A stretch of DNA of 49,815 bases. It comes from Paludibacteraceae bacterium. Lineage in GTDB: Bacteria; Bacteroidota; Bacteroidia; Bacteroidales; Paludibacteraceae. Numbering within the stretch: the first letter of the stretch is position 1; every line of letters begins with the position of its first letter. The translations under genes were made by a program, and so were the position numbers. Shown in pieces: positions 1 through 49,815 of this stretch. Under the pieces are notes generated by a model, which searched no databases, had not been told where the DNA came from, and saw only the letters and a list, made by a program, of their open reading frames with translations. The stretch spans positions 1 to 49,815 of the forward strand of contig JAFRNH010000048.1 of assembly GCA_017430235.1 (NCBI GenBank). Direction: 5' to 3'.

Positions 1-357
1 GAACACATCGAATTCCGATCCGTTCTTTGTAGCATCCACAGTAGCATATACGATATTAGGATTGGCAGCATCCGTCAAAGAGACAGAGGTCAACTGATTA
101 CCAGACGTAGGATTATCAGCTTTTTCCAAATCAACATTAGAAACACTAAAGGTGATTTTATCTATCGATTCAGGAGAAGAAGAGATAACAATACGACTTC
201 TCTCTTTGCCAAAACTTACAGTGTCGATCATATTAAGATCCAATGCATCAACGCCATAAGATGTAGGCAATTGCACTGAATTTTGTGCAGAGGCAACATT
301 CATGGATAATAAGCATGTCACCAATAATAGGATTCTATTTATGAATATCTTTTTCAT
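1..357 (-). CDS. Secreted protein of unknown function, C-terminal part outside the window
   Basis: The start codon is the ATG complementary to 355-357 and the frame stays open for 119 codons to the window edge, so the C-terminus is missing. It begins MKKIFINRILLLVTCLLSMN and continues with NVASAQNS, a clear signal peptide ending in SAQ. After it comes a short module with the motif LDLNMIDTVSFGK, like the hydrophobic-D-T/S-hydrophobic-x-F motif in other secreted proteins of this window (49295-49815 has DIDTIHF). It lies 12 bases downstream of the CotH-like gene and is probably the third gene of that operon. The function cannot be told from this fragment; a multidomain extracellular protein with a C-terminal sorting domain is possible but unseen. 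Confidence 0.8.
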   Translation of the reverse strand, partial: MKKIFINRILLLVTCLLSMNVASAQNSVQLPTSYGVDALDLNMIDTVSFGKERSRIVISSSPESIDKITFSVSNVDLEKADNPTSGNQLTSVSLTDAANPNIVYATVDATKNGSEFDVF

Positions 358-369
358 GACAACGACTTT

Positions 370-1956
370 TTAAAAATTTTGTTTCATCCACTGCAAACGA
401 CCGATCAACCAATCAGAGATTTGCTGTTTTTTACTTTCAAACAACGGAGTAATAGTCTCCACATCATACTGACCTGCACCTAAACTATGCCAAACGGCCT
501 CGTTTCCAGATGCGCTCTCCACGATTTCTGCCGCACGATTGGACACTATCGATAAGATATCCGATTCATGACTAGAAAGATATTCTAATCTTTCCGTTAC
601 ATACGAACGGAAGGTATTATTCTTCAGCAATTGAGCAACAAACGAATTATCCTTTGACACCCAACCTTCAACATCATATTCATCTTCAGCACCAAATGTT
701 TTACTCTGTTCCCAAATTGGTCCCATGGCAATTGTTCCCTCAGAACTAACGGTCAAATAATCATCAGACATCAGTAGATTCTTATTCTTCATCCATTCTG
801 AGAAGACAAACCAATCAGCAAAGGACTTCAAATCTGCCACAGATGAAGAGATTGATCCTCCACTCCACAAGAGCGATTCAAAGTTTTTCAATTTTGCTTC
901 TGTACGTAATAAATAGGTGCCGGCAAAACCAGTCTCAGGGTCGCTCATCACATAGCGAATACCAGATTTAGCCATAACAAATGAATCATCACCATCTTTC
1001 TCTTCGCTTTCAGCCGAAATAACGCAACCATCCACTACTCTACCTTCACATACACGTATCTGTTCTGTTAGGAAGTAGGTACCTTCGTACTTTCCATTCA
1101 ACACCAGCTCTACTGGTTTTGAAGATGGAGTCCATCCGAAAGAGAAAAACTCTTTAGCCAAATCAAAACCGACTGTGGTTTTCAACAAAGATGGATCATG
1201 TTGAGACGATAACAACACCCAACGTTTTGCTTTAGGAAGAGACAACAAGGATTGTTTCTCTTTGAATTTCAACGTGTATGAATTTTTCAAACCAGTTTTA
1301 AAGTGAGAGCCTTTCCCCTTCACATTTACAGTCTGACTTGAACCATTAGCGACACTCACCTTCTGTTCCGACCATTCACTTGTAATGGAACCTCCTTCGA
1401 TGGAAACAATCGGAAGAGAAGAGCCCTTGATACTAACCTCATAAGTACGGACATCACCATTAAAGGCAACGACCTGAATCTTCACAGGTTTTGAAAAATC
1501 AACGGAAGCACCCTCCATGTATTTCTTTCCATCTATGAACACATAGGAACCAGAAGATTTTAGGTTTACTTTTAAACTTGAGAAGTTATTCAAATAAGGT
1601 ATGATGATTGTTGCAGAAGAACGATTACCCAGTTCCACAACGTAATCACTACTAAGTTTTGTATTATCAGACTGAAGGAGAGAAAGAGACTGAAGCACAT
1701 TGAAACTTTGTTTCTTATCAGCACCATTCAGTTGAATTTGAGATTCTTGAATAACCTGCGGGAATGTCAACGACTCTGATTCTGTAGGTATTGACAATAC
1801 CATCTTATGAGACGTCATGTTGTCGACCATCGTGTCCACCAGATTTGTGGGGAATGAGCGAGAACTTCCGTCTTTATAATCCACTCTGATATTATCTTGC
1901 GCAAACATGTTAATTGACAACAAACCTACGCAAGACAAGATATAATGCTTGTTCAT
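370..1956 (-). CDS. CotH kinase-like secreted protein
   Basis: A 528-residue protein with a signal peptide (MNKHYILSCVGLLSINMFAQ). Residues about 185-470 resemble the CotH family (spore-coat protein kinases, widespread as secreted proteins in Bacteroidota): KNSYTLKFKEK, then KRWVLLSSQHDPSLLKT, then VELVLNGKYEGTYFLTEQI. The first about 180 residues hold an N-terminal module (IRVDYKDGSSRSF) and a beta-rich region. The family normally ends its core with W-D-x-D before F-G; here the matching site reads IWEQSKTFG, so the acidic metal-ligand positions look altered. There is no sorting domain at the C-terminus. It overlaps the upstream sorting-domain gene by 4 bases, so the two are translationally coupled. 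Family assignment is confident; kinase activity is doubtful. Confidence 0.82.
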   Translation of the reverse strand: MNKHYILSCVGLLSINMFAQDNIRVDYKDGSSRSFPTNLVDTMVDNMTSHKMVLSIPTESESLTFPQVIQESQIQLNGADKKQSFNVLQSLSLLQSDNTKLSSDYVVELGNRSSATIIIPYLNNFSSLKVNLKSSGSYVFIDGKKYMEGASVDFSKPVKIQVVAFNGDVRTYEVSIKGSSLPIVSIEGGSITSEWSEQKVSVANGSSQTVNVKGKGSHFKTGLKNSYTLKFKEKQSLLSLPKAKRWVLLSSQHDPSLLKTTVGFDLAKEFFSFGWTPSSKPVELVLNGKYEGTYFLTEQIRVCEGRVVDGCVISAESEEKDGDDSFVMAKSGIRYVMSDPETGFAGTYLLRTEAKLKNFESLLWSGGSISSSVADLKSFADWFVFSEWMKNKNLLMSDDYLTVSSEGTIAMGPIWEQSKTFGAEDEYDVEGWVSKDNSFVAQLLKNNTFRSYVTERLEYLSSHESDILSIVSNRAAEIVESASGNEAVWHSLGAGQYDVETITPLFESKKQQISDWLIGRLQWMKQNF

Positions 1957-2444
1957 TGCTTTATGATTTTAAACGATTGTTGATTAACTTTCACAAAATA
2001 ACTTCCTGTTGGAAGATTAGAGAGATCAATGTAAACAGAATCTACATCGAACGATACAGGTTGGGAAATTATCTTTCCTGTCATATCACATAATATTACG
2101 GTAGCGTCTTTTCCTACATGTGTAATATAAACACCCTCCACTGTTGGATTCGGATAACATGAAACCTTATCAGAAGATGACTCTGACAGCGACACTGACA
2201 AATCAGTCTTGAAATAAGCTTTCACCACTGTAGAAATTTGGAACTCAGCACTTGTGGTAGAAGAAGAGAGCTTAAGCGACTGTCCTTCTATCCAATACTT
2301 CGGATTGTCTTTCAAAGCAAAGATCACCTCACTGTTCGTGGGATTGTTCACTTCGACAACCAAGACATTTACCGCATTTGCATAAAGAGGCATGAGCAAT
2401 AGCAACATGCACATAAAACCTTTCAAACTGCTTTTGTAATACAT
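1953..2444 (-). CDS. Small secreted protein with T9SS type A sorting domain
   Basis: A 163-residue protein with a signal peptide (ends about YANA), a short beta-rich middle (VNVLVVEVNNPTNSEVIFAL) and a C-terminal T9SS sorting domain of about 70 residues with the usual marks: CYPNPTVEGVYI, a central VILCDMTGKII and the ending LPTGSYFVKVNQQSFKIIKQ. Such domains direct export through the type IX system and anchoring at the surface. It is the first gene of the leftward operon and overlaps the CotH-like gene by ATGA. Its length and layout match the small protein at 48807-49298. The specific function is unknown. Confidence 0.85.
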   Translation of the reverse strand: MYYKSSLKGFMCMLLLLMPLYANAVNVLVVEVNNPTNSEVIFALKDNPKYWIEGQSLKLSSSTTSAEFQISTVVKAYFKTDLSVSLSESSSDKVSCYPNPTVEGVYITHVGKDATVILCDMTGKIISQPVSFDVDSVYIDLSNLPTGSYFVKVNQQSFKIIKQ

Positions 2445-2466
2445 GGTCTTAAATTTAATTTATCTC

Positions 2467-2485
2467 AGAAGAATATAATTCTTCT
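2467..2485. repeat. Inverted repeat in the CotH operon leader
   Basis: AGAAGAAT (2467-2474), spacer ATA, then ATTCTTCT (2478-2485): a perfect 8-base inverted repeat. It lies within the roughly 130-base untranslated leader between the predicted promoter (2579-2609) and the start codon at 2444. It could be a hairpin or an operator. Confidence 0.4.
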
Positions 2486-2578
2486 TTATAATAATGATTT
2501 TAACTCTTAATTAGGGGATGCCACTCTACTGAATATAAACATCTCACAAATAAAAATCTTGTCCAATCTCGTCACGGG

Positions 2579-2609
2579 CAAAGATAGAACTTGTTTTTGA
2601 AAAGACAAA
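2579..2609 (-). promoter_or_regulatory. Bacteroides-type promoter for the CotH operon
   Basis: On the minus strand TTTG (complement of 2606-2609) is followed after 19 bases by TATCTTTG (complement of 2579-2586). This fits the Bacteroidota consensus TTTG-N19-21-TAnnTTTG exactly. The predicted start of transcription is about 2572, giving a leader of roughly 130 bases. Confidence 0.65.
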
Positions 2610-2663
2610 AAAAAGTTTCAAAAAAAAACATGACATTCTATTTACCAAACAATAAAAATGGGT

Positions 2664-3830
2664 TTAATCCACAGTCATCCCAGCCATAGAGAGAGACTCG
2701 TCCGATAGATAGGTCAGTGGCAGATAGCCTTGCTTCACCCTCCCCTTTTCTATTATCAACGGATGATTCTTTTGCATAGTAGTATGAAAAGAGTGTAATG
2801 CCTCATGCGATGGAAAAGAGTTGACAAAAAAATTACCTCGACAGTCAGGAGCCACATACCGCTCGTACAAAACATGAGAGACGACACCCATGTTCATACG
2901 CAAATTGACCTCTACACAAGGATGCAAATAATGGCCTCCCTCCTCTTCTATCACCATCATATCCACACCGAAACATCCCTTATAATAAGGCGCCACACGT
3001 TTCGTAAAGTAGGCACACAGAGACTCAATCAACCCCTTTATCAATGATTGTTCCACATATTGTGTCAATTGCGCTTCCATCCACTCATCGGAAGCCAACA
3101 GATTTCCCTTATACTTTCCGTTATCTGTTTGGAAAAAAGAATACCCGAGGAAAGATACTTGTCCGTTCTCACTGCAGAACTCCATTGCAAAATCCATCAC
3201 TTTATTGTAGGCTTTCTCCCCCATCACGAATCCCTGCTTCTCCACCAAATTCTCGAACCATCTTTTCATTACGGATGGTGATTCATTCTCCATCCAGCAC
3301 AATCCCTTTCCACTACTCGACCAAGGCGCCTTACAAACCACACGACCGTGTGATTGCACAAAAGATTGCGTCTCTTCCCATGACGTCAGGATAACTGGCG
3401 TGACAAATGAAGGAGACAATATATTATCCTTTATATACGGAAGGGATAAGACCTCGCGAGTGCTTGTTCGAGAAGACAACTCACGAAATTTCACACAATC
3501 GACAATCTGCCGGGAAGCACTCTCTTTCTTCCATCTATTATATAATGAATAGTTCCACCCCCACGGAGAGAGGATATCAGAAGGAACGGACTGCCTTTTA
3601 TACTCCTCCCACGAGAGCCAAGTCACGTCGACCGACAATTTTTCTCGCACCTCTCTCATCCAATCAGTCGGCACAACCGTACGCGTCAACACCCAATCAG
3701 AAGGATTGGCATACCACAACGGCAACAATGAAAGATCCTCCGAGAACCGAAGAATGGCTTTCGGAGGATTATAAACTTTTTCACCCACAGAAAGGGCGAG
3801 GTCACTTTCAGGATTAAAAATATGATACAT
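2664..3830 (-). CDS. ATP-grasp-like protein of unknown function
   Basis: A 388-residue cytoplasmic protein with no signal peptide, starting MYHIFNPESDLALSVGEK. The central and C-terminal parts look like an ATP-grasp fold: RVVCKAPWSSSGKGL (lysine and glycine-rich nucleotide loop), CFGVDMMVIEEE, and HPCVEVNLRMNMGVVSH, where E-x-N is the usual magnesium-binding pair. ATP-grasp enzymes join a carboxylate to an amine or thiol through an acyl phosphate, but the substrate cannot be told. It stands alone: the next genes are a divergent-in-function operon on the left and a YtxH-like gene 90 bases upstream. The fold call is fairly good; any specific reaction would be a guess. Confidence 0.65.
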   Translation of the reverse strand: MYHIFNPESDLALSVGEKVYNPPKAILRFSEDLSLLPLWYANPSDWVLTRTVVPTDWMREVREKLSVDVTWLSWEEYKRQSVPSDILSPWGWNYSLYNRWKKESASRQIVDCVKFRELSSRTSTREVLSLPYIKDNILSPSFVTPVILTSWEETQSFVQSHGRVVCKAPWSSSGKGLCWMENESPSVMKRWFENLVEKQGFVMGEKAYNKVMDFAMEFCSENGQVSFLGYSFFQTDNGKYKGNLLASDEWMEAQLTQYVEQSLIKGLIESLCAYFTKRVAPYYKGCFGVDMMVIEEEGGHYLHPCVEVNLRMNMGVVSHVLYERYVAPDCRGNFFVNSFPSHEALHSFHTTMQKNHPLIIEKGRVKQGYLPLTYLSDESLSMAGMTVD

Positions 3831-3920
3831 CTTTTTCTACTCCCTCAACGCGAACAAAGCACTCATGCTTTGCCTCTAACATCATCTATTATTTCACCAC
3901 CCACCAAAAGGTGCAATACG

Positions 3921-4121
3921 TCATACACCTTCTGGATCTGATTCCGATTCTTGATAATCCGATAAGGTCTCATCAATCTTCGTTTTAATCTCACTCTTCA
4001 GCTTATCCACCTCATTCAACACCTTCTTACAAGTTTCTTTACCCTTGTCCGTACCCAATAGATAAGCACCAACCAAAGCAACAGCAGCGCCGAACACTGC
4101 ACCTTTAAGAAAATTGTCCAT
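3921..4121 (-). CDS. YtxH-like small membrane-anchored protein
   Basis: A 66-residue protein. Residues 5-23 form one hydrophobic, glycine- and alanine-rich segment (LKGAVFGAAVALVGAYLLG), followed by TDKGKETCKKVL and a charged helix (VDKLKSEIKTKIDETLSDYQ) with an acidic tail. This is the layout of YtxH-domain proteins, which are linked to stress and envelope functions but lack a defined activity. A good -7 element (TAGATTTG, complement of 4215-4222) lies about 95 bases upstream. Start and length are typical. Confidence 0.75.
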   Translation of the reverse strand: MDNFLKGAVFGAAVALVGAYLLGTDKGKETCKKVLNEVDKLKSEIKTKIDETLSDYQESESDPEGV

Positions 4122-4214
4122 AATACGTCAAATTTTAAATTGTAAGTTGTAATAAGTTGTTAGTTGTAGGAAAGAGACGGGCTCTTAAAATCTAGTCACC
4201 CATATCTTTCGATG

Positions 4215-4222
4215 CAAATCTA
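4215..4222 (-). promoter_or_regulatory. -7 element upstream of the YtxH-like gene
   Basis: The minus strand reads TAGATTTG, a perfect match to TAnnTTTG. No clear TTTG was found 19-21 bases further upstream. Confidence 0.4.
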
Positions 4223-4304
4223 TCATTTTATTTGATGAAAAAAAGGAAAGAGAGCACTTTTTTAGTCATTCACACTATTTTTTACATATTTATACAAATT
4301 TTTA

Positions 4305-4390
4305 TGCATTTACTTTTGCATATTTATTCTTTATTTATGCATATATACACTAATTTAATATTTTTTAACTAAATTTTCTGCATATTTATT
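4305..4390. promoter_or_regulatory. Cluster of TGCAT motifs, possible operators
   Basis: Four TGCAT motifs occur at 4305-4309, 4317-4321, 4338-4342 and 4379-4383. The 12-base word TGCATATTTATT is exactly repeated at 4317-4328 and 4379-4390. The second copy overlaps the -33 box (4389-4392) of the promoter of the small-ORF operon. This layout suits a repressor site. The regulator is unknown; resemblance to AT-rich arginine-repressor boxes is only superficial. Confidence 0.35.
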
Positions 4391-4420
4391 TGGATATATA
4401 AAATTTAGTGGCTATATTTG
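4389..4420 (+). promoter_or_regulatory. Strong Bacteroides-type promoter for the small-ORF operon
   Basis: TTTG at 4389-4392, a 20-base spacer, then TATATTTG at 4413-4420: both elements match the Bacteroidota consensus. Transcription should begin near 4427, about 55 bases before the first small ORF. With the terminator at 4778-4820 it defines a transcript of roughly 390 bases. Confidence 0.7.
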
Positions 4421-4481
4421 CTATGTGATTCAGAGAGAGAGTCACCAAAATGAATTATTAACGTATAAAATTTGTATAATT

Positions 4482-4565
4482 ATGATAGTAGCATTATTTT
4501 CCACAGTGATTTTAGGTTCTTTCGCAGCAAAAGTTTATATGGAAGTTTCTGCATTGAAAGACTAA
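4482..4565 (+). CDS. 27-residue single-pass membrane mini-protein (copy 1)
   Basis: ATG to TAA, encoding a 27-residue peptide beginning MIVALFSTVILGSF and ending KVYMEVSALKD. The first about 16 residues are hydrophobic (one membrane helix) and the tail is polar. A second peptide of the same length and layout lies 49 bases downstream, sharing KVYME with only conservative changes around it. A strong promoter sits just upstream. The paralogy, similar length and transcript boundaries argue that it is translated. No known family is recognised; tiny single-helix proteins often act as subunits of membrane complexes, which is only an analogy. Confidence 0.6.
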   Translation: MIVALFSTVILGSFAAKVYMEVSALKD

Positions 4566-4614
4566 GAAAAGTTTTAGACAAAACAAGTGTTTAACCTTTT
4601 AAATTTTTACGATT

Positions 4615-4698
4615 ATGACAATAGCAATTATTTTAGCATCAGTATTTGTAATCTCATTTTCAACTAAAGTATACATGGAATTGGAAGCCATGAAGTGA
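4615..4698 (+). CDS. 27-residue single-pass membrane mini-protein (copy 2)
   Basis: ATG to TGA, 27 residues, beginning MTIAIILASVFVISF and ending KVYMELEAMK. Shifted by one residue it aligns with the preceding mini-protein: hydrophobic helix, S/A-T/A-KVYME, then V/L-x-A-L/M-K. The DNA of the two differs clearly, including at third codon positions, while the tail is kept, which suggests selection on the peptide. It belongs to the same predicted transcript. The role is unknown. Confidence 0.6.
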   Translation: MTIAIILASVFVISFSTKVYMELEAMK

Positions 4699-4721
4699 TT
4701 AACCCTTTAAAACAAAAAGAA

Positions 4722-4778
4722 ATGAACAGAAACAAACAAATACATAATCGACGACGGAGATATCCGATCAAACAGTGA
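4722..4778 (+). CDS. Possible 18-residue arginine-rich peptide
   Basis: ATG to TGA encoding MNRNKQIHNRRRRYPIKQ, with four consecutive arginine codons (CGA CGA CGG AGA). The stop codon touches the terminator hairpin that begins at about 4778. A run of one amino acid before a terminator recalls attenuation leader peptides, but no plus-strand biosynthetic gene follows. It may be a real basic peptide, a sensor of arginine supply or a chance ORF. Confidence 0.3.
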   Translation: MNRNKQIHNRRRRYPIKQ

Positions 4779-4820
4779 AAAGCCTCATTGATTTCAGAAG
4801 AAAACATTGAGGCTTTTTTA
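4778..4820. terminator. Terminator after the small-ORF operon, shared with trkA
   Basis: AAGCCTCA (4780-4787) pairs with TGAGGCTT (4808-4815), followed by a T-run on the plus strand; the loop of about 20 bases is long. It ends the small-ORF transcript and, lying between convergent units, may also end trkA transcription on the minus strand, where the T-run is shorter. Confidence 0.65.
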
Positions 4821-4882
4821 TTTCCATATAAATCCGACAACCAGCTGAACTAAATGTCAGTTGATAACCTTAACAAAGAGAT

Positions 4883-6214
4883 CTAATTGAACAAACCATC
4901 CAATTTATGGAAACAGGAGGACAAGCAGAAAACAATCACATCATCACCTGTTTGTATTTGTGTTTGACCATTGGCGATAAATCCGACACCATTTCTCACC
5001 ACTCCACCAATAAACAAATCATTTGGCAGTTTCACATCCATGATGCGGCCCTTTGTGATCGGCGACCCTTCCTTTGGAGTCAGTTCGACCACTTCTGCAT
5101 CCACATGCGTCAAGCACTTCACATTATGGACGTCGGCATCCAATGTATATTGGTAGATATAACTTGCGGCCAACAATTTTTTATTGATAACAGTTCCGAT
5201 ATCCAAACTTTCAGCCAATTGGATATAGTCGACATTTTCAATCTCCGCAATCGTCTTCTTCAATCCAAATCGTTTTGCAGCAATACATGCCAAAATGTTC
5301 GCCTCTGAGTTATCAGACAGGGCAACAAACGCATCCATCTCAGCGATATTCTCATCACGAAGAACGTCCAAGTCACTAGCATCCACATTTAAAATCATCG
5401 CATTGTCCGTCTTCTCCATCAGATTGGTCACCTTCAACTTGTCACGTTCCAACACTTTCACATCTACGTTATCAGGCATACTTTCGATTGTTTTCATTGT
5501 GATATTACCACCACCAACGATCATCAAATCCTTCACTTGGATAACTTCCTTACCCGCCTGCATACGCACATCAGGTATGTAATCCTTCGTCGTGATAAAG
5601 TAAACAATGTCATTTGCTTTTATTTCATCCGAACCTTTAGGTATTATCGTTTCTGAATTTCGTCGAATGGCAACCACACGATAGAACTCACTATTTTTCA
5701 AATCCATCAGTTTCTGATTAAGGATTGGCGCATTGGCACGTATCTTCATACCAATCAATGTTAATGCTCCATTCGAGAACTCCATCCACTGACGCACCCA
5801 ATTCATCTTTATAGACGAAGTAATCTCCTTGGCCGCCAACAATTCTGGATAAATCAAGGCATCGATTCCTAAATCATTAAAAAACTTTTGGTTCTCCTCT
5901 AACAAATACTCATAATTATTAATACGAGCAACTGTTTTCTTCGCGCCCAACTTGTGCGCTAAAATACATGATGTAATATTGCGACTTTCTATTGGTGTGA
6001 CACCGATAAACAGGTCTGCATCCTTTGCCCCAGCCTCTTTCAAATCTTGAATGGCAGTACAGATTCCCTGTACAGCAATCAAATCATATAATTTTTCGAT
6101 ATTCTGTACTTTCTCCCGGTCCTCTTCTATCACTACGATATCGTGATTTTCTCGAGAAAGCATTTTTGCCAAGTGAGTACCAACCTCACCCGCACCTGCA
6201 ATAACAATTTTCAT
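4883..6214 (-). CDS. trkA: Trk potassium uptake protein TrkA, NAD-binding regulatory subunit
   Basis: A 443-residue cytoplasmic protein made of two RCK modules. The first Rossmann domain starts at once with MKIVIAGAGEVGTHLAKML (GxGxxG) and VVIEEDREKV; a TrkA-C domain follows at about 140-225. The second half repeats this: LMIVGGGNITMKTIESM, then a second TrkA-C domain (about 365-443). The length equals that of classical TrkA. It binds NAD(H) and gates the membrane channel subunit TrkH, which is not in this window. A minus-strand -7 element (TATTTTTG, complement of 6238-6245) lies in the short divergent region shared with the PAP2 gene. Confidence 0.93.
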   Translation of the reverse strand: MKIVIAGAGEVGTHLAKMLSRENHDIVVIEEDREKVQNIEKLYDLIAVQGICTAIQDLKEAGAKDADLFIGVTPIESRNITSCILAHKLGAKKTVARINNYEYLLEENQKFFNDLGIDALIYPELLAAKEITSSIKMNWVRQWMEFSNGALTLIGMKIRANAPILNQKLMDLKNSEFYRVVAIRRNSETIIPKGSDEIKANDIVYFITTKDYIPDVRMQAGKEVIQVKDLMIVGGGNITMKTIESMPDNVDVKVLERDKLKVTNLMEKTDNAMILNVDASDLDVLRDENIAEMDAFVALSDNSEANILACIAAKRFGLKKTIAEIENVDYIQLAESLDIGTVINKKLLAASYIYQYTLDADVHNVKCLTHVDAEVVELTPKEGSPITKGRIMDVKLPNDLFIGGVVRNGVGFIANGQTQIQTGDDVIVFCLSSCFHKLDGLFN

Positions 6215-6253
6215 AATTAATATTTCTTATTCGGGTACAAAAATAATGTAACT

Positions 6254-6285
6254 TTTGTAAATTTGCGAGTATCTGTATACCTTTG
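6254..6285 (+). promoter_or_regulatory. Bacteroides-type promoter for the PAP2 gene
   Basis: TTTG at 6254-6257, a 20-base spacer, then TACCTTTG at 6278-6285; both match the consensus. The start codon is at 6312, so the leader is about 20 bases. Confidence 0.65.
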
Positions 6286-6311
6286 TTTAGAAAATTATAA
6301 TAAATAGCAGT

Positions 6312-7007
6312 ATGACAGAAATTCTCCAAGCATACGACAGAGAAGTGATGACCCTTTTAAATATGGGCGATTCACACACTGTTGGATCCGATTTATTCTT
6401 TTGGATGGTCTCCCAAATATTAGTTTGGTTACCCGTCTTCGTTATGTTCATATACGCATTATTCAAAAACAAAAGAAAAGAGTTTTTCGTACTCGTCGGA
6501 TTGGTTGCCATCGTCTTCCTTTTATGTGATCAAATCTCCGCATCATTGTTAAAGCCTCTTTTTGCAAGGCCACGTCCTAGTCACGATTCAATCATAGAAG
6601 GCGTTTTGCAATACGTATACGGATACAGAGGGGGTGCCTACGGATTCCCTTCATCTCATGCCACCAACGGATTTGGCTTTGCCGTATTCAGTTGTCTGCT
6701 ATTCAGATACAAACCCTATACAATATGCACCATATTGTGGGCCATTTTGTTTTCCTATTCTCGCATATACTTAGGTGTTCATTTTCCTGGAGACATTCTT
6801 GTAGGCTCTCTATTGGGCATCGGATTAGGTTTCTTTTGCTATTGGTTGTATAAGAAATATCAGGAACGGCATAGTTTCTACTATAGTTCCTCCTCCTCAA
6901 TCGAATGTACCTCCACGGGTTATAAGAAACGTGACATCATCCGTATCATCATAGCTCTTTTCACGGTTCTTTTCACCTTGTTATGCGTAAGCTTACAGAT
7001 TCGATAA
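6312..7007 (+). CDS. PAP2-family membrane phosphatase
   Basis: A 231-residue polytopic membrane protein with the three-part signature of type 2 phosphatidic acid phosphatases: KPLFARPRPS (K-x6-RP), YGFPSSHATN (PSxH) and SRIYLGVHFPGD (S-R-x5-H-x3-D). Five or so hydrophobic segments surround these motifs, which face the periplasm in this family. Likely substrates are lipid phosphates such as undecaprenyl pyrophosphate, phosphatidylglycerol phosphate or lipid A; the sequence does not decide. It is transcribed divergently from trkA and followed by a palindromic repeat (7043-7070) that can serve as terminator. Confidence 0.9.
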   Translation: MTEILQAYDREVMTLLNMGDSHTVGSDLFFWMVSQILVWLPVFVMFIYALFKNKRKEFFVLVGLVAIVFLLCDQISASLLKPLFARPRPSHDSIIEGVLQYVYGYRGGAYGFPSSHATNGFGFAVFSCLLFRYKPYTICTILWAILFSYSRIYLGVHFPGDILVGSLLGIGLGFFCYWLYKKYQERHSFYYSSSSSIECTSTGYKKRDIIRIIIALFTVLFTLLCVSLQIR

Positions 7008-7042
7008 TATTGCGGTAATTTGTTGTCCGTCATTATGGTACC

Positions 7043-7070
7043 GTAGAGACGCACGTCCGTGCGTCTCTAC
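7043..7070. repeat. Palindromic repeat, copy 1 (GTAGAGACGC family)
   Basis: A 13-base arm starting GTAGAGACGCACG, a two-base centre TC, and the reverse-complement arm ending CGTCTCTAC. Two related palindromes lie at 7929-7954 and 40486-40515. The position between the convergent PAP2 and SDR genes suits a transcription stop for either strand, although the flanking T-run is weak. Confidence 0.85.
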
Positions 7071-7101
7071 AGATTATACAAAATGGATTATAAAATCCAC
7101 C

Positions 7102-7833
7102 TTATTTGCCTTCAAATTTTTTCAATGCCTCTTCCAATGTCATTCCAGCATAATCCTGCGCACTGATCCATCGTCCACTCTTCTTATCATCTGCAAAAGC
7201 GCCCAACACCATACCTGGGATAACAGAGTCTGGATCATTGGGAGCCTTTGGTCCTCCTAAGTCAGTACGGCACCATCCTGGATCCACTAAATTTATCATC
7301 ACATCGGTTCCCTCAACTGTAGTACCCAAATCCTTTGTCACCTTATCCAAAGCAGCCTTACTAGCAGAATAACCTGCTTGTTGTGGTTCATTCTGAATAC
7401 CGCTCGTAGTGTTTATAATGCGTCCGAAGCCTCTTTCTATCATCGGTGGCATGAAGGCATAGCACAACATCATCGGAGCGATGGTGTTAATCATAAAACT
7501 TTCCGTATAATCCGAAACCGGAGTGGTAAAATATTCTGTACGATAAGCGATTTGAACTGCTGCATCATTAAATAGAATATCCACTTGCGTTCCCTTCTTT
7601 TTGATTGCATCAATCATAGCTTGAACTTGCTCTGGTTTCGACAACTCAGCCGCGATGCAATAGGCATCAACACCCATGGCTGTCACCTCTTCGTACACCT
7701 TCTCCGTATGTTTCAAATCTCTACTATGTAAGATAAGATTACAACCTTGAGAAGCCATAAACTTTGTGATTCTGTAACCTAAGCCTCTGTTAGCACCTGT
7801 AATCAGAGCCCATTTCCCTTTCAAATTTCTCAT
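7102..7833 (-). CDS. Short-chain dehydrogenase/reductase (SDR)
   Basis: A 243-residue classical SDR. The N-terminus holds the NAD(P)-binding motif TGANRGLGYRI; the middle has LFNDAAV (variant of NNAG), TTSG with the catalytic serine, and YSASKAALDK with the Y-x3-K pair; then DPGWCRTDLGG. Family members reduce or oxidise carbonyl/hydroxyl groups; the substrate is not evident. No partner genes adjoin it. A -7 element TACCTTTG (complement of 7869-7876) lies 36 bases upstream of the start. Confidence 0.9.
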   Translation of the reverse strand: MRNLKGKWALITGANRGLGYRITKFMASQGCNLILHSRDLKHTEKVYEEVTAMGVDAYCIAAELSKPEQVQAMIDAIKKKGTQVDILFNDAAVQIAYRTEYFTTPVSDYTESFMINTIAPMMLCYAFMPPMIERGFGRIINTTSGIQNEPQQAGYSASKAALDKVTKDLGTTVEGTDVMINLVDPGWCRTDLGGPKAPNDPDSVIPGMVLGAFADDKKSGRWISAQDYAGMTLEEALKKFEGK

Positions 7834-7868
7834 AACATTTATACGTGAATAAATTTATAATCTGTGTG

Positions 7869-7876
7869 CAAAGGTA
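7869..7876 (-). promoter_or_regulatory. -7 element of the SDR gene
   Basis: The minus strand reads TACCTTTG, an exact TAnnTTTG match 36 bases before the ATG. No clear -33 box. Confidence 0.4.
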
Positions 7877-7928
7877 GAAATTATTCTTCGCATATTAAAA
7901 CTTCAGCGATTTCACATTTCAAAAAAAA

Positions 7929-7954
7929 TAGAGACGCACGGCCGTGCGTCTCTA
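7929..7954 (-). terminator. Palindromic repeat copy 2, acting as terminator
   Basis: A perfect 26-base palindrome, arm TAGAGACGCACGG. On the minus strand it is followed directly by eight T residues (complement of 7921-7928), giving a textbook intrinsic terminator 27 bases after the sulfhydrylase stop codon. It belongs to the same repeat family as 7043-7070 and 40486-40515. Confidence 0.8.
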
Positions 7955-7980
7955 CTGCTTTTTTATTTTTCAGAACTCAA

Positions 7981-9264
7981 TTAGCATTTTTCCAATGCTT
8001 GTTTCAAATCTGCAATGATATCTTCTGCTTCTTCGATACCAACAGAGAAACGAATCAAGTCAGGACGAACACCTGCCTCCAACAACTGCTCATCAGACAA
8101 CTGACGATGAGTGTGAGATGCTGGGTGAAGCACGCATGTACGTGCATCTGCCACGTGTGTTACGATACAAGCCAACTGCAAGCTATCCATGAACTTAATG
8201 GATGTTTCACGTCCACCCTTCACGCCAAATGTAACAACACCACATGATTGTCCATTAGTGAATTGCTTTTGTGCTAGTTCATAATATTTGCTTGACTTCA
8301 ATCCTGGATAGTTAACCCATGCCACCTTTGGATGAGATTCCAAATACTCAGCCACCTTCTGTGCATTCTCACAGTGTTTAGGCATACGAACATGAAGTGT
8401 TTCCAATCCTAGGTTCAACAAGAATGCATTCTGAGGACCTTGAATAGAACCCAAATCACGCATCAACTGAGCTGTTGCTTTCGTGATGTATGCACCCTTA
8501 CCAAATGCCTTGCTATATGCCAAACCATGATATGACTCATCTGGTTGCGTCAAACCTGGGAACTTATCTTTATGCGCTTCCCAATCGAAATTACCACTAT
8601 CAACGATGCAACCACCAACATTGGTAGCATGTCCATCCATATACTTCGTCGTAGCATGTGTCACAATGTCACAACCAAACTCGAACGGACGACAATTAAT
8701 TGGCGTTGGGAATGTATTATCAATGATCAAAGGAACTCCGTGAGAATGTGCGATACGTGCAAATTTCTCTATATCCAACACGCTCAACACTGGGTTGGCG
8801 ATTGTCTCTCCAAACAAAGCCTTGGTGTTAGGACGAAAAGCCTTTGAAATCTCTTCTTCTGAAGCATCTGGATCAACAAACGTACATTCTATACCCATTT
8901 TCTTCATTGTCACAGCGAACAAATTGAATGTTCCTCCATATATACATGAAGATGACACAAAGTGATCGCCTGCCTGACATACGTTAAAAATAGCGTAGAA
9001 ACTGGCAGCTTGTCCTGATGAGGTCAACATAGCAGCTACACCACCCTCCAACGCACAAATCTTTGCAGCAACTGCATCGTTGGTTGGATTCTGAAGACGA
9101 GTGTAGAAATAACCAGAAGCCTTCAAATCAAAAAGGTCTCCCATCTCTGCACTTGTATCATATTTAAATGTTGTAGACTGATATATAGGAAGCACTCGTG
9201 GCTCTCCTTTCTTGGGTTTCCATCCTTCTTGAACACAAATAGTTCCTAAACCTTTTTTACTCAT
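7981..9264 (-). CDS. metY: O-acetylhomoserine sulfhydrylase (PLP-dependent)
   Basis: A 427-residue member of the Cys/Met metabolism PLP family. It opens GLGTICVQEGWKPKKGEPRVLPIYQSTTF, typical of O-acetylhomoserine (thiol)-lyases, with SSGQAASF, IIDNTFPTPINCRPFEFG and HATTKYMDGHATNVGG, in which K207 should carry the PLP. The C-terminus RFSVGIEEAEDIIADLKQAL is also typical. It makes homocysteine (or methionine) from O-acetylhomoserine and sulfide. It is a single-gene unit ended by the palindromic terminator at 7929-7954. No riboswitch is visible upstream. Distinguishing MetY from cystathionine synthases rests on the N-terminus and length. Confidence 0.92.
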   Translation of the reverse strand: MSKKGLGTICVQEGWKPKKGEPRVLPIYQSTTFKYDTSAEMGDLFDLKASGYFYTRLQNPTNDAVAAKICALEGGVAAMLTSSGQAASFYAIFNVCQAGDHFVSSSCIYGGTFNLFAVTMKKMGIECTFVDPDASEEEISKAFRPNTKALFGETIANPVLSVLDIEKFARIAHSHGVPLIIDNTFPTPINCRPFEFGCDIVTHATTKYMDGHATNVGGCIVDSGNFDWEAHKDKFPGLTQPDESYHGLAYSKAFGKGAYITKATAQLMRDLGSIQGPQNAFLLNLGLETLHVRMPKHCENAQKVAEYLESHPKVAWVNYPGLKSSKYYELAQKQFTNGQSCGVVTFGVKGGRETSIKFMDSLQLACIVTHVADARTCVLHPASHTHRQLSDEQLLEAGVRPDLIRFSVGIEEAEDIIADLKQALEKC

Positions 9265-9298
9265 TATTGTAAATATTATACCTGTTATAAAATTGTTA

Positions 9299-9306
9299 CA
9301 AAGTTA
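9299..9306 (-). promoter_or_regulatory. -7 element of metY
   Basis: The minus strand reads TAACTTTG, matching TAnnTTTG, 35 bases before the ATG. The remaining bases of the 9265-9485 gap are AT-rich; no structured leader was seen. Confidence 0.4.
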
Positions 9307-9485
9307 GACAAGAATAACAAAAGCAATCAGTCTTTCTTTTACTTTAAAATAAAAAACCACATTTTTAAACAAAAGCAGAATATTCATCTATTACAAGCAT
9401 AAAACTAAGGTCAATTTTAGATTTATTATCTACACAAGCGAAATTTATGTCGGTTTTTATATATTGATTTCATGAGATGTTTCCG

Positions 9486-9938
9486 CTACTGATTCGGCAC
9501 AATACGTTTACTCATTCGCACACATTCAAACAAATCCTTATTCTTCACCGTCGAATCAACTATCTCATAGCCATTTTTTTCATAAAACGGAATAGCCACA
9601 GTTCTACTATCTATCTCAATCCTTTCATATCCAAGTTCAGTGACCATTTGCTCTGCTTCTGTTATCGTTCGACTACCTAAATTCTGACCTCTATATTCAG
9701 GGAGCACCACCACACGACCTAACGAGACCGACGTTGGACTTACCTCATAAAATCGGCAAGTTGCAACTGGATAGCCATCATCAAGCAGAACCACATACCA
9801 CGTATCTTCACAATCATGTTCATCAAACTCCATCTCTAAAGGTATATGGTGTTGCCTGTTCATACCCTGTATTCTAACTGAATAGGCACCGGCTCTCACC
9901 CACTCTTCTCTTCCTCGAATAACCTTTATTTCGCTCAT
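9486..9938 (-). CDS. GNAT-family N-acetyltransferase
   Basis: A 150-residue GNAT protein. The acetyl-CoA loop appears as VSLGRVVVLPEYRGQNLGSRTITEAEQMV (R/Q-x2-G-x-G/S), followed by IDSRTVAIPFYEKNGYEIVD, the usual late beta-strand and FYxKxGF-like motif. The substrate is unknown. It lies 31 bases after the serine-hydrolase stop and is probably the last gene of the rnz operon. Confidence 0.88.
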   Translation of the reverse strand: MSEIKVIRGREEWVRAGAYSVRIQGMNRQHHIPLEMEFDEHDCEDTWYVVLLDDGYPVATCRFYEVSPTSVSLGRVVVLPEYRGQNLGSRTITEAEQMVTELGYERIEIDSRTVAIPFYEKNGYEIVDSTVKNKDLFECVRMSKRIVPNQ

Positions 9939-9969
9939 ATACCAATGAATTTACAGAACACACTTCATA

Positions 9970-11199
9970 TCATTCAAACTCAATCAATTTCGAAACGATA
10001 TTAGACAACTCCACACGGGCATTCTTAACAGAACCTCCATTGTACGGATGTACACGGTTCGTCAAAAGAATAATCGCCACACGGGCATCTAAATCCATCA
10101 CAATGGAGGTACCCGTAAACCCAGTGTGGCATATACAACAATGATTGGGTAGTTGTTCTCCCAATATTGATGAATGGGTACTGGAGATGTCCCATCCCAA
10201 GCCTCGTCCCACAACAGAATCGTTACTGGCAGGAACATTGACCATTTTGTCAATTGTCTCCGGTTGAAGGATTCGACGACCATTTATCTCTCCTCCATTC
10301 ATTATCGCCATACAAAACAACGAGAGATCTTGTGCGGTAGAAAAGATACCCGCATTACCAGAATTACCGCCATTCAACATACGAGCCAATGGATCATGCA
10401 CACGTCCACACAACAGTACACCATCCTTCTGCATCTCGGTGGGAGCGATTTCCAAATCAGAAGGAACATCAACATCAGAAGGGAAATAACAACTGTTCTT
10501 CATGTCCAATACATCAAACACATTTTTTTGCACATAATCGCACAACCTCTCACCAGAAACAATCTGCACAATGTTTTGCAAAGTAATAAAATTCAAGCAA
10601 CTATACATGAATTTAGTGCCTGGTTTTAAATTACGTTTTGATTGTACTGCAATCAAGTGCATCAAGGAATCGGGATTCCCATTGAATCGTTTTTCATATT
10701 TTTTCAGATGAGAGATGTATGAATCCAATCCACTGGAGTGTGTCAGGAGATCTTGAATGGTAATATCAATAGTATCTTCAGACGATATATAGGGTTTAAA
10801 ATCCGGAATATACTTTTTTACCTTATCATCCAATGAGATCTTTCCTTGTTCAACCAATTGGAGCACTGAGGTTGTTGTTCCCACACACTTACTTAACGAA
10901 GCTATATCAAAAATGGTGTTTATCGTCATGGGCAGAGTATCAGGAACCAACGAACGATTTCCATAGGCCTTGACAAATAGGATTGAATCCTTTCGAACAA
11001 TTGCCACTACAGCGCCAGGGAAAGCCCCATTATGAATAGAGTTGTTCATCAACGTGTCTATACGATACGAAACAGAGTCAATAGATGCGTTAAAAATGGC
11101 TTTCTCATTCTGTTGATTCTCTGCAGAGCAAGAAAAGGCGAACAAGAAGAGGAAGGAGGCTATCCATCCCAACAATATTTTATAACGATAATAATTCAT
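9970..11199 (-). CDS. Serine hydrolase of the class C beta-lactamase family, probable lipoprotein
   Basis: A 409-residue protein. The ATG at 11199 is chosen because it gives a good lipoprotein signal (LLGWIASFLFLFAFSCSAEN); a GTG at 11208 is also possible. Catalytic motifs: S-L-S-K (S101 and K104), YSCLN as the Y-x-N-like site and CHTGFTGTS as the H/K-T-G site. NGGNSGNAGIFSTAQDLSLF is typical of penicillin-binding-protein-like esterases and D-aminopeptidases. It likely acts on a peptidoglycan-related or ester substrate in the periplasm or at the surface; resistance is not implied. It starts 11 bases after the DUF5686 gene. Confidence 0.87.
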   Translation of the reverse strand: MNYYRYKILLGWIASFLFLFAFSCSAENQQNEKAIFNASIDSVSYRIDTLMNNSIHNGAFPGAVVAIVRKDSILFVKAYGNRSLVPDTLPMTINTIFDIASLSKCVGTTTSVLQLVEQGKISLDDKVKKYIPDFKPYISSEDTIDITIQDLLTHSSGLDSYISHLKKYEKRFNGNPDSLMHLIAVQSKRNLKPGTKFMYSCLNFITLQNIVQIVSGERLCDYVQKNVFDVLDMKNSCYFPSDVDVPSDLEIAPTEMQKDGVLLCGRVHDPLARMLNGGNSGNAGIFSTAQDLSLFCMAIMNGGEINGRRILQPETIDKMVNVPASNDSVVGRGLGWDISSTHSSILGEQLPNHCCICHTGFTGTSIVMDLDARVAIILLTNRVHPYNGGSVKNARVELSNIVSKLIEFE

Positions 11200-11209
11200 C
11201 GAACTCACC

Positions 11210-13756
11210 TTAAAAGTCTAAATGAAGTGCGAAACGAAGTCCATGATGAGGGACGTCAGCATGATTCTTATACGACAGTCGCCAGACATAACTCAATCGG
11301 AAGAGTTTAAGTATGTTATCCAACCCGACACCAACCTCCATATAAGGTTTCCCCTCGAAAGCATACGAAGTGGATGGCAAGACGAACAAGCCTTCCGGAT
11401 TGGCTGTCACATTAGGATTAGCTTGATTATACAACTCACCCCATACACCCTTAAAGGTCAGGAATTCACGCAGTTGTAGTTTCTTAAGAAGTGGCACTCT
11501 GTTTAGTATCAAGCCATTCATAAAATAAGCCACATCCCATGTCAATGATTGGTTGCAAACGAACTCCACAGGATCGAGCAAAGAAAAGGCATGTTGCTTC
11601 ATCGTATAAGAGCAACTAGCATCTGGCACATCCAACAAAGTGTAAGGAACATTATTCCACACCTTGGATGCTTTAAGGAAGATATCTACATAACCGAAAT
11701 ACGAGAGCCAGAAACGTTGTTCATAACTTGCCTCCGTACGATTATAAGTATAATCAGAACCTAAAATGCCCTTCATACCCATTGTATGAGTCAGGAGCCA
11801 AACAGGATGTTCCTTATTCAAAGAATAGCGAAATCGTCTTCCCTGGAAGAACTCTTCATCCTTTGAGTATCTCAGAGAGATCTTCAAGGTAGAAACCGTA
11901 TAATCATCAATAGGAGAATAGCTGCCATCTGCATTATAGCGATTGAACTGTGTCAGCCACGTTGAGTAGGATGTTTTATACAAAAGTTCCGTTTTGTAGG
12001 AAAAACCAGAATAGAATTCATTTTGGTAAATCACACCAGCTTCTGTCTGATAAATAGCGTTGCGATCGTCTGTTCTGCTAAACAACGAAGCTAATATATT
12101 CTCATCTCCCACATAACTCTCTCCCACTTTACCTACGTCATACTTTCCATAGACACGCAATGAATGAATTGGATACTCCAATCGATATTTTTTATGATCA
12201 TTGAAAGAACATTCCAATGCACACATTCCTTTGGGGCGATGGTCTCTAATTCCATAAGCCATATACGTTTCAAGGAAGAGATGTTTATCAAATGCTGTGG
12301 TTGTTTCGCCACCCACACGCAATCGACAACCTTCCAATCGATTACTAGAAACGGTAGAGAATATCGGACCATAATCGAACTGACTTTTCTCCTTTTTGGT
12401 AGGCAAGAAATTATTCACGCACAATTCTAAGACCTTTTTTGAGAAACGAAACAATTTCACATCACCGAGGCGATTCATCAACGAATCCATCTGTTGTTCC
12501 CCAGCAGACAACTCAACATGACGAAGAGTATCCCATGCAGCCTCCGTCTGATAGTCTGCATTTTTTGCCTCGACAACAGGCGGATTATCGTCAAAGAAAG
12601 AGGAATCTTCAGGAGCTTTAAAATCATAGTTTTGATAGGTGTTTAATCGTTCCCCATAAATTCGAGGAAGTGTAGGAACAAAAAACTCCACACAAATAAG
12701 ATCCTTCTTTATAAGACGAGAGCCATCCGTTGCCTTTTCAAAATCTTGTTCAAAATACATGCTTTCGACAAAATTCATATTGATATCTTTCGGCAAATTG
12801 AAATGAGCATGATGAATAAAACGAGAAGAGTCCAAGGAGACATACAGATTTCCCGTAAAGCCATACGCCTCTGTCGTTCTTGGTGTGAAAGCAAGATTAA
12901 CACAAGAATCGCCATTTATGACCAATGTATCCAACAAATAATACTTATAGAAGCTAGGAGCTATATTGGCCAACGGGCTAACAAAATGGTCGGTAAGCAA
13001 CAAGATGTCATTAGAGAAGAGATCAACTTCTTGAAACATTTCATCCAACATTTTTTTTACGCCTTCCTGTGGGAAAATCTCATCAATACCAACACTTTTC
13101 TGTGCACGAATTAACGTAACTTCCTTCTCACGTTCTTTCTGGTAATAGTGAGTAGAGAGACATTCTCGAATACCCGCCATCAAAATACTTTTTCCATATC
13201 GTGATGTATCCGTATGGTCGTATAAGAAGCCAAACTTTTTAGGCAACAAGACATGTTTATGCTCTTCAAATTCATTCCATGAATAAGTAACCTTTTGGTA
13301 ATGATCATAAGAACAATAATCGTGTGATTTCGGGTTAGCCAAATCTTTTCTGTCAATCATCTCCTTTATAAGGTCGACGGCAGGATTATTCTTGTTTTTA
13401 TATCTCTGTTTCTTAGGGTTAACCACCACTTCATTTAACGAATAGACATCCGGAGCTAAATTCACCTTTATATTTCGTTTAACGCCATCCGCTTTTACAT
13501 TCACTTTGTAATCTTTATATCCCATCATAGAAAAGACAAGGACACCAGGTTCTTTTGTAAGGATGGAATACTTACCATATAGGTCTGTTGTCGTACCCCT
13601 CGTGGTGTTTTTAAAATAAACAGCCACATAAGGCAATGTTTCCCTCGTCACAGAATCACGAACGACGCCAGATATCTCCGTTTCTGCAGCAAAAGCAGTA
13701 GACAGGCAACAAAGAGTTAGGAAAATATAAATTTTAATTGTTCTCATAAACATCAC
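11210..13756 (-). CDS. DUF5686 outer-membrane protein with carboxypeptidase-regulatory-like domain
   Basis: An 848-residue protein with a signal peptide (ends STAFAAE). Residues about 25-110 are a CarboxypepD_reg-like beta sandwich (ISGVVRDSVTRETLPYVAVYFKNTTRGTTTDLYGKY), followed by NEVVVNPKKQRYKNKNNPAVDLIKEMI, typical of the DUF5686 family. The C-terminal half has alternating aromatic/polar strands and ends in phenylalanine (RFALHLDF), as in outer-membrane beta-barrels. The family resembles TonB-dependent receptors without a plug; its substrate is unknown. It overlaps rnz by 4 bases and is followed closely by the serine hydrolase. Confidence 0.85.
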   Translation of the reverse strand: MMFMRTIKIYIFLTLCCLSTAFAAETEISGVVRDSVTRETLPYVAVYFKNTTRGTTTDLYGKYSILTKEPGVLVFSMMGYKDYKVNVKADGVKRNIKVNLAPDVYSLNEVVVNPKKQRYKNKNNPAVDLIKEMIDRKDLANPKSHDYCSYDHYQKVTYSWNEFEEHKHVLLPKKFGFLYDHTDTSRYGKSILMAGIRECLSTHYYQKEREKEVTLIRAQKSVGIDEIFPQEGVKKMLDEMFQEVDLFSNDILLLTDHFVSPLANIAPSFYKYYLLDTLVINGDSCVNLAFTPRTTEAYGFTGNLYVSLDSSRFIHHAHFNLPKDINMNFVESMYFEQDFEKATDGSRLIKKDLICVEFFVPTLPRIYGERLNTYQNYDFKAPEDSSFFDDNPPVVEAKNADYQTEAAWDTLRHVELSAGEQQMDSLMNRLGDVKLFRFSKKVLELCVNNFLPTKKEKSQFDYGPIFSTVSSNRLEGCRLRVGGETTTAFDKHLFLETYMAYGIRDHRPKGMCALECSFNDHKKYRLEYPIHSLRVYGKYDVGKVGESYVGDENILASLFSRTDDRNAIYQTEAGVIYQNEFYSGFSYKTELLYKTSYSTWLTQFNRYNADGSYSPIDDYTVSTLKISLRYSKDEEFFQGRRFRYSLNKEHPVWLLTHTMGMKGILGSDYTYNRTEASYEQRFWLSYFGYVDIFLKASKVWNNVPYTLLDVPDASCSYTMKQHAFSLLDPVEFVCNQSLTWDVAYFMNGLILNRVPLLKKLQLREFLTFKGVWGELYNQANPNVTANPEGLFVLPSTSYAFEGKPYMEVGVGLDNILKLFRLSYVWRLSYKNHADVPHHGLRFALHLDF

Positions 13757-14667
13757 AAATTAAAAATCGCCCCATCGTTTACGAGGCATGTGTTAGGGAA
13801 AACGGTCTGAGCCTCTTTCAACAAAGGATTAAGATCCGTGTAACGAGCAGAGAAGTGTCCGATCAGCAATTTATCGACTTTTGCCTTTGCAGCAATGGTG
13901 GCTGCTTGTAATGCCGTCGTATGCATCGTAGCCTTTGCCTTGGACAAATGTTCATGAAGGAAAGTTGCTTCATGATACAAGAGATTCACGCCTTCAATAT
14001 ATGGAATAATCTTTTCATCATATACCGTATCAGAGCAATATGCATAAGAAAAGGATGGCGATGGATGTGTGGTCAGTTGTGCATTAGGGACGACAACACC
14101 CTCTGATGTGATAAAATCGGCACCATTTTTTATAGCAGCAATCTCTTTAATAGGAACGTTGTAGAACTTCAACTTTTCAGGTATCGCATGTCGTTCCTTT
14201 ACCTTCTCTTTAAAAAGGAATCCCGATGATGGCAATGAGTGTTTCAAAGGGAAAGAAGAGACAATGATGCCTCGATCTTCAAAAAGAATTTCAGAAGATG
14301 ATTGAGTATAAGGTTCAAAAAACACTTTAAAAGGGAGGTCGCGGCAGAAAAATTTAAGAAGTGGTTGCAGCAATGGTTCTAATGCCGCATGTGTATGAAT
14401 ATATAAATCTGACGTTCTTGATTTCATTCCCAATGTAGAGATAAGTCCCACGAGACCGAAGCAATGATCCCCATGCAGGTGAGAGATAAAGATATGATTC
14501 ATTCGAGAGAGAGAAACCGAGCAACGAACCATTTGAACCTGTGTGGCTTCACCGCAATCAATCATAAAGGATTTGTTATGTAGAGACAACACTTGAGACA
14601 CTTGGTTTCGTGTTTTCGTGGGCATTGCCGACCCAGATCCTAATATCTGTAATTTAATGTCTGACAT
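13753..14667 (-). CDS. rnz: Ribonuclease Z, tRNA 3'-processing endonuclease
   Basis: A 304-residue metallo-beta-lactamase-fold protein. Residues 8-16 (ILGSGSAMP) and 36-45 (IDCGEATQVQ) are typical, and HLHGDH at 63-68 is the zinc motif. Further histidines occur at FPLKHSLPSSGF and LYHEATFL, and LLIGHFSARY near the C-terminus is the usual end motif. It cuts tRNA precursors after the discriminator base. It heads the rnz, DUF5686, serine hydrolase, GNAT operon. A promoter with both elements lies at 14742-14771. Confidence 0.94.
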   Translation of the reverse strand: MSDIKLQILGSGSAMPTKTRNQVSQVLSLHNKSFMIDCGEATQVQMVRCSVSLSRMNHIFISHLHGDHCFGLVGLISTLGMKSRTSDLYIHTHAALEPLLQPLLKFFCRDLPFKVFFEPYTQSSSEILFEDRGIIVSSFPLKHSLPSSGFLFKEKVKERHAIPEKLKFYNVPIKEIAAIKNGADFITSEGVVVPNAQLTTHPSPSFSYAYCSDTVYDEKIIPYIEGVNLLYHEATFLHEHLSKAKATMHTTALQAATIAAKAKVDKLLIGHFSARYTDLNPLLKEAQTVFPNTCLVNDGAIFNL

Positions 14668-14709
14668 GAAACAAATACCTTATATGAGGGTTCTATAAAT
14701 TATATTCGT

Positions 14710-14742
14710 GCACTAGAATTCACCTTATATCAATTCGAGTGC
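14710..14742. repeat. Imperfect inverted repeat at the rnz transcription start
   Basis: GCACTAGAATT (14710-14720) and AATTCGAGTGC (14732-14742) pair at 10 of 11 positions around an 11-base spacer. It touches the -7 element of the rnz promoter and covers the likely start of transcription, a place where an operator would act. Confidence 0.4.
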
Positions 14743-14771
14743 AAATATACTACATTTTCATGTTTGACAAA
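14742..14771 (-). promoter_or_regulatory. Bacteroides-type promoter of rnz operon
   Basis: On the minus strand TTTG (complement of 14768-14771), an 18-base spacer, then TATATTTG (complement of 14742-14749). The spacer is one base short of the usual 19-21. Confidence 0.55.
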
Positions 14772-14914
14772 TAAAAAAATGCAAGTAGGTTTTTATAATG
14801 TTTTCTCAATGAGCTTTCGTTGTTTATTTTTTTCTAACAGAAAACAAATAGGGAAAAAAGAGAATAGAATAAAAAGGATTTTTTCATAGAATATCAGGAG
14901 CAAGACAAACAAAA

Positions 14915-14942
14915 AAAGGTGGAGAAAATCTCCACCTTTTTT
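14915..14942 (-). terminator. Intrinsic terminator after the OmpA-family gene
   Basis: GGTGGAGA (14918-14925), loop AAA, TCTCCACC (14929-14936), with an A-run before and a T-run after, so it can work on both strands. It lies 22 bases past the OmpA-family stop. Confidence 0.85.
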
Positions 14943-14964
14943 ATAATGAATCTACTAAATAAGA

Positions 14965-16188
14965 TTATTTAGAGAACAATTGAACTTCAACACGACGGTT
15001 TTTAGCCTTACCAGCTGCAGTGTTGTTAGAAGCGATAGGTTTAGAAGAGCCGAAACCTTCAGCCTCGATGTTAGCAGCATCAGCACCCTTAGATACTAAG
15101 TAGTTCTTAACTGCGTTAGCACGATCCTTAGACAATTGAAGGTTCTTAGCAGCCTTACCAGTGTTATCTGTATGACCAGCCAATTTAACTGACCACTCTG
15201 GGTGTTTCTTCAACAATTCAGCCAAACCATCCAAATAAGTGAATGATGTAGACTTGATAGTAGCCTTAGCAGACTCGAATTCCAAGTTAGACAAAGCAGT
15301 CTTGATGATTTGAGCCTCTTCTGCAGTTGGAGTGTAAGCAACTTTTGGCTTAGTTTGATAGATGTGACGATCCAAAGAATCTTGAGTGAACTTGATCTTA
15401 GCCTCTAAGTTCTTGATTTGGTTGTTTTGATCGTCGATCTCTTTTTGCATTGCAGCAGCCTTCTCATCCAATTCCTTCTTTTGAGCCTCGAACAATGGAG
15501 TCAAATCTGGAACTTCTTGTTGTGGAATATAGTCAGCCCAAGCGATGTTGCGGATGTTGCTTTCGCCACCGAACAAGATACGAAGACCAAGGTTAGCTCC
15601 GAAGATTGAACGACCATATGTAAATTGAGTAGACTTGTTGTTAGTGTTCATTCTGTATTGAGCATCCAAGAAGATAGCTATATATTTAGCTACGTTGTAC
15701 TCCAAATCAGAAGATCCGATAAACAACATTTTGCAACCAGTGTCCTTATTTCCTTCACCGAACTTAGAACCATAAATAGTAGTTCCAAGACCACCATTTA
15801 CGTACCAGTTCAATTTCTGCCATCCTGCAGAACGATAAGGAGCGATAATATTTGACAAGTTAATAGATCCGAAGATGTCGATATCATGGTTGTAACCATC
15901 CATCTCAGGATTTCCTCTAAATGCATCTACATCATTATTCAAGTACATGTACTCGATACCCATTCCCCAACGAGGATTGAATGTTCTTTCTATCACACCA
16001 CCAATTTCAAAATCAACTTTTTGATCAGCAGCACGTAAGTAATTGATACCACCCTTTACTGCGATTGACCAGTGATTGATTGACTCAGAAGCGTTAGCTA
16101 CAGCTGCCTCTTCTGTTGCTTGATCTTGAGCATTAACGCCAGCTACAAGACCCATAGCCATAAATAAAGCTAAAAAACTTTTCTTCAT
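14965..16188 (-). CDS. OmpA-family outer-membrane protein
   Basis: A 407-residue protein with a signal peptide (ends VNAQ). Residues about 35-215 form an eight-strand-type beta-barrel; about 225-275 is a coiled coil (LFEAQKKELDEKAAAMQKEI); about 300-407 is the OmpA peptidoglycan-binding domain with LAGHTDNTGKAAKNLQLSKDRA and a final NRRVEVQLFSK. Such proteins tie the outer membrane to peptidoglycan and are among the most abundant in Bacteroidota. Codon use is strongly biased, as in rpsA, in line with high expression. Terminator at 14915-14942. Confidence 0.92.
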   Translation of the reverse strand: MKKSFLALFMAMGLVAGVNAQDQATEEAAVANASESINHWSIAVKGGINYLRAADQKVDFEIGGVIERTFNPRWGMGIEYMYLNNDVDAFRGNPEMDGYNHDIDIFGSINLSNIIAPYRSAGWQKLNWYVNGGLGTTIYGSKFGEGNKDTGCKMLFIGSSDLEYNVAKYIAIFLDAQYRMNTNNKSTQFTYGRSIFGANLGLRILFGGESNIRNIAWADYIPQQEVPDLTPLFEAQKKELDEKAAAMQKEIDDQNNQIKNLEAKIKFTQDSLDRHIYQTKPKVAYTPTAEEAQIIKTALSNLEFESAKATIKSTSFTYLDGLAELLKKHPEWSVKLAGHTDNTGKAAKNLQLSKDRANAVKNYLVSKGADAANIEAEGFGSSKPIASNNTAAGKAKNRRVEVQLFSK

Positions 16189-16231
16189 ATAAATTAAATA
16201 ATTAAGTTAAAAATTCTATTGTTTGTATTAA

Positions 16232-16267
16232 GTTCTTCTAAAGAACCCTCACCCCACTTTCGTGAGG
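16232..16267. repeat. Two adjacent small hairpins between rpsA and the OmpA gene
   Basis: GTTCTT/AAGAAC (16232-16237, 16241-16246) and CCTCAC/GTGAGG (16247-16252, 16262-16267) lie side by side. No T-run follows on the minus strand, so they may be an RNA-stability or weak termination element rather than a classical terminator. Confidence 0.4.
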
Positions 16268-16283
16268 CAAGGTATTATGAAAT

Positions 16284-18074
16284 TTATTTCTCGTCAGCCT
16301 CTAACTGATCCTTCAAAGCAGCTAAGCCCTCGATATCACCCAAAGTTGTCTTCTCCATTTGTACAACTGGTTCAGCCTTCTTGGTTGATTTCTTTTTACG
16401 AGTTGTCTCTTTCTTCTCTACATCTTCTTCGCTCTTTTGAGCATCCTCAAAAATACGACTGTGAGAAAGAATGATTCTCTTAGCGTCTTTATTGAACTCA
16501 ATCACCTTAAATGGCAACTTCTCGTCCACCTTAGCTTGAGTCTTATCCTCCTTGATCAAGTGTTTAGGAGTAGCAAATCCTTCAACACCATAAGGAAGAG
16601 CGATCACTGCACCTTTGTCCATCATTTCTACGATAGTACCTTCGTGAATTGAATCTACAGTGAAGATCGTTTCAAACGTATCCCATGGATTCTCTTCCAA
16701 TTGTTTGTGACCTAAGCTCAAACGACGGTTTTCTTTATCAATTTCCAATACTTGAACTTCGATTTCAGCTCCGATTTGAGTGAACTCTGAAGGATGTTTA
16801 ATCTTCTTAGTCCAAGACAAATCAGAAATATGAATCAAGCCATCAACACCTTCTGTAATTTCTACAAACACACCAAAGTTAGTGAAGTTACGAACTTTTG
16901 CAGTATGTTTTGTACCTACAGCATATTCTGTATCGATGTTATCCCATGGATCTGGTTTCAATTGTTTGATACCCAATGACATCTTTCTTTCAGCACGATC
17001 CAAAGTCAAGACTACAGCCTCAACCTCATCACCTACCTTCATAAAGTCTTGTGCACTACGTAAGTGTTGAGACCAAGACATTTCAGAAACGTGGATCAAA
17101 CCTTCAACACCTGGAGCGATTTCAACAAATGCTCCGTAATCAGCCATAACAACAACCTTACCTTTAACTTTGTCACCTACTTTCAAGTTAGCATCCAAAG
17201 CATCCCATGGATGAGGAGTCAATTGCTTCAATCCTAATGCGATACGTTTCTTATCATCATCAAAATCAAGAATAACAACATTCAACTTTTGATCCAAAGA
17301 AACTACCTCTTCTGGATGTGTTACGCGACCCCAAGACAAATCTGTAATGTGGATCAATCCGTCTACGCCACCCAAGTCGATGAATACACCGTATGAAGTG
17401 ATGTTCTTGACTGTTCCTTCCAAAACTTGACCTTTCTCGAGTTTTGAAATAATATCTTTCTTTTGTTGCTCCAACTCAGCCTCAATAAGAGCTTTGTGAG
17501 ATACAACAACATTTTTGAATTCGTGGTTAATTTTAACGACTTTGAATTCCATTGTTTTACCAACGAACAAATCATAGTCGCGAATAGGCTTAACATCAAT
17601 TTGAGAACCTGGCAAGAATGCTTCGATACCAAATACGTCAACAATCATACCACCCTTCGTTCTGCACTTGATATAACCCTTAATAATCTCATCATTCTCC
17701 AAAGCAGCATTCACCAAATCCCAAGAACGTGATGCACGTGCTTTTTTGTGAGACAATAACAATTGTCCTTTTTTATCTTCAGGACTTTCAATGTAAACCT
17801 CTACCTCATCACCGATTTTAAGGTCTGGGTTGTAACGAAACTCGCTCATAGGAACGACACCGTCTGACTTGTAGCCAACGTTTACGACAACCTCTCTTTT
17901 GTTCATGGAAATAACTTTACCCATCACAACATCTTTGTCTTTTACGACATTCAATGTCTGGCTGTACTTGTTTTCCAATTCTTCGTGGCTAATGTTTGTC
18001 TCAACATCGCCATTTTCATAAGCGTCCCAATCAAAACCTTCAACGGGAGTCACTTTGTTAGTTAAATCACTCAT
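16284..18074 (-). CDS. rpsA: 30S ribosomal protein S1
   Basis: A 596-residue protein with six S1 RNA-binding domains in tandem, each with G-x-V-x-x-I/F-x-x-x-G-V/A-F-V (for example GTVKNITSYGVFIDLGGVDGLIHITDLSW and GKVVVMADYGAFVEIAPGVEGLIHVSEMSW). The C-terminal tail of about 50 residues is charged and lysine-rich (KKETTRKKKSTKK). It bridges mRNA and the 30S subunit; in Bacteroidota, where Shine-Dalgarno sequences are rare, this is important for initiation. A minus-strand -7 element TATATTTG is at 18139-18146. Confidence 0.96.
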   Translation of the reverse strand: MSDLTNKVTPVEGFDWDAYENGDVETNISHEELENKYSQTLNVVKDKDVVMGKVISMNKREVVVNVGYKSDGVVPMSEFRYNPDLKIGDEVEVYIESPEDKKGQLLLSHKKARASRSWDLVNAALENDEIIKGYIKCRTKGGMIVDVFGIEAFLPGSQIDVKPIRDYDLFVGKTMEFKVVKINHEFKNVVVSHKALIEAELEQQKKDIISKLEKGQVLEGTVKNITSYGVFIDLGGVDGLIHITDLSWGRVTHPEEVVSLDQKLNVVILDFDDDKKRIALGLKQLTPHPWDALDANLKVGDKVKGKVVVMADYGAFVEIAPGVEGLIHVSEMSWSQHLRSAQDFMKVGDEVEAVVLTLDRAERKMSLGIKQLKPDPWDNIDTEYAVGTKHTAKVRNFTNFGVFVEITEGVDGLIHISDLSWTKKIKHPSEFTQIGAEIEVQVLEIDKENRRLSLGHKQLEENPWDTFETIFTVDSIHEGTIVEMMDKGAVIALPYGVEGFATPKHLIKEDKTQAKVDEKLPFKVIEFNKDAKRIILSHSRIFEDAQKSEEDVEKKETTRKKKSTKKAEPVVQMEKTTLGDIEGLAALKDQLEADEK

Positions 18075-18138
18075 TTTAAATTGTTAATAATTAATTTACT
18101 TTAGTCGTTAGACATTATAGTGTATAAAAATTCAGTCG

Positions 18139-18146
18139 CAAATATA
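18139..18146 (-). promoter_or_regulatory. -7 element of rpsA
   Basis: The minus strand reads TATATTTG, a perfect match, 64 bases before the rpsA start. The -33 box is unclear. Confidence 0.45.
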
Positions 18147-18302
18147 CAACATTTTTTTGTTAATAACACAATAAATGAAAAAAAAACACTTTTATAAAGA
18201 TTTACATTGTTCAATGTGCTACAGATTAACTTATTTCTATAAGTGAGCACTATAAATATTTATGATTGGGAATCGGAACAATTTCAAGTATTAAAAAACA
18301 AG

Positions 18303-18332
18303 AAAAAGGCTGGATTTTCCAACCCAGCCTCA
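18303..18332 (-). terminator. Terminator after the C13 peptidase gene
   Basis: AGGCTGG (18307-18313) pairs with CCAGCCT (18324-18330); on the minus strand the stem is followed by TTTTTCTTGTTTTTT. It closes the two-gene operon ending at 18362. Confidence 0.75.
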
Positions 18333-18361
18333 TTCATAAACAAATTTTTATTTATATCATC

Positions 18362-20305
18362 TTATCTCAAAATCAACTTTTTCATAAGTGTGTTATTCTG
18401 AGAGACGACTTGAACAAAATAGACACCATGAACCAGATTACTCAAATTCAATTCTGCATATTCTTCTTCATACGTATTTTTATAAACAATCTCACCTCTA
18501 GCGTTAATGACAGACAAGTGTTTTTCTCCATCCATGTTTTCGAATGCTATAGAGACCACTCCATCTGACGGATTAGGATATAGTTGCATATCACTCTCTG
18601 CCAGTGGATCTTCATCCATATTTACATACTCAATTTGTTCTCTATTAACATATTCATATTCAAACTCGTCTTGTTGTAGTTCTCCACTTCTTGTTGACGA
18701 ACTTGTACATACTAACTTATCCGCTTTGAATTTCGAATCTGATTGTGATACACGGAAACCTTTTTTCAAGATAATTTTATCATATGCCTGTAAACGTATC
18801 TTAGAATTTGTGATTTTGCAATTGGCTGTCAAATTATGTCCTGCCATATATGTATAATAATCATTCTGACCCATATTACTAATAGTCGTCGTAAGATTCA
18901 AACATTTTGCAGGTGCACGAGAACGTCCGCATCTATAATCACAGCCAACAGTTTCATCTACTGTTTGATAATTACCCAACTGACCAACGACTAGCCAATA
19001 CGAAGAGTTTTCCGAAAAAACATCTACAGTTTCTTCTCCATAATCGACACCTCCGAATGACCAATACTGTGCCACATCATCTGGATGCGCATCTTTTGAA
19101 TATTGGAAAGCTTCCACCATAGTAATTTCTCCATCATCGTCAGTATCTGCATTTACAGTTTTTTTGTTAATAAAGTCATAGCCAGAAATCGCACATGCCC
19201 ATTTGTATGCAAAAGGATTATAATAGGTATAGCCTACTGACGTCTCCTTTCTATGTGCAGCCGTCGCAATTGTTATTTTTTGACCCAATTCCTCTATCGG
19301 ATGTATGAAACATCCACTATAACACTGTTCCATAACAATATCAATTGGAGCCTTTATTCCCTTTAACATTGTAGCAAAATCCGACATTGTTAAGATATTA
19401 AAATCCCATAGATATAAACCATTTCCAACTCCCGCATCATCACAACTTCCATGATCTGTAGTGAAAATATACAAATGATCTTCTTCCTTCAAAGTGTTTT
19501 TTAACTGAGAAAAACAATTGTTCAGCGAATTGAAAGACGCATCACCACTGATGTCATCATTTCCATCGGCGTCCAAATCAGTTGGAGAATCGATGTAGTC
19601 CTCTGGTTTATAAAAAGTTTCGGGATTAGTTCCTAAATGAAGATCATGTGCTGTATCAAGTCCATCCGACATATACACATATATATTCTCCCTCGGGATA
19701 CTATATAATCTCCTTAGTATTTGGTAGAGGATAGAACAATCATTCCAATATCTAACATGATTATTGTCGGCATTTGCTCCTCCACTGATAATCACCGCAT
19801 ACGATTTTCCTTTTCTGTCCTTAGTAACTCTCGAACCTGCTGTCACACTAGAATACAAATTAGGTAATACCAATCCATTTTCATCTGTATATGATTGCTG
19901 GCTCACTTTATTCGTAGCCGACTTATTTACAGCGTTATTCTCAATTTTCGTATACGAACTCGACTTCCAATTTTTCATTCCTTTTGGAGGTATATATTTA
20001 ATAGTCGATTTCACCTTGCCGGTTGATGCCGTCACATATATATATATACAAGGATGTCCCCAATTTGCTTTCGGAGCCTTATCCACAAAAAAGCACCAAC
20101 AATCTTCAGATAGGGAAATTTTTCTATTCCCTGCCATCTCTATTGTCCTGGTTTTTGTAGGATAATACATAAATGTATACTCTGATGGCAAACTCCCCTT
20201 TACGTAATTGTATGCCTTCTCCATTGCAGCAGACTGTGTCACAGCCGCATACATTCCAGATGCATACAAGAGGAAGGAAAAAAACAATAATACTAATTTT
20301 TTCAT
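18362..20305 (-). CDS. Secreted C13 (legumain-like) cysteine peptidase with T9SS sorting domain
   Basis: A 647-residue protein with a signal peptide (ends GMYAA). After about 145 residues of N-terminal domain comes a caspase/legumain-like fold: SYAVIISGGANADNNHVRYWNDC, then HLYIFTTDHGS with H285, then IDIVMEQCYSGCF with C328, the expected His/Cys dyad 43 residues apart. VGYTYYNPFAYKWACA follows. The C-terminus is a T9SS type A domain (MQLYPNPSDGVVSIAF ... LVHGVYFVQVV). The segment GANADNNHVRYWND supports C13 rather than C25. It is likely exported and anchored by the PorU/PorV system. It follows the 20319-21233 gene by 13 bases. Confidence 0.85.
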   Translation of the reverse strand: MKKLVLLFFSFLLYASGMYAAVTQSAAMEKAYNYVKGSLPSEYTFMYYPTKTRTIEMAGNRKISLSEDCWCFFVDKAPKANWGHPCIYIYVTASTGKVKSTIKYIPPKGMKNWKSSSYTKIENNAVNKSATNKVSQQSYTDENGLVLPNLYSSVTAGSRVTKDRKGKSYAVIISGGANADNNHVRYWNDCSILYQILRRLYSIPRENIYVYMSDGLDTAHDLHLGTNPETFYKPEDYIDSPTDLDADGNDDISGDASFNSLNNCFSQLKNTLKEEDHLYIFTTDHGSCDDAGVGNGLYLWDFNILTMSDFATMLKGIKAPIDIVMEQCYSGCFIHPIEELGQKITIATAAHRKETSVGYTYYNPFAYKWACAISGYDFINKKTVNADTDDDGEITMVEAFQYSKDAHPDDVAQYWSFGGVDYGEETVDVFSENSSYWLVVGQLGNYQTVDETVGCDYRCGRSRAPAKCLNLTTTISNMGQNDYYTYMAGHNLTANCKITNSKIRLQAYDKIILKKGFRVSQSDSKFKADKLVCTSSSTRSGELQQDEFEYEYVNREQIEYVNMDEDPLAESDMQLYPNPSDGVVSIAFENMDGEKHLSVINARGEIVYKNTYEEEYAELNLSNLVHGVYFVQVVSQNNTLMKKLILR

Positions 20306-20318
20306 ATTTCCCGTCTGT

Positions 20319-21233
20319 TTATTTCTTCAATGATTTTACTTCCTCTTTCAATGCCTTGTTTTCCTTCTCCAACTGGATCATGTGAAGCGTCAACTCCTCA
20401 ATTTTCTCCAATAAAAGATTACTCATTTGAGCAACATTCATTCCATTCTCAGCCATCTCTGCTGCTGATGGAACACCTGGAAGATGTTTGTTCTCCTTTA
20501 CATAATCCTCAACTTCACTCAAAGGAAGCAAATTGTATTCATCATCAAACACATAATCGGCTGCATTATTCATCTCTACGTTAAGATCATTGGTCTTAAT
20601 TTGATCAGCCTTTAATACACTTGCCACTTCTATCTCCTTGTGACATGTGATTTTACCAGTCACATCCAACGCTGTATTTAACTTCATAGTACTACTGTTC
20701 AAAGTGAACAACGTGTTACTCGTACTTCCCAAGAATGTATAATCAGTAGCTATAAATTTCAAATTGGTATAGCTTCTATAGCCGTTTGCTTTAATCATCA
20801 AACCATATTCTCCATCGGAACCAAGGAACATATTTGTTCTGTTATTAACATTGGTAGAATAAATCTGCAAACCATTGTATATTCTATTGCTTCCACCTGC
20901 TGCCAAGAAATCACCATTAATAGTGGCAGAACCAGATACTGTTAGGTTTGTCGCCGTCACCCCTTTTAGTGTAGCGTTTCCACCTACCGTCAATCCGCTA
21001 TTCAACTTGAGCGACGTTGCTGTCACCGCACCATTAAAAAATGTGTTTCCTTTTACATATAACGAATAATTAGCCGTGCTCGTCGTTGGCACATAACCAA
21101 TCGAAAGTTTACCAAGATTTCCCGCAGAAGGATCGAGGTATAAACCATAACTGTTTGTTTTTAAACTTTGTGCATTAACACTAACCGTCATCGCAACGCC
21201 TAAAAGAGTTGCGAACATAAATCTCATTTTCAT
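20319..21233 (-). CDS. Secreted repetitive beta/coiled-coil protein of unknown function
   Basis: A 304-residue protein with signal peptide (ends VNAQ). The middle holds repeats rich in T, N, G and S (ATSLKLNSGLTVGGNATLKGVTATNLTVSGSATINGDF), like the beta-helical or tail-fibre-like stalks of Bacteroidota surface proteins. The end has NLLPLSEVEDYVKENKHLPGVPSAAEM and then a coiled coil (MSNLLLEKIEELTLHMIQLEKENKALKEEV); this ending is frequent in secreted flavobacterial and bacteroidal proteins, where it recalls the trimerising end of phage fibres. It has no sorting domain. First gene of the operon with the C13 peptidase; -7 element TACTTTTG at 21333-21340. Confidence 0.75.
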   Translation of the reverse strand: MKMRFMFATLLGVAMTVSVNAQSLKTNSYGLYLDPSAGNLGKLSIGYVPTTSTANYSLYVKGNTFFNGAVTATSLKLNSGLTVGGNATLKGVTATNLTVSGSATINGDFLAAGGSNRIYNGLQIYSTNVNNRTNMFLGSDGEYGLMIKANGYRSYTNLKFIATDYTFLGSTSNTLFTLNSSTMKLNTALDVTGKITCHKEIEVASVLKADQIKTNDLNVEMNNAADYVFDDEYNLLPLSEVEDYVKENKHLPGVPSAAEMAENGMNVAQMSNLLLEKIEELTLHMIQLEKENKALKEEVKSLKK

Positions 21234-21664
21234 TTTTTCTCTTTTTTAAGGTCCTAAATATTACAAAAAAATCCAAAGTGCAGCAGAACCTGACAACTAC
21301 AAAATAGATTATTATTATCGATAATAGCAACGCAAAAGTATATATTTTTAAATTAATAGAAAAATAACACAACATTAATCAACCAACATTTATAAAAAAT
21401 TAACAATCGAGCATATACTTATTATACATAAATAAAATATATAATATTTTTTGAAAAACAAAACACTTTTTATATAAATTCTCAACAATCATAAAATCAC
21501 TTCATCTCATTTCATATAATCTCTTTATCCATAGCCAACAGATAGCAAAACACGATTTTTGTTAATTTCATTGTTCATAAAATTCCGAAAAAAAGTTAGT
21601 TTCCTTTTCCCTATCAAAACAAAAAAGTTATTAATTTTGCACTCGGAAAAAAGGAATCGCTAGA
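21234..21664. other. Divergent intergenic region with promoters for both directions
   Basis: This 431-base gap is very AT-rich and has no convincing ORF. It holds a minus-strand -7 element TACTTTTG (complement of 21333-21340) for the gene at 20319-21233 and a plus-strand -7 element TAATTTTG (21632-21639) about 25 bases before the DUF5063 gene. No clear -33 boxes or hairpins were found. Confidence 0.5.
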
Positions 21665-22288
21665 ATGATAGACAAAGAGGCATATCCACAACATCCCGTC
21701 TATGACAAAAATACAATAGAATTTGTCACTGTCGCTGCTGAATACTGCGCTTTTCTGGAAAGTTGCAGAAGATATAACAGCAAATCTTTTTTTGACAAAT
21801 CTGTCAAACTGCTATCCCTACTCTACTTAAAGACATCATTATTACCCAATCTGGAGGATAGTTCTTTTTCTGACCTCCAACAATTCGTCACAGAGGCATC
21901 CTACGAAAACATTCGCCAAAACATCACTTGTTTGACTGGACAATATGACGAATACCTAGAAGTCTTCCAAGAAGATATGCAATACAGCGACACTCCTATC
22001 GTGGCATATATCTCAGAAGGGCTTGCTGACGTATACCAAGACCTGAAAGATATGATCTCCAATTTTCAATCTGCCGACATTCAAATCATGAACGATGCTC
22101 TGCGAGATTGCAAAGATAATTTTCAAGCTTATTGGGGACAGAAAGCACTAAACACCCTTCGTGCAATGCACAACGTCCTTTACGCTGACATTGATTGGGA
22201 GGATGATGATCAACCGACAGACAACTACGACGATTCTGATTTAGAAACAAATATCAATAGAGAAGAAATAGATTTTTTCAATGATTAA
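21665..22288 (+). CDS. DUF5063 domain protein
   Basis: A 207-residue acidic, helical cytoplasmic protein that begins NTIEFVTVAAEYCAFLESC after a short leader and resembles the DUF5063 family. The family has no known activity. The C-terminus is acidic (DIDWEDDDQPTDNYDDSDLE). Its last 8 bases overlap the exonuclease gene, so translation is probably coupled; the pairing of DUF5063 with a 3'-5' exonuclease is common in Bacteroidales as far as I know. First gene of a four-gene plus-strand run. Confidence 0.75.
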   Translation: MIDKEAYPQHPVYDKNTIEFVTVAAEYCAFLESCRRYNSKSFFDKSVKLLSLLYLKTSLLPNLEDSSFSDLQQFVTEASYENIRQNITCLTGQYDEYLEVFQEDMQYSDTPIVAYISEGLADVYQDLKDMISNFQSADIQIMNDALRDCKDNFQAYWGQKALNTLRAMHNVLYADIDWEDDDQPTDNYDDSDLETNINREEIDFFND

Positions 22289-22904
22289 CGCGATCTGGCA
22301 TAGGGAAAGTATCACTAAGGAAGATTTAGCAAAACTTCCCTCCGAAACGTATGAAGGTCAGATTTACGTAATACAAAGTATCACAGAGGCTCAAAAAGCT
22401 GTCGAAGCATTGAAAGATTGTCCTCTATTGGGATTTGACACTGAGACCAAACCCTCACGATTCAAAGGAGACGAACATGACATCAGCTTGATTCAACTCA
22501 GCACCGAATCTTTTTGCTTCCTATTTCGAATCATGAACAAACAGATTCTTCAACTGGTAAAATCAATCCTTGAGGACGAACATATCATGAAGATTGGTCT
22601 CTCTCTAAAAGATGACTTCAGAGGTCTGAACAAAAGCGGATCCTTTAAACCTAAAAACTTTGTCGAGTTACAAACTTACGTGAAGCAATTTGGCATAAAA
22701 GACAATGGCCTTTCTAAAATTTACGCAAACATCTTCGACAAAAGAATATCTAAACGGCAACGACTCAGCAACTGGGAAGCTGATTTTCTGACCAACGAAC
22801 AGAAAAAATATGCGGCTTTAGACGCATGGGCTACCAGACGCATATACACTGAATTAGAAAATTTCAAAAACAAAAACAATAAAATTCCTGCAAAGGAACT
22901 ATAA
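22281..22904 (+). CDS. DEDDy 3'-5' exonuclease (RNase D/DnaQ-like)
   Basis: A 207-residue protein with the DEDD fold. Exo I is LLGFDTETKP (D, E); Exo II lies around KIGLSLKDDFRGL (D); Exo III is KYAALDAWATRRIY (Y-x3-D), so it belongs to the DEDDy class, near RNase D and the WRN exonuclease domain. It lacks the HRDC domain of RNase D. It removes nucleotides from 3' ends; whether RNA or DNA is not told by sequence. It overlaps the DUF5063 gene by 8 bases and precedes the PurF-like gene by 11 bases. Confidence 0.88.
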   Translation: MINAIWHRESITKEDLAKLPSETYEGQIYVIQSITEAQKAVEALKDCPLLGFDTETKPSRFKGDEHDISLIQLSTESFCFLFRIMNKQILQLVKSILEDEHIMKIGLSLKDDFRGLNKSGSFKPKNFVELQTYVKQFGIKDNGLSKIYANIFDKRISKRQRLSNWEADFLTNEQKKYAALDAWATRRIYTELENFKNKNNKIPAKEL

Positions 22905-22915
22905 AAAGCAAAAGT

Positions 22916-24325
22916 ATGGGAGGTATTTTCGGAATTATTAAAAAAAGCAGTTGTCTATGGGATCTCTATTACGGAACCGACTACAACTCGCATCTTGGTA
23001 CAAAACGTGGCGGTATGACCATGTATGACAAAGAGATTGGATTTACTCGCAGCATCCACAACCTTGAAAGTTCTTACTTCAGAACGAAATTCGAACCCAA
23101 CCTCCCTAAATTCAAAGGGAATGCTGGTATCGGTGTCATCAGCGACACTGACGCTCAACCAATCGTCATCAACTCTCATTTGGGACGATTCGCCATCGCA
23201 ACCATCGCTTGTATCAACAACATCGATGAATTAGGCAAGGAACTTTTGGAGAAAAAAATGCCTTTCTCTGAAATGAGCTCCGGTAAAATCAACCAAACAG
23301 AGCTCGTCGCCCTTCTTATCTCTGAAGCTGAGACCTTTAAAGAGGGTATTGAAAATGTATATAACAAAATAAAAGGTTCTTGCACCATCCTATTGCTGAC
23401 CGAGCATGAAATCATCGCGGCTCGCGACAAACTCGGACGTCTTCCTATGGTCATCGCCAAAAGCGAAGAGGGGTATGCCGTATCTTGTGAATCTTGCTCT
23501 TTCCACAATCTGAACTACGAGCCTTGCTACAACATCGGTCCTGGTGAAATCGTAAAAATCACAGCCGATGGTTTCGAACAAATCCGCAAGCCAGGCAAGA
23601 AGATGCAAGTATGCTCCTTCATGTGGGTTTATTACGGTTATCCTGTAAGTACCTACGAAGACATCAACGTCGACTGTGCCCGTCACTGCGCCGGTTGCCT
23701 TATGGGAAAGAAAGACCACTGCGATGCCGACTACGTGGCTGCCGTTCCTGATTCTGGAATCGGTTTCGCTATCGGATACTCCAATGGTAGTGGAATACCT
23801 TACAAAAGAGCTATCGTTAAATATACTCCTACATGGCCTCGTAGCTTCACCCCTGCAACTCAGGAGATTAGAAAGCTCGTGGCTAAAATGAAACTAATAC
23901 CTAACAAACAATTGCTTAACGGTAGTCGCGTCATCTTCTGCGATGATTCCATCGTGCGCGGTACTCAGTTGTCTGACAACGTAAGCGCACTTTATTCATA
24001 CGGCGTCAAAGAGGTGAACATGCGTATCTCCTGTCCTCCTCTCATCTATCCATGTGAGTTTTTGAACTTCGCTTCAAAGAACAACGAACTGGACTTAATC
24101 ACCCGTCGAATCATTCAAAAATTTGAAGGTAGACACGACATCAAACTCGATAAATATCAAACCACAAACTCAAAAGAGTATAACCAAATGGTGGAGGACA
24201 TCCGTCAACAATTCGATTTAACTTCCCTGAAATTCAGTCCTATTGAAGACTTAGTCGAAGCCATCGGATTACCTAAGGAACAAGTATGTACTCACTGTTT
24301 TGATGGTTCTAGTTATTTTGATTGA
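22916..24325 (+). CDS. PurF-like phosphoribosyltransferase lacking the glutaminase cysteine
   Basis: A 469-residue protein aligned over its length with amidophosphoribosyltransferase. The N-terminus reads MGGIFGIIKKSS; true PurF has cysteine directly after Met (M-C-G), the glutaminase nucleophile, which is glycine here. The PRPP loop is intact (VIFCDDSIVRGTQ) and VPDSGIGFAIGYS matches the PRTase core. C233, C380, C458 and C461 (ending VCTHCFDG) sit like the four iron-sulfur ligands of Bacillus-type PurF. An extra cysteine cluster (DCARHCAGCLMGKKDHC) lies at about 258-274. It could use free ammonia or have another role. The true PurF must be elsewhere. Confidence 0.8.
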   Translation: MGGIFGIIKKSSCLWDLYYGTDYNSHLGTKRGGMTMYDKEIGFTRSIHNLESSYFRTKFEPNLPKFKGNAGIGVISDTDAQPIVINSHLGRFAIATIACINNIDELGKELLEKKMPFSEMSSGKINQTELVALLISEAETFKEGIENVYNKIKGSCTILLLTEHEIIAARDKLGRLPMVIAKSEEGYAVSCESCSFHNLNYEPCYNIGPGEIVKITADGFEQIRKPGKKMQVCSFMWVYYGYPVSTYEDINVDCARHCAGCLMGKKDHCDADYVAAVPDSGIGFAIGYSNGSGIPYKRAIVKYTPTWPRSFTPATQEIRKLVAKMKLIPNKQLLNGSRVIFCDDSIVRGTQLSDNVSALYSYGVKEVNMRISCPPLIYPCEFLNFASKNNELDLITRRIIQKFEGRHDIKLDKYQTTNSKEYNQMVEDIRQQFDLTSLKFSPIEDLVEAIGLPKEQVCTHCFDGSSYFD

Positions 24326-24339
24326 TCATAATTAATCGT

Positions 24340-26019
24340 ATGGAGAAAGCCATCATATACCAAGTTCTTCCAAGACTTTTTGGCAACACCAAAGAAAAGC
24401 CAAAAACCAATGGAACGCTGAAACAAAACGGATGTGGAAAGTTTAATGATTTTACCTCCGAACGTTTGAATGATATCAAAGAAATGGGATTCACCCACAT
24501 TTGGTATACTGGCGTCATTGAACATGCCACACAAACCGACTATTCCAAGTTTGGTATTCAAAAAGACCACCCCGAAGTCGTAAAAGGCATTGCTGGCTCT
24601 CCCTACGCTATTAAGGATTATTACGATGTCGATCCTGATTTGGCTGAAGTTGTACCCAACAGGATGAAGGAATTTCAAAATCTGGTTGATCGAACACACA
24701 AGGTGGGACTCAAAGTAATCATCGACTTTGTTCCCAACCATGTGGCCAGACAATATCACTCCGATGCAAAGCCCTCTAAAGTCAAAGACTTAGGGGAAGG
24801 TGATGTGAAAGAGGTGTTCTTCTCCAACCAAAACAATTTCTACTATCTGCCAGGAGAAGATTTCTCCCCTCGGTTCGACATCTCATCCTTTAAAAACCCT
24901 TACAAAGAAAACCCTTGCAAAGCAACAGGTAATGATTGTTTCTCCAACAATCCAGGACTTTATGATTGGTACGAGACCGTCAAACTAAATTATGGTGTAG
25001 ACTATAGGAACAATCAATATCACGATTTCTTCCCATTACCTGATACTTGGATGAAGATGCGAGACATCTTGTTGTTCTGGTGCAAAAAGAAAGTGGATGG
25101 ATTCCGTTGCGACATGGCAGAAATGGTTCCTATCGACTTTTGGAAATGGGTTATTCCTCAAATAAAGGAATTTTACCCCGACATCATCTTCATTGCAGAA
25201 ACATACGATCCTAACCAATACCATCTCTACATTCACGAAGGAAAATTCGATTTTCTATATGACAAAGTTGGTCTTTATGATACACTACGCAGTATCATGC
25301 GCAATGAAAACGCTTGTCATAACATAACTCAATGCTGGCAACGTCTCAATGGAATCGAAGGTCATGTATTGAACTTTCTCGAAAACCACGACGAGCAACG
25401 TATTGCACACCCTAATTTTGCTGGCAATGCAGAAAAAGGAAAGGCTGGCATGATTATAGCTAGCACCATCAACCAAGGTGCTGTCATGGTATACAACGGA
25501 CAAGAGTTGGGAGAAAAAGCAATGGATCAAGAGGGCTTTAGCGGTGCCGACGGAAGAACCACTATATTCGACTATTGGTCCATTCCTACTGTCAGACGAT
25601 GGCTCACAGGGAAATCCGAAAAGTCGGAATTGGAACTCCGTGATTTCTATACAAGATTATTAAATATCTGCCATTCTGAATCGGCCATTCAATCAGGTCT
25701 TTTCTTTGATTTGGAATATGCGAATTTCAACAATCCAAACTTCAATACTAATAAACAATACGCATACCTCCGCAAGAGCAACGACGCGCTATTGCTTATC
25801 GTAGCTAATTTCGATGACAGCGACGTCAAATTAGGCATTAATATACCTTATCACGCCTTTGAATATCTCAACATTGAAAATGGAACTGAGCGTCCGTATC
25901 AAAACCTGCTCACAAAGAAAAGAGGGAAATGTGTATTGTCATCAGACAAACAATTTTTCATTTCCGTTCCCAAAAACGAAGGAGTGATCATTAAAATCAA
26001 CCTAAAAAGACACAAATAA
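24340..26019 (+). CDS. Cytoplasmic alpha-amylase family glycoside hydrolase (GH13)
   Basis: About 559 residues from the ATG at 24340; an in-frame TTG at 24322 is less likely because it overlaps the preceding stop. The four GH13 regions are present: IDFVPNHV, GFRCDMAEM (nucleophile D258), IFIAETYD (acid/base E287) and FLENHDEQR (D351). There is no signal peptide, so it acts on glycogen or imported maltodextrins in the cytoplasm. It lies 14 bases after the PurF-like gene. Subfamily (amylase, glucosidase or transferase) is not settled by the motifs. Confidence 0.9.
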   Translation: MEKAIIYQVLPRLFGNTKEKPKTNGTLKQNGCGKFNDFTSERLNDIKEMGFTHIWYTGVIEHATQTDYSKFGIQKDHPEVVKGIAGSPYAIKDYYDVDPDLAEVVPNRMKEFQNLVDRTHKVGLKVIIDFVPNHVARQYHSDAKPSKVKDLGEGDVKEVFFSNQNNFYYLPGEDFSPRFDISSFKNPYKENPCKATGNDCFSNNPGLYDWYETVKLNYGVDYRNNQYHDFFPLPDTWMKMRDILLFWCKKKVDGFRCDMAEMVPIDFWKWVIPQIKEFYPDIIFIAETYDPNQYHLYIHEGKFDFLYDKVGLYDTLRSIMRNENACHNITQCWQRLNGIEGHVLNFLENHDEQRIAHPNFAGNAEKGKAGMIIASTINQGAVMVYNGQELGEKAMDQEGFSGADGRTTIFDYWSIPTVRRWLTGKSEKSELELRDFYTRLLNICHSESAIQSGLFFDLEYANFNNPNFNTNKQYAYLRKSNDALLLIVANFDDSDVKLGINIPYHAFEYLNIENGTERPYQNLLTKKRGKCVLSSDKQFFISVPKNEGVIIKINLKRHK

Positions 26020-26041
26020 GTAAGATTGGTTCGGCAATTAT

Positions 26042-27295
26042 TTACCTCTGAGAAAAAATCTCATGGTAACCCACCAACTGGTCATGGTCATAATTAGAAC
26101 CTAAAGGTCGATAGTAAACATATATTTGGTAACTATTTTCGGTCTCCCAATAAGAACCTTCCGTTCGCTCATTAGAAGCAGCTTTCGATCCCGCAGGAAG
26201 AAATACATACTGATAATTGTATCCGCCATTTTTTAGAATAAGGGCCAACTCATATTGGTGTCGTTCAAAGTTGTACACCATTTTGTTTTTCTCTTCCAAC
26301 CAATTATCATTAAAACCTCCAATGACATAGACAGAGCCATCCAACCACGGATCTTCTCTAGGATAGACAAAATGAACAATTGAATAATCGATCTCCGCTT
26401 CACTCCATACATCCTGTGCATGCACTTTAAAATGTCCATTCACATCTTTTTCAAAAGCGTGAGACTGTCCCTCCTCATACTTTCCCGGCATTACTTCTAC
26501 ATGATAATAGGGTTCATAATAGGCAATTCGTTCTATTCTTCCACTATAACGAAAACGATGTGAGAAATCAACTACATTATACTCCCTTCCTCCTTCGAAT
26601 GACAACTTACGTTCATCTTCGAATATCATCGATGAGGGTTTTATATATGTTGGTTTCAGATCAAACAACTCATTATCATGACGTCCATTCTGTCTGACAA
26701 CCACTTTCAGTTCTTCTTGCATAGGATTCAGTTTATCATTGAATAACAATTCAAATGTCAGATGCTGATAAATACTATTAACACCATACACAGATTTACC
26801 AGAAACATTACCATCCAAAGACAACTGATTGTCACAGATAGAGAAACACCCCGTCATCAAGATTTTATCAGGTGCATCCGTATCATACACCTTAATAACA
26901 TAATTACCAGATAATGTTGGCGTTAAATTCTCATTAGGTAAACGAACAGAGAAATGAGCATAATCAAACTTTGTATTGGTTGAGATAATAGGATTATCAA
27001 AAACCACCTCATTGATTCCCTCCAAATACTCCATTTCATTCAATGAAGAAGGACTCCAGTCTGCATTACAAAGCTCTATTTTATAGGCTAGATGAGGATA
27101 GTTGGATGACATATAATCAAACGCAACCGTAACATAGTCTGATGAATTTTTATCCAAAACAGGATAATCCAACTGATTATCATTTAAAAACAATTGGATT
27201 GTTTGTATCTTGTCATCATACGCACGCGTACGATAAGAAGACGCGCCCAATAACCATTGGGGCAATAGAAGTAGCAAAATAAAAAATTTCTTCAT
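26042..27295 (-). CDS. Type IX secretion plug-domain protein (DUF5103)
   Basis: About 417 residues. The start at 27295 (MKKFFILLLLLPQWLLGASS) gives a proper signal peptide; the upstream in-frame codons overlap the AICAR transformylase gene. The rest matches the DUF5103 family, also called T9SS plug protein: RTRAYDDKIQTIQLFLNDNQLDYPV, FDYMSSNYPHLAYKIELCNADWSPS, NSIYQHLTFELLFN and ENSYQIYVYYRPLGSNYDHDQLVGY. In the translocon this protein closes the periplasmic side of the SprA/Sov channel when PorV is absent. It is read together with the upstream 27346-28524 gene (50 bases apart). Confidence 0.85.
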   Translation of the reverse strand: MKKFFILLLLLPQWLLGASSYRTRAYDDKIQTIQLFLNDNQLDYPVLDKNSSDYVTVAFDYMSSNYPHLAYKIELCNADWSPSSLNEMEYLEGINEVVFDNPIISTNTKFDYAHFSVRLPNENLTPTLSGNYVIKVYDTDAPDKILMTGCFSICDNQLSLDGNVSGKSVYGVNSIYQHLTFELLFNDKLNPMQEELKVVVRQNGRHDNELFDLKPTYIKPSSMIFEDERKLSFEGGREYNVVDFSHRFRYSGRIERIAYYEPYYHVEVMPGKYEEGQSHAFEKDVNGHFKVHAQDVWSEAEIDYSIVHFVYPREDPWLDGSVYVIGGFNDNWLEEKNKMVYNFERHQYELALILKNGGYNYQYVFLPAGSKAASNERTEGSYWETENSYQIYVYYRPLGSNYDHDQLVGYHEIFSQR

Positions 27296-27345
27296 ATACG
27301 AATAGAAGGAAAAGGGTAAACACAATGGTTTACCCTCTATGCATA

Positions 27346-28524
27346 TTAATGATGGAATAAGCGAACACCAGTAAAGGTCATTGTCATACCATACTTGTCG
27401 CATGTTTCAATCACATTATCATCACGAACGGAACCACCAGGTTGTGCAATAAATTTCACACCACTTTTGTGAGCACGTTCAATGTTATCGCCAAATGGGA
27501 AAAAGGCATCTGAACCTAACGACACATTATCCATTTTTGCCAACCAAGCTTGTTTCTCCTCTTTCGTCAACACAGACGGACGTTCAGTAAAGAATTGTTG
27601 CCATGCACCATCGCGCAAAACATCATCATGCTCATCCTCCGAAATGTAAACATCTATCGTATTATCACGATCTGCACGTCTGATACCCTCTTTGAATGGC
27701 AAGTTCATCACCTTTGGATGCTGACGTAAAAACCAGATATCAGCCTTGTTTCCAGCCAAACGAGTGCAATGGATTCTTGATTGTTGACCAGCGCCAATAC
27801 CGATAGCTTGTCCATCCTTGGCATAACAAACAGAGTTTGACTGCGTATATTTCAATGTGATCAAAGCAATCAACAAGTCACGTTTTGCCTCCTCTGTAAA
27901 TGATTTACTTTGTGTAGGGAACTCTTTAAACAATGACTCATCGATCTTAATTTCATTACGGCCCTGTTCGAACGTAATTCCGTACACTTGTTTTCTTTCT
28001 ATCGGATCCGGACGATAATTTGGATCTATCTGAATCACATTATACGTACCTTTTCTCTTATTCTTCAAGATATTCAATGCAGCTTCCGTATATCCAGGTG
28101 CGATGACACCATCAGACACCTCTCTATTTATCAAGAAAGCCGTCTCCTCATCACATACATCAGACAATGCTATGAAATCGCCATAGGATGACATTCTGTC
28201 GGCACCACGTGCACGTGCATAAGCAGTAGCCAACGGAGAAAGTTTCGCATCATCTACAAAATAGATCTTTTTCAATGTTTCCGACATCTCCACTGCAACT
28301 GCTGCACCAGCCGGACTTACATGCTTAAATGACGCTGCCGCAGGAAGTCCTGTTGCCTCCTTCAATTCTTTCACCAATTGCCAACTATTAAAAGCATCCA
28401 AGAAATTTATATACCCTGGACGCCCATTCAACACCTGAATAGGCAACTCTCCCTCTTGCATGAAAATACGAGAAGGTTTTTGGTTGGGATTACAACCATA
28501 CTTTAACTCCAATTCCTTTGCCAT
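27346..28524 (-). CDS. Free-standing AICAR transformylase (PurH C-terminal half homologue)
   Basis: A 392-residue protein that matches only the AICAR formyltransferase part of PurH: YGCNPNQKPSRIF at the start, AAASFKHVSPAGAA with the catalytic K-H pair, YARARGADRMSSYGDFIALSD, SNSVCYAKDGQAIGIGAGQQSRIHC and SDAFFPFGDNIE. The N-terminal IMP cyclohydrolase (MGS) domain is missing. It adds a formyl group from 10-formyl-THF to AICAR in purine synthesis. Such stand-alone forms are known in Bacteroides next to a full PurH elsewhere in the genome. It is upstream of the T9SS plug gene; a hairpin lies at 28541-28565. Confidence 0.9.
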   Translation of the reverse strand: MAKELELKYGCNPNQKPSRIFMQEGELPIQVLNGRPGYINFLDAFNSWQLVKELKEATGLPAAASFKHVSPAGAAVAVEMSETLKKIYFVDDAKLSPLATAYARARGADRMSSYGDFIALSDVCDEETAFLINREVSDGVIAPGYTEAALNILKNKRKGTYNVIQIDPNYRPDPIERKQVYGITFEQGRNEIKIDESLFKEFPTQSKSFTEEAKRDLLIALITLKYTQSNSVCYAKDGQAIGIGAGQQSRIHCTRLAGNKADIWFLRQHPKVMNLPFKEGIRRADRDNTIDVYISEDEHDDVLRDGAWQQFFTERPSVLTKEEKQAWLAKMDNVSLGSDAFFPFGDNIERAHKSGVKFIAQPGGSVRDDNVIETCDKYGMTMTFTGVRLFHH

Positions 28525-28540
28525 TTTTTTAAATTATTAA

Positions 28541-28565
28541 AGGGGAACTAACTCTTAATTCCCCT
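28541..28565. repeat. Hairpin between lipoprotein and AICAR transformylase genes
   Basis: AGGGGAA (28541-28547) pairs with TTCCCCT (28559-28565). On the minus strand it lies 51 bases after the lipoprotein stop and 17 bases before the transformylase start. The following T-run is weak (TTTAATAATTT), so it may be a leaky terminator or a leader structure. Confidence 0.5.
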
Positions 28566-28615
28566 AATTATCTTTATCGAAATTTTTCGTACAATAACTG
28601 CTTGAAACGTGGCGA

Positions 28616-29059
28616 TTATCTCTCGAACACCTCTTCTATTCGTTCTACTCCGCCATCTTCCAAATCCTCATAATATACTAGAATCATTCTCCAATCAGAC
28701 AAATCTCCTATTTCATAATACCACACTCCGTCTCGTGTACGCATCACAAGTTCTCCTCCTCTTAAACTCCATGAGCCATCAATCCAATCTGCATACACAC
28801 GACCAAAACGGGTAACTCGTGTCGTCCTTATACGAAGATCTCCATTTCTGAAGAACTTGTATGAAACATCCTCTTTTTCATACTCCTTATAATCCTCTTT
28901 CCAATGAGAACGAGACTCCACATAATGTACTGTTTTAACCAAATGCCAGGCATCACCCACTATATAATCTTCATCAGTATACTCTGTATCACAAGAACTC
29001 AGACCAAAAGCAACCATTAGTACAATGCTTACCCAATAAATAATTCTGTAATTTTTCAT
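28616..29059 (-). CDS. Small lipoprotein, lipocalin-like
   Basis: A 147-residue protein with a lipoprotein signal ending LMVAFGLSSC (lipobox L-S-S-C). The rest consists of short beta strands with aromatic residues (DAWHLVKTVHY, VSYKFFRNGDLRIRTTRVTR, GSWSLRGGELVMRTRDGVWYYEI), the pattern of the small lipocalin-like lipoproteins frequent in Bacteroidales. Ligand and role are unknown. A -7 element TATATTTG (complement of 29148-29155) is upstream. Confidence 0.75.
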   Translation of the reverse strand: MKNYRIIYWVSIVLMVAFGLSSCDTEYTDEDYIVGDAWHLVKTVHYVESRSHWKEDYKEYEKEDVSYKFFRNGDLRIRTTRVTRFGRVYADWIDGSWSLRGGELVMRTRDGVWYYEIGDLSDWRMILVYYEDLEDGGVERIEEVFER

Positions 29060-29147
29060 ATTATACTATTTTTTAATGATACGTATTTTTAGTTCTTTGT
29101 TTATCTTTTCGGCTTGCCTATTTCATCTATCCGAACAATAAGTCGTG

Positions 29148-29155
29148 CAAATATA
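29148..29155 (-). promoter_or_regulatory. -7 element of the lipoprotein gene
   Basis: The minus strand reads TATATTTG, 88 bases before the ATG. Confidence 0.4.
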
Positions 29156-29215
29156 TAAATTTTATTTTAAATCGCATTTCTCAAGAACTCTTCTTTTCAC
29201 ATCTGAAATATTTAT

Positions 29216-29223
29216 TACATTTG
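29216..29223 (+). promoter_or_regulatory. -7 element of the esterase-expansin gene
   Basis: TACATTTG matches TAnnTTTG, 28 bases before the ATG at 29252. Confidence 0.45.
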
Positions 29224-29251
29224 CAAACATTGACCACATAAACATTCATCC

Positions 29252-31255
29252 ATGAAAAAACAAATCATCTTAATTATTCTTTTTCTCATTGGTTGCTGCC
29301 TATCAGCTCAATCATTAGACAAACAAGAATCCGAATCTGTAAAGAAACAAGTTATAGCCGAATGGAAATCGCAGATGTCCAACCTTTATGACGATGCTTA
29401 TAAAGAGCACATCATCAGACGCGATGGGTTGGAATTGGCATTGGCATACATCATCAGAGGTTCAGAACCTACAGGAGGACGCAGTTTATGGATATCCATG
29501 CATGGTGGTGGAAATGCTCCTAAAGAGACAAACGACCAACAGTGGGAGAATCAAATATACCTTTACGAACCTCAAGGTATATACGTGGCTCCTAGAGCTC
29601 CATGGGATGATTGGGATATGTGGTTCAAAGCTCCTATCGACTCTCTGTTTCAAGACTTAATCACAATGATGATTGTCAAAGAGAACATCAATCCTGACAA
29701 AGTATACCTCTTAGGCTATTCCGCTGGTGGTGACGGTGTTTGGCGATTGGCTCCTCGTCTTGCGGATCACTGGGCTGCTGCCTCTATGATGGCTGGTCAC
29801 CCTGGAGATGTCGGTCTTCGCAACCTAATCAACACCCCATTCACTATCTGGGTAGGTGCTCTCGACTCTGCCTACGACCGCAACAAGGAGGTAGAAAAAA
29901 GAGGTTACGAAATGGACTCTCTCAGTCAGACCGTTCCTGGAAAATACATCCACCAAAACAATATTGTTGCTGGGAAAAGTCACTGGATGGACCAAGTGGA
30001 CACTGCTGCTATCAGTTGGATGAATCGATACACGCGCGACGCTCACCCTAAACAGATTATCTGGACACAAGAGGAATGTTTACGTGACGCATTCTACTGG
30101 GTCTCTCTCCCCTCCTCCATCAAACCAGTTCGTGGCAACACTTTTGAAGCAGAGATTGAAGGCAATACCATCACAATCGACAAGATGGACTACGACGAGG
30201 TGACAATCTGGTTGGACGATGACATGCTAGACCTTTCTCAACCTGTTACCATTCAATACGATGGAAGGACACTATTCAAACAAGTGGTGGAAAGAACGGA
30301 GGAAAGCATGAAGCAATCCATCTATGAACGAAAAGACCCTTCGTTCTGTTTCCCTGCTAATGTAACCATCTCAAAAGAGATGACCTACGAAGAAGAGGAA
30401 CCTGTGGAGAGAATCGCCTGCGACACCACATGGTTCACTGGCGAAGGTACTCAGTATGGTGGTATTGCAGGTACCAATGGAGGAAACTGCGGCATTTTCG
30501 TAGAAGAGGGGGATTTCTATCATTGCGCCATGAATCACATTCAATATGACAGTAGCTACGCATGTGGAGCCTGTGTAAAAGTCTACGGACCTATTGGAGA
30601 AATCACAGTAAAAGTGGTGGATCGCTGTCCTGAATGCAAAATGGGTGACATTGATTTCTCAACCGATGCCTTCACCACCATCGCCAAACTGGAAGATGGA
30701 CGAGTACCTATCAGATGGCAGTTTGTACCATGCCAAGAAGACAAGAACATCAAAGTGATGTTTGAAAAAGGAACAAGTCCGTTCTACTTCAAAGCAATAT
30801 TTTACGACATAAGACACAGAATAAAAAGTCTAGAATACAAACGTTCTGATGGCTCCTTCGTTCCAATTCATCGTGAAATGTACAACTACTTTGTAGCACA
30901 GCAAGGTATAGATGAAGACCCATCCAAATGCGGACCTTACACATTCAGATTGACCGACGAGCACGGTGGCGTTGTCTATGTAGAGAATGTACAGTATGAA
31001 GCAGGTGTTGAAATAGACTTAGGCAAGCAATTTCCAAAAGCCAATTGTGGAGAAGATAGTGCAGTAGACGAAATCGAGAATTCCCTATTATGGAGTGATG
31101 ATATTTTGCGAATCGAAGCATACGATTTATTAGGACACACCATCTACTCCACCAATCAACGAGACGAATACCTGAAATTTGCTCAAGAGTGGAATCGTAT
31201 TCACATTATAAAGATATACTTCGAGAAATTCAGCAGAGTGGAATTACGGAAATAA
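29252..31255 (+). CDS. Secreted fusion of an alpha/beta-hydrolase (esterase) and an expansin-like module
   Basis: A 667-residue protein with a signal peptide (ends CLSAQS). Residues about 60-270 are an alpha/beta-hydrolase of the PHB-depolymerase/feruloyl-esterase type: SLWISMHGGG for the oxyanion side and VYLLGYSAGGDG with nucleophile S157. Residues about 390-495 are an expansin double-psi beta-barrel: CGNxG-like GGNCGIF, ACGACVKVYG, and KVVDRCPECKMGDIDFS with D457 and D468, 11 apart as in bacterial expansin EXLX1. Residues about 495-605 look like the second expansin domain (CBM63 fold). The C-terminal 60 residues resemble a worn T9SS sorting domain (IEAYDLLGHTIYS). It probably loosens and de-esterifies plant or algal wall polymers. 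Confidence 0.85.
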   Translation: MKKQIILIILFLIGCCLSAQSLDKQESESVKKQVIAEWKSQMSNLYDDAYKEHIIRRDGLELALAYIIRGSEPTGGRSLWISMHGGGNAPKETNDQQWENQIYLYEPQGIYVAPRAPWDDWDMWFKAPIDSLFQDLITMMIVKENINPDKVYLLGYSAGGDGVWRLAPRLADHWAAASMMAGHPGDVGLRNLINTPFTIWVGALDSAYDRNKEVEKRGYEMDSLSQTVPGKYIHQNNIVAGKSHWMDQVDTAAISWMNRYTRDAHPKQIIWTQEECLRDAFYWVSLPSSIKPVRGNTFEAEIEGNTITIDKMDYDEVTIWLDDDMLDLSQPVTIQYDGRTLFKQVVERTEESMKQSIYERKDPSFCFPANVTISKEMTYEEEEPVERIACDTTWFTGEGTQYGGIAGTNGGNCGIFVEEGDFYHCAMNHIQYDSSYACGACVKVYGPIGEITVKVVDRCPECKMGDIDFSTDAFTTIAKLEDGRVPIRWQFVPCQEDKNIKVMFEKGTSPFYFKAIFYDIRHRIKSLEYKRSDGSFVPIHREMYNYFVAQQGIDEDPSKCGPYTFRLTDEHGGVVYVENVQYEAGVEIDLGKQFPKANCGEDSAVDEIENSLLWSDDILRIEAYDLLGHTIYSTNQRDEYLKFAQEWNRIHIIKIYFEKFSRVELRK

Positions 31256-31258
31256 AAC

Positions 31259-31286
31259 AAAGGTGGATTTTATAAATCCACCTTTT
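31259..31286. terminator. Bidirectional terminator
   Basis: GGTGGATTT (31262-31270), loop TAT, AAATCCACC (31274-31282), flanked by an A-run and a T-run. It separates the convergent esterase-expansin and DUF454 genes and can serve both. Confidence 0.85.
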
Positions 31287-31665
31287 ATTTCTTTTTCGCC
31301 GTCGGAACAACAAAACCAACCACCAAAGCGCCAATAATACCAGCGCAAATCACTATTATTTTCACCACATTACTCGGTATAAAGAAAATAGTGGAGATGG
31401 AACACATGATAAGCATCATAGCAATGGCTGAGATTTTCCCGCGTATAGACAATCCTCGATTGTTCTCATATTCACGAATGTATTTTCCCAACCAGGATGC
31501 TAGCAATTTTTTCTGCAACCTCTCGCTACTTCTATAAAAAAGCCATGATGCTAAAAGCAAGAATGGCGTTGTAGGCAATCCCGGCACGACTACACCAATG
31601 GCACCCAATGCCACGCACAATGAACCTAACGCTATAAAAAGATATTCCTTAATCTGATGATTCAT
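31285..31665 (-). CDS. DUF454 (YbaN-like) inner-membrane protein
   Basis: A 126-residue membrane protein with two N-terminal helices bracketing GVVVPGLPTTPFLLLASWLFYRSS, the DUF454 hallmark, then WLGKYIREYENNRGLSIRGKI and two more helices. Its function is unknown. A minus-strand -7 element TAATTTTG is at 31683-31690. Confidence 0.9.
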   Translation of the reverse strand: MNHQIKEYLFIALGSLCVALGAIGVVVPGLPTTPFLLLASWLFYRSSERLQKKLLASWLGKYIREYENNRGLSIRGKISAIAMMLIMCSISTIFFIPSNVVKIIVICAGIIGALVVGFVVPTAKKK

Positions 31666-31682
31666 CTCTTTGAATTTTGATG

Positions 31683-31690
31683 CAAAATTA
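31683..31690 (-). promoter_or_regulatory. -7 element of the DUF454 gene
   Basis: The minus strand reads TAATTTTG, 17 bases before the ATG; leader very short. Confidence 0.4.
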
Positions 31691-31909
31691 ATGCTTTTAT
31701 TTCTATTTATAAGAAAATTTCATGAATTGTTTTCACCCCGAAACAATAGGAAAACAGAGGTTTCAAAAGGAATAACAACGATTTTTTACTGAAACAAAAA
31801 TACCATGATTTGAGATAATAATCACATAGCAATAGAAAAGGAAATATTATTTTTGAACTAAACTTATTGGCTTAAGTTAAAAATGAAGTTTATGTAAAAT
31901 TTAAGTGTT

Positions 31910-32965
31910 ATGAAAGCTAGAATCATTATTGCAAGTGTTGTGTGTTGTTTGACTCTTCAATCGCACGCACAAGAAAGTTGGAAACTCATATGGAATGACG
32001 AATTTGATTACAACGGAGCACCGGATAATTCAAAATGGTCGTTTGACACAGAAGGGAATAATTGGAACTGGGGAAATGACGAGCAACAAAATTACACCCC
32101 AGAAGAAATGAAAAACGCATGGGTAGAAAATGGCAATTTGATCATTGAAGCCCGAAAAGAGAGCTATAGGTGGTATGGAGATGGAGAAACAAAGAACTAC
32201 ACATCTGCCCGTCTTCGCACTTACAGAAAAGGAGATTGGTGTTATTGTAAGATTGAAGTTCGTGCATTACTTCCAGAAGGGAAAGGCATGTGGCCAGCCA
32301 TTTGGTTGTTGCCAACAGATGAAGTATACGGAGGATGGCCCCAGAGTGGCGAGTTGGACATCATGGAGAATGTAGGATTTGATCCAAGCAGAATACATTG
32401 TAACATCCACACCGAAGCTTACAACCATAAAAACGGAACCAATAAAGGTAATTCCGTTAACGTCTCCCTACCACACGATAATTGGCATGTCTATCGTATT
32501 GAATGGGATGCAGAAAGCATCAACTATTACGTAGATGACACACATGTTTTCACATTCCAAAACGAACACAGAACCTGGAAAGAGTGGCCATTTGATCAAA
32601 AATTTCACTTGCTTCTCAACATTGCCGTTGGTGGAAGCTGGGGAGGTGAACAAGGAATCGAAGATTGGAGACTTCCTCAAAGAATGCTTGTAGACTACGT
32701 GAGAGTTTATGAAAAATCAGGTATGTCATCAATGGATGATGAAATAGCAAATACAGTAAAAGTATATCCATCTTTAGCAGAAGAGACCATTAGCATTAGC
32801 GGACTAACCACTAGCGAGCAAATTCAAATCATATCCATCAATGGAAATGTGATTATGGAAGCTAAAGTTGACGCTGACGACAACACGCTCAATGTAGACG
32901 GATTGTCACAAGGCAAGTATCTTGTAAGAATTGGCAATTCAACATATCCATTCATAAAGAAATAA
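31910..32965 (+). CDS. GH16 beta-glucanase with T9SS sorting domain
   Basis: A 351-residue protein with a signal peptide (ends QSHAQ). Residues about 22-265 are a GH16 jelly roll: WKLIWNDEFDYNGAPDNSKW, SARLRTYRKGDWCYCKIEVRALLPEGKGMWPAIWLLP, and GELDIMENVG, the E-x-D-x-x-E motif with E148, D150 and E153. HLLLNIAVGGSWGG closes the fold. The uninterrupted ExDxxE spacing fits laminarinase or lichenase subfamilies. The last about 75 residues are a T9SS type A domain (VKVYPSLAEETISISG ... LSQGKYLVRIGN). It is likely surface-bound and acts with the neighbouring esterase-expansin on beta-glucans. Confidence 0.93.
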   Translation: MKARIIIASVVCCLTLQSHAQESWKLIWNDEFDYNGAPDNSKWSFDTEGNNWNWGNDEQQNYTPEEMKNAWVENGNLIIEARKESYRWYGDGETKNYTSARLRTYRKGDWCYCKIEVRALLPEGKGMWPAIWLLPTDEVYGGWPQSGELDIMENVGFDPSRIHCNIHTEAYNHKNGTNKGNSVNVSLPHDNWHVYRIEWDAESINYYVDDTHVFTFQNEHRTWKEWPFDQKFHLLLNIAVGGSWGGEQGIEDWRLPQRMLVDYVRVYEKSGMSSMDDEIANTVKVYPSLAEETISISGLTTSEQIQIISINGNVIMEAKVDADDNTLNVDGLSQGKYLVRIGNSTYPFIKK

Positions 32966-33004
32966 AAGAACAGAGAACCATAGGTTTAAGGATTATTATT
33001 ACCG

Positions 33005-33045
33005 TATAACCCGCTTGCCAATTCTGGCAGGTGGGTTATATTTTT
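33005..33045 (+). terminator. Terminator after the GH16 gene
   Basis: TATAACCC and TGCCA pair with TGGCA and GGGTTATA around a short loop (33005-33040), with minor mismatches, followed by TTTTT. Confidence 0.8.
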
Positions 33046-33242
33046 ATCCTCATTTCAGATTAATTTATATTCGTATGCTCTTCTCTCCTCTTACGCAACA
33101 TTCGTAGTAAACAACACATCCCCCCAAATTAGCCATCTATTGCGAAGAAAATCAGTCAAACTATATCATTCACCACTGGTATTTTGAGGGCCGTTAAAAT
33201 TAAATATTGACACATTATTCTGTGTGTCATCATGGCAAAAAA

Positions 33243-33270
33243 AAGCCATCGGAAATCCGATGGCTTTTTA
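33243..33270 (-). terminator. Terminator after tsf
   Basis: AAGCCATCGGA (33243-33253) pairs perfectly with TCCGATGGCTT (33256-33266) around a two-base centre; on the minus strand a T-run follows. It lies 20 bases past the tsf stop and closes the ribosomal operon. Confidence 0.88.
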
Positions 33271-33289
33271 TATAATCAGAATCGATGAA

Positions 33290-34282
33290 TTATTCTTGAT
33301 TCAATGTAAAGCGTTTGAAAGCAGTACAAGTCAAAGTCTTAGAAACAGAAGCCATATACTGAGCAACGTTGATCTTAGCCTCTTTAATGAAAGCTTGGTT
33401 CAACAAAGTTTGCTCTTTGTAGATTTTCTGAATACGACCATTAACGATACCGTCAATCATCTGAGGTTTCAAGTTAGCAGCAGCTTGAGCGCCAACTGTC
33501 TCTTTAATCTCACGAGCTTTAGCAGCTTGTTCAGCAGTGATCCAACCTTTTTCGATGTTAGATTCGATATGAGCATCAGAATCAACATGAGCAGGATTGA
33601 TACCAGCTTTAGACAAAGCGTTATCAACTTGTTTTTGAACCATTTCTGCTTTTGTCTTTTCAGTAGCGATTTCGCGCTCTTTAGCAACATACTCAGCAGG
33701 AACGCCCTTCTCATCGATAGCGATTGGGTTCATTGCAGCTACTTGCATTGCAACATCCTTGTAAGCTTGGACATCCAAACCAGCCTCATTGAAAGCAACG
33801 ATAGAAGCCAACATGTTACCTGGGTGAATGTAAGCCAAAGTAGCAGGACCTTTTACAAATTCGTAAGCGCCCAACTCCATTTTCTCACCAGTCACACCAG
33901 AGCGATCTGTGATCAATTGTTGAACAGATGAATTACCGATCATCAAAGAGTTCAATTCCTCCAAAGATGCAGGTTTCACCTCCATTGCCTTATCAAGTAT
34001 TTGTTTTGTCAAAGCGACAAAGTCAGCATTTTTAGCGACGAAGTCAGTTTCGCACTTCAAAGCAACGATAGCAGCGAAATCACCGTTAGCAGCAGCCAAC
34101 ACACAACCTTGTGCAGCATCGCGATCACTTCTTTTAGCAGCAATTGCCTGACCTCTTTTGCGGATAAGCTCTACAGCCTTGTCGAAATTGCCTTCAGCCT
34201 CAGTAAGAGCCTTCTTGCAATCCATCATACCCGCACCGGTCATAGTACGCAATTTGCTAATATCAGCCATTGAAACAGCCAT
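33290..34282 (-). CDS. tsf: Translation elongation factor Ts
   Basis: A 330-residue protein. It begins with the UBA-like domain MADISKLRTMTGAGMMDCKKALTEAEGNFDKAVELIRKRG, then AAKRSDRDAAQG, the family signature, and CETDFVAKN in the core. It exchanges GDP on EF-Tu. The start four residues before MADIS (MAVSMADIS) is the one usual in Bacteroides. Last gene of rplM-rpsI-rpsB-tsf, 28 bases after rpsB. Confidence 0.96.
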   Translation of the reverse strand: MAVSMADISKLRTMTGAGMMDCKKALTEAEGNFDKAVELIRKRGQAIAAKRSDRDAAQGCVLAAANGDFAAIVALKCETDFVAKNADFVALTKQILDKAMEVKPASLEELNSLMIGNSSVQQLITDRSGVTGEKMELGAYEFVKGPATLAYIHPGNMLASIVAFNEAGLDVQAYKDVAMQVAAMNPIAIDEKGVPAEYVAKEREIATEKTKAEMVQKQVDNALSKAGINPAHVDSDAHIESNIEKGWITAEQAAKAREIKETVGAQAAANLKPQMIDGIVNGRIQKIYKEQTLLNQAFIKEAKINVAQYMASVSKTLTCTAFKRFTLNQE

Positions 34283-34310
34283 ATCTCTTAAAAATAATTT
34301 ACGTTAATAA

Positions 34311-35141
34311 TTAATCTTCAGTAGTATTGAATTTGCTAGCTACTTTAGCGTTCAAAGCCTCACCATCTAAGTTAGTCTTAGGAGTTTTCTTAGCAGCTCT
34401 TCTGCGCTCTTTCTTTTCAACGCCTTCAGCAGATTCAGACTCTTCCTTCTCAACTTTTCTTTCATCCAATCCCTCTTTGATTGCACCACAAAGAGCATTC
34501 AAGATAACCTCTACAGATTTTGTAGCGTCATCGTTAGCAGGGATAATGAAATCGATGTCATTAGGATTAGAGTTTGTATCAACAATACCATATACTGGAA
34601 TACCCAATCTCTTAGCTTCTTTTACTGCGATGTTTTCTTTTGTTACGTCAACAACGAAAAGAGCAGCTGGAGTTCTTGTCATATCAGCGATACTACCCAA
34701 GTTTTTCTCCAATTTTGCACGTTGGCGAGAGATTTGAAGTTTTTCTCTTTTTGACAAGTTATCGTAAGTACCATCATTAGTTAACTTATCGATAGAAGCC
34801 ATTTTCTTAACTGCCTTACGGATTGTAGGGAAGTTGGTCAACATACCACCAGCCCAACGCTCAGTAACGTATGGCATAGAAACTTCAGATGCCTTATCAG
34901 CAACTACTTGCTTTGCTTGTTTTTTTGTTGCAACAAAAAGAATCTTTTTGCCCGATTTTGCAACCTGCTTCAAAGCAGCAGCAGCCTCATCTATTTTAAC
35001 TACAGTCTTGTGAAGATCAATAATATGGATACCATTACGTTCCATGAAGATATAAGGAGCCATTGCTGGGTTCCACTTTCTTTTCAAGTGTCCGAAATGA
35101 CAACCTGCTTCTAATAATTCATCAAAATTAGTTCTTGACAT
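34311..35141 (-). CDS. rpsB: 30S ribosomal protein S2
   Basis: A 276-residue protein with S2 signatures: LLEAGCHFGHLKRKWNPAMAPYIF near the start, FVATKKQAKQVV, RWAGGMLTNFPTIRKAV and GIPVYGIVDTNSNPNDIDFIIPANDDA. The C-terminal extension (EEKESAEGVEKKERRRAAKK-like, charged) is common in the phylum. It is preceded by an unusually long 141-base intercistronic gap with a predicted RNA structure. Confidence 0.96.
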   Translation of the reverse strand: MSRTNFDELLEAGCHFGHLKRKWNPAMAPYIFMERNGIHIIDLHKTVVKIDEAAAALKQVAKSGKKILFVATKKQAKQVVADKASEVSMPYVTERWAGGMLTNFPTIRKAVKKMASIDKLTNDGTYDNLSKREKLQISRQRAKLEKNLGSIADMTRTPAALFVVDVTKENIAVKEAKRLGIPVYGIVDTNSNPNDIDFIIPANDDATKSVEVILNALCGAIKEGLDERKVEKEESESAEGVEKKERRRAAKKTPKTNLDGEALNAKVASKFNTTED

Positions 35142-35196
35142 TTTCTTTTAATTTTAATCGTTTACATTCTTTTTTTTAAATCAATCACCCAGTAGT

Positions 35197-35253
35197 TCGA
35201 CTCACGCCAAAGTCTGGATAATTTAGATACTAAACGTCTTCTCAAAGAGTCGA
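35197..35253 (-). ncRNA. Candidate structured leader upstream of rpsB
   Basis: Between rpsI and rpsB a 7-base stem, TCGACTC (35247-35253 on the minus strand) with GAGTCGA (35197-35203), closes a 43-base interior holding a hairpin TTTAG/CTAAA (35222-35226, 35230-35234) and a short CCA/TGG hairpin (35207-35217). Protein S2 represses its own operon through a leader in other phyla, so an autoregulatory role is plausible. This is inference from pairing in one sequence. Confidence 0.35.
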
Positions 35254-35282
35254 TATAATACAATATATAACTCCTCCAAGGA

Positions 35283-35669
35283 CTAACGTTTACTGAACTG
35301 GAATCTCTTTCTTGCTTTAGGACGACCTGGTTTCTTACGCTCAACCTCACGAGAGTCACGAGTTAAGAATCCTTCGCTCTTCAAAGCAGTCTTGTTCTCA
35401 GCATCAAACTTAACCAATGCACGTGCAATAGCCAATCTCAAAGCCTCAGCTTGTCCAGTGAAACCTCCACCATCCAAGTTAGCCTTTACATTGAATTTAT
35501 CTGCTGCGCTAAGTTGATTTAACGGTTGCTTTACAACATATTGCAAAATTCCTGAAGGAAAGTAAGTAGCTAAATCCTTGCCATTGATGGTGAATTCACC
35601 ATTTCCTTCGCTTAGGTATACGCGCGCAACTGCGGCCTTTCTTCTACCAATTGCATTTATTACTTCCAT
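35283..35669 (-). CDS. rpsI: 30S ribosomal protein S9
   Basis: A 128-residue protein, normal length, beginning VINAIGRRKAAVARVYL, with GGGFTGQAEALRLAIARAL and the basic end KKPGRPKARKRFQFSKR that reaches into the P site. It follows rplM by 4 bases. Confidence 0.96.
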   Translation of the reverse strand: MEVINAIGRRKAAVARVYLSEGNGEFTINGKDLATYFPSGILQYVVKQPLNQLSAADKFNVKANLDGGGFTGQAEALRLAIARALVKFDAENKTALKSEGFLTRDSREVERKKPGRPKARKRFQFSKR

Positions 35670-35673
35670 GTGC

Positions 35674-36129
35674 TTACTTAATTGAGTTTAAATCGAGTTG
35701 TTTTGGTTGTTGTGCTTCATGCTTGTGCTCGCTTCCTGCATACACATAAAGATTTCCTAGTATTGCACTGCCAAGACGGTTCTTAGGCAACATTCCCTTA
35801 ACCACTTTTCTTAGCAATTTTTCAGGACTCTTCTTCAACAATTCTCCTGGAGTATACTCTTTTTGTCCTCCTGGATAACCTGAAAACTTCAAATAAATAC
35901 GATCTGTAGCTTTCTTTCCTGTGATCTTAACTTTGTCTGCATTGATAATAATCACATTATCGCCACAATCTACATGAGGAGTAAAGTTTGGCTTGTACTT
36001 ACCTCTTAATAGCTTTGCAACCTTAGATCCTAAACGTCCTAATGGTTGATCTGTTGCATCAACAAGAACCCATTCCTTGTTCACTGTTGCCGCATTAGCT
36101 GAAATTGTTTTGTAACTTAAAGTATCCAC
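35674..36129 (-). CDS. rplM: 50S ribosomal protein L13
   Basis: A 151-residue protein with L13 marks: WVLVDATDQPLGRLGSKVAKLLRGKYKP, DNVIIINADKVKITGKK and VKGMLPKNRLG. First gene of the rplM-rpsI-rpsB-tsf operon. A -7 element TAATTTTG (complement of 36234-36241) lies 105 bases upstream. Confidence 0.96.
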   Translation of the reverse strand: MDTLSYKTISANAATVNKEWVLVDATDQPLGRLGSKVAKLLRGKYKPNFTPHVDCGDNVIIINADKVKITGKKATDRIYLKFSGYPGGQKEYTPGELLKKSPEKLLRKVVKGMLPKNRLGSAILGNLYVYAGSEHKHEAQQPKQLDLNSIK

Positions 36130-36233
36130 TTTAAACGTTTTTAATTAGTTAATTAATCTTTCACTTCGCCTTCCGACTTCGGGCAAGCCTTCCAGCATTT
36201 GACTTTTGACTATTTTGGATAATAAATCGGGCG

Positions 36234-36241
36234 CAAAATTA
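36234..36241 (-). promoter_or_regulatory. -7 element of the rplM operon
   Basis: The minus strand reads TAATTTTG; the leader would be about 100 bases, long enough for a regulatory structure, though none was evident. Confidence 0.4.
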
Positions 36242-36330
36242 CGACTTATTTTTTAAATAAAAAAATGTTTTTCATATCTCTTTGTCAAATACTTCTCTTT
36301 TTCTTCTTCTCGTTTTTCGTTTTTTTTACG

Positions 36331-36338
36331 TAAGTTTG
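36331..36338 (+). promoter_or_regulatory. -7 element of the FAH-family gene
   Basis: TAAGTTTG matches TAnnTTTG, 57 bases before the ATG at 36395. Confidence 0.45.
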
Positions 36339-36394
36339 CATCTTATGGCGACCACTACTTCTTAATCGCCAACATTATTTAACTCTAATTTGAT

Positions 36395-37006
36395 ATGAAA
36401 ATAATTGCTGTCGGCTGGAATTACGCGGAACATAATAGGGAATTAAACCGCATTAGCATCCCTGATCATCCTGTCATCTTTATGAAACCTGAAACGGCTC
36501 TTCTTAAAGATAACAAACCGTTTTTCCTCCCCGACTTCTCCAACAGAATTGAATACGAAACGGAAATAATCGTTAGAATCTCTAAAATGGGGAAAAACAT
36601 CTCCGCCAAATTCGCCGATCGTTACTACGATGCCATCGGATTGGGAATCGATTTCACCGCTAGAGATTTACAAAACGAGTTCAAATCAAAAGGTGCCCCT
36701 TGGGAAATTTGCAAAGGATTCGACAACTCCGCTCCTATCAGTGAGTTCTTGCCAAAAGAGAATTTCAACATTGACAACCTTTCGTTCTCTTTGAAACTAA
36801 ATGACACACTCGTTCAAAAAGGAAACACTCATGACATGATTTTCAAAGTGAATGAAATTATTGAATACATTAGTAAATTCTTCACCCTTAAAACAGGCGA
36901 CATCATTTTCACTGGCACTCCCGTGGGTGTCGGTCCCGTAAAAATCGGAGATCACCTCGAAGGATTTATCGAAAACAATAAAATGTTAGATTTTTACGTT
37001 TCTTAA
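36395..37006 (+). CDS. Fumarylacetoacetate hydrolase (FAH) family protein
   Basis: A 203-residue minimal FAH-fold enzyme: VGWNYAEHNREL, PVIFMKPETALL, RIEYETEIIVRI (E-x-E metal ligands), YYDAIGLGIDFTARDLQ, KGFDNSAPIS and GDIIFTGTPVGVGPVKIGD. Family members hydrolyse C-C bonds in acylpyruvates or decarboxylate oxaloacetate. The short length suits acylpyruvase/oxaloacetate decarboxylase types. It is 38 bases before the first porU and may share its transcript. Confidence 0.9.
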   Translation: MKIIAVGWNYAEHNRELNRISIPDHPVIFMKPETALLKDNKPFFLPDFSNRIEYETEIIVRISKMGKNISAKFADRYYDAIGLGIDFTARDLQNEFKSKGAPWEICKGFDNSAPISEFLPKENFNIDNLSFSLKLNDTLVQKGNTHDMIFKVNEIIEYISKFFTLKTGDIIFTGTPVGVGPVKIGDHLEGFIENNKMLDFYVS

Positions 37007-37044
37007 CTAAATTTAATATCGTTAAAAGTAAATTTGGTATTCTT

Positions 37045-40000
37045 ATGAGAAAAACTTTTTTATTCTGGATTATATTTATAGTAGGGCTTTTTCAAATCAC
37101 ACCTTCATTCTCCTACGACTTCAAATCTGAGTCTGTTCTTGCCTCCGGCAACTGGGTCAAAATCAGAGTGAAGGAGACAGGATTGTGCAAACTCACATAC
37201 GACCAACTAAAACAAATGGGATTCAAAAACCCAGCTGAAGTACGCATATTTGGATATGGTGGTAACGTTTTAAGCGAAACTGTTTCTGACAGCAGTAAAA
37301 TAGACGACTTAAACGAACTACCCATCTATCAAGGCAATAACTTCCTCCTGTTTTACGCTCGAGGTCCTAAAAACTGGTATCATAAAAAAAATTCGTTAAC
37401 CTACGAATACGATTATAGCATCAACACCTACTCCAACTACGGTTACTATTTTCTATCAGACAACGTAGGATCAAAAAGAAGAATAGCGACAAATGAAAGC
37501 CATATTTCTTTGTCGGACACCATGGACGTACACACCTACCAAGAGAGACAGATTTTAAAAAATGAAGAATTCAACTATGTCTCATCTGGTAAAGTTTGGT
37601 ACGGTGACAAATTTTACAACAACAGCTCCTTCTCCACGTCGTTCAACTTTCCAAACATCGACACCACTCAGGAGGCATCCATTTTAGCAAGAATTGCTAC
37701 AACATCCAAAGCAAAATCCACCATCAATTTATCATACGAGTTTGGAAACACATATCTTAACGAATCTGTTGAATACCCTATTTGCTCAGGCCATCTTGTT
37801 GCAAACGAAATCGCAAAATGGAAGTACGCAAAACCTTCTGGTTCTCGCATCTCCGTTTCTGCTACATTCAAAGGATATGACATTTCTGATTACGCATCCA
37901 TAGAACGCATCATTGCTTTGGCTTACCAATCATTGGATATGAAATCATCCAACACTCTCTTCTTCAGAAATCCATCTTGCAACGATGCAAACAAAAATTA
38001 CCGCTTTATATTGGATAATTGTCCTTCTGAAATTCAAATATGGGACATCACCAACCCTATAGAGCCTCAACAACTCGTAACAGAACGTACCGACAACAAA
38101 GTTTCATTTGTCAGCACCTTCGAAGGAACTCCTCATGAATATGTTGCTTTCAACACAAATAATCCAAAGACAATCTCCGCAGAATTTGTCTCCACTGTTG
38201 CCAATCAAAACTTGCACGCAGAGCAGCCTGTCGACCTTGTCATCATCACGCACCCTAATTTCATGTCTGGTGCCACCGAAATCGCTAATATTCACGAAGA
38301 ATACGACAATTTCAGCACGCTCATCACCACGCAAGAAAAAATTTACAATGAGTTTTCTTCTGGAACACCTGATGCAACGGCTATTCGATGGTTTATGAAG
38401 AAACTCTATCAAGAGAATGGAGAAAAGCCTTTCTTCCTTCTTTTAATTGGTGACGGATGTTTTGACAACAGAGGTATATTAACAAGCAGCGGAACAAAAG
38501 TCAACAATCTCATGATCACCTATCAGGGAGGAAGTTCAACCGAGGAATCTGCTTCGTATGTAACCGATGATTATTTCTGCTTCCTTTCCGACAAAAACTT
38601 ATCAAATGGGGATGCAAGAATGGGAATCTCCGTAGGTCGTATACCTTGCAACTCGGTAGATGGTCTTAACGCTGTTATCAAAAAAATAAAGAAACACATC
38701 GAGAATAAAGACTACGGAAAGTGGAAAAACAAAATTTTGTTATTGGCGGATGACAACGAAGCATCAAATGATTATAACAAATTCTGTCGCTACTCAGATG
38801 GCATTGCCAAAAAGGTCCAAGCCCACAACAACGCCATGGAAATAAAGAAAGTGTACCTCGATGCCTACACGAGGACAACAGGATCCAATGGTAGCCGTTA
38901 TTATGAGGTGGAGAACATCATCAAAGAGGAAATAGACAAAGGAATTATGTTCTTCAATTACATCGGACATAGTAGCAAAATTGGTTTCACTGCAGAACAT
39001 GTATTCACACAAAATCAAGCACGCTCCATTTATAACGACAGATGTGGATTCTGGTTCACCGCCAGTTGTGAATTTGCTCAATATGATGGTTTGGACATCT
39101 CCGGAGGAGAAGATCTTCTGCTTAATCCTAATGGAGGTGCACTCGTTCTGTTGAGTTCCGCCAGAGTAGCATACGACAACAAAAACGACAATCTAAATCA
39201 AGTGCTTTTCACAAAAATGTTCTTAAGAGACGAAGATGGATTGCCTTTACGCATTGGTGAAATCACTAGACTAGCCAAATACTCGTTGAACAATGATTCT
39301 AACAAATTAGCTTTCACCCTTTTCGGAGATCCTGCTCTACGTCTTTGCTATCCTAACAACAAAATATTGACAGACTCCATCGTAGAAATCAATGGCAATC
39401 CAACCGATACATTAAAAGCACTCTCCGAAATTACAGTGTATGGGCACATTGCAGACAACGACTCTGTCTTCTTGCCAGACTTTAATGGCACCCTATATGT
39501 TACCTTGTATGATAAAGAGGTGACACTCTATACCAAGGGAAATATCTATACGGACAAAGAACAAATCATCCAAAACAGACATCAGTATACTGATCGTCCT
39601 AACATTCTTTTCTCCGGACAAGTTGAAGTAACCAATGGAGAATTCTCATTCCTAATGAAAATTCCAAAAGATATTAACTACAGCTACGGAGAAGGTCGTC
39701 TCGCCTACTACGCATTCGATGAAGAAAAAGATTACGAAGCACAAGGTGCATACGAACAATTCCTTATCGGAGGCAGTTGCGATAACATTGACTACGAGAC
39801 AGACGGGCCTAGCGTCTCCCTCTACATAAACACGAAAGATTTTGTCTCTGGGGACAAGGTGAACTCATCGCCCGTATTCTACGCCAATTTGTTCGATGAA
39901 AGTGGTATCAACGCATCTGGATGCGGAATCGGTCACGACATCACACTGACACTGAATGGATCTAAGGAACCTATCATACTCAACAACTACTTCTCTTATT

Positions 40001-40452
40001 CCAAAGACAGCTACAAGAAGGGAAGCGTTGTTTATCAACTGACAAACTTAGAAAATGGCACGTATACACTGACATTCAAAGCTTGGGACTTGATGAACAA
40101 CTCCACGACCAAAAGCATTCAATTTGTTGTCGACAATGAAATGGATATCGAAGTGGAAGATCTGATTATCTACCCTAATCCTGCTAAGGATAACGTAACA
40201 TTGAAAGTTATTCATGACCAACCGCAAACCATCCAATCTTTCCGATTCATATTGTATGACATCAATGGAAGAATCGTATACAAGTCGGATGACATCACTT
40301 CTAAAAATGATGGACAATTCTCATGGACGTGGGATCTATGCGCACAGTCTGGAAGAAGAATTGATGCGGGAAGCTACATAGGAAGAGCTGAAATCAAAAT
40401 CAACGGTAAAGAATACGTGGGTAAATCGAAAAAACTAATCATTTTACCTTAG
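37045..40452 (+). CDS. porU: T9SS C-terminal signal peptidase PorU (copy 1)
   Basis: A 1135-residue protein with signal peptide (ends SFSY). The N-terminal part (residues 25-390) has WVKIRVKETGLCKLTYDQLKQMGF, usual for PorU. Residues about 395-770 are a gingipain-like C25 peptidase: VDLVIITHPNFM, LLLIGDGCFDNR, VGRIPC, FFNYIGHSSKIGF with H642 and FTASCEFAQYDG with C675, then GGEDLLLNPNGGALVLL. The end is a type A sorting domain (IIYPNPAKDNVTLKV, Y1043). PorU cuts off cargo sorting domains and attaches anionic LPS. A possible -7 box TAAATTTG (37029-37036) would give an almost leaderless mRNA; read-through from the FAH gene is the alternative. Confidence 0.92.
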   Translation: MRKTFLFWIIFIVGLFQITPSFSYDFKSESVLASGNWVKIRVKETGLCKLTYDQLKQMGFKNPAEVRIFGYGGNVLSETVSDSSKIDDLNELPIYQGNNFLLFYARGPKNWYHKKNSLTYEYDYSINTYSNYGYYFLSDNVGSKRRIATNESHISLSDTMDVHTYQERQILKNEEFNYVSSGKVWYGDKFYNNSSFSTSFNFPNIDTTQEASILARIATTSKAKSTINLSYEFGNTYLNESVEYPICSGHLVANEIAKWKYAKPSGSRISVSATFKGYDISDYASIERIIALAYQSLDMKSSNTLFFRNPSCNDANKNYRFILDNCPSEIQIWDITNPIEPQQLVTERTDNKVSFVSTFEGTPHEYVAFNTNNPKTISAEFVSTVANQNLHAEQPVDLVIITHPNFMSGATEIANIHEEYDNFSTLITTQEKIYNEFSSGTPDATAIRWFMKKLYQENGEKPFFLLLIGDGCFDNRGILTSSGTKVNNLMITYQGGSSTEESASYVTDDYFCFLSDKNLSNGDARMGISVGRIPCNSVDGLNAVIKKIKKHIENKDYGKWKNKILLLADDNEASNDYNKFCRYSDGIAKKVQAHNNAMEIKKVYLDAYTRTTGSNGSRYYEVENIIKEEIDKGIMFFNYIGHSSKIGFTAEHVFTQNQARSIYNDRCGFWFTASCEFAQYDGLDISGGEDLLLNPNGGALVLLSSARVAYDNKNDNLNQVLFTKMFLRDEDGLPLRIGEITRLAKYSLNNDSNKLAFTLFGDPALRLCYPNNKILTDSIVEINGNPTDTLKALSEITVYGHIADNDSVFLPDFNGTLYVTLYDKEVTLYTKGNIYTDKEQIIQNRHQYTDRPNILFSGQVEVTNGEFSFLMKIPKDINYSYGEGRLAYYAFDEEKDYEAQGAYEQFLIGGSCDNIDYETDGPSVSLYINTKDFVSGDKVNSSPVFYANLFDESGINASGCGIGHDITLTLNGSKEPIILNNYFSYSKDSYKKGSVVYQLTNLENGTYTLTFKAWDLMNNSTTKSIQFVVDNEMDIEVEDLIIYPNPAKDNVTLKVIHDQPQTIQSFRFILYDINGRIVYKSDDITSKNDGQFSWTWDLCAQSGRRIDAGSYIGRAEIKINGKEYVGKSKKLIILP

Positions 40453-40485
40453 TAAATCCATTTTAAGAAATTTTGAATTGGTTTT

Positions 40486-40515
40486 CGTAGAGACGCAATG
40501 CATTGCGTCTCTACG
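40486..40515. repeat. Palindromic repeat, copy 3 (GTAGAGACGC family)
   Basis: A perfect 30-base palindrome with arm CGTAGAGACGCAATG. Outer bases match copies at 7043-7070 and 7929-7954, but the core is AATGCATT instead of ACGTCCGT/ACGGCCGT, so both arms changed together. It lies 33 bases after the first porU and may end or stabilise its transcript. Confidence 0.85.
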
Positions 40516-40628
40516 GTGACCAACTGACAAACAGCAAGATAGCAGAAGAGATTTAGAACGTCAAATCTATGTAACCCACAAATTTATTAACGGTGAATAC
40601 TTAGGACTCACCTATAAATAGGTATTAC

Positions 40629-43600
40629 ATGAGAAACAATTGTTTTATTTATATCTTACTTATTGTGGGACTTTTACAAGTTTCTCCCTCATTCGCCTAC
40701 AATTTCACCTCACAATCCGTCCTTGCCTCTGGTCATTGGGTTAAAATCAGAGTGAAGGAGACGGGGCTATGCAAACTTTCCTATGAACAACTAAAACAGA
40801 TGGGATTCAAAAATCCAGCCGAAGTATGCATATTTGGCTATGGTGGTAACGTTTTAAGTGAAAACTTTCTCGATAGTAAAACGGACGATCTAAACGAACT
40901 ACCCGTCTATCAAGGCAACAATTTCTTTCTTTTTTACGCTCAAGGACCAAAAAACTGGTACTACAACGAAAATCCGAACGCCAACGAATACGACTATAGC
41001 ATCAACCCCTACTCCAACTATGGTTACTATTTTTTGTCAGACAATGTGGGATCCAAAAGAAGGATAACGAAGAAAGAGCACCAACATTCTTCTCCCGACA
41101 CTATAGACGTAGTCAGCTACCAAGAAAGACTGATTTACAAACATGAGGAATTCAACTACGTCTCATCTGGCACTGTTTGGTATGGAGACAAATTTTATAA
41201 CGATAGCACCTTCTCCACTTCGTTTCACTTTCCAAACATAGACACTACCCAAAACGCATCTATTTTAACTAGAATAGCGGCATCCTCCAATGTGAAATCA
41301 GTTGTCGATTTATCATACAACTTTGGTGGCACGAATCTTATTGATTCTATTACATATCCCAATCGCGCAAAGGATCTCGTTGCCAATGAAGATTCCCAAT
41401 GGAAGGTTTTAAAACCACAGGGATCTGATTTCCGCATTTCTGCCACATATAGAGGAACTAACTTTACCGACTACGCCTCCATAGAACGCATCGTCGTCTT
41501 GGCTTACCAATTATTGGACATGCAATCGACAAACACGCTCTATTTTAGAAACCCTTCCTGCAACATCCCCAACAAAACTTACCGCTACATATTGGACAAC
41601 ACTTCCTCAGAGACTCAAATTTGGGATATTTCCAACCCTATAGAGCCTAAACAAATGACAACAGAACGAAGTGGATCTAAACTTTCCTTTGTCGATACAT
41701 ACGCATCCACTCCATGCGAATATGTAGCTTTCAACATGGATAATCACAACTCTATCACTGCAGAATTTGTATCCTCTGTTACCAACCAAAACCTACATGC
41801 AGAGCAACCTGTCGACTTTGTCATCATCACTCACCCGAACTTCATGTCTGGCGCCATCGAAATTGCTAAGATTCATGAAGAAAACGACAATTTCAGCACT
41901 CTCATCACCACACAAGAAAAGATTTTCAATGAATTCTCATCCGGAACACCCGATGCTTCTGCTATTCGTTGGTTTATGAAAAAACTCTATCAAGAGAATG
42001 GAGAGAAACCCTTCTATCTTCTTTTGATTGGCGACGGTTGTTTTGATAACAGAGCCATTTTAGCAAATGAAAGAACGAGAATCAACAATTTCATCATCAC
42101 CTATCAAGGAGGAAGTAGTGTGGATGAATCCGCCACATACGTAACAGATGATTATTTCAGTTTCCTTTCCGATAATCAGTTGATAAACGAAGGTACGCCC
42201 ATAGACATTACCATTGGGCGCATACCATGTAGCACGATAGAAGAACTTAACGGCTACATTAAAAAGATAAAGAGACATATAGAAAATAAAAACTACGGGA
42301 AATGGAAAAATAAAATCTTGTTATTAGCCGACGATAATGAAACTAGCGTCGATTTTAAAAAATTCTTTCGGCATGCGGATAAGGTTGCAGATGTAATTCA
42401 TGAGCAAAACAATGCCATGGAAGTTAAAAAAATCTACTTTGATTCCTATATAAGGGCAACGGGGGGTAATGGTTACCGTTACCCTGAGGTAGAAGAAATC
42501 ATCAAAGAAGAGATTGACAACGGTGTTATGTTTTTTAACTACATTGGTCATAGTAGTAAGGTCGGATTCTCTGCCGAGCATGTCTTCACACAGAACCAAG
42601 CACACTCCATACGCAATGACAAGTGCGGTCTTTGGTTAGCCTTCAGTTGTGAATTTGCACGTTATGATGATTTGGACCGATCAGGAGGCGAAGATCTCCT
42701 ACTAAATCCGAATGGTGGCGCCCTCGCACTAATTGGCTATTCCAGACTTGCTTACGAAAATTTTTCGGAGAAGCTCAACATAAACTTTTATAAGAACATG
42801 TTTTTAAGAGACTCCGATGGTTTGCCTTTACGTATTGGTGAAATTAATCGGATGACGAAAAACGCGACCACAAAGAATAGCAACAAATTGAGATTAGTCT
42901 TACTAGGCGACCCCGCTCTGCGTCTTTTTTATCCGAGCGACAAAATCTTAACAGACTCTATCACTGAAATCACAGGAGAAAGAACAGATACCATACGAGC
43001 ATTGTCCGAAATCAAAGTATACGGACATATTGCTGACAAGAATTCTGTTTTCATGTCCGATTTCAATGGCACCATACATGTCACCCTATACGACAAAGAG
43101 ATGACGTGTTACACCAAAGGGAATATCAGCCCCGGTATAGCGTATAGCTCTCAATTCAAACACGAGTACAAAGATCGTCCCAATATTCTTTTCTCTGGCA
43201 TGACAGAAGTAACCAACGGAAAGTTTTCCATTCTTATGAAAATACCGAAAGACATCAACTACAGCTACGGAAAAGGTCGTCTCGTCTACTATGCATTCGA
43301 CGAAGAAAACGATTATGAAGCACAAGGAGCATACGAGGATTTCCTTGTCGGAGGCATTTGCGAGAACATTGATTACGAAACAGAAGGTCCAACCATTTCA
43401 CTCTACTTAAACACAAAGGATTTTGTTTCCGGAGACAAAGTAAATTCTTCACCCGTACTCTATGCCAATCTATTTGATGAAAGTGGTATCAACGCATCTG
43501 GGTGCGGAATCGGTCACGACATCACCCTGACACTGAATGGAGCTAAAGAGCCTATCATCCTCAACAACTACTTCTCTTATTACAAAGACAGTTACAAAGA

Positions 43601-44036
43601 AGGAAGTGTTGCTTATCAATTGACAAACTTAGAAAATGGCACGTACACACTCACAGTCAAAGCATGGGATTTGCAAAACAACTCCTCGACCAAGAGCATC
43701 CAGTTTGTTGTCGACGACAAACTGGAAATCGGGATAAAAGATTTGACCATCTATCCAAATCCAGCTACAGATAACGTAACTTTGAAGGTAAGTCATGACC
43801 AACCGCAAACCATCCAATCATTTCGATTCTTATTATACGACATCAATGGGAAAATCGTTTACAAGTCGGATGATATCACATCAAAAAACGATGGACAGAT
43901 ATCATGGACATGGGATTTATGTTCAGAATCTGGAAGAAGAATTGACGCAGGATGTTATATTGGAAGGGTCGAAATTAAGATTAACAACAAAAAATATGTG
44001 GGTAAATCGAAAAAAGTAATCATTTTACCACAATAA
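40629..44036 (+). CDS. porU: T9SS C-terminal signal peptidase PorU paralogue (copy 2)
   Basis: A 1135-residue protein of the same length and domain order as copy 1, with signal peptide (ends SFAY). Catalytic residues are kept: FFNYIGHSSKVGF with H641 and LAFSCEFARYDD with C674, as is the C-terminal sorting domain (TIYPNPATDNVTLKV). The central region differs much more from copy 1 than the last about 200 residues do. It lies 176 bases after copy 1, with a palindrome in between, and 71 bases before porV. Either copy could be the housekeeping PorU; this one is nearer porV, the usual arrangement. Confidence 0.9.
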   Translation: MRNNCFIYILLIVGLLQVSPSFAYNFTSQSVLASGHWVKIRVKETGLCKLSYEQLKQMGFKNPAEVCIFGYGGNVLSENFLDSKTDDLNELPVYQGNNFFLFYAQGPKNWYYNENPNANEYDYSINPYSNYGYYFLSDNVGSKRRITKKEHQHSSPDTIDVVSYQERLIYKHEEFNYVSSGTVWYGDKFYNDSTFSTSFHFPNIDTTQNASILTRIAASSNVKSVVDLSYNFGGTNLIDSITYPNRAKDLVANEDSQWKVLKPQGSDFRISATYRGTNFTDYASIERIVVLAYQLLDMQSTNTLYFRNPSCNIPNKTYRYILDNTSSETQIWDISNPIEPKQMTTERSGSKLSFVDTYASTPCEYVAFNMDNHNSITAEFVSSVTNQNLHAEQPVDFVIITHPNFMSGAIEIAKIHEENDNFSTLITTQEKIFNEFSSGTPDASAIRWFMKKLYQENGEKPFYLLLIGDGCFDNRAILANERTRINNFIITYQGGSSVDESATYVTDDYFSFLSDNQLINEGTPIDITIGRIPCSTIEELNGYIKKIKRHIENKNYGKWKNKILLLADDNETSVDFKKFFRHADKVADVIHEQNNAMEVKKIYFDSYIRATGGNGYRYPEVEEIIKEEIDNGVMFFNYIGHSSKVGFSAEHVFTQNQAHSIRNDKCGLWLAFSCEFARYDDLDRSGGEDLLLNPNGGALALIGYSRLAYENFSEKLNINFYKNMFLRDSDGLPLRIGEINRMTKNATTKNSNKLRLVLLGDPALRLFYPSDKILTDSITEITGERTDTIRALSEIKVYGHIADKNSVFMSDFNGTIHVTLYDKEMTCYTKGNISPGIAYSSQFKHEYKDRPNILFSGMTEVTNGKFSILMKIPKDINYSYGKGRLVYYAFDEENDYEAQGAYEDFLVGGICENIDYETEGPTISLYLNTKDFVSGDKVNSSPVLYANLFDESGINASGCGIGHDITLTLNGAKEPIILNNYFSYYKDSYKEGSVAYQLTNLENGTYTLTVKAWDLQNNSSTKSIQFVVDDKLEIGIKDLTIYPNPATDNVTLKVSHDQPQTIQSFRFLLYDINGKIVYKSDDITSKNDGQISWTWDLCSESGRRIDAGCYIGRVEIKINNKKYVGKSKKVIILPQ

Positions 44037-44040
44037 AAAC

Positions 44041-44072
44041 TTGTATAATTAGTTTTAGATTTAGTAAATTTG
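44041..44072 (+). promoter_or_regulatory. Promoter of porV
   Basis: TTG at 44041-44043 (CTTG in context), a 21-base spacer, then TAAATTTG at 44065-44072. The -7 box is perfect and the -33 box partial. porV begins at 44108, so it can be transcribed apart from porU. Confidence 0.55.
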
Positions 44073-44107
44073 CAGTCGTTCATCTTGCAAGAAATAAAAT
44101 ATAGATA

Positions 44108-45346
44108 ATGAAAAAGAACAAATTAAAAGCTATTTCGTTAGCAGCGTTATTATCAGCGGGTATTTTTTCATCCGCATTTGCCCAAGTACAGGTTAAAGAT
44201 GATGGTGGAGCAAACTACAATCCACTACAAACCGCAATTCCATTACTTTCTATTTCTCCAGATGCAATTGGAGGTGGTATGGGAGATGTGGGAGCAGCAA
44301 CTGCACCTGATTACAATTCTCAATATTGGAATCCTTCAAAATATGCATTATCACAAAGCAAGGGTGGATTTTCATTGTCATACACTCCATGGTTGAGAAA
44401 GATTGTTGATGATATCGATTTGGTATACCTCGTAGGTTATTACAAACCAACTGAGCGTACAGCTATCGGAGCATCTCTTCGCTACTTTGACATGGGTAAG
44501 ATTAACTTAACAGGAACGCCTGATGCAACAGGAACGCCTCAAGACTTAGGTGTTGCTCAACCTCATGAGTTGGCAATTGATGCTAGTTTCTCTATGCTAT
44601 TATCTGAATATTGGTCAGGTGGTGTTGCTCTTCGCTTCATCTACTCCGACCTTTTCAATGGTATGGACGACGAGGATGAATATTCTAAAGCAAAAGCTTT
44701 TGGCGCTGACCTCTCATTTTCTTACAGAAAACCTGTTCAAATCAACGAGCAAGAGTCAACCGTAGGTTTCGGTGTTGCCATTACAAATATCGGTAATAAG
44801 GTATCTTACGATAACGATGCTACTATGCAATTCATCCCTACTAACTTCCGTATCGGAGGTAGTTTTGAATATGCATTTGACGAGTTCAACCGCCTAGGAA
44901 TCGCAGTAGACTTCAACAAACTATTGGTTCCTACTCCTTATGGTTCTAGAAAACTTTATAACTCAGACGAGGAATATAATGCAGCAAAAGAGCGTTACGA
45001 AGAATGCTCTTCCATTGGAGGTATCTTCCGTTCTTTGGGTGATGCTCCTGGTGGATTCAAAGAGGAAATGAAAGAGTTCAACTTCTCTGTCGGATTGCAA
45101 TACTCGTATGCAAGAAAGTTCATGGTTCGTGGAGGTTACTTCAACGAAAGTGCTGATAAAGGAAACAGAAAATACTTCTCAGTAGGTGCAGGATTCCACT
45201 TGATGATATTTGAATTGAATGCAGCCTATTTGATTTCCATCGCACAAACCAACCCATTGGATAGAACACTTCGTCTATCTCTTGGATTTGACATGGGCGG
45301 TATCAAGTCATTGTTCGGATCTTCCGACCCTGTAGAAGAAGAATAA
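44108..45346 (+). CDS. porV: T9SS outer-membrane protein PorV (LptO)
   Basis: A 412-residue protein with signal peptide (ends SAFAQ). It is a FadL-like beta-barrel with the family start NPLQTAIPLLSISPDAIGGGMGDVGAATAPDYNSQYWNPSKYA, SLSYTPWLRKIVDDIDLVYLVGYYK, and the late strand MVRGGYFNESADKGNRKYFSVGAGF. PorV takes cargo from the SprA/Sov channel and delivers it to PorU for processing and surface attachment. It sits directly after the two porU genes, the classical order in Bacteroidota. Confidence 0.95.
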   Translation: MKKNKLKAISLAALLSAGIFSSAFAQVQVKDDGGANYNPLQTAIPLLSISPDAIGGGMGDVGAATAPDYNSQYWNPSKYALSQSKGGFSLSYTPWLRKIVDDIDLVYLVGYYKPTERTAIGASLRYFDMGKINLTGTPDATGTPQDLGVAQPHELAIDASFSMLLSEYWSGGVALRFIYSDLFNGMDDEDEYSKAKAFGADLSFSYRKPVQINEQESTVGFGVAITNIGNKVSYDNDATMQFIPTNFRIGGSFEYAFDEFNRLGIAVDFNKLLVPTPYGSRKLYNSDEEYNAAKERYEECSSIGGIFRSLGDAPGGFKEEMKEFNFSVGLQYSYARKFMVRGGYFNESADKGNRKYFSVGAGFHLMIFELNAAYLISIAQTNPLDRTLRLSLGFDMGGIKSLFGSSDPVEEE

Positions 45347-45369
45347 TCAAATAAACAATGCTAATAATA

Positions 45370-45412
45370 ATGATGGAGTTACTTTCAGTTGCTCCATCAT
45401 TTTTAATTTTTT
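45370..45412 (+). terminator. Terminator after porV, just before ispF
   Basis: ATGATGGAG (45370-45378) pairs with CTCCATCAT (45392-45400), followed by TTTTAATTTTTT. The T-run ends about 5 bases before the ispF start codon. Confidence 0.85.
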
Positions 45413-45416
45413 AAAA

Positions 45417-45920
45417 ATGAACTTTAGAGTAGGACAAGGTTTCGACGTACATCAATTCGCTGAAAATAGAGATTTATGGTTGGGTGGCATCAAAATTCCG
45501 TACGAATTGGGATTGCTGGGACATTCAGACGCGGATGTACTTATACACGCTATCTGCGATGCACTATTGGGTGCGGCTCACCTTCGCGACATCGGGTACA
45601 ACTTTCCTGACACTTCTTCTGAGTTCAAAGACATAGACAGCAAGATACTGTTAAAAAGAACCATTAAACTGATCAAGGATAAAGGGTACGAAATAGGCAA
45701 CATCGATTCTATCATCTGCGCCCAACAACCCAAAATCAATCCTTACATAGACCAGATGGAGAAATGTCTTGCTGATGTGATGGGCATAGATATTGACCAA
45801 ATAAGCATAAAAGCCACTACAACTGAGAAATTAGGATTCGTGGGAAGAAAAGAGGGCATCGCCGCCTACGCCACCGTCCTTATCGAAAAGAAAAATAGAA
45901 ACATCTCTTTCTGCATATAA
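45417..45920 (+). CDS. ispF: 2-C-methyl-D-erythritol 2,4-cyclodiphosphate synthase
   Basis: A 167-residue protein with all IspF motifs: RVGQGFDVHQFAE (metal ligands D, H), LLGHSDADVLIHAICDALLGAA, DIGYNFPDT and ATTTEKLGFVGRKEGIAAYATVLI. It forms the cyclodiphosphate in the MEP isoprenoid pathway. The start codon directly abuts the porV terminator, so it depends on read-through or a promoter inside the porV end. The last few residues (KKNRNISFCI) extend slightly beyond the usual end. Confidence 0.95.
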   Translation: MNFRVGQGFDVHQFAENRDLWLGGIKIPYELGLLGHSDADVLIHAICDALLGAAHLRDIGYNFPDTSSEFKDIDSKILLKRTIKLIKDKGYEIGNIDSIICAQQPKINPYIDQMEKCLADVMGIDIDQISIKATTTEKLGFVGRKEGIAAYATVLIEKKNRNISFCI

Positions 45921-45941
45921 CGAATAAAACAAAAGTTCTCG

Positions 45942-46559
45942 ATGTTAACAATGTTCATAAAAGGTCTGATAATTGGAGTGATCGTTTCTGCTCCAATCGG
46001 TCCCATCGGCCTCTTATGCATCCAAAGAACTTTAAATGGAGGAAGAAAGAGAGGTATCGCAACTGCACTCGGCGCATCTACGTCTGACCTTTTATACGCT
46101 TGCATTGCCGTATTTAGCATGTCTATAGTGGTCAACTTCATTGAAACCCACCAACTAATCCTACAAATCATTGGAACAATCGTCGTCTTCTTCTTTGGTC
46201 TCTACACATTCATGGACGACCCCAGAAAAAAACTAACCAAACTAAAACAGGAAAATAGCTATGATGACTTTATCACTTCATTCGGACTCACCATTACCAA
46301 TCCGATTGTCATCGTTCTATTTATGTTCCTATTTGCCAAATTTCATTATATCAACGAAGACATCACCTTTATACGAAGTGTATTAAGCATCGTTTTTATT
46401 ATGCTGGGTGCTGCTTTTTGGTGGACTTTTCTTGTTTACCTTGTGGACTTCTTTAGAGGCAAATTCAATGTCCGCGGACTATACATCGTCAACAAAGTAA
46501 CTGGTATGTTACTGATGATTATCGCACCTATCAATCTTATATCTACCCTAATCGGATAG
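45942..46559 (+). CDS. LysE-family amino-acid exporter
   Basis: A 205-residue membrane protein with the LysE/RhtB start: IIGVIVSAPIGPIGLLCIQRTLNGGRKRGIATALGASTSDLLYACIAV. About six hydrophobic segments follow. The family exports amino acids or similar small molecules; the substrate is not known. It begins 21 bases after ispF and is likely co-transcribed. Confidence 0.88.
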   Translation: MLTMFIKGLIIGVIVSAPIGPIGLLCIQRTLNGGRKRGIATALGASTSDLLYACIAVFSMSIVVNFIETHQLILQIIGTIVVFFFGLYTFMDDPRKKLTKLKQENSYDDFITSFGLTITNPIVIVLFMFLFAKFHYINEDITFIRSVLSIVFIMLGAAFWWTFLVYLVDFFRGKFNVRGLYIVNKVTGMLLMIIAPINLISTLIG

Positions 46560-46661
46560 GCACTCCCCCATCCCATCATTCGTACGGATTTCATTTCAAA
46601 AAATATCACATCAAAAAAAAACACTATTGGTTCTAATCATCATTACATTCAAAAAAATTAG

Positions 46662-46669
46662 TACCTTTG
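46662..46669 (+). promoter_or_regulatory. -7 element of the pyridoxamine kinase gene
   Basis: TACCTTTG matches TAnnTTTG, 27 bases before the ATG at 46697. No good -33 box. Confidence 0.5.
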
Positions 46670-46696
46670 CGCGACAAAAAAAATAAAAGATAAATT

Positions 46697-47554
46697 ATGA
46701 AAAGAATTGTAACAATTCAAGATGTTTCTTGCGTAGGCAAATGCTCTCTTACTGTAGCATTACCAATCATTTCAGCAATGGGTGTCGAAACTGCCATCAT
46801 ACCAACTGCTGTATTATCCACCCACACAATGTTCAATGGCTTCACATTTAGAGATCTGACCTCAGACATCACTCCAATATGCGAACATTGGAAAAAAGAA
46901 AATATTCAATTTAGTGCTATATACACAGGATACTTAGGTTCTTTTGAACAATTAGATTTGATGAAGAAACTCATCGATGATTTTGGAGGGAAAGAGACAC
47001 TAACCATTGTTGACCCTTGCATGGCTGACAACGGCAAACTATATCCTGGATTCACACAAGAATTCGCATTTGCTATGAAAGACCTTTGTAGCAAAGCTGA
47101 TATAATCGTTCCCAACATGACAGAAGCAAGCTTCATGCTTGGCATTCCATACAAAGCCAGTGGATACGATCTATCTTACATTAAAGATTTATTAAGGCAA
47201 TTAGCTAACATCGGTGCAAAGAAAGTGGTGCTTAAAGGAATCGAATTTGCAGAGGTTCAACCTGAAATAGGTGATGTAAAAGGCAAAATCGGTATCATTG
47301 CATACGACAAGGAGAGCGATTCATTCAGTTGGTACTTCCACGAAAAGATGAGTCAAAGTTTCCATGGTACAGGAGATATCTTTGCAAGCGTCTTCACAGG
47401 TGCTATGGTACGTGGCAAATCATTTAAAGAGTCCTACTCTTTGGCTGCTAACTTTGTGGTTGAATCCATCAAAGCCACTTTGGCACACGACGATCACAAC
47501 ACTTATGGCGTTGACTTCGAGACTGCCATTCCTTATTTAGTAAAGAATCTGTAA
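46697..47554 (+). CDS. Pyridoxamine/pyridoxal kinase (PdxY-like)
   Basis: A 285-residue ribokinase-fold protein: IVTIQDVSCVGKCSLTVALPIISAMGVETAIIPTAVLSTHT at the start, YTGYLGS, DPCMADNGKLYPGF and VPNMTEASFMLG, then FHGTGDIFASVFTGA, the anion hole and catalytic aspartate of the family (G-T/A-G-D). It phosphorylates B6 vitamers with ATP. Whether pyridoxamine or pyridoxal is preferred is not evident. Confidence 0.9.
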   Translation: MKRIVTIQDVSCVGKCSLTVALPIISAMGVETAIIPTAVLSTHTMFNGFTFRDLTSDITPICEHWKKENIQFSAIYTGYLGSFEQLDLMKKLIDDFGGKETLTIVDPCMADNGKLYPGFTQEFAFAMKDLCSKADIIVPNMTEASFMLGIPYKASGYDLSYIKDLLRQLANIGAKKVVLKGIEFAEVQPEIGDVKGKIGIIAYDKESDSFSWYFHEKMSQSFHGTGDIFASVFTGAMVRGKSFKESYSLAANFVVESIKATLAHDDHNTYGVDFETAIPYLVKNL

Positions 47555-47572
47555 GAGACAATTCATAAAAGA

Positions 47573-47607
47573 AATGAAGGTGGGGAAAACTCCACCTTCA
47601 TTCTTTT
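47573..47607. terminator. Bidirectional terminator overlapping the dus stop codon
   Basis: AATGAAGGTGG (47573-47583) pairs with CCACCTTCATT (47592-47602), followed by TCTTTTT. The dus stop codon (47598-47600) lies inside the right arm, so on the minus strand the hairpin begins within the end of the dus coding region. Confidence 0.75.
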
Positions 47608-48566
47608 TCTTCCATATCCATCTTATATTTTCTCAATGCCTCCTCCACATTCGATTGATAATCGGACAGTTTTCGGCTTTTCAATATCTTCTTTCTTGAT
47701 CGATGGTCTAATTCAGGGAGTAAATATTCCCAAAAGGAAGAGAGTTTCTGAACCAACTGCAATTCTCCCCCACTCATCACGTTTCCATATCCCTCTGTCA
47801 AATCACTCATAAATGATTTCAGACGTTTTACTTTTTCTGTCACAGGCACAACACTTCCCGAAACAATTTCCTCTACCAGAAAAGGATTTTGAAGCAAGCC
47901 TCTTCCAATCATCACACCACTTACCGACGGGTATTTCTCACACATCGACAAATAGGATGGCAAATCTACAATATCACCATTAAAGACCAATGGAATTTTA
48001 CACTGTTTCATAAAGTCTGAAAACGCCTCATAATGCATCTCCCCTTTATACTGTTCCTTACCTATTCTTGCATGTAAAGTTATCTGCTTTAAGTTTGATT
48101 CATTCAGTAATGGGATAAGAGCGACCCACTCATTCTCTTCATTCATACCCAAACGCATCTTCACCGAGAATTCACAAGAGTCGTACTTTTTCAAAGCCTC
48201 CAATACATTCTTTACCAAGTCAGGAGAAGCAAGTATACCAGCCCCTTTCTGTTTCTTTGCGATCATTGGGAAGGGGCAACCAAAATTCACATCAATCCGA
48301 TGATAGTCCAACTCCAGCAGTCGATTCACCAAAATGTCCACCTCTTCCGCCGTATTGGCAATAATTTGAGGCACCAATCGATTCTGTTCCCTTAGAAGAG
48401 GATTTCTATCAGGTTGAAGGTCTTTGCGGTCATGCCATCGCACATCACCCTTTTCCACACGACAGAAAGGCGTATAATACGCATCAACACCCGAAAAATG
48501 TTTCGCATGAATCTCTCGAAAAATCGAATCAGTATAACCCTGTAAAGGGGCAAAATAATATTTCAT
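47598..48566 (-). CDS. tRNA-dihydrouridine synthase
   Basis: A 322-residue FMN TIM-barrel enzyme of the Dus family: FAPLQGYTDSIFREIH, RIDVNFGCPFPMIAKKQKGAGIL with the catalytic cysteine, FSVKMRLGMNEENEW, TLHARIGKEQYKG, PLVFNGDIVDL and GVMIGRGLLQNPFLVEEI. It reduces uridines in tRNA D-loops. Which Dus subtype is not clear. A -7 element TACCTTTG (complement of 48609-48616) is 43 bases upstream. Confidence 0.93.
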   Translation of the reverse strand: MKYYFAPLQGYTDSIFREIHAKHFSGVDAYYTPFCRVEKGDVRWHDRKDLQPDRNPLLREQNRLVPQIIANTAEEVDILVNRLLELDYHRIDVNFGCPFPMIAKKQKGAGILASPDLVKNVLEALKKYDSCEFSVKMRLGMNEENEWVALIPLLNESNLKQITLHARIGKEQYKGEMHYEAFSDFMKQCKIPLVFNGDIVDLPSYLSMCEKYPSVSGVMIGRGLLQNPFLVEEIVSGSVVPVTEKVKRLKSFMSDLTEGYGNVMSGGELQLVQKLSSFWEYLLPELDHRSRKKILKSRKLSDYQSNVEEALRKYKMDMEEKE

Positions 48567-48608
48567 TTCTAATAAACTTTATATATTCTGAGAGGGATTT
48601 ATCAATAG

Positions 48609-48616
48609 CAAAGGTA
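48609..48616 (-). promoter_or_regulatory. -7 element of the dus gene
   Basis: The minus strand reads TACCTTTG, an exact TAnnTTTG match. Confidence 0.4.
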
Positions 48617-48806
48617 GTTCTTTTCGCATAAAAATTGAGTGAGATTATTTCTTTTTTGAACATATTCAATACGAATGTTCTATCCTTATCACAAAAACGA
48701 CTATAACAACGAGAAGCAAGTAAGTTTTTTTATAAAAATTCTATATTTCAAAAAAAAAGAGTAAATTGCAAAACTTTTTATTAATTTTTATAAACCGTTG
48801 AGAACC

Positions 48807-49298
48807 ATGTTAAAAAACAAAGAAACTCTTTTCTTTGGAGGAATTTTATTGTGCACAGGAACCATCTGGGCGAGTGACACAGCAACCACCAAAGTAATCG
48901 TAAAAACAGAGAAAGAATCGACAGAGTACAACATGTACGATTCAGGAAAAATGTACTTTTCAGAAGATTACTTAGTATTAGACCCCTTGGGTGACAGTAA
49001 TCTGAAAAAGGTCAAGTTGGCAGAGATTCAAAATCTGCAGTTTTCACCCCTCAATAGTTCTGGCATAAATGATGTGCAAAGGCTATCAAACCGGATTTAT
49101 CCAAACCCGGCAACAGAGCAGTTGACCATTCTCTCTGACGAAGAGGAGGATTTCTATTATTCCATCTATACTGTTGATGGAAAATTAGTTTCTTCCGGAC
49201 GTAGTCGAACAGGAGAAGTTATCAATGTAGCATCTTTAGCTACAGGGATTTATGAAATTAAATTTAACAACCAGAACCTTCGATTTATTAAACAATGA
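48807..49298 (+). CDS. Small secreted protein with T9SS type A sorting domain
   Basis: A 163-residue protein from the ATG at 48807 (a TTG at 48798 is possible but unneeded). Signal peptide ends about IWAS. The middle (TKVIVKTEKESTEYNMYDSGKMYFS and KVKLAEIQNLQFS) is a short beta module. The last about 75 residues are the sorting domain: NRIYPNPATEQLTIL, YSIYTVDGKLVSSGRS, LATGIYEIKFNNQNLRFIKQ. It overlaps the next gene by ATGA, just like the small T9SS gene and CotH gene at the other end of the window. Function unknown. Confidence 0.85.
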   Translation: MLKNKETLFFGGILLCTGTIWASDTATTKVIVKTEKESTEYNMYDSGKMYFSEDYLVLDPLGDSNLKKVKLAEIQNLQFSPLNSSGINDVQRLSNRIYPNPATEQLTILSDEEEDFYYSIYTVDGKLVSSGRSRTGEVINVASLATGIYEIKFNNQNLRFIKQ

Positions 49299-49815
49299 AA
49301 AAATTAGGAACATTTGCTATTGTTATGTGTATCATTACATTAGCCTCAGCACAAAACTGCATGAATTTCCATTTCAACAATGGTAAAAAAGAGAGTATTA
49401 ACATCACAGACATTGACACGATACATTTCCCAATTGGAGAGATCAATGTGACAGGTAAGGAAAGAAGGAATTACACTATCACAAGTATTGACAGCGCCAC
49501 CTTTACATTAAAAGGAAATCAGAGCATGGAAGCAAAAAACTTCTCCGATACGGTAAATGGAGTTATCATAGACATGGTATATGTTGAAGGAGGCACATAC
49601 ATTCGTGGTTGTGACAATTGTGCAGAAGTGGATAAGAAATATGAGTCGCCCAGTCATCAAGTGACAGTTAGCGACTTTTACATCGCCAAATACGAAGTAA
49701 CCAACGAATTATACAATGCCGTAATGGGAACCACCTCCAATTTCTGGGAGAAGAAAAAAGCGCCTAAGATTGGAGTCAACTGGTTTGGTGCAAATGAGTT
49801 CATCTGTAAGCTTAA
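49295..49815 (+). CDS. Secreted SUMF1/FGE-type protein, truncated by the window end
   Basis: 173 residues are visible. Signal peptide MKKLGTFAIVMCIITLASAQ, then a module with two similar halves ending DIDTIHF and SIDSATF, then the start of a formylglycine-generating-enzyme-like (SUMF1) domain: MVYVEGGTYIRGC, SPSHQVTVSDFYIAKYEVTNELYNAVMG. In Bacteroidota such domains also occur in gliding/T9SS proteins (GldJ, GldK) and in many secreted proteins of unknown role; the active-site cysteines of true FGE would lie beyond the window. It is the second gene of the operon starting at 48807. Confidence 0.85.
   Translation, partial: MKKLGTFAIVMCIITLASAQNCMNFHFNNGKKESINITDIDTIHFPIGEINVTGKERRNYTITSIDSATFTLKGNQSMEAKNFSDTVNGVIIDMVYVEGGTYIRGCDNCAEVDKKYESPSHQVTVSDFYIAKYEVTNELYNAVMGTTSNFWEKKKAPKIGVNWFGANEFICKL

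Follow-up and report, generated by a model that had tools for sequence, protein, structure and literature searches.

Does a gene that appears to join an esterase-type hydrolase to an expansin encode a genuine single protein, and what might such a protein do? We examined this for a locus on a contig of 49,815 nucleotides from a Paludibacteraceae bacterium (assembly GCA_017430235.1, contig JAFRNH010000048.1), referred to here in its entirety as the window. The preliminary description placed the gene correctly at 29252-31255, where the 667-codon frame is open and the G-Y-S157-A-G motif is present. Its layout of hydrolase followed by expansin was borne out, and two modules that it had left unmentioned were added, residues 263-375 and 604-667 (Table 1). 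The first of these is probably a beta-sandwich and showed a below-threshold Pfam match to Glyco_hydro_65C at residues 293-325. At the end of the putative signal peptide, the A-Q pair is kept across 15 aligned sequences. The acidic linker at residues 376-388 is the probable insertion point of an expansin cassette.

Table 1. Coordinates in the window of the fusion gene, its modules and named residues, and one context gene.
Feature	Position	Strand	Basis or remark
Whole fusion gene	29252..31255	+	667-codon open frame, 667 aa; in-frame counterpart in L031, L032, L033
Putative Sec signal peptide, residues 1-19, cleavage before Q20	29252..29308	+	by eye
Alpha/beta-hydrolase domain, residues 51-262	29402..30037	+	conservation; remote matches to LC-Est1C 3wyd and 3doh; weak, mixed Pfam matches across the family
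Ser157, nucleophile (GYSAGG)	29720..29722	+	invariant 70/70
Asp205, triad (inferred role)	29864..29866	+	invariant 70/70
His244, triad (inferred role)	29981..29983	+	invariant 70/70
Second domain of the esterase family, residues 263-375	30038..30376	+	conserved alongside the hydrolase in family members
Variable acidic linker, residues 376-388	30377..30415	+	length varies between fused genes; missing in esterase-only orthologues
Expansin D1, double-psi beta-barrel, residues 389-492	30416..30727	+	NF041144; DPBB_1 over cut-off; PDB expansins
Asp457, equivalent of EXLX1 D71	30620..30622	+	spacing and alignment; invariant 33/33
Asp468, equivalent of EXLX1 D82	30653..30655	+	spacing and alignment; invariant 33/33
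Expansin D2, CBM63-like domain, residues 496-602; aromatic platform F511, Y512, Y544	30737..31057	+	full-length NF041144 match
C-terminal tail, residues 604-667 (64 residues), T9SS-CTD-like, esterase-orthologue type	31061..31252	+	local alignments; local profile match
Context: GH16 glucanase with T9SS type A tail	31910..32965	+	Glyco_hydro_16 81 bits, Por_Secre_tail 31.8 bits (Pfam); also in L031

The window belongs to a genome assembly of 111 contigs that is 88% complete, and the preliminary description had itself raised the possibility of a sequencing error joining two genes. We consider such a sequencing or assembly artefact extremely improbable, because the same in-frame join, with shared gene order to the extent that the contigs allow, recurs in three further MAG contigs (L031, L032 and L033) and because purifying selection operates on either side of the join. 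L031 derives from water buffalo reticulum and L033 from horse faeces, while the L032 contig ends inside the fusion gene. All three carry purF-like, alpha-amylase, T9SS plug, purH-like and small lipoprotein genes upstream, with about 2.5 kb extra between the T9SS-plug gene and purH in L033. Downstream, L031 continues with DUF454, GH16, EF-Ts, S2, S9 and L13 genes; the other two contigs stop earlier. Nei-Gojobori estimates between the window and G704 yielded omega values of 0.018 for the hydrolase, 0.041 for the second domain, 0.012 for the expansin and 0.096 for the tail. Against G708 the synonymous sites were saturated, and pN was 0.074, 0.124, 0.064 and 0.209 for the same four regions. Overall, the hydrolase and expansin halves are both under purifying selection.

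Identification of the esterase half relied on a contig scan for relatives, from which the best 80 of 192 were taken. Fourteen of these 80, from MAGs of Paludibacteraceae or Bacteroidales, are close relatives (81-98% identity); the remaining 66 share 39-55% identity and are recorded as Bacteroidota, Planctomycetes, Verrucomicrobia and others. An alignment of the window with 69 of the 80 fetched loci (A1, which lacks L036, L040, L041, L043, L044 and L091, and from which L045, L058, L086, L090 and L108 were dropped for a stop or N) revealed S157, D205 and H244 in the triad order typical of the family and invariant in all 70 members. Judged by these signatures, the N-terminal half is a Ser-Asp-His alpha/beta-hydrolase of esterase type, as the preliminary description had proposed from the serine motif. 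The window protein reached the cut-off of no hydrolase model in Pfam or NCBIfam. Across the 70 members, Pfam matches at E <=0.01 were distributed over DLH (32), Abhydrolase_3 (15), Peptidase_S9 (8), Abhydrolase_1 (8) and Esterase (7). Membership of the window protein in the CE1-type family (Pfam Esterase, PF00756) was rejected for want of a match, as was membership in the dienelactone hydrolases (DLH, PF01738), for which nothing appeared at E 1. PF00756 scored 18.1-20.9 bits, below its cut-off of 22, in three members fused to GH2 enzymes. The DLH cut-off of 21 bits was narrowly passed by four of ten distant relatives scanned (21.8-26.1 bits), and these matches point to no particular substrate. 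Curated hints below cut-off came from PHB-depolymerase-type models, and among solved structures the esterase profile matched, at E <=0.001, only LC-Est1C (3wyd, E 4.5e-11) and the 380-aa esterase 3doh (E 2e-6). The esterase family is widespread and lacks a specific curated name. The earlier suggestion that the enzyme removes ester cross-links, feruloyl or similar, found no support in these searches: no hydrolase cut-off was reached, the DLH matches are substrate-neutral and the solved relatives are remote. The cross-links were a guess.

Fusion partners and gene neighbours of the relatives provide indirect hints about the substrate. A Pfam scan of ten distant relatives with longer frames identified three (L059, L065 and L070) in which the esterase relative is fused behind a GH2 enzyme, two of them (L059 and L065) recorded as horse-faeces Bacteroidaceae MAGs. 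In five others (L075, L077, L093, L100 and L101; four of the five recorded as Planctomycetes) it lies behind a transglutaminase-like core, accompanied in L093 by a CBM9, and the scan detected no additional domain in L045 or L068. Neighbourhoods of separate esterases of the close group were examined at three loci. A GH5 cellulase with a T9SS tail lies directly upstream of the esterase in L036, a pectate lyase and an NlpC/P60-LysM protein adjoin it in L041, and a glucuronyl esterase and a GH43-like protein adjoin it in L042. Because of the GH2 and CBM9 fusions and the GH5, pectate lyase, glucuronyl esterase and GH43 neighbours, we favour a carbohydrate ester as the probable substrate class. We also searched the 80 esterase loci, with flanks of up to 8 kb or shorter where contigs end, using the expansin profile. 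Expansins appeared in three of the 80, namely the three fusions, so the idea that the two genes are simply neighbours elsewhere was rejected. None of the 66 more distant loci contained an expansin within these flanks, which indicates that the esterase can do without one.

The expansin half is recognized far more directly. NF041144 (NCBIfam) matched residues 397-595 over profile positions 1-194 of 194 with 170.4 bits against a cut-off of 100, Pfam DPBB_1 (PF03330) scored 34.1 bits against 28.8, and the PDB expansins 9ms5 (E 4.8e-29), 7wvr, 4jcw and BsEXLX1 (2bh0, E 4.9e-13) were all retrieved. By profile, residues 389-602 are an expansin with a variant active face. The complete expansin and CBM63-like domain of the preliminary description were therefore recovered by the domain search it had suggested, while the carbohydrate esterase part of that search returned no CE1 match. 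Its comparison of D457 and D468 with EXLX1 also held: the two are 11 residues apart, as are D71 and D82, and both are invariant in all 33 family expansins, the window's included. In a published account of EXLX1, D71, Y73 and D82 are given as essential and W125, W126, Y157 and K119 as binding residues (PMC11040781, accessible portion). The position of Y73 is occupied by C459 here and by Cys in all 33 family expansins, within a D-R-C-P-E-C motif that is likewise invariant (33/33). Aligned chains of 4jcw, 9ms5 and 7wvr have D-x-C at this position too, and we therefore read C459 as marking a D-x-C subtype and not as grounds for exclusion from the expansins. The D2 platform comprises F511, Y512 and Y544 where BsEXLX1 has W, W and Y, and these positions are aromatic in 33/33, 33/33 and 32/33 family expansins, respectively. 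EXLX1 K119 aligns with E505. Within the 33-sequence set, D1 accounts for the majority of invariant expansin positions. Family membership and these residues suggest that the expansin half may loosen cell walls.

Several observations bear on export. PorV scored 389 bits in the window and 184.7 elsewhere in the genome, with none of 14 control genomes over the cut-off, and Por_Secre_tail gave 67 matches over cut-off in the genome. The fusion tail exceeded the cut-off of no curated T9SS model; the best curated tail match in two fused relatives was NF033708, with E values of 0.02 and 0.14. A profile of the esterase-type tail, set against 20 T9SS tails from the window's genome, reached a probability of 69% locally and 12% globally, and standalone-expansin tails gave 95% and 89%. 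A search of the window's own genome with the fusion tail returned only itself as a significant match. Expansins of the FCB superphylum are described as carrying a C-terminal domain recognized by the T9SS (PMC10501053, in the part available), and Bacteroidota expansins of this kind are thus a known system for comparison; the tail of the fusion differs from theirs in being of the esterase-gene type and too divergent for T9SS models. Taken together, these comparisons make T9SS export of the fusion likely. Elsewhere in the window, tandem 1135-aa proteins that are 73% identical (37045-40452 and 40629-44036) stand directly before PorV (44108-45346). In position and sequence they resemble PorU-type T9SS sortases, and a duplicated sortase would be unusual. 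A 647-aa protein at 18362-20305 has a T9SS type A tail and, by eye, the look of a C13-type cysteine protease.

To place the fusion among its relatives, we surveyed 358 genomes of the family, with up to three candidates scored per genome, so that absences are not firm. An expansin of this type was found in 33 of the 358 and a close esterase in 16, all of which are among the 33. Esterase and expansin form one gene in four genomes (G000, G704, G713 and G708), none of which showed an additional expansin or close esterase; the window's own genome likewise yielded no other expansin. The 12 other close-esterase genomes all encode the two as separate genes at two loci, with an esterase 85-90% identical (cut by contig ends in G717 and G722). 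Nearly every listed genome of the genera concerned has the expansin (15 of 16 in g1 and nine of nine in g230), which makes co-occurrence weak evidence by itself. The fusion is a stronger sign of a functional link. Because two genes that are separate in relatives are one here, this link is supported, and the pattern suggests that esterase and expansin work together on plant fibre. Of the secreted Bacteroidales protein with coupled functions that was originally envisaged, the functional link thus gained support from the separate genes of relatives, and the ester cross-links did not. The survey of the architecture in other genomes that had been recommended found the fusion in four genomes of one species clade.

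The tail offers a clue to how the genes were joined. Local alignment of the window tail with four esterase-only tails scored 206-243 at 59-73% identity, compared with 16-64 and 26-39% identity over 6-51 columns for four standalone-expansin tails. As the tail is of the esterase type, the expansin cassette (residues 389-602) appears to have entered an esterase gene just before the tail, and this insertion was probably the route of fusion. A four-marker tree of the 16 genomes with markers united G712 and the fused genomes with support of 100, and the fused genomes without G712 with 96 (codon positions 1+2) or 84 (protein); a two-marker tree of 27 genomes gave 0.33 and 0.73. In the four-marker tree, the four fused genomes are one species clade with G712 as sister. 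Independent fusions were judged unlikely, given this single clade and the common gene order as far as the contigs reach.

G712 itself has a divided arrangement. A 293-aa esterase relic (L158:4054-4935) lies beside purH and the lipoprotein gene and lacks the serine motif, the stretch holding D205 and H244, and the tail. Its standalone expansin (L126:1441-2337), next to EF-Ts, carries an esterase-type tail that aligned with the window tail at a score of 178 and 50% identity. The two halves thus lie next to genes that, in the window, stand on opposite sides of the fusion. Since the expansin has the esterase-type tail and the relic occupies the fusion's place, the simplest account is that G712 probably represents a secondary split of an ancestral fusion, with subsequent decay of the esterase; we do not prefer the alternative of a chimaeric standalone expansin that preceded the fusion. 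Gene trees do not settle the choice between these two accounts. The four fused sequences and G712 form a clade in both expansin trees (0.949 and 91), with G712 outside the four fused expansins at 0.563 in one and within them, closer to the window than G708 is, at 49 in the other. An esterase tree of 18 of 19 sequences (omitting one below 151 aa, by elimination the G712 relic) did not recover the four fused as a clade and grouped G708 with distant outgroup esterases at 0.89, possibly through long-branch attraction; as it stands, this tree counts against a single fusion event. Between the window and G714 (g230), amino acid identity is 89.6% for the hydrolase, 61.0% for EF-Ts and 82.9% for PurH. 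More generally, the hydrolase is 89-91% identical both between genera and within the genus, while EF-Ts falls to 58-61%. High hydrolase similarity across genera alongside low EF-Ts similarity hints at horizontal transfer of the esterase, and strong constraint could also explain it.

From these comparisons we propose, as a reasonably probable reading, that the fusion is a secreted and probably surface-displayed bifunctional protein for plant fibre, comprising a wall-polysaccharide esterase and a loosening expansin, with its origin in a cassette insertion in one clade. The Ser-His-Asp hydrolase would take ester groups off wall polysaccharides, the aromatic face of D2 would hold cellulose or cellulose-bound hemicellulose, and D1, with D457 and D468, would loosen the network without cutting. 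The expansin would keep the esterase on the fibre, exposing substrate both to that enzyme and to nearby glucanases. Such a protein would have arisen in a gut Paludibacteraceae genus when the cassette entered a separate esterase gene upstream of the export tail. The expansin half could alternatively be a targeting module only, whose D2 anchors the esterase on cellulose-rich wall and whose loosening activity has been lost. The Cys in place of Y73, the Phe-Tyr-Tyr platform and the Glu aligned to K119 fit this alternative, as does the tendency of the esterase family to gain other partners, including CBM9 in one relative. We nonetheless think it unlikely, given that D457 and D468 are kept in 33/33 sequences, that D1 contains the majority of invariant expansin positions, that the expansin as a whole has an omega of 0.012 in the comparison with G704, and that the solved expansins 4jcw and 9ms5 also have D-x-C.

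An ester outside the plant wall (a polyester, a peptide-linked ester or part of the cell's own envelope), with the expansin anchoring the protein elsewhere, for example on peptidoglycan, would account for the below-cut-off PHB-depolymerase-type hints, the DLH matches over cut-off in four relatives, the transglutaminase-like domain in five and the NlpC/P60-LysM gene beside the L041 esterase. BsEXLX1 also binds peptidoglycan in vitro (PMC10501053, available part). Such a target seems to us quite improbable in view of the GH2 and CBM9 fusions, the GH5, pectate lyase, glucuronyl esterase and GH43 neighbours, and the origin of two fused contigs in buffalo reticulum and horse faeces. Returning to the plant-fibre reading, we tentatively offer a bolder and rather doubtful form of it, in which the esterases constitute an unrecognised carbohydrate esterase family and the expansin frees or lifts an ester-decorated hemicellulose chain bound to cellulose and passes it to the esterase of the one surface protein, so that de-esterification and non-lytic loosening of the wall would be mechanically coupled. 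If this were true, the fused genomes, the separate-gene genomes and G712 would amount to a natural experiment on the benefit of an expansin to an enzyme. The comparative setting is unusually informative: the fusion and its unfused relatives permit a direct test of whether an expansin aids a wall-modifying enzyme other than a cellulase, and so bear on the role of microbial expansins and on the contacts that they target. They also point to a widespread esterase family in Bacteroidota, Planctomycetes and Verrucomicrobia, and offer a tool ready for use in processing fibre.

Comparison with known systems indicates that the parts are familiar. EXLX1-type expansins (BsEXLX1 YoaJ, 4jcw, 9ms5) share the D1 double-psi barrel, the CBM63-like D2, the D71/D82 equivalents and NF041144, whereas the fusion has Cys for Y73 and F-Y-Y for W-W-Y and carries its expansin inside an esterase. 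LC-Est1C (3wyd) and 3doh/3doi share the alpha/beta-hydrolase with its serine motif, but are remote, leave the domain at 263-375 unmatched and have no expansin. GH5-CBM2-expansin fusions (CelA of Clavibacter michiganensis; Xanthomonas) also place a catalytic domain N-terminal to the expansin (PMC5072189 and PMC11040781, in the portions available); here the partner is an esterase-type hydrolase instead of a glucanase, in a gut Bacteroidales clade whose relatives retain separate genes. The dockerin-bearing CclEXL1/2 of Clostridium (Acetivibrio) clariflavum likewise bring expansin together with esterases and glucanases (PMC12484212 and PMC12037645, accessible sections), in a non-covalent cellulosome assembly as opposed to one polypeptide. 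Known expansin fusions are listed with GH5, carbohydrate- or chitin-binding domains, dockerin and discoidin, none of them an esterase (PMC5072189, available text), and additional domains are put at <1% of sequences, mainly CBM2 or GH5 (PMC11040781, available text). The term 'esterase' is absent from the main text of both papers, to the extent that this text was available. Full-text literature searches, whose partial coverage does not establish priority, returned no title or abstract opening describing an esterase-expansin fusion. Going by the literature covered, the natural esterase-expansin fusion is a new combination of known parts.

Among evenly drawn genomes, the NF041144 cut-off was exceeded in 2 of 393 from the order and 4 of 395 from the phylum, the window's own genome being counted in both, and many of the matches below the cut-off are short D1-like stretches. 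No esterase was found in frame with the expansin at L002 and L250-L252, which cover three of the four other such genomes (G993 excepted). Another genome of the phylum, G799, carries tandem expansins (L251:2916-4563) and a third (L250:1388-2728) with a long C-terminal extension, in which the W-W-Y platform is kept.
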